Below, one piece after another: positions 1 to 38,496 of a DNA stretch of 38,496 bases. The position numbers and the translations under genes are program-made. Each line of letters begins with the position of its first letter. Within the stretch, counting starts at the first letter, position 1. The notes beneath the pieces were generated by a model. That model made no database searches, was not told the DNA's origin, and saw nothing but the letters and a program-made list of their open reading frames with translations. Source of the stretch: a bacterium (GTDB lineage Bacteria; Hydrothermota; Tepidihabitantia; SM23-42; JAOAFX01); the NCBI GenBank assembly GCA_036382775.1, contig DASVHD010000034.1, positions 1-38,496 on the forward strand. The letters run 5' to 3'.

Positions 1-1
1 A

Positions 2-130
2 AACGGCAAGCGTGGGGAAATCATTCAGAGGCGAACAGAAAAACTGGCTCTGGCCAGGGTCAAACGGTCGGAATATTATAACCAATTTTCCACCTTAAAT
101 CCGACCCCTGTTTTGTCCGATTCCCGCTGA
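2..130 (+). CDS. 3' end of an unidentified ORF cut by the window edge
   Basis: An open frame enters from the left edge and stops with TGA at 128-130, giving about 42 residues rich in Arg/Lys and ending LNPTPVLSDSR. I do not recognise a family. The bases TCCGACCCC near 100-108 resemble the CTGACCCC end of the transposase element at 3131-3765, whose own stop codon also lies inside its terminal repeat. This could therefore be the tail of another transposase, but that is inference from a short similarity. Confidence 0.25.
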   Translation, partial: NGKRGEIIQRRTEKLALARVKRSEYYNQFSTLNPTPVLSDSR

Positions 131-262
131 ACCAGTACACAATCTGCTTTCTTCATATTATTTTTAAAGACCTCCGCTGCCATATTATATGAGGTTTTTG
201 GGGGAAGTCAACCGCCTTCTATTTTCATTTCTATTTGATAAAAACTTGAACTGGTTTTGTAA

Positions 263-293
263 CGATTGACATTGTTCGTCAATCGCATATACT
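263..293 (+). promoter_or_regulatory. sigma70-type promoter with inverted repeat over the -35 box
   Basis: TTGACA at 266-271, a 16-base spacer and TATACT at 288-293 precede the gene starting at 315. A perfect inverted repeat CGATTGAC (263-270) / GTCAATCG (278-285) with a 7-base loop covers the -35 box, so it could be an operator. The expected start of transcription near 300 would give a leader of about 15 bases carrying AGGTAGGG as a ribosome binding site. Confidence 0.55.
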
Positions 294-314
294 TATGAAA
301 AGGTAGGGAAAATA

Positions 315-1763
315 ATGATTCCAGTGCAACTATACATTATCTCTTTTTTGTTGAACTTCACATATACTAATGACATAACATTGGGTGCCCCGGATACGAT
401 TAAAATCCTTGTAAATCCAATCAAAGTTACAGAAAAAAATGACACAATCTACGTCGTTGATCAGGAACGCTTGTCAAAAACTATTAAAGAATATACCCTT
501 GATGGATTTTTCATTAAAGCACAGGCCTACGATCCTGTCCTTGACAGCATAATTTTTACCCAAACATCCCTCGCACCTACAACTGAAATAATAAAAATAG
601 CAAGTAAACTGAAATCATCGTTACATCTAGCAAATGCGCATTGGCAGGCTATGTATGTTGAACCAGATAGCACCATATGGTTAGTTTGTAGTTGCTGGGA
701 TGGTGATGCATCATGGGATGCGATTCTTGCTTATGAGAAACAGGATACAGTTTTTAAAGTGGCTGGGTATGGACCTGGTTCAGGTGATTTTGACATCACC
801 ACTCTGATATTTCCCAGAGAATTTGTATTTTTCTTTTACGTTGGTGATCGTTACGTTTATCTCGTCTTAAATGAAATGCTGTGGCAATATGATCGGCAAG
901 CACGATTTGTTCGTAAAATTGGCAATATACCAAACCAATGCTTTAAAGAACCTTGTGGACTGGCAATTGATAGTCATGGGTTCTTGTATATTACTGACTT
1001 TCGTTTAGGAAAAATATGGGAATTCCGGACCGGTGAGGGAAAACTTCAACTAACCTGTTTACCAGTTAGTGATGCAATTCTACCAGAGACTCCAACATTC
1101 CTTGCTTATTCATCAACATCTGGATTATGGGTTACAGATGTAAAAAATAAGACAATAAAGAACATCAGACATAGGGAAATACCAAAATCATTTACATTGA
1201 ATTTGATGAATTACTTCCCGGGTGGAACGGATTATAAATTAGCTGCGGTTGATAGTCTCATACTTTTTTATTATGGAGGATATGTTTTCGTCTACAACAC
1301 TTCTGGATATGTTCTTAAAAACTATAGGGGTGCTGACCACGGAGGCAAACAAGATGGCATAATAGGTATGGATAACTATGGCTATTTTTATTCATTTAAA
1401 CGAGGTAAAGATTGGAGTGATATGACTTTCTTTCGAATTGATCCAATGGGTCATGATACCACAATCGTCGTACTACCTGATTCTTTTCAACCATATCGGA
1501 TGAATTGGGAAAAATTCTATCGCATCGGTGATACCCTATATTTATTTGGAAACAATCAGATTTATCCACCTCAAGGATCTACGAATTTTCGTGGTTTTTA
1601 TATTTTTATTAGCGATACGTTGAAGTATATGATTGCGGAATCGGAATTCGAAGGAGGATTGCCAAAAACAATAACGGATTTTGTCGTTGATTCATATGGA
1701 CTTATTTGGGTTGCTGACTTAGACAATAGAACAGTTAAAAGATATAGGCTTCTTCCTAAATAA
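315..1763 (+). CDS. NHL-repeat-type beta-propeller protein
   Basis: A 482-residue protein with a short hydrophobic N-terminus (IPVQLYIISFLLNF) that could be a signal peptide, so it is probably exported. The body shows NHL-like propeller strands such as GLAIDSHGFLYITDFRLGKI and, at the C-terminus, FVVDSYGLIWVADLDNRTVK. There is no T9SS sorting domain. The ATG is preceded by AGGTAGGG and a good promoter. Base composition is clearly richer in A/T than the trpS-to-desulfurase part of the window and is shared with the next gene, which suggests both were acquired. Its role is unknown; propellers of this type usually bind partners or ligands outside the cytoplasm. Confidence 0.7.
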   Translation: MIPVQLYIISFLLNFTYTNDITLGAPDTIKILVNPIKVTEKNDTIYVVDQERLSKTIKEYTLDGFFIKAQAYDPVLDSIIFTQTSLAPTTEIIKIASKLKSSLHLANAHWQAMYVEPDSTIWLVCSCWDGDASWDAILAYEKQDTVFKVAGYGPGSGDFDITTLIFPREFVFFFYVGDRYVYLVLNEMLWQYDRQARFVRKIGNIPNQCFKEPCGLAIDSHGFLYITDFRLGKIWEFRTGEGKLQLTCLPVSDAILPETPTFLAYSSTSGLWVTDVKNKTIKNIRHREIPKSFTLNLMNYFPGGTDYKLAAVDSLILFYYGGYVFVYNTSGYVLKNYRGADHGGKQDGIIGMDNYGYFYSFKRGKDWSDMTFFRIDPMGHDTTIVVLPDSFQPYRMNWEKFYRIGDTLYLFGNNQIYPPQGSTNFRGFYIFISDTLKYMIAESEFEGGLPKTITDFVVDSYGLIWVADLDNRTVKRYRLLPK

Positions 1764-1848
1764 CACATGGCACGATGCTGCTCTTTCTTGTTAATAAATT
1801 GAGGTAACTAAAACGAAAATTCATGATTTCTCATTGGAATATTGATCC

Positions 1849-2826
1849 ATGTATAATCGTGTAGATCATCCATTACTTAAAAAATTAATAGAAAAAGCAA
1901 GCGGCGACATTAATAAAATAAAAGTAAATGATGCCGATGAAAAATTTTCTTTTAAAATAATTTTAGTGATATTTTTGTTTAAAGCAATTTCGATCTGCCA
2001 ATCAATAATGGCAATTTTGCAATCGGATCCTACGCTATATCACGAAGCCGGTATACTAACGCGTTCTCTATTAGAACTGTTCATTAATGCAAAATATATA
2101 GGTAAAATACCAAAAGAATTAAGTGAGAGGTTCCTGCGATATAATGACGTTTGGCGATATAGATTCAGAGAAGAATTAAGCAGACGTAACCCAAAGTTTG
2201 GGAAAAAGCTTAAAAATGGAGATCTCGCTAGGTCCGTCAATCTTGACGATGAATACAAGCAATTTATTACTATATACGGAAAAGATAAGTTAAATAACTG
2301 GGCAGGTAAAACCCTAAAAGAAATGGCAAATGAGGTCAACGAAGATTGGCTATATTCAGTAGTCTACAAAATTCATTGCAAATATGTCCATCCAGACATC
2401 GATACTTTGACTAGGTATATGCATGTTGATAACTACAAAATCACAATTTATAGAAAAAGTAACCCGGAAGAGGAAAACCGCGTATTGGCAACATGTTTTG
2501 GTCTGTTTGCACAATTATATTTATTGTGTGATAAAGAGTTCATTTTGGGCAATGAAGATTGGATCGAAAATTTAGGGAAGAGGTTAACAACAATAGAAGA
2601 TGAAAATATTATTGGGTCTTTAATAAAACAAAACGAATGTCCATATTGTCATGAGCATACAGTTAAAAATCTTCGCCAATCAGATACCATTACTATAGAC
2701 ACGGAGAACAAACCTGAAATTATTCCTCTTATGAAGTTTGCTTGTGAAAACATTGATTGCCCTCAATGTTTTTATGTCCAAAAAAATCTATATGACAAAA
2801 TAGTAAGCCAAAATATAAATTCATAA
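1849..2826 (+). CDS. DUF5677-like protein with C-terminal zinc ribbon
   Basis: A 325-residue, A/T-rich gene. The helical core (LYHEAGILTRSLLELFINAKYI, then SVVYKIHCKYVHPDID) resembles DUF5677-type proteins, a family of unknown function often found in accessory and defence-associated regions. The C-terminus has two cysteine knuckles, CPYCHEH and CENIDCPQC, consistent with a zinc ribbon. No Shine-Dalgarno sequence precedes the ATG. Copies of the 9-mer ACATGGCAC lie on both sides of the gene (1765 and 2869-2904). The family assignment is by motif recognition only, and acquisition by transfer is inferred from composition. Confidence 0.6.
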   Translation: MYNRVDHPLLKKLIEKASGDINKIKVNDADEKFSFKIILVIFLFKAISICQSIMAILQSDPTLYHEAGILTRSLLELFINAKYIGKIPKELSERFLRYNDVWRYRFREELSRRNPKFGKKLKNGDLARSVNLDDEYKQFITIYGKDKLNNWAGKTLKEMANEVNEDWLYSVVYKIHCKYVHPDIDTLTRYMHVDNYKITIYRKSNPEEENRVLATCFGLFAQLYLLCDKEFILGNEDWIENLGKRLTTIEDENIIGSLIKQNECPYCHEHTVKNLRQSDTITIDTENKPEIIPLMKFACENIDCPQCFYVQKNLYDKIVSQNINS

Positions 2827-2868
2827 TAATAATTTCTAATCGTACTTTATTTCAAACAAACCATACCA

Positions 2869-2904
2869 ACATGGCACAAACATGGCACAAATTTGACATG
2901 GCAC
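2869..2904 (+). repeat. three direct copies of ACATGGCAC
   Basis: ACATGGCAC occurs at 2869-2877, 2880-2888 and 2896-2904. A fourth copy lies at 1765-1773, just after the propeller gene, so copies flank the DUF5677-like gene. The function is unknown; they could be binding sites or footprints of an insertion. Confidence 0.5.
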
Positions 2905-2959
2905 TTGCGGCGCTTCAAAAACTCACGATATTTCATGTGGTTTGGGGGTGTCCGAAAAA

Positions 2960-2994
2960 GAGCGTCGGTCTCACATACCGAAGGTCGCTGGTTT
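2960..2994 (+). pseudogene. tRNA-Val(CAC)-like fragment
   Basis: The bases read like tRNA positions 22 to about 55. GAGC is the 3' D-stem. The perfect 5-bp anticodon stem TCGGT/ACCGA (2965-2969 and 2977-2981) encloses the loop CTCACAT, with U33 at 2971, anticodon CAC at 2972-2974 and a purine at 37. The variable loop AGGTC and T-stem GCTGG follow. The acceptor stem, the 5' D-arm and the 3' T-stem are missing, so it cannot be a working tRNA. It may be a remnant of an integration site. Confidence 0.45.
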
Positions 2995-3130
2995 CCCATT
3001 TCTTCTTTAATCTTCCAATATGAGGAAATGGGATCAATCCCTGCAGCCGTTTGCGGGGACAAATCCAGTACCGCTACCGATTTCGCTCAAATCTTTTTTC
3101 TGATTTGACTGCAAAATTGATGGGGCAATT

Positions 3131-3157
3131 GGGGTCAGCCCTCGAAATTAGAAATTA
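3131..3157 (+). repeat. left 27-bp terminal inverted repeat
   Basis: An exact reverse complement of 3739-3765. The next inner base pair (3158 against 3738) does not match, and neither does the next outer pair, so 27 bp is the full extent. Confidence 0.85.
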
Positions 3158-3158
3158 G

Positions 3159-3186
3159 TTGACAAAATCTGGAAAAAGAATATAGT
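3159..3186 (+). promoter_or_regulatory. transposase promoter, leaderless layout
   Basis: TTGACA (3159-3164), a 16-base spacer, TATAGT (3181-3186), then only six bases before ATG at 3193. There is no room for a ribosome binding site, so the transcript would start at or next to the start codon. The layout matches those of trpS, tyrS and the AhpD-like gene. Confidence 0.6.
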
Positions 3187-3192
3187 GTGAGT

Positions 3193-3761
3193 ATGGCACG
3201 TCCCTATCGATTACCAAGTGAAAACTGTCTATACCATATCATGAGCCGGGGCGATGATCGCAAGAAAATCTATAAGGGATCAGGAGATTTCGAAAAATTT
3301 ATGGGTTACGTGATCCAGGCCAAAGAGCGATACCGGTTCTATCTTTATGCCTATTGTCTAATGCCCAACCATTTTCATCTCCTGCTGGAAACGAGGTTGG
3401 CGAACATCTCGGCGATCATGCATTAGATCAAAGGGGTTTATACGGTGTATTATAACCTCCGTCATTAACGCTGCGGGCATCTTTTTCAGGAAGCGAAACC
3501 ATAACGGCAGCGGTGATCCGCTACTTTAACACAACACTTGATGAACTCAAGAGAAGTAGGACCAGACCATCCAGGGCTCGTCAGACCTTGATCTATCTAT
3601 TGCGAAAATATATGGCATTGACAAACCGTGAAATCGGTGCAATGGTGGGTATGCGGTTTTCCGCGGTGAGCAAGGCAGGTTTGCAGATAGTGCAACTGAT
3701 GGCGGTCGATAAAAAAATAAACCGCGATGTTAAAAAGATAATTTCTAATTTCGAGGGCTGA
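3193..3761 (+). pseudogene. REP-associated Y1 (HUH) transposase with DnaA-like C-terminus, broken
   Basis: The N-terminal part MARPYRLPSENCLYHIMSRG and the HUH motif in MPNHFHLLLE are typical of REP-associated Y1 transposases. In that frame there is a TAG at 3424-3426 (after SAIMH) and a TAA after VYYNLRH. Reading past them gives the family's KGVYTVYYNLRH and RCGHLFQEAKP. A deletion and frame change then follow, removing the segment that should hold the nucleophilic tyrosine. The open frame resumes at 3513 with a helical tail, LRKYMALTNREIGAMVGMR, like the DnaA C-terminal DNA-binding domain found in one branch of these transposases. Two nonsense codons plus a deletion make this a pseudogene. 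Confidence 0.8.
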
Positions 3762-3765
3762 CCCC
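3739..3765 (-). repeat. right 27-bp terminal inverted repeat
   Basis: An exact reverse complement of 3131-3157. The transposase remnant's TGA stop (3759-3761) lies inside this repeat. Confidence 0.85.
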
Positions 3766-4242
3766 TATGACATTGCGATAATAACGGGGCTGACGAGCAG
3801 CGACACTTCTATTCTCTGGACGGTTCCCAATATCCTTTCCGATTCTTGCAAGATCATGATCCGGGCGTATGGGCCGCCCCGCCAGGATGAACAAACGCCC
3901 CGCGGCACTGCCTGGGATTTTTCAGATAGCGTCTTTTCAATCGGACCGACAGGAATTGCGGAAAATGACAGAAGTCGGGTTAAGGACTACAGTTTAAAGA
4001 TTTTACAGAATCCAATTATGAGCAGTAATACAAAAATTCGATATTCACTACCCAGGGGATCAACCGTCAAAATCAGTATCTATAACACATTAGGTCAATG
4101 TGAAGATATATTGGTTGATGGCTTTATGGTGCCGGGTATTTATGAACTAACATCTGACAGAACTCTGCCAAGTGGTATCTATTTTATTCAACTATCCTCC
4201 CCAGATAAAACCATAACCCAAAAGTTCATAATATTACGATGA
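3766..4242 (+). pseudogene. 3' fragment of a T9SS-sorted secreted protein
   Basis: The frame is open from the first base after the transposase repeat, giving YDIAIITGLTSSDTSILWTV and then a C-terminal sorting domain (ILQNPIMSSNTKIRYSLPRG, ISIYNTLGQCE, LPSGIYFIQLSS, KFIILR). This fits the usual NPF/NP-start and GIYF pattern of type A T9SS domains. The ATG at 3856 is internal and has no ribosome binding site, so I treat the whole frame as a truncated gene. The upstream half is not found left of the element. It was probably an extracellular protein that has been lost. Confidence 0.7.
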
Positions 4243-4327
4243 AAAATGATTATTACGCCTTTACGCCAATTGGCATGATGACGTAAATCGATATTTGTTT
4301 AAGGAAATTCATAAAACTGTTACGTCA

Positions 4328-4355
4328 TTGACTTGCTTCCAATTCTGAATAATAT
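4328..4355 (+). promoter_or_regulatory. trpS promoter, leaderless layout
   Basis: TTGACT (4328-4333), a 16-base spacer and TAATAT (4350-4355), followed by six bases and the trpS ATG at 4362. No purine-rich ribosome binding site can fit, which implies a transcript beginning at the start codon. Confidence 0.6.
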
Positions 4356-4361
4356 TACGGC

Positions 4362-5354
4362 ATGACCAAAGGCAACGTTTTCAGCGGCATCCAGCCGTCA
4401 GGCCGGCTCCATATCGCGAATTATTTGTGCACGATGCGGAACATGATCGCGCTGCAGGACGACTACACCTGCGTTTACGGCATCGTCGACTACCACGCCA
4501 TGACCGTACCCTTTGATCCTGGAGAAATAGATAAAAATATCTTCAACTGCGCGGTCGATTACCTTGCCGCCGGCATTGATCCGGAAAAGAGCATGCTGAT
4601 GCTCCAATCCACGGTCTCGGAGCACACTGAGCTGGCCTGGATCCTCAACACGATCACGCCTGTGTCATGGCTCCTGCGCGTGCCGACATTTAAGGAAAAA
4701 AGAAAGCAAAACCCGGATTACGTGAACATGGGTTTGCTGGACTACCCGGTCCTGATGGCGGCTGATATAATTCTGTATAAATCCGTGGTCGTACCCGTTG
4801 GTGACGACCAGTTACCGCATTTGGAATTGACCAGGGAGATCGTGCGCCGATTCAATGGCTTGTTCGGTGAAACCTTCCCCGAGCCTAAGGAAAAACTCGC
4901 CGCCATATCGCGCATCCTGGGTCTCGATGGTGTCAACAAGATGAGCAAATCCCTTGATAACTGCATTTACCTGGATGAAGAAAAAGACGTGATCTGGAAA
5001 AAAATCTCAACTGCTGTCACCGACACCGACCGGAAAAAACGGACCGACCCGGGGAATCCCGCCGTATGTAATATCTATACGTTGCACCGCATGCTATCAA
5101 GCGATAAAGAAATTGCGTACGTAGATAAAGAATGCCGCGCTGCCGGCATTGGCTGTCTTGACTGCAAAAAGATACTTTTAGAAAACATTGACAAAGCGCT
5201 TCAGCCAATCAGGCAAAAACAAGCGGAATTACGGAAGAAAAAGGACTATATTCAAGATGTTTTGAAGGACGGTTCTAAACGGGCAAAGGCCATTGCCGAA
5301 AAGACGATGGATGAAGTATATTCAAAGATCGGAATAAAGAAATACCATACATAA
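4362..5354 (+). CDS. trpS: tryptophanyl-tRNA synthetase
   Basis: A 330-residue class Ic synthetase that charges tRNA-Trp in the cytoplasm. The N-terminus NVFSGIQPSGRLHIANYLC is the family signature and supports this ATG. The HIGH-type motif reads HIAN instead of the usual H[IL]GN, a Gly-to-Ala change. The second signature NKMSKSLDN is intact at about residues 192-200. Length is normal for the family. The only upstream signal is a promoter ending six bases before the ATG, so translation probably starts on a leaderless message. The gene is monocistronic, and its 3' end converges on the NusG-like gene across an A/T-rich inverted repeat. Confidence 0.95.
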   Translation: MTKGNVFSGIQPSGRLHIANYLCTMRNMIALQDDYTCVYGIVDYHAMTVPFDPGEIDKNIFNCAVDYLAAGIDPEKSMLMLQSTVSEHTELAWILNTITPVSWLLRVPTFKEKRKQNPDYVNMGLLDYPVLMAADIILYKSVVVPVGDDQLPHLELTREIVRRFNGLFGETFPEPKEKLAAISRILGLDGVNKMSKSLDNCIYLDEEKDVIWKKISTAVTDTDRKKRTDPGNPAVCNIYTLHRMLSSDKEIAYVDKECRAAGIGCLDCKKILLENIDKALQPIRQKQAELRKKKDYIQDVLKDGSKRAKAIAEKTMDEVYSKIGIKKYHT

Positions 5355-5361
5355 CATCATA

Positions 5362-5523
5362 AAAATTCTAAATTCTAAGCACTAAATTCTAAACAATATC
5401 TAAATTCAAAATTCTAAACCAATATGCAGGATTTATCATTCTGTATCTTTGCGTTTCGTTTATTGTTTGGTATTTAGGATTTTGTATTTGTTTCGGATTT
5501 AGAATTTAGGATTTCGGATTTAT
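5362..5523. repeat. interspersed A/T-rich imperfect inverted repeat (AAATTCTAAA type)
   Basis: The left half is built from AAATTCTAAATTCTAAG-like units. The right half carries the complementary GGATTTAGAATTTAGGATTT, so the whole can fold back with arms of about 60 bases. It fills the gap between the convergent trpS and NusG-like genes. A second member of the same family lies at 27958-28123. It may serve as a two-way terminator, but no classical GC stem with a T-run is present. Confidence 0.6.
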
Positions 5524-5524
5524 T

Positions 5525-6016
5525 CTAGTACGGTCTTACCTCGTCGTCATGCAGGATCGCCGCCACTGATTGACCCATAAGCTCGATCGAAACGATAAGC
5601 CTTCGTCGGCGCGCGTCTTCTTTTTCCAGCACGCCGATCGCGCCGGCCAGTGGTCCCGAGACCACCTGTACGCGCGAACCGACCTTGAGATACGGCAGCG
5701 GGTAGATATTGCGGTCGCTGCTCACGAAGATCTTGATCGTCTGGATATCTTCGTCCGGGATCGGTTTAGGTCTTGGTTTTCCGCAGATCATGACCACGCC
5801 GGGGGTCCTGAATACCTTAAACCAGTTCTTCTGATCCGAATCCAGCGCCACAAAAATATAATTGGGAAATAATGGCCGCTTCATAACTATCTTCCGGTCG
5901 CGGCGCTTGCTCGGGACCAGGATCCGCGGGAAAAATGTGTCCAACCCTTTATCTGACAGCACTTTGTTGACGGCTTTTTCATGGTTGCACTGCGTGTACA
6001 CGGCGTACCAGCTCAT
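5525..6016 (-). CDS. NusG/RfaH-like (UpxY-type) transcription antitermination factor
   Basis: A 163-residue protein from the ATG at 6016 (MSWYAVYTQCNHEKAV). A longer frame exists but overlaps the upstream gene. The NGN domain covers residues 1 to about 100 (KRPLFPNYIFVALD, FRTPGVV), and a KOW domain follows (LKVGSRVQVVSGPLAGAIGV). It should bind RNA polymerase and promote elongation. Specialised NusG paralogues of this size often act on surface-polysaccharide operons, and here it sits directly after an SDR sugar-epimerase-like gene. The two genes are separated by one base (TGA-C-ATG), so they are translationally coupled. GGGTGG upstream is a weak ribosome binding site. The target operon is not visible. 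Confidence 0.85.
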   Translation of the reverse strand: MSWYAVYTQCNHEKAVNKVLSDKGLDTFFPRILVPSKRRDRKIVMKRPLFPNYIFVALDSDQKNWFKVFRTPGVVMICGKPRPKPIPDEDIQTIKIFVSSDRNIYPLPYLKVGSRVQVVSGPLAGAIGVLEKEDARRRRLIVSIELMGQSVAAILHDDEVRPY

Positions 6017-6017
6017 G

Positions 6018-6989
6018 TCACAGCCACCCGTTACGCCGGTACCATCGGACCGTATCGGCCATTCCATTTGCCAGGTTGTATTGCGGCTTAAAATCGATTT
6101 CCCTGGTCAATCGCTCATTGCTGCATAACCAGTAATCCCGGGCCAATTCCCTGACCTTGTCGCGGCAGATGACCCTTTTTTCATTGAGAAAAACATCGCT
6201 CAGCAGGCCGCAGAACATGCATACTGCCGTGGGGATGTTTATTTTTATCGGCGGCCTTTTATCCAGCGCCTGCATTATCGCGCGGACCGTTTCATTAAAA
6301 GAATAACAGTTGCCGTCGTTCGTGAAGTAGATCCTCCGGTTAAAAAAACCATTACTGGTCAGCTTGATGATCAGCCGGACAAGGTCGCTGACATGCATGA
6401 AACTGAAATACTTTTCGCCGGAACCGACGATTGGGCAGAAACCGCTGTTAAGCATCATAATGTACTTAAACATTTCCACGTCGTGGGGTCCATACACACT
6501 GGGCGGTCTCAGGATGATATAGTCCAGGCTGCTGGCGGTAACCAGATCCTCGGCAAGCTGCTTGGAACGACCGTAATAGGAATACGCTATTGGTTTGTCA
6601 TCTTCATTAACCGGCTTTTTCTTGTCGGTAGTGCCGCTGACCGCTTGGGAACTAAGATACAGCAGTTTTCGGACCGATTCTCGTTCCATGGCCGCGATCA
6701 GATTCACGGTGCCGACGACATTGGATATGTAATAATCATCAAAACACCGGCCCGTCGTTCTCGCCGCGCAATGGATAACGCCTTCAATACCATCCAGGGA
6801 TTGGCCCAGCCCTTCCCCGTTTTCTATGTCCCCGAAAAATATTTCAATATTCTTATTGTGCTTGAAGGCCTCAACGTTCGAGGTTCGGCGGACCAGGATC
6901 CGCGTCACTTTAGTTTTTGCCAGTTCCAGTACGAGGTTTTTGCCGACAAACCCGCTCGCCCCGGTGACCAGTATCCCTATTCGCGCCAT
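6018..6989 (-). CDS. NAD-dependent epimerase/dehydratase (extended SDR)
   Basis: A 323-residue extended short-chain dehydrogenase. The Rossmann motif TGASGFVG gives Gly10, Gly13 and Gly16. The catalytic Tyr139-x3-Lys143 lies in YYGRSK, with the SSQAV serine before it. These enzymes usually act on nucleotide sugars or sterol/flavonoid-like substrates; the substrate here is unknown. I chose ATG at 6989, although a GTG two codons earlier (6995) is also possible; neither has a clear ribosome binding site. It lies 85 bases after the PorV-like gene and is coupled to the NusG-like gene, so the three may form one operon run from the promoter near 8106. Confidence 0.85.
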   Translation of the reverse strand: MARIGILVTGASGFVGKNLVLELAKTKVTRILVRRTSNVEAFKHNKNIEIFFGDIENGEGLGQSLDGIEGVIHCAARTTGRCFDDYYISNVVGTVNLIAAMERESVRKLLYLSSQAVSGTTDKKKPVNEDDKPIAYSYYGRSKQLAEDLVTASSLDYIILRPPSVYGPHDVEMFKYIMMLNSGFCPIVGSGEKYFSFMHVSDLVRLIIKLTSNGFFNRRIYFTNDGNCYSFNETVRAIMQALDKRPPIKINIPTAVCMFCGLLSDVFLNEKRVICRDKVRELARDYWLCSNERLTREIDFKPQYNLANGMADTVRWYRRNGWL

Positions 6990-7074
6990 TTTCACTTTAT
7001 TGACTTATGACCGACCAAAACGCGCCTTATTCGACCAGCATTCGTTTTTTTTCAATTAGGGTTGTTCGGATGTT

Positions 7075-8082
7075 TTAGAATTGATAGGTTAAAGAGAATT
7101 TTTTATTCGAGGTTTTGAAATCGTACATCGCTTCGTCAACGCCGACATCCAGCGAAAAACCGCCGGCCTTGATGCCGCCGCCGAATGTCAGACCGATCCG
7201 CTGTCCTTCATAATCGTAAAAATATCCGCCGCGCAGAATGACGAAGTCGAAATAGTTTATCTCCAAACCGATGCCTTTCCAGGCTTCCCTGAATTCATAT
7301 TCCACGTTTTCAAAGAACGTGTTGTTCTCGCTCGCGAACATGCCGACCAGGATCTTGGTGACCTCGCCATTGAGATTGATCTTCAGTACCCGCGAGTTAA
7401 AGGGGCTGACTTTCAAACCAAGACGCAATGTGTACGGCAGCGGATCGGACGAACCGCTCTGGGTATAACTAATGTCTGGTCCGACGTTTTGCAGTACGGT
7501 CGACACAGCGAGAAAATTGAAAGGTTTGTATAGTATGCCGGCGTCGAAAGCGTAAGTAACGCCGGTCCCCCCGCTTTCGATACCCAATTCCGGCATCTTT
7601 TCGATCACCCAGTCCGGGAACAGGAATGAATAAATGAACTTCCAGCCCAACCCAAGACCAAGGGTAGGCTGCAGTTTCAAACCGTAGTTAAGGCCGACGG
7701 CGATATCAAAAGTCGTATATGTTCCCAGGTTCACGCCGTTCTCATTTACCACCTGGGTCTCGCCGGTGGTCAGGTAAATGAGATCGAAACCGAACGTGCC
7801 ATTCCGGATCGGCCGCGTTACCCCGGTATATTCATAGTACATGCCCTCATGTAGACCGGGCAGCCAGTTCGCATGTTGCAGTGTGGCCATGGTCTTGTCA
7901 ATAAAAGCCAAGCCCGCTTGATTATAATAACACGCGGTCGCGTCGTCAGCGCTTGCCGAAAACGCTCCCGCCATCGCGGTCGCCCGCGCCCCGGGCCAGA
8001 TCATGAGGAAAACCGCACCCGGTCTTTGTGCCGTCCAACCCAAGCAAAGGCACAATCCGATAAAAAGCACAACTTTGCGCAT
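7075..8082 (-). CDS. PorV/PorQ-like outer-membrane beta-barrel protein
   Basis: A 335-residue protein with a signal peptide (MRKVVLFIGLCLCLGWTAQ). The following conserved stretch GARATAMAGAFSASADDATA and YNQAGLAF is the hallmark of the PorV/PorQ/UPF0164 family. The rest is a series of amphipathic strands ending in aromatic FSLTYQF, as for outer-membrane barrels. PorV shuttles T9SS cargo to the surface attachment complex. Four genes in this window encode T9SS sorting domains, so a T9SS role is a reasonable inference, though conserved paralogues also exist for other uses. It has a strong promoter and AGGAGG seven bases before the ATG. Confidence 0.8.
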   Translation of the reverse strand: MRKVVLFIGLCLCLGWTAQRPGAVFLMIWPGARATAMAGAFSASADDATACYYNQAGLAFIDKTMATLQHANWLPGLHEGMYYEYTGVTRPIRNGTFGFDLIYLTTGETQVVNENGVNLGTYTTFDIAVGLNYGLKLQPTLGLGLGWKFIYSFLFPDWVIEKMPELGIESGGTGVTYAFDAGILYKPFNFLAVSTVLQNVGPDISYTQSGSSDPLPYTLRLGLKVSPFNSRVLKINLNGEVTKILVGMFASENNTFFENVEYEFREAWKGIGLEINYFDFVILRGGYFYDYEGQRIGLTFGGGIKAGGFSLDVGVDEAMYDFKTSNKKFSLTYQF

Positions 8083-8088
8083 TCACAA

Positions 8089-8133
8089 CCTCCTGCTCTT
8101 ACTGTATTATAACGACATGATCTGAACTGTCAA
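8089..8133 (-). promoter_or_regulatory. promoter and ribosome binding site of the PorV-like gene
   Basis: On the minus strand TTGACA (8128-8133), a 16-base spacer and a perfect TATAAT (8106-8111). AGGAGG lies at 8089-8094. Unlike the leaderless-type promoters, this gives a leader of about 15-20 bases with a full ribosome binding site. Confidence 0.75.
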
Positions 8134-8191
8134 GGTACTTATGCATGCCGTGATTATGTTATGGAACGATGTGAGCGGAAAAAAACATGAA

Positions 8192-9415
8192 TTATTTTTT
8201 TCTCGAGATCTTCAGGAAACGGTGTTTTCCGGCTCTCACAATCACCGGTTTTTCCAGACTGACGACATATGAAAGGTCCTTGATCACCTGGCCATCGATG
8301 TCGATCGCCCCTTCTCGCAACTTTCTTTTTGCCTCGGCCCTTGATGCCATGAGTTTGGACTGCACCAGCAGATCGATGATCGGCAATTCGCCGGCCGCGC
8401 AGTGGTATTCAGCCAGTTCATCGGGTATTTCCCCTTTAGAAAAAACTTTCTCAAAATCCCGCGCGGTTTTTTCTGCCACGTCCGCCGAATGGTACATGCG
8501 CACCAGGGTCTTGGCAAGTTCGAATTTTATATCGCGGGGATTGACCGAATTATTCCGCATCGCGGCGGCATATTCATCCAGCTTATGGGGGAAAATATCA
8601 GTGGTCAGTTCAAGATATTTCACGATCAATGTATCCGGCAGCGACATGACTTTGCCAAAAATATCTTTTGCCGGCTCCATGATCCCGATGTGATTGCCAT
8701 AGCTCTTGCTCATTTTACGCGTGCCGTCCGTGCCCTCGAGTATGGGCATTGTCAAGACCACCTGGGGTTCCATGCCGAGTTCCCGCATGAGTTCACGGCC
8801 CACCAGCAGGTTGAACTTCTGGTCGGTGCCTCCCAGTTCAATATCGGCCTTGATCGCGACCGAATCGTAAGCCTGGCATATCGGATAAATGATCTCGTGC
8901 ATGTATACCGGTATCCCTTCCTTGAGCCGTTGCGAAAAATCATCACGCTCAAGGATCCGGGCAACCGTGTATTTGGATGCGATATCGATGAAATCGTACA
9001 TGGTCAGCGCACCAAGCCACTTGCTGTTATAAACGAATTCGGTCTTCTTAGGATCAAGGATCTTGAATATCTGTTCCCGGTATTTTGCCATGTTCTTCTT
9101 TATGGCATCCCGCGTCAGCTTAGGTCTTGTTTTTGAAAGACCGCTGGGATCACCGATCATTCCGGTAAAATCTCCGACAACCAGCACGGCCGTATGGCCA
9201 AGGTCCTGGAACTGGCGGAGCTTCCTCAACTGCACGGCGATACCCAGGTGGATCTCAGGCGCTGAGGGATCAATGCCCAGCTTGATCCGCACGTGGCGGT
9301 TCTTTTTCAGTTTTTGGACAAGCTCATCTTCGGAAATAAGCTCAGCGCAGTGACTTTTCATCACCGCCAGCTGTTTTCCGATGTCTCCGTGTTCTTTTTT
9401 GTCAATAGTTCGCAT
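8192..9415 (-). CDS. tyrS: tyrosyl-tRNA synthetase
   Basis: A 407-residue class Ic synthetase for tRNA-Tyr. The N-terminal signature is KLGIDPSAPEIHLGIAVQLR. The KMSKS loop is GTRKMSKSYGNHIG, and the C-terminal S4 RNA-binding domain runs from about residue 340 (SRAEAKRKLREGAIDIDGQ) to the end. Length fits the TyrZ-type branch. It is the last gene of a minus-strand array, but it has its own consensus promoter eight bases before the ATG and no ribosome binding site. It can therefore be made as a leaderless transcript independently of the signalling genes upstream. Confidence 0.95.
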   Translation of the reverse strand: MRTIDKKEHGDIGKQLAVMKSHCAELISEDELVQKLKKNRHVRIKLGIDPSAPEIHLGIAVQLRKLRQFQDLGHTAVLVVGDFTGMIGDPSGLSKTRPKLTRDAIKKNMAKYREQIFKILDPKKTEFVYNSKWLGALTMYDFIDIASKYTVARILERDDFSQRLKEGIPVYMHEIIYPICQAYDSVAIKADIELGGTDQKFNLLVGRELMRELGMEPQVVLTMPILEGTDGTRKMSKSYGNHIGIMEPAKDIFGKVMSLPDTLIVKYLELTTDIFPHKLDEYAAAMRNNSVNPRDIKFELAKTLVRMYHSADVAEKTARDFEKVFSKGEIPDELAEYHCAAGELPIIDLLVQSKLMASRAEAKRKLREGAIDIDGQVIKDLSYVVSLEKPVIVRAGKHRFLKISRKK

Positions 9416-9423
9416 AGGTATAA

Positions 9424-9451
9424 ATTATATGGATATTCTCTACTCTGTCAA
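9424..9451 (-). promoter_or_regulatory. tyrS promoter, leaderless layout
   Basis: A perfect consensus promoter on the minus strand: TTGACA (9446-9451), a 16-base spacer and TATAAT (9424-9429), then eight bases to ATG at 9415. The -35 box overlaps the TGA stop codon (9448-9450) of the upstream radical-SAM gene. Confidence 0.75.
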
Positions 9452-10185
9452 TCCGGTGTATCGCCCCGCAGGATGGCGTTGCCGACATATTGCCGGGCGA
9501 TCGCAAGCAGTTGTGCCATCTCGGCAGGTTTATAACCCTTAGGATATGATTTTTTCAACCGGGCGTTCCCGGGACGGTAAACTTGCAGCGCCCATTTCCT
9601 GGCGCCTGCGATCTTCTCTCCGATCTTTGCGACTGCTTCATCGTCAATAATACCCGGCACGCACGTTGTCCTGAACTCGTAGTCAACGCTGCCATTCATG
9701 AGAAAAACGGTTGACGCCTTGACCAGGGCCAGGACTGACCGGTCGCTCTGTGATGTCCGGGCAGCCTTCTCGAGTCCGGTCGCAACCGTATATTTTTTTG
9801 GCTCCAGAGGCGCCTTAATGTCCATGGCGACGTAATCGACAAGCCCTTCCTGCACGATAGTTTGCAGACGCTCATTATGATACCCGTGAGTATCAAGTTT
9901 CAGGGCTGTGCCGGTAGTCTTCAGCGCGCGCATGAAAGCGACCGCCTGTTCGCCATAAGCCAGCGGTTCGCCGCCGGAAAGAACAACGCCATCGATCCAC
10001 TTCCTTCTTTTCTTCACATGGGTCAGGATCTTCTCGGCCGGGATCTCGTCATAAGCGTCGCGTTGTTCCAGAAAACCATGGTTCTGGCAGAATGGACAGT
10101 GGAAATCGCAGCGGTCAAAAAAAAGCACCATTGAAATCTTCCCGTCCCAGTCGATCAGTGATGTTTCGATAATGGAGCGGATCAT
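9448..10185 (-). CDS. radical SAM activating protein (NrdG-like glycyl-radical activase)
   Basis: A 245-residue radical SAM enzyme. Cys26-x3-Cys30-x2-Cys33 (RCDFHCPFCQN) binds the 4Fe-4S cluster, and SGGEP at residues 70-74 binds SAM. The opening SLIDWDGKISMVLFF and overall length match the short anaerobic ribonucleotide-reductase-activase group (NrdG2-type), which generates a glycyl radical on a partner enzyme. No class III reductase is in the window, so the partner is unknown. It lies 46 bases after the GlcD gene on the same strand. A TATACT box four bases before the ATG has no matching -35, so transcription from upstream is more likely. Confidence 0.85.
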   Translation of the reverse strand: MIRSIIETSLIDWDGKISMVLFFDRCDFHCPFCQNHGFLEQRDAYDEIPAEKILTHVKKRRKWIDGVVLSGGEPLAYGEQAVAFMRALKTTGTALKLDTHGYHNERLQTIVQEGLVDYVAMDIKAPLEPKKYTVATGLEKAARTSQSDRSVLALVKASTVFLMNGSVDYEFRTTCVPGIIDDEAVAKIGEKIAGARKWALQVYRPGNARLKKSYPKGYKPAEMAQLLAIARQYVGNAILRGDTPD

Positions 10186-10231
10186 TGGCAGTATAAGTGA
10201 TGCTCTTTATGAAAACCCACGCGGACCGTTC

Positions 10232-11650
10232 TCAGGGGAATATTTTACCGGGGTTGAGCAGGTTAGCGGGATCAAAGATCTTTTTTATCTGTTTCATCTT
10301 GTCGATCGCGGTTTTATCGAGGGCAAGCGTAATAAAATCAACCTTAGACAGACCGACCCCGTGCTCCGCGGTGATCGTCCCGCCAAGGTCCACAGTTATC
10401 CGGTACATTTCCCGGCGCACCAGCATGACCCATGCATCTGCCGGTCTTTCCCTTTGCTCATGCCGGCCGCGGATGCCGATATCAGCGTGGATATTACCGT
10501 CCCCGAGATGGCCGAAAGCAAAGAGCGTTGTCTTATAGTTCCGCGCGCAAGTCTGCAGCGATCTGATAAGCTCGGGTATGCGGTTCCTGGGCACGACCAG
10601 ATCTTCACGGGCGATGATCGCAGCTTGAGATTTCAGCGCCTCGCCGATCTTTCTCCGGATTTCCCATATCTTTTCACGGTCGGCCGCACTTTTCCCGACG
10701 ACCACGTCGCGCGCCCCGGCTCGCAGCGCCATCTCTCCGATCCGGTCATATTCAATCCGCAGCTGGTTTCTGTCGTTGCCGTCAAGTTCTACGATCAGGT
10801 GGGCGTTGGCGTCGCTGAATGGTGCCTGCCTTTTAAGATAATCGCCGACCGTCCGCACGACTTCTCCCTCCATAAACTCGATGACCGCTGGTAAATGACC
10901 ATCGGCAATGACCGACTGCGCGAACAATGATGCCTGGTCCACGCTATCCAGCGGCACCAAAAGGTCGATGATCTCCCTCGGTCTGGACAGGACGCGGATC
11001 GTTGCTTCCGTGACCACGGCCAGGGTACCTTCGGAACCGACGATCAGGTCGATAAGGTCATAACCGGTCACGTTCTTTAGCAGTTTGCCGCCCAGGCGCA
11101 TGATGGTCCCGTCGCATAACACGATCTCCAGACCGGTGACATAGTTTTTCGTGACACCGTACTTCATGGCGCGCGGTCCCCCCGCATTTTCTGCGATATT
11201 ACCGCCGATGGTGCATGAATCAAGGCTTACCGGATCAGGCGGGAAGAACAGCCCGACTTGCGCCAGGGCTTTGTCCAGCTCGCCGTTCACGACGCCGGGT
11301 TCCACGACCGCCATGAGATTGGCCTGATCGATATCCTTGACGCGGTTCATCCGTTCCAGCGATAGCACGATCCCGCCGCGCACGGGTACGGCACCAGCCG
11401 ACAGCGATGTACCTCCTCCCCGTGGGGTGATAGGAGTCGCATGATCATGGGCGAGTTTCATCACGGCAGAAACCTCGGCGGTCGAAGCCGGTTTCACCAC
11501 CAGCGCCGGTATTGCCGAATATCCCGGGGTTTCGTCATGGGTGTAATTTTCCAGTGCATCACCATCGGTGATAACGTGCTTCGGTCCGACGATGTCCTTT
11601 ATTTGAGCAACGATATCATTGTTCAGCTGAATAATATGTGAGGGGCTCAT
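10232..11650 (-). CDS. glcD: FAD-binding 2-hydroxyacid oxidase/dehydrogenase (GlcD family)
   Basis: A 472-residue flavoprotein of the VAO/PCMH fold. FAD-binding features are PRGGGTSLSAGAVPVRGG and IGGNIAENAGGPRAMKYGVT. The substrate-domain marks FGHLGDGNIHADI and TAEHGVGLSK and the end PANLLNPGKIF are typical of glycolate oxidase subunit D and D-lactate dehydrogenases. The start is placed at 11650 (MSPSHIIQ), 11 bases after the upstream sensor gene; a longer frame would overlap it by about 40 bases. No Fe-S partner lies next to it, unlike the second GlcD-type gene at 25428-27923, which has the Fe-S part fused. The substrate is not certain. Confidence 0.85.
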   Translation of the reverse strand: MSPSHIIQLNNDIVAQIKDIVGPKHVITDGDALENYTHDETPGYSAIPALVVKPASTAEVSAVMKLAHDHATPITPRGGGTSLSAGAVPVRGGIVLSLERMNRVKDIDQANLMAVVEPGVVNGELDKALAQVGLFFPPDPVSLDSCTIGGNIAENAGGPRAMKYGVTKNYVTGLEIVLCDGTIMRLGGKLLKNVTGYDLIDLIVGSEGTLAVVTEATIRVLSRPREIIDLLVPLDSVDQASLFAQSVIADGHLPAVIEFMEGEVVRTVGDYLKRQAPFSDANAHLIVELDGNDRNQLRIEYDRIGEMALRAGARDVVVGKSAADREKIWEIRRKIGEALKSQAAIIAREDLVVPRNRIPELIRSLQTCARNYKTTLFAFGHLGDGNIHADIGIRGRHEQRERPADAWVMLVRREMYRITVDLGGTITAEHGVGLSKVDFITLALDKTAIDKMKQIKKIFDPANLLNPGKIFP

Positions 11651-11661
11651 CAGAGGTTTTT

Positions 11662-14600
11662 CTATTCGAATTTGAAAGATCCGCCGGCAAAGATCTCCAG
11701 GCATGCGTCCACCACGGTGGGATCGTATAAAGTTCCCCGATTCTGGGTGATCTCTTCCAGGGCCTGTTCGATCCCCTTGGCCGGCCGGTAGGGCCGGTGG
11801 GAAGACATGGCTTCGACGACATCGGCGACCGTCAGTATGCGCGCCTCGGGAATGATCTGATCGCCATTTAATCCAGCAGGATATCCCGAACCATTGAGGC
11901 GCTCGTGATGCTGCAGAACCATTTTGACCACGGGCCAGGGAAATTCGATGTTTTTAATAATATCGGCCGCGGTCTGGGGGTGGGTTTTCACGATGCTGTA
12001 TTCAACACTGGTCAGCTTTGTCGGTTTGCTCAGGATCTCGGTCGGAACGTAGATCTTGCCGATATCATGCAAAGTCCCGCCGACTCGTATCCCGTCGATC
12101 AGGTTGTCATCAAAACCCATATGCCTGGCGATCGCTACGGCGAGTAAAGTTACCCGGCGCTGATGCCCGGCCGTGTACGGATCTTTCTTTTCGGCGGCGG
12201 CGGCAAGCGAGATCACAATGCCATCCAGAGCTTTTTTAAGCTTTTCAAAACCGTCTTTTACGTCGTGTTCAACCTTTTTACGGTCCGTAATATCAGTGAT
12301 GATCCCCATGATCGCCGGCGCACCGGCAAGGGTAATGACCTTGGTCGTAAGGATCGCGTCAATTCTCTTCCCGTTCTTGCCGACCAGCGTGTAATCGTAG
12401 GGTTCAATATCCTCGCCTTTAAAATGGCGGGCGAGATTCTCACTTATCCTCACTTTATCCTCATGAGCGATCAGGTTCATGAAATCAAAATTAGGGTCGT
12501 AGAATTCATCCTTGGAATAGCCCAGGATCTCGGTGCACTTTTCGTTGGCATAAAGGACCGCGCCTTTATGGTAAATAAATATCATGTTCGGTGATTTCTC
12601 GGCCAGCATCCGGAATTTTTCCTCCGATTCCGAGAGCGACTCAAAAACATATCGGCGTTCCACCGCATTGGTGAATATTTCGCCGACAACCCTCAAGATG
12701 GTCACGGTATCATCGGTCCACTGTTTCTCCTCCGTCACCGCGTCGAATCCGACAAAACCGATTATGTGACCGCCAAAGACCATGGGTACAAGCACTATCG
12801 ATTTGATGAGTTCGTAGTCGAACTCCTCCTTCTCGGCCCTGGCTTCCGGCGGCAAATCTGCCACGCGCGGTACCACGATCGTTTCCAATCTCCTAAGCTG
12901 TTCCATGATCCAGGGAAAAGTCGTGACCGGAATACCCTGCAGTCTTTGCATCTGCGCCTCCACGCCGTCCGCGCACCACTCATGGGTGTTGGACATCGTG
13001 GACCCGTCGGCCGAGAACAGGAACACGTAGCTCCTGCTGGCGCCGGCGAACTGGCCGATCGTCAACAGCGCATTTTCGATCGCCGCGTCGATCTCATTGG
13101 ACATGATGTTGATGAACTGCGTTGAGATCGTGGTCACGACCTTTTCAAAATCCAGATGGTATTTGATCGTCCTCCCGGCTTTCACCCTTTCCGTGATATT
13201 GGTGACCACCGCGATCGCGCCGGCGTATTTGCCGTCTTCGCTGAGGATCGGGGCTGTTTCCATAAGGGTGTGTATCCGCGAACCGTTCTTGGTGATGAAC
13301 TCGAACTCGTGCTGTTCGGTAATACCATGCTTGCGACGCTCGACAAGATCCTGGGTTGCTTCAAGGGCTTTCTCATCGACAAAATTGAATAGCGATTTGC
13401 CCATCATTTCCTGCGGCTGATAGCCAAGCATCATTGCCATCCGGGGATTAACGAAAGTCGTATTGCTTTCGGCGTCGATAGCCCACACCCCTTCGCGCGT
13501 CAATTCGACGAGCTGGCGGTATTTTCTTTCGCTTTTCAGCAACGCTTCTTCGGCGATCTTGCGCTCCGTGATGTCGATCATGAGACCAACGATCTCCAGT
13601 GGTTCGCCATGATTGTCGCGGACCAGCCGCATTTCGTCGCGTACCCAGATATAGTGTTTGTCGCGGCATTGGAACCGGTAATCGTACGCGTAACTGCCGA
13701 GTTCGTGCACGTAATGGATCTCCCCGAGGATGCGTTCCCTATCATCGGCGTGAATATGTTCCAGCCAAAAGATAGAACTGGCGGTGAAATCGCGCGGTTC
13801 ATGCCCCGTGATCTGCCGGACGTTATCGCTCACGAAGGTTGCGCCGTAATCGCCGATGGCATGGCTGGTGTAGACGACCGCGGTCATTGAAGCCAGGAGG
13901 AATTTTAGACGTTCGTTCGCCACCTGGATCCTTTGCTCGGCGTACTTGCGCTCCGTTATGTCGGCGCATGCGCCAACCATTCGGCGCGCTTTTCCATCGG
14001 CGTCCCTTAAAGCCGTGCCGCGGTCGATCCAGTGCCTGATGGTCCCATCCTTTCGCACGATCCGGTACTCGGTGTTATACGGCTCGCCGGCGCGCAGATG
14101 CTTTTCCACTTCCTGCATTACCCGGTCGTGGTCGGCTGGATGCATTATATTCTCCCACGCCTGGATCGTCCGTGGAAATTCGTTGAGCCCATACCCGACC
14201 AGCGCGTCGATCTCTCCGAACCATTCGAGCCGTCCGGACGCCAAATCCCAATCCCAGATAAGATCCGACGCGCTCTGGGCCGCAATCCGGAACCTCTCCT
14301 CGCTGCTTTTCAACGCGTTCTGCGTTTTCTTTTCCTCCGTGACATCGCGGATCTCGGTGATTATCTTGACCACCTTGCCATCCTCGATCACGGGGGTTTT
14401 CCGCGTGTCGGTGATAAATTCCTTTCCCCCTATCTTGGTCGTCTCCTCCGTAAACAGCATTTTCCCGGTCTCAAAGATATGATGGTATTCTTCGCGTATG
14501 GTGTCGGATAAAAAAGCAAAAACCTCGAAAAGGTTCTTCCCCAGGACGTCGACCGTAAGGTTCAGTTCCTGGTTCCACTTTCTGAAAGTGTCGTTGAACA

Positions 14601-15120
14601 TGATGATGCGGCACTCGGCGTCGATGACATGGATCGCGTCCAGCATCGAATTAAGGGTCGTCCGGTACTCGGTCTCGGATTTGACCAGCAAAGCTTCCTG
14701 GTGCTTTCTTTCGGTAATATCAATGCAGGCGGCAAAGCATCCGATGGCAGTTCCGGTCTCATCCTGCCTTGCATAAGCGTAAATGCTGACCGGCGTCTTG
14801 CTACCATTAGGATCCATGACCGTGGATTCAAGCCTTTTCACTTGCTTGCCAGCAGTGATGAGTTCACGATAATACTCCTCGTGAAAAGCCGGACATAGAT
14901 CGGCAATCAGTTTTCCAATGAGCGAATCCTTAGAGCATTTGCATAATTCTTCGAATCCCTTATTGACATCCAATATTACACCGAGCGGACTCAGGTACAC
15001 GATGGGAATCGGCAGAAAACACCACATATCGTTAATATACTTCTCTAATTCAAAAAGGTCCTGATCAATCGCTCTGGATTCTTCACGCATTATTTCATCA
15101 CCACCGGAAGAAGTATTCAT
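11662..15120 (-). CDS. multi-PAS/GAF HD-GYP cyclic-dinucleotide phosphodiesterase
   Basis: A large cytoplasmic sensor of about 1152 residues. In order (numbered from the ATG at 15126): PAS at about 30-140, 150-265, 275-395, 403-523 and 533-648, a GAF domain at about 660-825, a sixth PAS at 835-950, then HD-GYP at 970-1150. The catalytic signatures HDIGK (His1020-Asp1021) and HHERLNGSGYP (1073-1083) are intact, so it should hydrolyse c-di-GMP or a related dinucleotide. No transmembrane segment is evident. AAGGAG (15130-15135) is best spaced from the ATG at 15120. The start overlaps the end of the V4R-like gene, so the two are probably translated together. Confidence 0.9.
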   Translation of the reverse strand: MNTSSGGDEIMREESRAIDQDLFELEKYINDMWCFLPIPIVYLSPLGVILDVNKGFEELCKCSKDSLIGKLIADLCPAFHEEYYRELITAGKQVKRLESTVMDPNGSKTPVSIYAYARQDETGTAIGCFAACIDITERKHQEALLVKSETEYRTTLNSMLDAIHVIDAECRIIMFNDTFRKWNQELNLTVDVLGKNLFEVFAFLSDTIREEYHHIFETGKMLFTEETTKIGGKEFITDTRKTPVIEDGKVVKIITEIRDVTEEKKTQNALKSSEERFRIAAQSASDLIWDWDLASGRLEWFGEIDALVGYGLNEFPRTIQAWENIMHPADHDRVMQEVEKHLRAGEPYNTEYRIVRKDGTIRHWIDRGTALRDADGKARRMVGACADITERKYAEQRIQVANERLKFLLASMTAVVYTSHAIGDYGATFVSDNVRQITGHEPRDFTASSIFWLEHIHADDRERILGEIHYVHELGSYAYDYRFQCRDKHYIWVRDEMRLVRDNHGEPLEIVGLMIDITERKIAEEALLKSERKYRQLVELTREGVWAIDAESNTTFVNPRMAMMLGYQPQEMMGKSLFNFVDEKALEATQDLVERRKHGITEQHEFEFITKNGSRIHTLMETAPILSEDGKYAGAIAVVTNITERVKAGRTIKYHLDFEKVVTTISTQFINIMSNEIDAAIENALLTIGQFAGASRSYVFLFSADGSTMSNTHEWCADGVEAQMQRLQGIPVTTFPWIMEQLRRLETIVVPRVADLPPEARAEKEEFDYELIKSIVLVPMVFGGHIIGFVGFDAVTEEKQWTDDTVTILRVVGEIFTNAVERRYVFESLSESEEKFRMLAEKSPNMIFIYHKGAVLYANEKCTEILGYSKDEFYDPNFDFMNLIAHEDKVRISENLARHFKGEDIEPYDYTLVGKNGKRIDAILTTKVITLAGAPAIMGIITDITDRKKVEHDVKDGFEKLKKALDGIVISLAAAAEKKDPYTAGHQRRVTLLAVAIARHMGFDDNLIDGIRVGGTLHDIGKIYVPTEILSKPTKLTSVEYSIVKTHPQTAADIIKNIEFPWPVVKMVLQHHERLNGSGYPAGLNGDQIIPEARILTVADVVEAMSSHRPYRPAKGIEQALEEITQNRGTLYDPTVVDACLEIFAGGSFKFE

Positions 15121-15691
15121 GGACATCGTCTCCTTTGAATATACATTTTGTTTCTTCCACCTTCACGTCATACTTTGGGAAATTGTGTTGAACCAGTCTA
15201 CGGAAAAAACCTTCAAGATACCTGCAATATATCGAATGGACTTTAAAATTAATGAGCTCGAGTGTAACAATATGATCGTTTTCATTAAACCTGACAGGGT
15301 TTATCCGACCCACTGAATAATATTTCGACCAATAAACAGGTGCACTATTGAAGACTGCTCGTGGCGACGCAAAGAACTTCGCCAACAACCTGATTATGAA
15401 TGAGTGTTTGGATCCGACATCACCCATCGCGTGGAAATCGCGGTCCTGCCACCCGAAAAAATCACGCATCATTACCATGGACAGCGCTCGCGTCCGCAAA
15501 GGCACCCACGCCATGGCGCGGACTGCATCGTACGACAACTGGATGCCGTAAGATTCGAGGGCCGATTCTATCCGGCGCAAACCGTCGCTTCCGATGGCGG
15601 TGCGGATATATTCTGCGTCCGTCTGAAATGCCGCTCCCCTGATTTCGCCGGGGATTTCAATATAGCTTTTGAACTCCGGTTCCGGGATCAT
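15098..15691 (-). CDS. V4R/DUF2378-like small-molecule-binding protein
   Basis: A 197-residue protein. The C-terminal part, YLEGFFRRLVQHNFP, then VEETKCIFKGDDVHEYFFRW, resembles V4R/DUF2378-type ligand-binding domains, whose ends carry a Cys followed by G-D-x-x-x-E/Y and a final W. Such domains sense small molecules. It lies six bases after one HD-GYP gene and overlaps the start of the next by about 20-30 bases. It therefore probably supplies an input to, or partners with, these phosphodiesterases. No ribosome binding site is clear, which fits coupling to the upstream gene. The family call is by pattern only. Confidence 0.5.
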   Translation of the reverse strand: MIPEPEFKSYIEIPGEIRGAAFQTDAEYIRTAIGSDGLRRIESALESYGIQLSYDAVRAMAWVPLRTRALSMVMMRDFFGWQDRDFHAMGDVGSKHSFIIRLLAKFFASPRAVFNSAPVYWSKYYSVGRINPVRFNENDHIVTLELINFKVHSIYCRYLEGFFRRLVQHNFPKYDVKVEETKCIFKGDDVHEYFFRW

Positions 15692-15697
15692 GCTGCT

Positions 15698-17863
15698 TTA
15701 TTCCAGAACATAGGATTTCTCACGGAACAACCGCACGCAGGCATCGACCACGACGGGGTCGAACGCCGTGCCCCGCTTGTTGATGATCTCGGCCAGGGCT
15801 GCATCAATGCCCAACGCCGCGCGGTAAGGACGGTGGGCGGCGATCGCTTCAACCACGTCAGCGACGCCCAGCACCCGTGCTTCCAGCAGGATGGATTCTC
15901 CTCGCAGTCCGTTCGGGTACCCCGATCCGTTATAGCGCTCGTGATGCTGGAGCAGGATCTGAGCTATCGGCCAGGGGAAATTTATCTCCTTGAGGATATC
16001 GTGACCGACCTGCGAATGCATCTTTACCAGCGCGTACTCGATCTCGCTTAGTGCCGACGGTTTGCTCAGGATCTCCGCTGGTGCCGAGATCTTACCGATA
16101 TCATGCACGAGCCCGGCCAGCCGGATACCCTCGATCTGGTTGGAGGTCAAACCCATTTCCTGGGCGATCGCGCACGCGAGTTTTGTCACCTGGCGCTGAT
16201 GACCGGCCGTGTACGCGTCCTTCATTTCCACCACTTTGGCGATCGCCTTGATCGTATCGCTGAGCAGGTTCTGCAACTTCGCGAGACTGAATTGCAGATC
16301 GGTTTGCGCCCGGATCCGGTCGGTCACGTCGGTGATGAAAACCAGGTCGGCGATCGCACCCTGATAGGGCACGACATCCGCATTGACCTCGGCGTTGATC
16401 ATCCGACCGTCCTTATGACGCAGGACCATGTCATAATGTTTTTCCACATTTTCACCTTCAAGCCGGAGCTTGTACCGCTCGACGATCCTCTCGATCTCGT
16501 CGGGGTGAACATACTGCGTGAATTGGGTGCCCACGAATTCTTCGATCGCAAATCCAAAGATCTCGGCCATCCGGGGATTCGCGTACTTGATGATGCCATC
16601 CTGGATGACGACAATGCCATCGTTGGCTCGTTCCACCAGATTGCGGTATTTTTCCTCGCTTTCGCGGATCGACTCTTCGGCAAGCTTGCGGCTGGTTATA
16701 TCTTCGATGATGCCGTCGATGTACTGCAGCGTGCCGTTTTCATCGAACTTTCCCATTGCCGTGATCGCTCCCCAGAAGGACGAACCATTCCGCCTTTTGA
16801 AAAGGAATTCCTCGTTCCTGACCAGGGTGTTAGAACTGACAAGCGCCCTCAATCTTTCACGGTCTTCGGTGCGGTCATATAGATCGATGACATTACATTT
16901 CATGAATTCTTCGCTGTTTTCATAACCGAATATCCTGACGACCGCCGGATTAACGTCGACGAACCTGCCTTTTGCGTCGGCCGTGCTCCGGAAGACGCCC
17001 ATGCTCAAACGGTCCATGAGGCTGCGGTATTTTTCCTCGGTTGTCTTCAACTCGGCAGTGCGTTCGCTGACCAGCTGTTCCAGCTCTTTTCTTGCGTCCA
17101 TGAGCTGTTTCTCGACCTTCCGGCGCTGGATGAGCTCTTCCTGGAATTGTATGTACAACCGGCAGTTCTCGATCGCCACGGCCGCAAGGTTCGCGAAGAT
17201 CTCCAGTGATTGGAACGCTTCATGTCCCGGCCGCAGGTTGTCAAAAGGCTGGTCCACCGACAGGAGAATGTAGTTATTCCCCTGCCGCAGTTCGATGACC
17301 GCGAAGAAGGCGTCCTGGGGATGCCATGACATCTTGCCGAGCACCGGCTGGTCTCCGATGGGCTCATATCGGTTGGTCGCCGCACGGTATTGAACGGCTC
17401 GCCATTCGACATCACCGTGGGGTATGAAATAGCACCGGCCGACACGGTAACGCTCCTGGAGAAGTGCCGTAAAATCCTTCCAGGTCATTTGCACCAGGGC
17501 TGTCTCGAGTTGATCTTTTGCCTCATCACCCAGACCGGCCGAAGCGACGACCCGTGTCCTGGACATTGTCGGTTCCACCAGGCTCAGCACGACCAGGTTG
17601 AATCCCAGAGAATCACGGGCGGTCTTGACCATGGTATCCAGTAGCGAGTCCAGATCGAGATCGATGAGCAGCGAGTTGGCGACGTCGAGGATCCGGTTCA
17701 GTTGCCGGATACGCGCTTCCAGTTTATGCACCGTATCGCGCCATGACAGTTCATCGTCGCGATGTGTAGCGTCTATCCCTGCAAGTTCATTGACCCGCTG
17801 GCGCAGTCTCTGCAACTCGCCCAGTAGCTGCTCCTTTGATTTGTTGGCATCAGGATCGAACAT
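15698..17863 (-). CDS. GAF/PAS HD-GYP cyclic-dinucleotide phosphodiesterase
   Basis: A 721-residue cytoplasmic sensor. An N-terminal coiled coil (about 7-60) leads to a GAF domain (60-235), then a second coiled coil (240-285), PAS at 278-393, PAS at 403-518 and HD-GYP at 540-716. The catalytic motifs are complete: HDIGK (His587-Asp588) and HHERYNGSGYP (640-650). It is the first gene of the minus-strand signalling array, with a promoter at 17912-17940 and AGAGGAG seven bases before the ATG. Its HD-GYP half is closely similar to that of the next HD-GYP protein, so the pair probably arose by duplication. Confidence 0.9.
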   Translation of the reverse strand: MFDPDANKSKEQLLGELQRLRQRVNELAGIDATHRDDELSWRDTVHKLEARIRQLNRILDVANSLLIDLDLDSLLDTMVKTARDSLGFNLVVLSLVEPTMSRTRVVASAGLGDEAKDQLETALVQMTWKDFTALLQERYRVGRCYFIPHGDVEWRAVQYRAATNRYEPIGDQPVLGKMSWHPQDAFFAVIELRQGNNYILLSVDQPFDNLRPGHEAFQSLEIFANLAAVAIENCRLYIQFQEELIQRRKVEKQLMDARKELEQLVSERTAELKTTEEKYRSLMDRLSMGVFRSTADAKGRFVDVNPAVVRIFGYENSEEFMKCNVIDLYDRTEDRERLRALVSSNTLVRNEEFLFKRRNGSSFWGAITAMGKFDENGTLQYIDGIIEDITSRKLAEESIRESEEKYRNLVERANDGIVVIQDGIIKYANPRMAEIFGFAIEEFVGTQFTQYVHPDEIERIVERYKLRLEGENVEKHYDMVLRHKDGRMINAEVNADVVPYQGAIADLVFITDVTDRIRAQTDLQFSLAKLQNLLSDTIKAIAKVVEMKDAYTAGHQRQVTKLACAIAQEMGLTSNQIEGIRLAGLVHDIGKISAPAEILSKPSALSEIEYALVKMHSQVGHDILKEINFPWPIAQILLQHHERYNGSGYPNGLRGESILLEARVLGVADVVEAIAAHRPYRAALGIDAALAEIINKRGTAFDPVVVDACVRLFREKSYVLE

Positions 17864-17870
17864 AACTATT

Positions 17871-17940
17871 CTCCTCTAAGCTGCAACGTTCAGTGCGACC
17901 TAAGCTAATGAAATATACTACCAAAAAGCTGCAGTGTCAA
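17871..17940 (-). promoter_or_regulatory. promoter and ribosome binding site of the HD-GYP operon
   Basis: On the minus strand TTGACA (17935-17940), a 17-base spacer and TATATT (17912-17917). AGAGGAG lies at 17871-17877. The leader is about 40 bases. The promoter lies just outside the 139-bp repeat that carries the preceding terminator. Confidence 0.7.
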
Positions 17941-17975
17941 GGGATAACCTGAGCGCTTGGGGTAATGACAATGCA

Positions 17976-18021
17976 ACAAAAATCCCGTTAGGGGAGTGTG
18001 ATCCCCTAACGGGATTTTTGT
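17976..18021 (-). terminator. intrinsic terminator (repeat copy A)
   Basis: A perfect 20-bp stem (17976-17995 and 18002-18021) around the loop GTGTGA. The stem core is CCCGTTAGGGGA, with A5 on one side and T5 on the other, so it can terminate in both directions. On the minus strand it closes the unit of the two secreted-protein genes just before the HD-GYP promoter. Confidence 0.9.
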
Positions 18022-18116
18022 CCGTAATCGGTATTAAAGAGCTTTCCAGATAATTTCCTGTAAACCCAGAACGTTGAGCTTACCACCGCCTTTATCGGCG
18101 ACCGCGGTCGCCGCGG
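17978..18116 (-). repeat. 139-bp direct repeat, copy A
   Basis: It matches 25372-25510 at 136 of 139 positions with no gaps. It contains the terminator hairpin plus the last 89 bases corresponding to the end of the FAD/Fe-S dehydrogenase gene (stop and about 28 codons), with no upstream part of that gene. Identity stops at 18116, four bases beyond a perfect 16-bp palindrome GGCGACCGCGGTCGCC (18097-18112). Confidence 0.9.
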
Positions 18117-18240
18117 GGATCTGGCATCATGTTTTCGTACGTGTTGATTTGCCTGCAAAGAGCGAATGTGAATCGCCGACAACTTGGATTGCCTCCGACC
18201 GATGTCAGCGGGAACCTGCATTATATTATCGACTCGCCGA

Positions 18241-21200
18241 TCACCGCAGAAACACTGCTTTTTCCATCTGCTCCTGTCCGCCGGCTTCCAGCCGGACAAA
18301 ATACACACCGGCCGGGACCATCCCCCCCTCATCGTCATCGCCGGACCAAGAGACGACCGATCCATGATGCAGGATATATGACGCAAGATCAGCAGTAAGA
18401 TCACGCACTAACCGGCCATTCGCATCGAATATTCTCAGCACATAATCCTTTGATCGTGTAGCATGGATCGTGTATCGGATATCGATCCGGGTCCGGAATG
18501 GATTGGGCGAGATGTTGAGCAGGATTGTTCCTCGCTTGATTCGGGACTGAACATCGGGATAGGACGGTTCTTCGATACCGATTGGGCCGATAGCCAGGCA
18601 GACCGGTTCCGGATAGAAGCCCACATCCGGATCGTTGCAATAAATCCAGAGCGTATCCCAGTATGTGCCGTCCGCAAGACACGCGGTATCAACAGAGACT
18701 TTGACAGCGGTCGACTCGCCGGGAACAAGAACAAACGAGGTCGCAGACGCCTGCTTCAACCATGCCGCGTTCCAGTCAAAGCCCTTGTCAAACTCAAGAT
18801 TACCGGGAGCTGCCGGTGCGTTACGGATGTAAAATGTTCCGCTCAGCAATCTGGACGCAACCACCGCATTGACCGCATTCAGGGCATTGATTCTTCCCGC
18901 ACCGTAGTAGTTATCCCGACCGGCTGCGCCCAGATCCAGAGACGTAGTTTCAATTATTGAATCAAGTTCCCGGCACGTAAGAAAACGATTTTTTTCAAGC
19001 ATCAATGCCATCGTACCCGCGAGATGGGGCGCGGCCATTGATGTGCCGCTCATGCTCGTATATCCCGACATATTGTTATAGAGCAGTGATTTGATATTTA
19101 CGCCGGGCGCACTCACTTCGGGTTTCTTAAGCCCGGACGGGTAGAGATAATCCATGTATATGTTAGTATTCCACTGCGTCGGTCCGTAACTGGAAAAATT
19201 TGCTATTACATCAGCCGCATCGGTTGCGCCCACAGACATAGTTGCATTGCGCCCGCCATTCGGCGCATACCAGGGTGCCGGTACATCGCCAGGGCTTGTT
19301 ATGTCATACGGAATAACATAATGGCTACCACCACCTTTACCGTTTCCAGCAGAAACTGTCAATGGCACGCCGGTGATATAAGCAATTCTGCTCATGTCAC
19401 GGCAATAGTTTTTGGTCGCACTATTGGCACTATCGGCGCCCAGCGACATATTGATAATATCAGCGCCATGGTCAATCGCAAACTGAAGTCCTTCGATTAT
19501 CCATGTGAGCGCACCGGCACCGCTTGCGTTCAATACCTTTATCGCCATTATCTGAGCGTCAGGCGCGACTCCGGTCTGACTACCAGCCGTACCATCGCCG
19601 GCAATAATGCCCGCCACGTGCGTACCATGACCATTATCGTCAGACGGATACTTGTCATGATTCACAAAATCGTATCCGTGCGCGGGATACGAGACCCCAC
19701 CCTCCCACAAATGGTCGTTAAGATCTTGATGCCCCCAGCTCACACCCGTGTCCAGAACTCCGACGATAACGCCCTTGCCGGTATAACCCAAGCTCCAGAC
19801 CGAATCAGCCTGGATTTTTTCTACCCCCCAGACGATTTCACGCCCGGACAATTCATCTCCGGGTCTCGGGGCAGCTTTCCCTGAAACATGAAAACATTCA
19901 TTGTCAAGGCTGATATTACTTATACCGGCGATCTGGGCGAGTTCATCGATTACATCCTTCCTTACTTTCGCACTGACCGCATTGACAATCCATAGCGATG
20001 CGATGTTTTTGACCGTTTCTTGCCTCATCTTTGCCTCAAGGTATGAGAGGATATCCTTTTGGGAATTCTGTGACAGCATTTTCAGCTGCGAAGTCACCCA
20101 TTGACGGCGCTGCATTTTTCCAACCTGCAAGGCGTCCGCTTCCAGGATGATCATGTCCGGTTGCTCGGAGAGAAGAATGATAACGGGAATGAATTCATCG
20201 TCTCTGGCGGACTGCATCTGCTCCGACAACGTCGGTTCAATCACACTGGAAGACCATGGTCTGAAGGTCGTTCTGATCGGTAGAAAATGGTTTTGCGTCA
20301 TTGTACCGGTGGTGAAGATCAGTGTCTCCGGATTCGTGCTTATTTCGCCCGGATTGGTGGCAAGATAGCTCATGTCATGACCCATAACCAGTAAATCCTC
20401 GTCGTTGCTGGCGTTCATCGTCGTGCCGCACATGAACAAGCTGTCATCACCTCCATAAACGACCGCATATGCCTCGTCGCTGCTGTGGGCAGGGCTGTCA
20501 TAGAGATATGCGGGCTTGCGTTCATTGCCAAACCGGGTGAGATACAGGACAAGAAAATCACCGGTCGCCGCGATCGCCGTTCCAGCAATATATAAATGAC
20601 CATCCAGACCATACTCGATCTCATGGGGGCTGTCAAAATTACTGCCCGGTCCGTTGTAGTTGTAGTACCAGCGCCTTATGCCTGATGGTGTCAGACTCAT
20701 AGCAACGATATCTCTCGTGTACGCACCGTAACCCCCAAATCCGGCCAGGTAAAGGTTCCCGTCTGTACCCCTGATAATACTGGCAGCCATGTCCATGTAG
20801 TAACCTGGACTGGTGTAAGTATATGTCCACTTTTCCGCCATTCCCGGGCTCAGGCTCACCACCAGCAGATCGCTATAATGGTCGGTCGCTACTCTGCCCG
20901 CAACATAGATAGTGCTGTCAGGACCCGTGGTGATTGAATATGCCAGATCGTCGTTCAATGATCCGGTGTATTGGTATGTCCACCGTGCGGAACCCGCCGT
21001 GGTCCAGCTCTGCACGCTGAATCGGGAATCCGCTTCTCCGGCTACATAGATATTACCATCCGGGCAATACGTGAGTTCATAACTCCGGTTCAATCCGGAT
21101 CTTTTCCATCGTTCCGCGCCGCTCGTGGTGAAACTTGCGACGTTTCCTTCTCCGCAGCAATAGAGATTGCCGTCGGCACCGTAGATCAGGCTATGAGCAT

Positions 21201-21600
21201 CCATCTGGGTGTAGACCCAGCGTTGAACCCCGTTGGGAGTAAGACTCACGACAATGCTGTCACCGCAGGCATAGAGATTGCCGTCAGCACCCCAGACAAT
21301 GCAATAATACAGGGCGCCGTTGCCCAGTTCTTTTCTCGGGTAATTGTACATCCAGCGGAAAGCTCCAGCCGAGGTAAGGCTTACAACCGTCAGATTACCC
21401 GGATTACTGGGCCACCTGGAGTCGCTGTAACCGACGGCATAAACGTTGTGGTCGGCCCCGAATATCATATCGTCAAGCCGATCATGATTATTCAAGGATC
21501 CATTGAATGTGTAGATCCATGCCTGCCCTTGCCCCGCGAGGAAAAAAATGATGCCGGCGATGACTACCAGACCATGCTTACTATAATATTTTTTCGACAT
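18241..21600 (-). CDS. T9SS-exported propeller-subtilisin protease
   Basis: 1119 residues, with a modular layout. A signal peptide (1-27, ending GQGQA) is followed by a propeller of WTY/GADGNLY-type blades (about 28-415), an I9-like propeptide (about 450-590) and a subtilisin S8 domain (about 595-910). A linker domain and a type A T9SS sorting domain follow (about 1030-1119: ISPNPFRTRIDIRY, LRIFDANGRLV, VPAGVYFVRLEA, KAVFLR). The triad is complete: Asp617 in VLDTGV, His658 in NGHGTHVAG and Ser854 in GTSMAAPH, with oxyanion Asn753. It should be an active serine protease anchored at or released from the cell surface. GGAGG lies about seven bases before the ATG, overlapping the end of the upstream gene. 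Confidence 0.93.
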   Translation of the reverse strand: MSKKYYSKHGLVVIAGIIFFLAGQGQAWIYTFNGSLNNHDRLDDMIFGADHNVYAVGYSDSRWPSNPGNLTVVSLTSAGAFRWMYNYPRKELGNGALYYCIVWGADGNLYACGDSIVVSLTPNGVQRWVYTQMDAHSLIYGADGNLYCCGEGNVASFTTSGAERWKRSGLNRSYELTYCPDGNIYVAGEADSRFSVQSWTTAGSARWTYQYTGSLNDDLAYSITTGPDSTIYVAGRVATDHYSDLLVVSLSPGMAEKWTYTYTSPGYYMDMAASIIRGTDGNLYLAGFGGYGAYTRDIVAMSLTPSGIRRWYYNYNGPGSNFDSPHEIEYGLDGHLYIAGTAIAATGDFLVLYLTRFGNERKPAYLYDSPAHSSDEAYAVVYGGDDSLFMCGTTMNASNDEDLLVMGHDMSYLATNPGEISTNPETLIFTTGTMTQNHFLPIRTTFRPWSSSVIEPTLSEQMQSARDDEFIPVIILLSEQPDMIILEADALQVGKMQRRQWVTSQLKMLSQNSQKDILSYLEAKMRQETVKNIASLWIVNAVSAKVRKDVIDELAQIAGISNISLDNECFHVSGKAAPRPGDELSGREIVWGVEKIQADSVWSLGYTGKGVIVGVLDTGVSWGHQDLNDHLWEGGVSYPAHGYDFVNHDKYPSDDNGHGTHVAGIIAGDGTAGSQTGVAPDAQIMAIKVLNASGAGALTWIIEGLQFAIDHGADIINMSLGADSANSATKNYCRDMSRIAYITGVPLTVSAGNGKGGGSHYVIPYDITSPGDVPAPWYAPNGGRNATMSVGATDAADVIANFSSYGPTQWNTNIYMDYLYPSGLKKPEVSAPGVNIKSLLYNNMSGYTSMSGTSMAAPHLAGTMALMLEKNRFLTCRELDSIIETTSLDLGAAGRDNYYGAGRINALNAVNAVVASRLLSGTFYIRNAPAAPGNLEFDKGFDWNAAWLKQASATSFVLVPGESTAVKVSVDTACLADGTYWDTLWIYCNDPDVGFYPEPVCLAIGPIGIEEPSYPDVQSRIKRGTILLNISPNPFRTRIDIRYTIHATRSKDYVLRIFDANGRLVRDLTADLASYILHHGSVVSWSGDDDEGGMVPAGVYFVRLEAGGQEQMEKAVFLR

Positions 21601-21613
21601 GATTTGCCTCCAG

Positions 21614-23005
21614 TTAGCGTATTTTCACAACCCGCGCCGTTGCATCGGTATTCTCCAACTTCGCAAAATACACGCCCGGACAAAGAGCCTCCCCAATGCG
21701 ATTGCCAGAATATGTCCCCACGCATCTACCCTGAATATCGTATACGAGAACACGCGTCCGTTCGCGGCCGGCTATTGCTGCATAAGACCTGAAAGGATTC
21801 GGGATTATCCTCAGCCTGCCGTTTTCCATGTTTCCGCTCACGCAACGATTTTCCTTTATGCCCACATTACCGTTCGGATCGGTCTTGACTACATAGACAT
21901 CATAGCCGGTTCCTGATGAATATATAGAACCTGCGGCGATGAAACCGTTATCCTGCGTCTGTCGGACCGTATATGCATACGAGTTTTCAGTAAAGCGTTT
22001 GGTCCATATTGTATCGCCCATAGCGTCAATTTTCAATAACCAAAGGGCATTATATCCGCTTGGAGGTTGGACATCAGAGCCGCCCAAAATATAGCCGCCG
22101 TCCGTAGTCTGCATGATTGAATGCGCCCAATCATCCATTGAACCGCCGTAGGTCTTTTCCCACAACAACTCGCCGCTGGCATCAACCGCGAACACATACG
22201 CTTCGCCGGCGAGCGCACCGCGTGTTGATTTGCCGACGACCACGTATTCACCATTTGCGTTTTCAATGACATCCATGCCATAATCAGTTTCTGAACCGCC
22301 GTATTTTTTCGTCCAGATCGTGTCTCCCAGGCTGTTGGTTTTGATCAAATAGACCTGAGCATCGGCAATATTGTAATCATATGTTCCGACTGCAATATAA
22401 CCACCGTCCGCGGTCTGCTTGACCGAACTTGCTTCATCATGGTTTGACCCGCCATAGGTTCTGTCCCAGACGAGATTTCCTGCGCCGTCCGTCTTAATAA
22501 GCCACATATCACCAACTCCGGTCGCGTATATTTTATATCCGGCAATAATATACCCGCCGTCAAGGGTTGGCTCAACACAATTTCCCCAATCTTCGTACAA
22601 GCCGCCATATGTTTTTGTCCATAATGTATCACCTGAGGAATCGGTTTTCAAAAGCCAAACATCAAGATACCCCGCCCCAAACGACTGGGTCCGTCCGGCG
22701 ATGATGTAACCTCCATCGGATGTGAGGGCGATGCTGGTCGCACCATCGCTGCCTGAACCCCCGTAGGTTTTTGTCCAGATGGTATCCCCGGCTGAATCCG
22801 TTCTGATAAGATAAAGATCTTCGCCGCCTGCGCCAAAAGACATTGTCCTGCCTGCAATAATGTAGCCTCCATCAGAGGTCTGGCACACTGAATGGCCAAA
22901 ATCCCAATTTCCTCCTCCGTAAGTCTTAATCCAGGTTTGACCATAGATGGAAGCGTACGGGAAAACCGTCACCATCCACCCAAACGCCAATGCAAAATAT
23001 TTCAT
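21614..23005 (-). CDS. seven-bladed repeat protein with T9SS sorting domain
   Basis: 463 residues from the ATG at 23005, which has AAGGAGG five bases upstream; the frame itself opens 16 codons earlier without one. A signal peptide (MKYFALAFGWMVTVFPYASIYG) is followed by seven repeats of about 52 residues with the pattern W-x-K-T-Y-G-G, T-x-D-G-G-Y-I-x-A-G, D-x-x-L-I-K-T-D-x-x-G-D. This predicts a seven-bladed propeller. The C-terminus is a T9SS type A domain (IIPNPFRSYAAI, VLVYDIQGRCVG, LCPGVYFAKLEN, VVKIR). It lies 13 bases upstream of the protease gene and is clearly co-transcribed with it. It probably acts at the cell surface, perhaps with the protease. Confidence 0.9.
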   Translation of the reverse strand: MKYFALAFGWMVTVFPYASIYGQTWIKTYGGGNWDFGHSVCQTSDGGYIIAGRTMSFGAGGEDLYLIRTDSAGDTIWTKTYGGSGSDGATSIALTSDGGYIIAGRTQSFGAGYLDVWLLKTDSSGDTLWTKTYGGLYEDWGNCVEPTLDGGYIIAGYKIYATGVGDMWLIKTDGAGNLVWDRTYGGSNHDEASSVKQTADGGYIAVGTYDYNIADAQVYLIKTNSLGDTIWTKKYGGSETDYGMDVIENANGEYVVVGKSTRGALAGEAYVFAVDASGELLWEKTYGGSMDDWAHSIMQTTDGGYILGGSDVQPPSGYNALWLLKIDAMGDTIWTKRFTENSYAYTVRQTQDNGFIAAGSIYSSGTGYDVYVVKTDPNGNVGIKENRCVSGNMENGRLRIIPNPFRSYAAIAGRERTRVLVYDIQGRCVGTYSGNRIGEALCPGVYFAKLENTDATARVVKIR

Positions 23006-23111
23006 AATGCCTCCTTCTGTATAGAATATAGGCAGATATGTGTCTGAAATCATGAATTATAGCATCTCAACAAGCAGAACTGAGGCGAAGATGACATATT
23101 TATCTTGGCTG

Positions 23112-23140
23112 TTGACATAAATTTCATGTTTGGCTATAAT
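23112..23140 (+). promoter_or_regulatory. consensus promoter of the large regulator
   Basis: A perfect TTGACA (23112-23117), a 17-base spacer and a perfect TATAAT (23135-23140). It lies in the 156-bp divergent region shared with the secreted-protein operon, whose own promoter is less clear (a TATAAT on the minus strand near 23056-23061 lacks a good -35). Confidence 0.8.
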
Positions 23141-23148
23141 GTTTCCAT

Positions 23149-23172
23149 ATGATGGTGAAAAATGACGCCTGA
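23149..23172 (+). other. seven-codon upstream ORF overlapping the regulator start
   Basis: ATG at 23149 lies eight bases after the -10 box, the same distance as in the leaderless genes of this window. It encodes MMVKNDA and stops with TGA at 23170-23172, after crossing the regulator's ATG (23162) in another frame. It could couple or limit translation of the regulator. This is a sequence observation; translation is unproven. Confidence 0.3.
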
Positions 23173-25447
23173 CGAAAAACGAAAAATAGAAGCTGTAGAA
23201 TCATATCTTTCCGAAGGAACCTTAGAGGAAAAAGCTTCAATCTACAAAATTCATAGAAATACGCTCTGGCGATGGGTTAAGCGTTATCACGCGGACGGTT
23301 TTAAAAATTCCTTAACTCGACAATTTTCCATGAGACACTGGCAGCGAACAGCTGCAAATGTTGAGGACAGAATTGTAACGCTGAAAGAATTCAACCCGTC
23401 GTTAACAGTCCGCAAGGCTCAAATGATTTTAAAAAAAACCGGGATAAGAATTTCCTTGAAAGGAATCTGGAATATCTGGAAAAGGTTCGGCTATTGCGGG
23501 TTTATGAGAAATCGATTTACTCCATCGTATCGGGATTATGTAAGTGCTTCTTCGATTTCAAAGGAGTTGCTTTGCAAGATAACTGCATTGGTTGAAGAAG
23601 GAAGGGTTGAAGAAGCAGCCGCCTTAATAAATCGACTGCCGGTCTATATGGACATGGAAACATTGAGGAAAATTCCGGAATCATTCCTTTCCGTGAGGAG
23701 AAAAGTTGAGCGACTCGGTGCTGAATTCGGTATCATCCCCCTTCCTCAATTACGACATAAAGCCAAGGTTTTGAGAGAACAGCTTGAAAAGCGGAAAATG
23801 TGGTATTCAGCGCTGAGAGCAACGGTTGATGAGGGTTATGCCCTGATGTGGATGGGCCGGCCGAAGGAGCTGCTGAGATTGGTAGTCAAATTAAAAAAGA
23901 AAAAAGAAGGTTTGAGGGATCCAGGATTACGCTTCGCAATTCTCTTGCTTGAAGGCCATGCATATGGCAGTCTCCTGCAAATTCCCAGGGCATTACAATG
24001 TGCCAGGGAATGTAAAAGGATCATCCAAAGTCTCGGTAATTCTTACGTCTTGATGGGTGAACTTTCCGGATTTTATTCGGTCATAGGATACTACCGAGAA
24101 GCAATTTTTTGGGCAAAAAAAGCGCTTGAAGGAATCGGCGGCGATTATCGAAAACACCTCTGTGCGAGTCTCGTGGGGTATCTTACCACCTCGGGTGATT
24201 ATCGCTCTGCAACCGGAATCTTAAAAGAAGGGAAATCAGAGGAATGGGATTACAGTTCAAGGGCGCTTCTTTGCGAAGCATTTATCAGTCTCAACAAAGG
24301 CGATTTTCAAGAAGCTTCTTCATTGGCAGTCAAGGCCTTGGAGCAATCAATAAAGGAGGGAATCAAAAGATACTTCCACTTGACAACTTTCATTCTTGCC
24401 TGTTGCCATGCGTCGGCTGGTGAGAAAGAAGCAGCACGGGTGCTATTAAGAAGATATAATCCATTGCTAAAGAAATATCACCTGGAAAAGGAGTACTTCT
24501 TAAGGCGGATTTTATTGGGAGACTTTAATTTGTCAAATAACGCTCTGCTCGTACCCTCCCTCCGATTGGCACATCTTTTTTATCAGGCTAAGATAACCAT
24601 GAAAGCAAAAAACTATCGTAAAGCTTTGAGATATGCCCGTTCGCAAGAACTTTTCGGGCTTTTTGAGCGTCTTGCCTTATTCTTTCCCGAAGTAGTGGTG
24701 CATCTTTTAAGGAAGGGCAAGAACCCAAGACTGCCCAGGTCTCTCTTGGTGATGCCGATATTTCAAATCGAATCACCTGTGTATAATCTCAAATTTCTTG
24801 GCAGATTAAGAATATGCAAGGGTGAAAATCCAATAAGAAAATCAGGTTTGAGTCCAAAGGATGCCGCCTTCTTGATCCACATGTCACTGCATAAAAACCG
24901 CAGAATGTTATTATCTGACATATGCCTTAATTTCTGGCCTAAAAGCAAGACCCCTTCGAGAAATCTTTCCCATTTATTAGTACGAATTAAGAAAACAATT
25001 AATCTATCATCAAGCCTTTTGAAAGTTAACAGCGATTCACTGGAATGGAAATTTCATGTTTCAACGGATTACGAGCTGTTCAAGGAAACACTCGCTCAGG
25101 CAAAAGCGCTGGAGCGAGGCGGTGAGTGGATATTTGCCAAAAAAGAATATCTGCGGGCATTTAAGTTATTTCGGGGTGAGCCATTCAAAAAGAATTACGA
25201 CGAATGGTCATTGAACTTAAGGCATAAGATTCTAACGCAAGTTGAAACCGAAACCACGAATTTTGCGAAAAGTTGTCTGGAGCACGGGAACAAGCGGGAC
25301 GCCAGAAAAGTCTTGGCGATGATGTTGAAGATAATGCCTGATTCGAAAGATCTAAGGAATTGGCTGGCAGAAAAAATCCCGTTAGGGGAGTGTGATCCCC
25401 TAACGGGACATTTGCCCGTAATCGGTATTAAAGAGCTTTCCAGATAA
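23162..25447 (+). CDS. large SARP/BTAD-type regulator with transposase-like HTH
   Basis: 761 residues. The N-terminus (1-115) has two helix-turn-helix units like those of IS-type transposases (LEEKASIYKIHRNTLWRWVK; SLTVRKAQMILKKTGIRISL). A long helical, TPR-like region follows (about 130-500). Residues 540-625 look like a winged helix of the SARP type (LKFLGRLRICKGENPIRKSG, LLSDICLNFWP). Residues 632-735 look like a bacterial transcriptional activator (BTAD) domain. It is transcribed divergently from the secreted-protein operon and is its obvious candidate regulator. Residues 737-761 are encoded by the 139-bp repeat, including the terminator hairpin, so the original C-terminus was probably replaced. 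It overlaps the convergent dehydrogenase gene by 20 bases. Confidence 0.75.
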   Translation: MTPDEKRKIEAVESYLSEGTLEEKASIYKIHRNTLWRWVKRYHADGFKNSLTRQFSMRHWQRTAANVEDRIVTLKEFNPSLTVRKAQMILKKTGIRISLKGIWNIWKRFGYCGFMRNRFTPSYRDYVSASSISKELLCKITALVEEGRVEEAAALINRLPVYMDMETLRKIPESFLSVRRKVERLGAEFGIIPLPQLRHKAKVLREQLEKRKMWYSALRATVDEGYALMWMGRPKELLRLVVKLKKKKEGLRDPGLRFAILLLEGHAYGSLLQIPRALQCARECKRIIQSLGNSYVLMGELSGFYSVIGYYREAIFWAKKALEGIGGDYRKHLCASLVGYLTTSGDYRSATGILKEGKSEEWDYSSRALLCEAFISLNKGDFQEASSLAVKALEQSIKEGIKRYFHLTTFILACCHASAGEKEAARVLLRRYNPLLKKYHLEKEYFLRRILLGDFNLSNNALLVPSLRLAHLFYQAKITMKAKNYRKALRYARSQELFGLFERLALFFPEVVVHLLRKGKNPRLPRSLLVMPIFQIESPVYNLKFLGRLRICKGENPIRKSGLSPKDAAFLIHMSLHKNRRMLLSDICLNFWPKSKTPSRNLSHLLVRIKKTINLSSSLLKVNSDSLEWKFHVSTDYELFKETLAQAKALERGGEWIFAKKEYLRAFKLFRGEPFKKNYDEWSLNLRHKILTQVETETTNFAKSCLEHGNKRDARKVLAMMLKIMPDSKDLRNWLAEKIPLGECDPLTGHLPVIGIKELSR
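25371..25408 (-). terminator. intrinsic terminator (repeat copy B)
   Basis: A 13-bp stem (25377-25389 and 25396-25408) around the loop GTGTGA. On the minus strand it is followed by a run of six T, so it ends the GcvH-LarA-dehydrogenase transcript. Three substitutions relative to copy A spoil the T-run in the plus direction, where it lies inside the regulator's coding frame. Confidence 0.88.
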
Positions 25448-25510
25448 TTTCCTGTAAACCCAGAACGTTGAGCTTACCACCGCCTTTATCGGCGACCGCG
25501 GTCGCCGCGG
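25372..25510 (-). repeat. 139-bp direct repeat, copy B (within the intact gene end)
   Basis: The counterpart of 17978-18116, in the same orientation and 7394 bases away. Here it is continuous with the full FAD/Fe-S dehydrogenase gene, so this is the original or restored copy. Differences from copy A fall at 25409, 25410 and 25415 only. The 16-bp palindrome lies at 25491-25506. Confidence 0.9.
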
Positions 25511-27923
25511 TCTTGAGCACCTGCTCGCAGGTAGCACAGGCCGTAACCAGCGTTTCCGCTTTTGTTCTGAGCGCTTCCTTTATCCGTTCTTCGGCGATCT
25601 TATTGGACAGTGTGTTGTCCGACACGAGAATGCCGCCGCCGCCGCCGCAGCACCGCGACGTGTCCTGCTTGTATTTCATTTCCACAAGTTCCAGACCGAG
25701 CGCCTTGATGATCTCGCGGGGTTCTTTGGTGATCTTGGCACCCCGTGACAGGTCGCAAGGATCATGGTACGTGACCTTACCGGCCTGTTTTTTCACCTGA
25801 GCGCCGGGCAGCTTTTCGGCGATAACCTGCAACGCGTGTTTCGCCTGGATCTTGTAGGCTTCGTTCAGATAGACCGTGCACGTCGGGCAAAGGGTGATCG
25901 CGGTCTTGAACGGGAAGAGCTCGGTGAACTTCTTTTTGTGCTCCTCGAATTCCTTGACAAAACCCAGCGCTTCCATCGGGTAACCGCAGCATACTTCCTT
26001 GACCACTTTCGGCTTGATGCCGATCTTTTCCAGAAGCTTTAAGTACATCTTGGTCTTGTTGGGTCGAGCCAGGAACTGGCAGCCGACGAATACCGGCGTC
26101 TCGCCTTCCTGGACCGGCGCCATCACCTCGGTGTCGGCGAAAATATTGCCGGTCTTTTTGATGTTGGCGATGAACGTCTTGTGCGCGTCGTACGCGAACC
26201 CCTTTTCCACGAGATCTGCCCGGGCCGCGCGCACGACATCCGGCACCTTCACCTTCGACGGGCACCGGCGGTTACAGTCCCGGCATAAAGTGCACTGGTA
26301 CAGCGCCTTCACGACCGAATCATCGATCTCCAGCTCTTTTTCCAGGATGCCGTAGGACATGACCATGCGGCCGCGGCCTGACGGCGGGTCCCACAACTGG
26401 TTGACGAATGTGGGACAGACGTTCTTGCAATAACCGCACATCGTACACATCATCATTTCGTTTTCCCATTTTGCCAGGTGCCCTTCGAGCTTGCGGTTGG
26501 GATTTGTCGGGTAGCGCAGTTCATACATGAACCCTTTGTCCCAGTCGAACATCTTGTGCGGGTTCATGATATTATTCGGGTCCATTGCCTTTTTGATCGC
26601 TCTCATGACCGGGATGACAGTGTGCTTTTCCTTGTGGAATTCTTCTGCCTTCGTTATAGCTATCCCATGTTCGCCGCTGGTAGTACCGCCTAACTCCCTG
26701 ATCAGCTGATATATCTCCGCCACCGCTTTTTTTGCCTGTTCCCAGTGCTTGGGGTCGGTCGGCGTCATCAGCACTTTGGTATGCAGGTTCCCGTCGCCCG
26801 CATGCCCATACGGCGGGATTATGATATCGTATTTCTCGGAGATCGCCCAGATACCGGCGACCGCCTGAGGTATTTTTGAGACCGGTACCGCCATATCATC
26901 GGCCAGCATCGTGGTCGCATATTCCTGCTTTAAAATACTGAGCGACGGGATCATTTGTTTCCTTGCTTTCCAGATCTCCGCGATCTTAGCTTCATCCTCG
27001 GTAAACTCGACCGACACCGCACCGGCATCTTTGCAGATCTTGACGACGATATCGACATCCAGTTTTATCGTTTCGGGACGGCCATCGATCTCGATGAGCA
27101 GTATTCCTGCAACTTCAGGTAGGCTCATTTTAGCCGCTTTATTTACGGCCTTAATGCAGGGTGCCGACATGATTTCAAGCTGCGATGGGATTAGCGGCTT
27201 TGCGATAATATTGGCTACGCACTGACCGGCTTTTTCCAGATCGTCAAATGCCGCGATACAACCCGCGATTTTGGGCGGCAAAGGGACAACTTTCATGTTG
27301 ATCTCGGTTATAATGCCGAGCATGCCTTCGGACCCGCACATCAGCCGTTCGATCTGATAGCCGGTTGAATGCTTGATGGTTTTGGTGCCGGTGTACGCGA
27401 TCTCGCCGGTGGGCAGCACGACTTCCAGGCCCAGCACATAGTCCCTGGTCGCCCCGTATTTAACCGCCTTTTCGCCCGACGCGTTGATCGCCACCATGCC
27501 GCCCAGAGTCGCGACTTCGCTCGATGCCGGGCCCGGGATGAAATACTTCATAGGTTTGATCGCGGCGTTGAAAACGTCGCAGACGACGCCGGGTTCGCTG
27601 ACCACAAACATATCCCCCATTCGGATATCCTTGATTTTATTCATACGCTGCATGTCGACCGAGATCCCGCCGTCAATGGGCACTGAATGCCCGCACAGCG
27701 CGGAACCTGCTCCGCGCGGAACGACCGGCACTTTGTATTTGTTCGCGAGTTGGACGATCTTCTGAACCTGTACCGTGTTCTGCGGCTGGACCACGACATC
27801 GGGCTTCTTGCGATGGATGCCGCCGTCAAAGGCGTACACGTAGAGCTCCGCGTTGCTGGTCTTGCAGTATTCGCTGCCGACGATGTCCTGCAGCTGTTTG
27901 ATAATATCCTTGCTGATTGCCAT
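25428..27923 (-). CDS. fused FAD / Fe-S 2-hydroxyacid dehydrogenase (GlcD-GlcF type)
   Basis: 831 residues joining two usual subunits. The N-terminal half (1 to about 460) is a GlcD-like FAD protein (VPRGAGSALCGHSVPIDGG, TLGGMVAINASGEKAVKYGA, GHAGDGNLHTK, SGEHGIAITK). The second half begins with two 4Fe-4S motifs, CTMCGYCKNVCP (about 492-503) and CTLCRDCNRRCPSK (about 543-556). Two cysteine-rich domains with CCGYPMEALG (about 645) and CCGGGGG (about 757) follow, as in GlcF and HdrD-like proteins. It should oxidise lactate, glycolate or a similar acid and pass electrons on. AAGGAG precedes the ATG. It lies about 200 bases after the LarA homologue on the same strand. Confidence 0.9.
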   Translation of the reverse strand: MAISKDIIKQLQDIVGSEYCKTSNAELYVYAFDGGIHRKKPDVVVQPQNTVQVQKIVQLANKYKVPVVPRGAGSALCGHSVPIDGGISVDMQRMNKIKDIRMGDMFVVSEPGVVCDVFNAAIKPMKYFIPGPASSEVATLGGMVAINASGEKAVKYGATRDYVLGLEVVLPTGEIAYTGTKTIKHSTGYQIERLMCGSEGMLGIITEINMKVVPLPPKIAGCIAAFDDLEKAGQCVANIIAKPLIPSQLEIMSAPCIKAVNKAAKMSLPEVAGILLIEIDGRPETIKLDVDIVVKICKDAGAVSVEFTEDEAKIAEIWKARKQMIPSLSILKQEYATTMLADDMAVPVSKIPQAVAGIWAISEKYDIIIPPYGHAGDGNLHTKVLMTPTDPKHWEQAKKAVAEIYQLIRELGGTTSGEHGIAITKAEEFHKEKHTVIPVMRAIKKAMDPNNIMNPHKMFDWDKGFMYELRYPTNPNRKLEGHLAKWENEMMMCTMCGYCKNVCPTFVNQLWDPPSGRGRMVMSYGILEKELEIDDSVVKALYQCTLCRDCNRRCPSKVKVPDVVRAARADLVEKGFAYDAHKTFIANIKKTGNIFADTEVMAPVQEGETPVFVGCQFLARPNKTKMYLKLLEKIGIKPKVVKEVCCGYPMEALGFVKEFEEHKKKFTELFPFKTAITLCPTCTVYLNEAYKIQAKHALQVIAEKLPGAQVKKQAGKVTYHDPCDLSRGAKITKEPREIIKALGLELVEMKYKQDTSRCCGGGGGILVSDNTLSNKIAEERIKEALRTKAETLVTACATCEQVLKTAATAVADKGGGKLNVLGLQEIIWKAL

Positions 27924-27940
27924 TTAAACTCCTTTCAAAG

Positions 27941-27955
27941 CCGCGCTAAGCGCGG
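27941..27955 (-). promoter_or_regulatory. GC hairpin just upstream of a ribosome binding site
   Basis: CCGCGC-TAA-GCGCGG forms a 6-bp stem a few bases before the AAGGAG of the dehydrogenase gene. It has no T-run on the minus strand, so it is not a terminator. It may shape translation or mark a processing site. Confidence 0.3.
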
Positions 27956-27957
27956 TA

Positions 27958-28123
27958 AAATCCTAATTTCTAAACTCTAATTTCCGCTTCGTGTCGAATA
28001 CTCAGCATGAGACATAAACAATATCCAAGCACAAAATCCCAATATTCTAAACATCTGCCATTGTTAAGGAATTTTGATATTCGAATTTGTTTAGGATTTA
28101 GGATTTCGTAATTAGAATTTTCC
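27958..28123. repeat. second AAATTCTAAA-type interspersed repeat
   Basis: The left part has AAATCCTAATTTCTAAACTC-like units and the right part GTTTAGGATTTAGGATTTCG. It is the same family and the same imperfect fold-back as 5362-5523. It lies between the LarA and dehydrogenase genes, that is inside an apparent operon. Confidence 0.6.
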
Positions 28124-28126
28124 ATA

Positions 28127-29374
28127 TTATCCGATCAGTGGTACGGTTATGCTGCCGTCCATCAGGAAAGTGACTTTGGCGTCCTTGCCTTTGACGGCAA
28201 GGGCCTTGTCGACCGCTTCCTGCAGGCTGTGGAACGGCTTGATGAATATCGCGTTCATATCCTTGTCCGCGAGGTCCGTGACGCCCCACATCTCGGCCCA
28301 GGTACCGATCTCGGCCATCTTCGATGCCTTGTGATAACCGAGCTTGTAACCCTTTGCGATCTTATCCAGCGCGTCCTGCGGTGATTTGCATGAAGAAAGC
28401 AGCTCGAAAAACGCGGGTTCACCGATGCCGGTGCGGCATTTGGAGACCATGATCAGGATGCCGCCGTCTTTCAAAGCGAGTTTGCCGTTATCCAGCGCTT
28501 TCTGCGACTGATAAAGGTCGACATCCATCGGGTATGGCGCTATGCTCACGACGATATCCGCCTTTGCCGGCACTTTGACGCAGAACACCTCCTTGGCCTT
28601 GTCGACCGCCGCGTAGAAAGAATCGTGGATGTGGCCGCTGGTCACGCCGTACAGCCGGCGCTCTCCGTCGAGCACGGTCTGGATCGAGAAGATCTCCTTG
28701 TCCGCGATGACCTTAAGCGCGTCGATCATGTCCTCGTGCACCGGATTCCCGTCGAGAACCAGAGCCTGGGCTTCCATTTTAAGGGCATGCTTGTGATTCT
28801 GTTCGATCGTCTTCCGCGAGGCGATCCCGGGCAGGAACGATTTCCGTCCCCCCGTATACCCTCCGAAATAATGCGGTTCCACCGAACCGATGATCACGAT
28901 CTTGTGGGCGTTCATGCCCAGCTTATTGACATACATTTCGGTACCGTTCTTGGAGGTGCCGATATGCACCATGTCCTCTTCCTTTTTACAGTCGTGCACG
29001 TGGATTAATCCATTGAACTTCGCATAGTATTTGCCGAATATGAAATCGAATTCCTCCTGGGTCGGCGCCCGGTGCACTCCGGTTGCCACGACGAACTTGA
29101 TGTTTTTATCCTGGATCTGGTCCTGGATCATATCCAGCACTTTCGCGGTCGGTGTCGGCCGGGTACCGTCATTCACGATGAACAGAATGTCTCGGGCATT
29201 GGACAGGAATTCTTTGAAGGTCTTCGACTTGATCGGTTTTTCGATGGCGTCAAGCAGGATCTTACTCTCGTTCTGTTCCTTTACCTCGTTGGGGTATACC
29301 ACTGCAAGGATATTCTTGTCCGCGATTTTGACATTTAGTTTATCGTCCTTACCATAAGGAATCTGAAGATCCAT
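28127..29374 (-). CDS. larA: LarA-family nickel-dependent lactate racemase homologue
   Basis: 415 residues of the LarA (DUF2088) family, which isomerises 2-hydroxyacids using a nickel-pincer cofactor. The residues matching those known to matter in the Lactobacillus enzyme are present: NDGTRPTP (68-75), His101 in ATGVHRAPT, His168 and Lys178 in EPHYFGGYTGGRKSFLPG, and His194. The family covers several substrates, so lactate is likely but not certain. The neighbouring FAD/Fe-S dehydrogenase suggests that LarA supplies the correct stereoisomer for oxidation. AAGGAGGT lies about five bases before the ATG. No larB, larC or larE maturation genes are in the window. Confidence 0.88.
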   Translation of the reverse strand: MDLQIPYGKDDKLNVKIADKNILAVVYPNEVKEQNESKILLDAIEKPIKSKTFKEFLSNARDILFIVNDGTRPTPTAKVLDMIQDQIQDKNIKFVVATGVHRAPTQEEFDFIFGKYYAKFNGLIHVHDCKKEEDMVHIGTSKNGTEMYVNKLGMNAHKIVIIGSVEPHYFGGYTGGRKSFLPGIASRKTIEQNHKHALKMEAQALVLDGNPVHEDMIDALKVIADKEIFSIQTVLDGERRLYGVTSGHIHDSFYAAVDKAKEVFCVKVPAKADIVVSIAPYPMDVDLYQSQKALDNGKLALKDGGILIMVSKCRTGIGEPAFFELLSSCKSPQDALDKIAKGYKLGYHKASKMAEIGTWAEMWGVTDLADKDMNAIFIKPFHSLQEAVDKALAVKGKDAKVTFLMDGSITVPLIG

Positions 29375-29488
29375 TAAACCTCCTTCCTTAAGAAAACAGC
29401 GAAGTTACGAAGTTGGGAGGATCAGAAGATCCGACCATCACAGCCTCTTATCCTCTTAACCTCTCATCTTCATATGTCGTCTTCGCGG

Positions 29489-29914
29489 TTATTTTTTAGC
29501 TTTCGCCAGCTGGGCGTCGATGAATTTGGTGACTCCGTCCGCGCCAAAAGCGAGGTTTTTCAGTTCCGCGTCCAGTTTCGACGGCTTTACCTTGATGATC
29601 CAGCCGCCGCCGTAAGGATCCTTGTTTATCAGCCGGCAGTCATTCTCAAGTTCCCGGTTGACTTCCGTGATCTCGCCGGAGATCGGCGAAACGAACTTGC
29701 CGACCCACTTTGACGACTGGATCTTGCCGCAGGTCTCCCCCTGCGTCACGGTGTCGCCTTCAAAAGGCAGATCCACGTAGGTCGTGTCGCCGGCCTGTTT
29801 CTGGTAAAAATCATCCATGCCGACCTTCACGGTGCCGTCAGCTTCAACCTTCACCCAGGTGTCTTCCTGGTGATAATAAAGATCCTCGGGCATATTATAT
29901 CCCTTTATGTCCAT
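29489..29914 (-). CDS. gcvH: glycine cleavage system H-like lipoyl protein
   Basis: 141 residues. The lipoyl-attachment Lys69 lies in QSSKW, followed by VSPISGEITEVNRELEND, and the start DTWVKVEADGTVKVGMDD matches GcvH. H protein carries the aminomethyl group on its lipoyl arm, but no gcvT, gcvP or lpd gene is near. It instead opens the LarA-dehydrogenase unit. GGGAGGT lies six bases before the ATG. A role other than glycine cleavage is possible. The unusual features are its isolation and the C-terminal tail rich in Lys and Ala. Confidence 0.9.
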   Translation of the reverse strand: MDIKGYNMPEDLYYHQEDTWVKVEADGTVKVGMDDFYQKQAGDTTYVDLPFEGDTVTQGETCGKIQSSKWVGKFVSPISGEITEVNRELENDCRLINKDPYGGGWIIKVKPSKLDAELKNLAFGADGVTKFIDAQLAKAKK

Positions 29915-30238
29915 TTAAGACCTCCCTCATTGATTGATTTAACCAATTGTTATTTAACCAATAATTAACCGAATCTAGCCCCAAATAACCAAAGGTAATT
30001 GGCGCAAGCTTTTCGAATAGAAATATTATGATGTTTGTTGCAGCCTGAGCGCATGATTATCAATTGAAATTATATGGATTTTAAGGGTGAAGTCAAGCAC
30101 AGACGTAAGCGCTATGCCGTGTCATTGCGAGTCCGCCAAGTAGTATGGCGGATGAAGCAATCTCATCTGTTTCTCCCGTTGCAGAGATTGCTTCGTCGTT
30201 CCTTCAGCACTCCTCGCAATGACAGAAAATGTTTTTCT
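29915..30238. other. 324-bp intergenic stretch with repeats, no gene
   Basis: The left part (29935-29990) contains four AACCAA/TTAACC-type units. The right part holds a palindromic GTCATTGCGA element. I see no clear promoter for the GcvH gene; a CATAAT on the minus strand near 30025-30030 has no matching -35. Confidence 0.5.
30121..30223. repeat. GTCATTGCGA palindromic interspersed element
   Basis: The ends GTCATTGCGA (30121-30130) and TCGCAATGAC (30214-30223) are exact reverse complements. Inside them GAAGCAATCTC (30154-30164) pairs with GAGATTGCTTC (30184-30194). Elements with this wording (tcattgcgag, gaagcaatc) are known to me as short palindromic repeats scattered through many unrelated bacterial genomes. 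It lies 15 bases past the stop of the cysteine-desulfurase-like gene. Confidence 0.75.
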
Positions 30239-31471
30239 TTAATCGTTCTGTCCGTGTTCGTGCTCGTAATCCGTTCCGGGCCCGGCCACGTGCCGCGTTC
30301 CGGTTTTAAGGAAAAACGCATACAAGGGCGACATATTGCGCAATTTTTTGACGATGGGCGGAATTTCGGCCAGCACGTAATCAATATCAGTATCGTTGTT
30401 ATACTTGGACAGCGTCATCACGAGGGAACCCTGCGCGATGGCCGCGTCGATCTTGATCGCGGACAGAACATGCGACATCTTCAATGATTTGGAAGTGCAA
30501 GCCGAACCGCTTGTCACATAAATACCCTTTTCATCAAGCAGCAACATCATCCCTTCGCCCTCGACGAACTCAACGGAAAAATTGACATTGTTCGGAAGCC
30601 GTTTTTCCGGGTGGCCGTTCAAATACAAGTAGTCGATATTCCTTGGCAGTTCAGTAATTAGCCGGTCTCGCAATTGCCGCATCCTTTTCGAATTTTCGAC
30701 TGATGCATTCTTGGCAATCCGGCAGGCAGAGCCGAAACCCGTGATCGCCGGTATGTCCTCGGTGCCAGCCCTCCGGCCGCTTTCCTGAATTCCACCGTCG
30801 ATCAGAGGGATGACCCTGACGCCCTTTTTAACATACAGCGCGGCTGCGCCTTTGGGTCCGTGAATTTGAGAACTCGACAAAGACAACAAATCAACACCCA
30901 ATTCTTTCACATTGACCGGGATCACGCCGGCGGTCGAAACCGCGTCGGTATGGAACAGCACGCCTTTGTCATGAGCGATCCTGGCCATTTCATTGATCGG
31001 CTGGATCGTCCCGATCTCCGGGTTGGCATGCTGAATGGAAATTAAAATGGTCTGCGGCTTGATAGCTTTTTTTAGATCATCAGCTGAAACCAGACCGTAC
31101 TTATCCACCGGCAGGTGGGTGATATCAAAACCGGCCTGCTCAAGCCTCCGCGCGGCGTATAAAACGGAGAAATGCTCGATACCGGAAACGATGATATGCT
31201 TGCCTTTTTCCTGGTAAGCCACGGCAATGCCCTTGAGCGCCAGGTTGTTGGCCTCGGAACCGCAGGAAGTAAAATAGATCTCTGGTTCCTGCGCCCCGAT
31301 CAAACCCGCAACTTCCTTTCGCGCTTTATCCAAAGCATCCTTCGCACGGGCGCCGGCTGTATGAATGCTCTGGGCATTGCCATAATATTCTTTCAAATAC
31401 GGCGTCATCTCGACCAACACCCGTTCATCAATCCGGGTTGCCGAATGGTTATCAAGGTAGACTTCGTGCAT
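30239..31471 (-). CDS. cysteine-desulfurase-like protein lacking the PLP lysine
   Basis: 410 residues of the NifS/IscS family by overall pattern: YLDNHSATRIDERV, TSCGSEANNLALKG (68-81), His100 in GIEHFSV, Asp176 in HTDAVS, GRRAGTEDI, and the catalytic-loop Cys325 in TSGSACTS followed by SHVL. The segment expected to read S-G-H-K-x-H/Y-G-P-K-G is LSSSQIHGPKG, so the Schiff-base Lys is Gln202 (codon CAA) and the preceding His is Ser. The usual R-x-S-x-G-R-x-T-T near the end is also changed (GSLVMTLSKYNND). It may be inactive in desulfuration or do other chemistry. It lies 16 bases after fprA with no ribosome binding site, so it is co-transcribed. Confidence 0.85.
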   Translation of the reverse strand: MHEVYLDNHSATRIDERVLVEMTPYLKEYYGNAQSIHTAGARAKDALDKARKEVAGLIGAQEPEIYFTSCGSEANNLALKGIAVAYQEKGKHIIVSGIEHFSVLYAARRLEQAGFDITHLPVDKYGLVSADDLKKAIKPQTILISIQHANPEIGTIQPINEMARIAHDKGVLFHTDAVSTAGVIPVNVKELGVDLLSLSSSQIHGPKGAAALYVKKGVRVIPLIDGGIQESGRRAGTEDIPAITGFGSACRIAKNASVENSKRMRQLRDRLITELPRNIDYLYLNGHPEKRLPNNVNFSVEFVEGEGMMLLLDEKGIYVTSGSACTSKSLKMSHVLSAIKIDAAIAQGSLVMTLSKYNNDTDIDYVLAEIPPIVKKLRNMSPLYAFFLKTGTRHVAGPGTDYEHEHGQND

Positions 31472-31487
31472 GGCAGCCGCTTATATT

Positions 31488-32675
31488 CTAAATCCCGATC
31501 CCAGCAGCCTTGTGTTTTGCCAGAACTGCATCGGCCAGGAGATCAAGTTTTTTCAGGTCATCAACTGTCGGATATCCCTTGATCACAACCGGTTCGATCA
31601 TCTCGACTTTAAGGTTGGTCATGAGGCCCCCGAGCCTTTCGATCACCTGAGTACCCCACCCGAAAGAACCGATAACCGACGCGAACCGGGTCTTGGGGCG
31701 CAGGGCATTGGCAAGAAAGGCCGCATAAGCGACCGTGGGATGCGGTCCGACCAGTACGGTCGGTGCCGCAAGAATTATCGTGGCGGCGTCAACCAGGGCG
31801 ATCGCCAGCTCTCCAATGTCAGTCCGCGGCATGTTGAACGGTTTGACCGTGATCGACCGCTTCATGAGGGCGTCAATGAAATGATCGACCATTGCCCTGG
31901 TGCTGCCGTGCATGGATACGAACGGCAGAACGACCTCGTTCTTCACGTTGTCAGAAACCCAATCCGCATAGGCGTCCACGATAAAGGGCGACTTCGCATG
32001 TACGGGACCGTGACTCGGCGCGATCATCTTTATATCATAGCTTTGAAGCTTTCTCAAATGGCTGACGATATTACTTCTAAACGGCATCATGATCTCGGCG
32101 TAATACCGTTTGGCTGATTCATAGACCCGCGCATCATCATCGGCAAACAAATCGCTGGTTGCCAGGTGCGCGCCGAACAGATCGCATGAGAACAAGATCC
32201 CGTCTTCTTTCAAATAGGTCAGCATTGTTTCGGGCCAGTGAACCCACGGCGCGATGAGGAACTCGAGCGTCCTGTCGCCTAACGACAGGATTTCGTGGTC
32301 GCCCCTGGTGATAAATTTCTCTTCCGGGATCATCAGCAGGCTTTTCAGAAAATCCTTACATTTTAGATTGGTCACGACCATGGCTTCTGGAAAAGCTTTC
32401 AGCACATGCGGTATCGAACCTGAATGATCCTGCTCGGCATGATTGGAGATCACGTAATCGAGCTGGGTAATACCTGCCTTTTTCAGGTTGGAGAACAGTT
32501 CTTCTGCCTTGGCCGGATCGACCGTATCGATTAACGCGGTCTTTTCGCTACCCTTGATCAAGTAGGCGTTGTAGGTCGTGCCGTCTGGCAGGGGGATCAG
32601 CTCGTCGAAAAGTTTGCGGTCCCGGTCCAACGAACCGACCGCGTAAATACCGGGCCTAAGTTCTTTTGTAGGCAT
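31488..32675 (-). CDS. fprA: A-type flavoprotein / flavodiiron O2 or NO reductase
   Basis: 395 residues. The N-terminal metallo-beta-lactamase-like domain holds the diiron ligands His79, Glu81, Asp83 and His84 (NHAEQDHSG), His146 (APWVHWPE), Asp165 (SCDLFGAH) and His222 (PSHGPVH). A flavodoxin domain follows from about 240, with the FMN loop in SMHGSTRAM. Such proteins reduce O2 to water or NO to N2O and protect anaerobes. The usual electron donor is rubredoxin or Hrb, encoded just upstream. AAGGAG lies six bases before the ATG. The full set of ligands indicates an active enzyme. Confidence 0.93.
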   Translation of the reverse strand: MPTKELRPGIYAVGSLDRDRKLFDELIPLPDGTTYNAYLIKGSEKTALIDTVDPAKAEELFSNLKKAGITQLDYVISNHAEQDHSGSIPHVLKAFPEAMVVTNLKCKDFLKSLLMIPEEKFITRGDHEILSLGDRTLEFLIAPWVHWPETMLTYLKEDGILFSCDLFGAHLATSDLFADDDARVYESAKRYYAEIMMPFRSNIVSHLRKLQSYDIKMIAPSHGPVHAKSPFIVDAYADWVSDNVKNEVVLPFVSMHGSTRAMVDHFIDALMKRSITVKPFNMPRTDIGELAIALVDAATIILAAPTVLVGPHPTVAYAAFLANALRPKTRFASVIGSFGWGTQVIERLGGLMTNLKVEMIEPVVIKGYPTVDDLKKLDLLADAVLAKHKAAGIGI

Positions 32676-32699
32676 ATAACTCCTTAGTTAATCCCAAAC

Positions 32700-32873
32700 T
32701 CCACTTTGATATCAATAATTTGTTAAATGGTAACTGGTTAAATATTTTTTTTCTTTCCATTTAACCATTTAACTATTTAACTAATCTATTGGTCAAATAT
32801 TCTATTTTTTCCATTTTGTCGTCTTCTTATCAGTTTATTTAACCATTCAACCTTTTAACCATTTAACTAATCT
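32700..32873. repeat. TTAACCATT-type low-complexity repeat
   Basis: TTAACCATTTAACTATTTAAC-like units in both orientations (GGTTAAATA near 32732, AACCATTTAACC near 32763) allow pairing. The string ATTTAACTAATCT occurs twice (about 32775-32787 and 32861-32873). The second copy includes the stop codon of the Hrb gene. It separates hrb from fprA, and similar units occur at 29935-29990. Confidence 0.55.
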
Positions 32874-33583
32874 GCCGGCTCAAACTTGTCTTTCCCTGCC
32901 CCGCATACAGGACACACCCAGTCTGACGGGATTTGTTCAAAAGAGGTGCCCGCGGCAACACCAGTGTCCGGATCGCCTTTTTCCGGATCATATATGTACC
33001 CGCAAACCGTACAACGGTATTTTTTCATTTTCAATTCTCCCTTCAAACTAGCGCCGGCAGGGACCGGTCCCTGCTTCTCATCGTAATATCCAGGGGCCGT
33101 TTTCGGCACCAATCCGTGCTTTACCTCGCGATAGTAGGCATAGGTCATTGGCTGTTTGTCGCTCAGAACTTCGGCTGCCATTGCCTTGCCGATAAAAAGT
33201 GTGTGCGTTGAAGCGTCGACACGCTCCTTGACCTCGACCTCGACAGTGGCGATCGCGTTGTCAGTTACGATCGGCGCGCCCAGTTCCCCAAGGCGGAAAC
33301 CGACGCTATCGAATTTATTGAATGTCCGTCCGGTCTTGAAACCGAAATGCCCGATAAAATTCATGGGCGTATCGACCGCCAGCACCGAAATCGTGAAAAT
33401 ACCGCTCTCCAGGATATATTCATGGGTCAGGTTCTGCTTGTTTATGCAGACGCCGATCAGTACCGGGTCTGATGAAGCCTGAAACACCGCATCGGCTATC
33501 TGACCGTTATGGGCACCGGCTTTATTGTTACTCGAAACCACATACAATCCGTAACTGAACTTCATCAGCGCTTTGTGATCCAT
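32867..33583 (-). CDS. hrb: flavin reductase-rubredoxin fusion (high-molecular-weight rubredoxin)
   Basis: 238 residues. The N-terminal flavin-reductase-like (flavoredoxin) domain covers about 1-165 ([20 protein letters not shown]). The C-terminal rubredoxin (about 186-238) has its iron ligands at Cys191, Cys194, Cys224 and Cys227 ([21 protein letters not shown]). This fusion is known in acetogens as Hrb, which passes electrons from NADH to FprA. FprA is encoded next on the same strand, so the pair forms an O2/NO reductase system. The ATG overlaps the stop codon of the preceding gene (TAATG), indicating coupled translation. The last codons lie in an A/T-rich repeat. Confidence 0.93.
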
Positions 33584-33993
33584 TATTTTCCCTTTTGCAT
33601 TCTTCTTCCCTTATTTTTAGACCGCATACCGTCCCAGATGTTAAGCGCCCGGCGCAGGTGCGGGATCGTTATTGTACCCCCGATAACCGCGGCAATGGCG
33701 AGTGTCTCTTCGAGTTCCTCGTCGGTCACGCCTTCTTCATAACATCGGGCGATATGGTAATGAATGCAGTCGTCGCAGCGCAGAACAAGCGATGACGCCA
33801 GGCCAAGCATTTCCTTTGTCTTTTTACTAAGCGCGCCTTTCTGGTATACGAGCGTATCCAGACTGTATAGACGCTTGATCCCAAGCCGGGCGTATTTCAT
33901 GACGATCCGGTTCAATCTTTCGCGTTCTTTTTTAAAATTTTTAGTCAATCCTATGGCATCCCTTTTCCGCCGCGCATTTTTTGTGTTCGACAT
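33583..33993 (-). CDS. AhpD-like carboxymuconolactone decarboxylase family protein
   Basis: 136 residues. The signature Cys73-x2-Cys76-x3-His80 in [10 protein letters not shown] matches the thiol pair of AhpD-like alkylhydroperoxidases, followed by [20 protein letters not shown]. Such proteins reduce peroxides or take part in thiol exchange. Being the first gene before hrb and fprA, it fits an oxidative-stress unit. The N-terminal 40 residues are rich in Lys and Arg and are longer than usual. Its promoter ends seven bases before the ATG with no ribosome binding site, so the message is probably leaderless. Confidence 0.88.
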
Positions 33994-34000
33994 ACTGCAA

Positions 34001-34028
34001 ATTATATAATTTTATCTGTAAAAGTCAA
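34001..34028 (-). promoter_or_regulatory. AhpD-hrb promoter, leaderless layout
   Basis: On the minus strand TTGACT (34023-34028), a 16-base spacer and a perfect TATAAT (34001-34006), followed by seven bases and ATG at 33993. It is divergent from the promoter at 34070-34097. Confidence 0.7.
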
Positions 34029-34069
34029 TGTTAATTATTCGGCTGCGTTAACGTAATGCGCATGACCCC

Positions 34070-34097
34070 TTGACAATTCCCATTTTGTGTTTATAAT
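34070..34097 (+). promoter_or_regulatory. promoter of the FG-GAP gene
   Basis: TTGACA (34070-34075), a 16-base spacer and a perfect TATAAT (34092-34097). Transcription would start near 34104, giving a leader of about 110 bases before the ATG at 34217. Confidence 0.7.
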
Positions 34098-34107
34098 AAG
34101 ATAAGAA

Positions 34108-34173
34108 GGCATGCGCTTAGTAAGCTTGTATATTTATGGTATTACTTACTAAGAGGTATGCCATTTTGTTTTT
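34108..34173 (+). promoter_or_regulatory. leader hairpin with T-run and a 13-codon leader ORF
   Basis: Arms at 34108-34124 and 34145-34162 pair: CTTAGTAAG with CTTACTAAG, and GGCAT with ATGCC after an internal loop. They are followed by TTTTGTTTTT (34164-34173), so the shape is that of an intrinsic attenuator. A short ORF from 34111 (MRLVSLYIYGITY, stop at 34150-34152) runs through the hairpin. Whether it attenuates is inference. Confidence 0.45.
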
Positions 34174-34216
34174 CAAGGAAATATTTTATCAGCATCATTA
34201 AAAATTCAGGAGGATT

Positions 34217-35872
34217 ATGAATAATAATAAAGAGAGAGGTTTGCTACCATTCGTCATTATTATTTTCTTAATGTTAGCCTGCGTAATTTTTGCCCAGCAG
34301 ACCTATAATCTGGAGATAATCTTTCATACCGAGTGTCCGGTGGATTCCGCGGAGTATTTCGGCGTGGCGTTATCATCCGCCGGTGACGTAAACGATGACG
34401 GATACGATGATATCATGATTGGATCTACAGCCCGGTTTTTCAGTGGCATGCAGGATAGTTCCCATGGGCACGCATATATCTACTGTGGAGGTCCTGTCAT
34501 GGATACAGTCGTCGATATCTCATTGCCCGGTGAGCATCCACTTGATGCTTTCGGTGCGAGCGTCTGCAATTTAGGTGATGTCAACTGTGATAGTGTTGAC
34601 GATATTGCCGTAGGTGCGGTAAATTGTACCCAGATTGACAGCTGCGGCAGGGTATATATTTATTTTGGTAGTTCTTCCATGGATAGTATTCCGGATCTTG
34701 TTTTAAAAGGCGATTTTTGTACGGCGTTTGGTGTTGCTATTACCGCAGGTGATATCAATGGTGATGGGTGGAATGATATCATAGTCGGTGAATATGCATA
34801 TAATTGGCTTACTCTTGACGGTCGGGCTTATATATATTATGGTGGTCCATTGTTAGACACCATTCCAGATATTATATTAAATGGACACAACAGTGAATGC
34901 TTTGGGCACACGATCGGCTCCGGCGGTGATTTGAATTCGGATGGATTTGAAGATGTGGTGGTCGGCGCGGATGAAAACTCCGAATCCTATGGCGGCGCAG
35001 GTAAGGTTTATGCCTTTTTCGGCGGTAATCCCATGGACACAGTCCCCGACTGCTGGTTGCATGGCGAGGGCGTAAATCATTATTTAGGGTGGTATAATGT
35101 TTCAATTGCTGATAATGTCACCTCTTTTGACCGAATGACCACCAGTACTTGGCATTACAGCGAAGCAGGCAGGAGTGGCAAGATCTATGTCTTATATGGC
35201 GGCTCCCCGATGGATACAATACTGGACGTGTGGATGGTGGGTTATACGGATTCAAGCGGTAGTGGCGGTCTAGGATATTGGTCGGCAACAGCCAACAAAG
35301 CTGATGGTGATAACTATGCTGATGTGCTTGGAGGAGCGCCTGGGTATAATAATGGTACAGGTTATCTGTGGCTTGGTGCTTTATCTATGGACACAACGCC
35401 TGATGGATGGCTATCCTGCGGAAATTCAGGCTATCGCAACATCGGTGATCGTGTCGCCTCTGCCGGCGATGTCAATGGCGATGGGTTTGACGAGGTGATG
35501 TTTTCCAACTATGCCGCCGATTCCAATAAATCGGTCTGGGTATGTAGGTATACGGGACCGGGGGTAGTGGAGCAGAGAACAGAAGGTATTGCCCATATTA
35601 TGGCATTTACAGTGTATCCTACTATCTTTACTGATAAACTTGTGATTAAATGTCAAATTCCAAATGACAAATATCAAATGAATGCCAAAGTACAAATGTC
35701 ATTGAAGATTTACGACATTTTAGGTCGGGAGGTGATAAAATATGATATAGAAAATCCGGAGGGAAAAACCGTAGTAGATGTGGATGCGCGCCATCTGTCC
35801 GCGGGCGTATATTTCATACAGGTGGAGGTGGAGGGTATCAAGGAGGTGCAGAAGGTGATAAAACTAAAATAA
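34217..35872 (+). CDS. FG-GAP (integrin-alpha-like) propeller with T9SS sorting domain
   Basis: 551 residues. A signal peptide (up to about 26, ending ACVIFA) is followed by seven FG-GAP-type blades with calcium-binding loops such as GDVNDDGYDDIMIG, GDINGDGWNDIIVG and GDVNGDGFDEVMFS. The fifth (about residues 290-320) is degenerate. The C-terminus is a T9SS type A domain (VYPTIFTDKLVIK, SLKIYDILGREV, LSAGVYFIQVEV, KVIKLK) with an insertion coded by repeat-like DNA. It should be a surface or secreted calcium-dependent adhesion-type protein. CAGGAGG lies six bases before the ATG. The following gene starts 100 bases downstream on the same strand. Confidence 0.9.
   Translation: MNNNKERGLLPFVIIIFLMLACVIFAQQTYNLEIIFHTECPVDSAEYFGVALSSAGDVNDDGYDDIMIGSTARFFSGMQDSSHGHAYIYCGGPVMDTVVDISLPGEHPLDAFGASVCNLGDVNCDSVDDIAVGAVNCTQIDSCGRVYIYFGSSSMDSIPDLVLKGDFCTAFGVAITAGDINGDGWNDIIVGEYAYNWLTLDGRAYIYYGGPLLDTIPDIILNGHNSECFGHTIGSGGDLNSDGFEDVVVGADENSESYGGAGKVYAFFGGNPMDTVPDCWLHGEGVNHYLGWYNVSIADNVTSFDRMTTSTWHYSEAGRSGKIYVLYGGSPMDTILDVWMVGYTDSSGSGGLGYWSATANKADGDNYADVLGGAPGYNNGTGYLWLGALSMDTTPDGWLSCGNSGYRNIGDRVASAGDVNGDGFDEVMFSNYAADSNKSVWVCRYTGPGVVEQRTEGIAHIMAFTVYPTIFTDKLVIKCQIPNDKYQMNAKVQMSLKIYDILGREVIKYDIENPEGKTVVDVDARHLSAGVYFIQVEVEGIKEVQKVIKLK
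35641..35699 (+). repeat. CAAATG-type low-complexity repeat inside the sorting domain
   Basis: About 60 bases made of variants of TCAAATGACAAATATCAAATG encode KCQIPNDKYQMNAKVQM. They sit between the first strand and SLKIYDILG of the T9SS domain, where the other sorting domains in the window have a short turn. The wording resembles intergenic low-complexity repeats, so it appears to be repeat DNA taken into a coding frame. Confidence 0.5.
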
Positions 35873-35946
35873 AAAAAGAGGGGAGCAGTGCGGATAGAAT
35901 ACGTAATCTGTCTGAATCATCTGTATCAATATCTGTTTGCATCAAT

Positions 35947-35966
35947 CTCGCGAACGCGAGAGGAGG
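35947..35966 (+). promoter_or_regulatory. hairpin abutting the ribosome binding site
   Basis: CTCGC-GAAC-GCGAG (35947-35960) is immediately followed by AGGAGG (35961-35966), five bases before the ATG at 35972. The stem could affect access of ribosomes. It is short, so confidence is low. Confidence 0.3.
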
Positions 35967-35971
35967 TTACA

Positions 35972-37231
35972 ATGTTTAAGGCAACAATCAGCACATTAAT
36001 TCTGACTTTGTTGGCAGTAGCAGTCCTGCCTTCAGTCGTATTAGGTCAGGTCGTCGGACCTGATTATTGGTGGGTCCAGGATAACGATGGCACTATGCCA
36101 AGCAAATCATTCCGGGGTATCTGCGCATTAAGTGAGACCGATGTCTGGGTCGTAGGTGAATGGGGTGCGGTATACCACCGCCAAAGCCAAATTCCGGTGC
36201 ATCAGCATCCGGCTTGGCTGAAGAATGAGAATTTTCCCCAGGGATATACTGACTACCACTTCAACGATATCTGTTTCGCTGATGCCAGCCACGGTTGGAT
36301 CGTGGGCGAGAAAAAACAAACGATTGATCCTGTCCCTGATCCAACCAGCTACAGCGGAGTAATATTTTATACTGCGAATGGCGGAACCTCATGGAGTGAT
36401 CAAACACCCAATATATGGCCCACTTTCCCCATCCCCACATCTTTCCGAAAGGTGAAAATGGTCTGGAAACAATTGACCCAACATTATGTAGGCTATATTG
36501 CATGTGGAAATGGAGCAATGCTTAAAACAGAGAATGATGGTGTTTCCTGGTCCCACACCCCTACTGATCCCTGGTCTGATCCAGACAACGTATCCAACTG
36601 GTACAACGGGTTGTGGGTTGATCCATCGGATCCAGATTTTGAGAATGTCTGGGTCGCCAGCGATGCATTTGGCATTATCGCCAAGACTGACGACGGGGGT
36701 AATACCTGGACATCATACCAGCCCATTGCGTTCAACCAGTCCTACTCATTTCCTGCCCCCCCCCGCAATTACCCCCTTGTGGAACAAAACTGGCATTTTT
36801 TGATGCTGATTTCAGTTCTTTTATAAGCGGTTCAGTTGCGCTCTCGTTTGGGCACCTCGGCATTACAACCAATGGCGGTGCTGACTGGGATGTTTTGGGT
36901 TATGAACCAGATCCCACATGGTACTATGATGTAGATCTCACCGCGACTGCCGGAAATTTCACCGCCGGCAACTTTGGCGTCATCGACCAGTTACCTTATC
37001 AGGAATGCGTAAACTACCAATGGAAGTTTGACATCTATCCCACGGATTTCTCCTGCCTGACCGCAGGTCTGGGCGCCAATGGCAACTATGCCTATGCCGC
37101 AGGTGAAGGATATTCCGATGTTCGGTTAAGGTACAAACCGGCGTACGTCGCGACTATAAATAAGAATGTTACCTGGGTCGATGGATATCCATATGGTCAT
37201 TATGATGTGCATATCACGGTTAGTTACGCAC
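35972..37231 (+). pseudogene. YCF48/BNR-like secreted propeller gene, frameshifted and IS-interrupted
   Basis: From ATG 35972 (AGGAGG upstream) a signal peptide (MFKATISTLILTLLAVAVLPSVVLGQ) leads to photosystem-assembly-factor/BNR-type repeats (ETDVWVVGEWGAVYH, ASHGWIVGEK, TANGGTSWSDQTP, KTDDGGNTWTS). After a run of nine C (36756-36764) this frame gives unrelated residues and stops at 36826. The natural continuation (GTKLAFFDADFSSF, ALSFGHLGITTNGGADWDVL) lies in another frame and runs on to 37231, where an IS3-type element begins. Ten or seven C would restore the frame. The 3' end, perhaps with a sorting domain, lies beyond the window. It may be a dead gene or a phase-variable one later hit by the IS. 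Confidence 0.8.
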
Positions 37232-37240
37232 TGCTCCCCT

Positions 37241-38128
37241 CTATTCTGGACATAAAGGGACTTGATATATGTTAGTCATTTTAACCTGCAAAGCAAGATT
37301 CACCTTGTGCATCTCATAGATTTCATGAGGGGTCCGATAGCCCAAGCTTTGATGGACCCGTTCGTTTTCATGCCAGACCCGATATAATTCCCAGCCTGCT
37401 TTTGCTTCCGCTAAATTGCGATATTCGTTGCGATAGACCTCCTCGATCTTGTATTTGCTGAAGAAAGCCTCGATGTACGGTTTGTCGTCCGGACACTTGA
37501 TCCCCGCATACTCTAAGATGACGTTCAGGGTCCGCGCGCGTTCTCGAAACTTGCGGGCGGTGAACTGCGTGCCCCGGTCGATTCGCAAAACTAACCGGTG
37601 ATCCGGCGGCACCGGCCCATTAAACCGTTTCCGGACCGCCTGTTCCATGACGTCCGCGGCTTCGTCCGACCGGCACCGATCCCCAAAATGCTCACCCGGC
37701 AGTTCCTTGTCGCAGCCGTCGATCACGGCGAATAAATAGCCGGTTTGATCCCCGCACCACACCGGCGTCAGATCCTCCTCCCAGTAGACATTGGAAACTA
37801 CGGGCCGCACCATTGCGGGCCGGGTAAAGGACTGACCTTTGATCTTCCGGGGCTGCAAAAGCCCTAAATGCCGCGCATAGCGCAAGACCCGCTTTTTGTT
37901 CACTAACCAGCCCAGCGCCCGCAGCCGCGCCCAGGTCTTCCGATACCCGTAAACCTGCGCCTGCTTACGCACCGCGAGTATCGTTTCACAGAGCGCGGGA
38001 TCATAGAACCGTTCCTTCCGCGAGCCTTTTGTCGACTGATAATGATAAGTGCTGCGCGCCAGGCCAACCGTCTGCAGGGCCTGGCTTTGATTTAAACGCT
38101 CCTCTTTGGTCAATTTATTCACTAACAT
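37241..38128 (-). CDS. IS3-family transposase OrfB (DDE integrase core)
   Basis: 295 residues from the ATG at 38128. An HTH_21-like part (KQAQVYGYRKTWARLRALGW) leads to the rve integrase core, with catalytic Asp in the VWCGDQTGYLFAVIDG region, Asp in RIDRGTQFT and Glu in PYIEAFFSKYKIEE. The end (NERVHQSLGYRTPHEIYE) is typical. The frame is open upstream to the slippage site at 38161-38167, so the active form is probably an OrfAB fusion made by a -1 frameshift. No inactivating change is seen, so the element may be active. Confidence 0.92.
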   Translation of the reverse strand: MLVNKLTKEERLNQSQALQTVGLARSTYHYQSTKGSRKERFYDPALCETILAVRKQAQVYGYRKTWARLRALGWLVNKKRVLRYARHLGLLQPRKIKGQSFTRPAMVRPVVSNVYWEEDLTPVWCGDQTGYLFAVIDGCDKELPGEHFGDRCRSDEAADVMEQAVRKRFNGPVPPDHRLVLRIDRGTQFTARKFRERARTLNVILEYAGIKCPDDKPYIEAFFSKYKIEEVYRNEYRNLAEAKAGWELYRVWHENERVHQSLGYRTPHEIYEMHKVNLALQVKMTNIYQVPLCPE

Positions 38129-38145
38129 ACGCTTGGCCCCCGGTT

Positions 38146-38427
38146 TTAATGACCCATAAGCTTTTTTTGAGCGTCAATGATCAACGACAGGCTCCCGACC
38201 AACTCCTTCAAACGCCGATTCTCCTCAACCATGGGATCCCGACCTTTCTTCGTCCGACCGTCCAGCAAGCCTTTTTTCCCGCTCGCCAGGAACTGATCGC
38301 GCCACCGGTAGGCCATCGTTTCGCTGACCTGATAGCGCGCGCAGATCGCCGCCACGGATTCCTCGCCCTTTAACATCGCCAATACCACCCCAAGCTTTTC
38401 CTCGAGCGTCCAAATCTTGCGGTTCAT
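38146..38427 (-). CDS. IS3-family transposase OrfA (HTH protein)
   Basis: 93 residues from the ATG at 38427, which has AAGGAG about seven bases upstream; a start six codons earlier lacks one. It has the HTH_Tnp_1 fold (WTLEEKLGVVLAMLKGEESV, CARYQVSETMAYRWRDQFL) and a C-terminal coiled coil (EENRRLKELVGSLSLIIDAQ). It binds the IS ends and, by frameshifting, forms the N-terminus of the OrfAB transposase. It stops 17 bases before the OrfB ATG. Confidence 0.9.
   Translation of the reverse strand: MNRKIWTLEEKLGVVLAMLKGEESVAAICARYQVSETMAYRWRDQFLASGKKGLLDGRTKKGRDPMVEENRRLKELVGSLSLIIDAQKKLMGH
38161..38167 (-). promoter_or_regulatory. programmed -1 frameshift site (A_AAA_AAG)
   Basis: On the minus strand the codons CAA AAA AAG CTT contain the heptamer A AAA AAG. 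Slipping back one base moves OrfA into the OrfB frame (A-Y-G-S-L-K-P-G-A-K-R-M), which is open through the OrfB start. This is the standard IS3 mechanism. Confidence 0.8.
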
Positions 38428-38496
38428 CGTAAAACTCCTTTCCAAGCCCGCAAGTATACCTTATATTCATGTCCAAGTCAAACGGGGAGCATTCCG

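Follow-up and report, generated by a model that had tools for sequence, protein, structure and literature searches.

Canonical cysteine desulfurases of the NifS/IscS family, including E. coli IscS, human NFS1 and T. maritima NifS, use L-cysteine. In the E. coli enzyme, Arg354 contacts and holds the cysteine carboxylate, Gln183 forms a hydrogen bond to PLP O3', and variants of Gln183 or of Lys206, the Schiff-base lysine, are inactive (PMC9978102); the C-terminus (residues 376–404) is needed for IscU, as IscS(del376-404) does not bind the scaffold (PMC2854127). Homologues lacking the lysine have been described in archaea. AfIscS, for which structures are available (PDB 4eb5, 4eb7 and 4hvk, and 4r5f for a D199K mutant), has Asp at the lysine position (SSNDIYGPKG), Leu for the carboxylate Arg and Ala for Gln183; one published account describes it as devoid of desulfurase activity and as ligating the IscU cluster through a cysteine (PMC7585200). 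IscS1 of the archaeon Methanosarcina acetivorans (MA0808) is likewise described as lacking the catalytic lysine; its gene lies beside that of IscU1, in a cluster that includes four other genes (PMC7585200). A search of the open-access literature returned no account of a bacterial lysine-less clade or of its link to TusA.

We analysed a 38,496-nucleotide stretch of bacterial DNA (the window), in which positions 30239–31471 of the minus strand hold an intact frame for a lysine-less NifS/IscS homologue of 410 residues. The protein has the type I desulfurase fold (aminotransferase class V; Pfam Aminotran_5, 257 bits) and scored above the cut-off of the IscS subfamily model NF002806 (311 against 304 bits) and below that of the NifS equivalog model NCBIfam TIGR03402 (497.9 against 530.75 bits). 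In place of the family motif S-[AG]-H-K-x-[HY]-G-P-K-G, it reads LSLSSSQIHGPKG (residues 199–208, 30848–30877, minus strand, as for every residue given here), with Gln202, encoded by CAA at 30866–30868, at the position of E. coli Lys206. A preliminary description of the gene was right about the glutamine and placed the motif at 30863–30892; these bases encode residues 194–203, which include Gln202 but only half of the motif. Val351 (30419–30421) stands in place of Arg354, bearing out an earlier claim that the C-terminal block is altered, and Ser179 (30935–30937) in place of Gln183. The Schiff-base lysine and the carboxylate arginine of active desulfurases are thus missing, whereas the mobile-loop persulfide cysteine, Cys325 (30497–30499; E. 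coli Cys328), and His100 (31172–31174; E. coli His104) are present, as is Asp176 (30944–30946), the counterpart of the PLP pyridine nitrogen ligand Asp180. These three residues, also reported in the preliminary description, were invariant in 18 aligned lysine-less homologues. The C-terminus is longer than in E. coli IscS and ends in a His-rich extension, SPLYAFFLKTGTRHVAGPGTDYEHEHGQND (30242–30331), that is conserved in the close subclade.

In its lack of the PLP lysine, the carboxylate arginine and Gln183, its retention of Cys328, His104 and Asp180 and its Ser at E. coli position 106 (Ser102, 31166–31168), the window protein resembles AfIscS; in lacking the catalytic lysine it also resembles M. 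acetivorans IscS1 as published. Unlike AfIscS, it has the His-rich tail and Lys rather than Gln at E. coli position 334 (Lys331, 30479–30481, where the Cys loop ends), and its bacterial clade has Gln, Ser or Thr, not Asp, at the lysine position. With canonical NifS/IscS proteins it shares the fold, the loop cysteine, His104, Asp180 and the IscU-binding end. An AF2 model built from 18 sequences (pLDDT 86.6, pTM 0.86) had NFS1–ISCU2 complexes and AfIscS, with or without IscU, as its best PDB matches (TM 0.88–0.93), with TM 0.93 to NFS1–ISCU2 (6wi2), 0.89 to AfIscS–IscU (4eb5) and 0.90 to E. coli IscS (3lvm). The Cys loop (residues 324–330) and the last 15 residues (396–410, pLDDT below 50) were disordered in the model.

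When genome contigs were scanned with 18 lysine-less proteins, 80 loci were returned; the lysine-less ones among them include members of Elusimicrobiota (with Endomicrobia), Chloroflexota (Dehalococcoidia), Nitrospirota, Acidobacteriota, Omnitrophota, Scalindua and deltaproteobacterial lineages. We aligned 111 proteins, 70 lysine-less and 41 lysine-type, with E. coli IscS from MG1655 and AfIscS read off a PDB alignment. All 41 lysine-type proteins kept Lys206, Gln183, His205, Asn155 and Arg354, whereas Arg354 was gone from 70/70 and Gln183 from 68/70 lysine-less proteins, every one of which retained Cys328, His104 and Asp180. Gln was the commonest replacement for Lys206 (42/70). The preliminary description had asked whether a Gln202 clade exists; a lysine-less clade does, with mixed residues at this position. 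Position 106 was Ser in 68/68 proteins of the bacterial clade, 2/2 of the AfIscS type and 1/41 of the lysine type, in which Ala prevailed (37/41); 66/68 bacterial-clade proteins had Lys at position 334, against 0/41 lysine-type proteins. By this alignment, Ser106 and Lys334 are two gains that mark the bacterial clade. Because Lys206, Arg354 and Gln183 are lost together and the corresponding E. coli mutants are known, cysteine desulfurase activity is very unlikely for the window protein and its clade, although annotation pipelines call such proteins cysteine desulfurases; metabolic reconstructions should not count these genes as such. Lysine-less NifS proteins of Desulfobacterales (L121:1693-2865 and L161:4045-5211) carry an unusual SGI[PS]LGAPKG motif, and their genes adjoin those for TusA and IscU.

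In a tree built without the active-site columns, the bacterial lysine-less proteins formed one branch (support 100/100); a second branch, also with support 100/100, joined AfIscS to a Methanophagales protein and lay among lysine-type proteins. Two lysine losses were required in 96% of bootstrap trees, and separate origins in the bacterial clade and the AfIscS branch appear to be favoured by these sequences, although an AU test did not reject a single shared origin (p 0.34). AfIscS-like proteins without the lysine were already known; the bacterial branch is large and previously unremarked, and its links to TusA/DsrE and to O2/NO defence are new. What had been one archaeal oddity is thereby extended to a class whose members occur in Elusimicrobiota, Chloroflexota, Nitrospirota and Acidobacteriota, among others.

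The window gene begins 16 bp after a gene on the same strand for a flavodiiron protein of the O2/NO reductase family (31488–32675, minus strand; ODP, 90 bits), a gap that agrees with the preliminary description, and the two genes are probably co-transcribed. Farther upstream on the minus strand lie a flavin reductase–rubredoxin fusion (32867–33583; Pfam Flavin_Reduct and Rubredoxin), which is likely to be the electron donor to the flavodiiron protein, and an AhpD-like carboxymuconolactone decarboxylase-family protein (33583–33993; CMD, 67 bits) with a possible part in peroxide defence.

From the residue pattern, the clade, the predicted fold and gene linkage, we consider that the window protein is probably a catalytically inactive paralogue of IscS, dedicated to IscU as its scaffold. 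It retains the type I fold, the C-terminal region for IscU binding and the cysteine of the mobile loop, but would be unable to make the internal Schiff base with PLP or to hold a cysteine substrate. It would most likely dock onto IscU as in the (IscS–IscU)2 complex, a partnership suggested by gene linkage and the AfIscS precedent, and would offer Cys325 as a ligand or persulfide acceptor during cluster building. Sulfur would come from outside its own active site, in the source organism as sulfide or from another persulfide donor and in many relatives through a TusA/DsrE relay whose genes share its operon. Sulfide is a plausible source because E. coli without IscS can use H2S through IscU anaerobically (PMC13015791). 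The flavodiiron operon suggests that the protein may serve in the making or repair of Fe–S clusters under O2/NO exposure.

Gene neighbourhoods were compared for 82 NifS genes in named loci (49 lysine-less, 33 lysine-type), with neighbours checked by Pfam (TusA, DrsE_2, DsrE, Rrf2, Hemerythrin–DUF438, Prismane (Hcp), Desulfoferrodoxin, Glutaredoxin, FeThRed_B, Rubrerythrin-family ferritin-like proteins and NifU_N). IscU lay no more than 1 kb from 39/49 lysine-less genes, those of the close named relatives L084, L104 and L114 among them, and from 23/33 lysine-type genes; being common in both groups, this adjacency shows partnership and does not set the lysine-less clade apart. Genes for O2/NO defence (flavodiiron protein, Hcp, desulfoferrodoxin or ferritin-like proteins) occurred within 4 kb of 15/49 lysine-less genes and 0/33 lysine-type genes, and a flavodiiron gene also neighbours the lysine-less NifS at L040, L044 and L046. 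The preliminary description had suggested a role tied to O2/NO stress and asked about linkage to fprA; linkage to defence genes is indeed frequent, but the chief conserved neighbour is IscU, which had not been foreseen, and not the flavodiiron gene. Nor had it been foreseen that the structure of one lysine-less IscS, AfIscS, is already solved. Characteristic orders were flavin reductase–rubredoxin, Hcp, flavodiiron, lysine-less NifS in family f9; lysine-less NifS, IscU, flavodiiron in Endomicrobia; and Rrf2, TusA, lysine-less NifS, IscU in Nitrospirota. In family f6 (L047–L049, L054–L058), lysine-less NifS is followed by IscU, glutaredoxin, FTR/rubredoxin and a thiamine-binding protein, a string that suggests a disulfide or persulfide reductase as part of the system.

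A more specific form of the IscU-dedicated reading, to which we give rather less than an even chance, is that Cys325 takes persulfide from TusA/DsrE carriers and hands it to IscU, using inorganic sulfur without desulfurase chemistry. TusA lay within 3 kb of 33/49 lysine-less but 1/33 lysine-type genes, and DsrE near 14/49 against 1/33, counts that are not phylogenetically independent and that used TusA and DsrE profiles built from the lysine-less loci. The sole lysine-type gene near either is at Methanophagales locus L150; there, TusA and DsrE lie next to the second gene of the locus, which is of the Asp type. Fisher p values (1.6e-9 for TusA, 0.003 for DsrE and 2e-4 for O2/NO genes) are descriptive, as relatives share operons. 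A TusA motif scan of 47 lysine-type loci gave four matches, none of them TusA-like. The same TusA–DsrE–NifS(Asp)–IscU set found at L150 recurs in family f2, which belongs to the order of the source organism (L064, L065, L066, L068 and L071), as operons with an AfIscS-type SSNDIYGPKG NifS and long IscU frames, and TusA docks on E. coli IscS (PMC2854127). Against a transfer of this kind, the source genome yielded no TusA, DrsE_2 or rhodanese, and families f5 and f7 and most f6 genomes also lack TusA. A TusA/DsrE relay was accordingly set aside for the source organism; it is plausible in relatives that hold both proteins. More broadly, and only tentatively, lysine-less IscS (of one or perhaps two origins) with TusA, DsrE and IscU could constitute a widespread desulfurase-free route that feeds sulfur to Fe–S clusters in anaerobes, alongside O2/NO-defence genes. 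The lysine-less class makes it testable how anaerobes supply IscU with sulfur and whether IscS acts on IscU apart from making persulfide.

The source genome (G000; 3.06 Mb, 95.6% complete) holds three class V genes above 250 bits: the window gene, a lysine-type NifS with mnmA directly after it, and a third, whose protein is more distant and carries a GHKS motif. The pairing of the lysine-type copy with mnmA was counted in favour of a dead paralogue dedicated to IscU, as were IscU adjacency, TusA in 33/49 neighbourhoods and the absence of SUFBD_core from the source genome in a profile search in which 14/14 controls were positive. SUF was accordingly rejected as the main scaffold. SUFBD_core is missing from 58/61 genomes of the class, most of the nearly complete ones included, leaving IscU-type scaffolds only. 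The single IscU of the source genome, with all five key residues conserved, lies on another contig, between ferritin-like genes (c8/c8/c10), desulfoferrodoxin and an FTR–rubredoxin protein; that it is not adjacent, and that TusA, DrsE_2 and rhodanese were not found, counts against the relay and an IscU operon link in this genome. In families f5 and f7, lysine-less NifS comes directly after these ferritin-like genes, in f7 with IscU next to it, and G037 has the order c10–c8–c8–lysine-less NifS–IscU, which ties the NifS and IscU islands of the source genome together.

Lysine-less and lysine-type copies coexist in the source genome and in ten further genomes with a lysine-less copy, 10/10 of which also hold a full lysine-type NifS. 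This coexistence would suit a regulatory subunit that tunes the active enzyme under O2/NO stress, either in mixed dimers with the lysine-type NifS or by competition for IscU; a dead paralogue is described, in trypanosomatids, as activating deoxyhypusine synthase (PMC3663545). We regard such a role as unlikely, because the two copies of the source genome are only 48% identical and lie in different operons, and because the loss of Arg354, Gln183 and Lys206 with retention of the loop cysteine points to a role in handling sulfur or as a ligand. The coexistence also counts against the dead, IscU-dedicated paralogue, since the full lysine-type NifS could feed IscU itself; under that reading, the lysine-type NifS of the same cell may also supply persulfide.

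The preliminary description had also raised the takeover of Schiff-base chemistry by another lysine. One candidate exists, Lys331, whose conservation across the clade, together with the retained His104 and Asp180, would fit a PLP enzyme that remains active with a substitute lysine or that has another substrate or reaction. However, this position is Gln in the AfIscS lineage and also Lys in the lysine-type PDB enzyme 9wep, both Arg354 and Gln183 are missing, and Lys331 sits where the Cys loop ends, beside model-disordered residues 324–330; we therefore judge an active enzyme to be improbable.

The missing lysine is not an error in the sequence, as the preliminary description had also argued: the alignment placed Gln202 at the Schiff-base position, and the lysine is missing from every close homologue. 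Among 60 related genomes, homologues at 60–72% identity (families f1, that of the window gene, and f9) all had Gln or Thr instead, and those at about 50% identity in families f5, f6 and f7 had Ser or Thr. From Ca. Desantisbacteria, the nearest named homologue is L084; at 70% identity, it has SSSQIYGPKG against SSSQIHGPKG in the window protein. This agreement among relatives rules out a misread or misassembled codon 202. Differences from L011 at codon positions 1, 2 and 3 (0.24/0.11/0.63) indicate that the gene is under purifying selection. A decaying pseudogene or misread sequence, which the loss of several catalytic residues might suggest, can be dismissed given conservation across phyla, an intact frame, third-position bias and the same replacement in independent genomes, so that the clade already contradicts it.

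Other features lie close to the gene. Just past its stop codon, at 30116–30232, is an imperfect palindromic element (TGTCATTGCGAG...GAAGCAATCTC / GAGATTGCTTC...CTCGCAATGACA) with 23 matches in its own genome. At 25428–29374, a LarA-type nickel-dependent racemase homologue, closest to the LarAH6 malate racemase but under its cut-off, stands beside a GlcD–CCG fusion oxidase, and the two may form a 2-hydroxyacid racemase/dehydrogenase pair. Between the NifS and LarA genes sits a GcvH-like lipoyl protein (29489–29914); stand-alone lipoyl proteins occur in sulfur oxidation.
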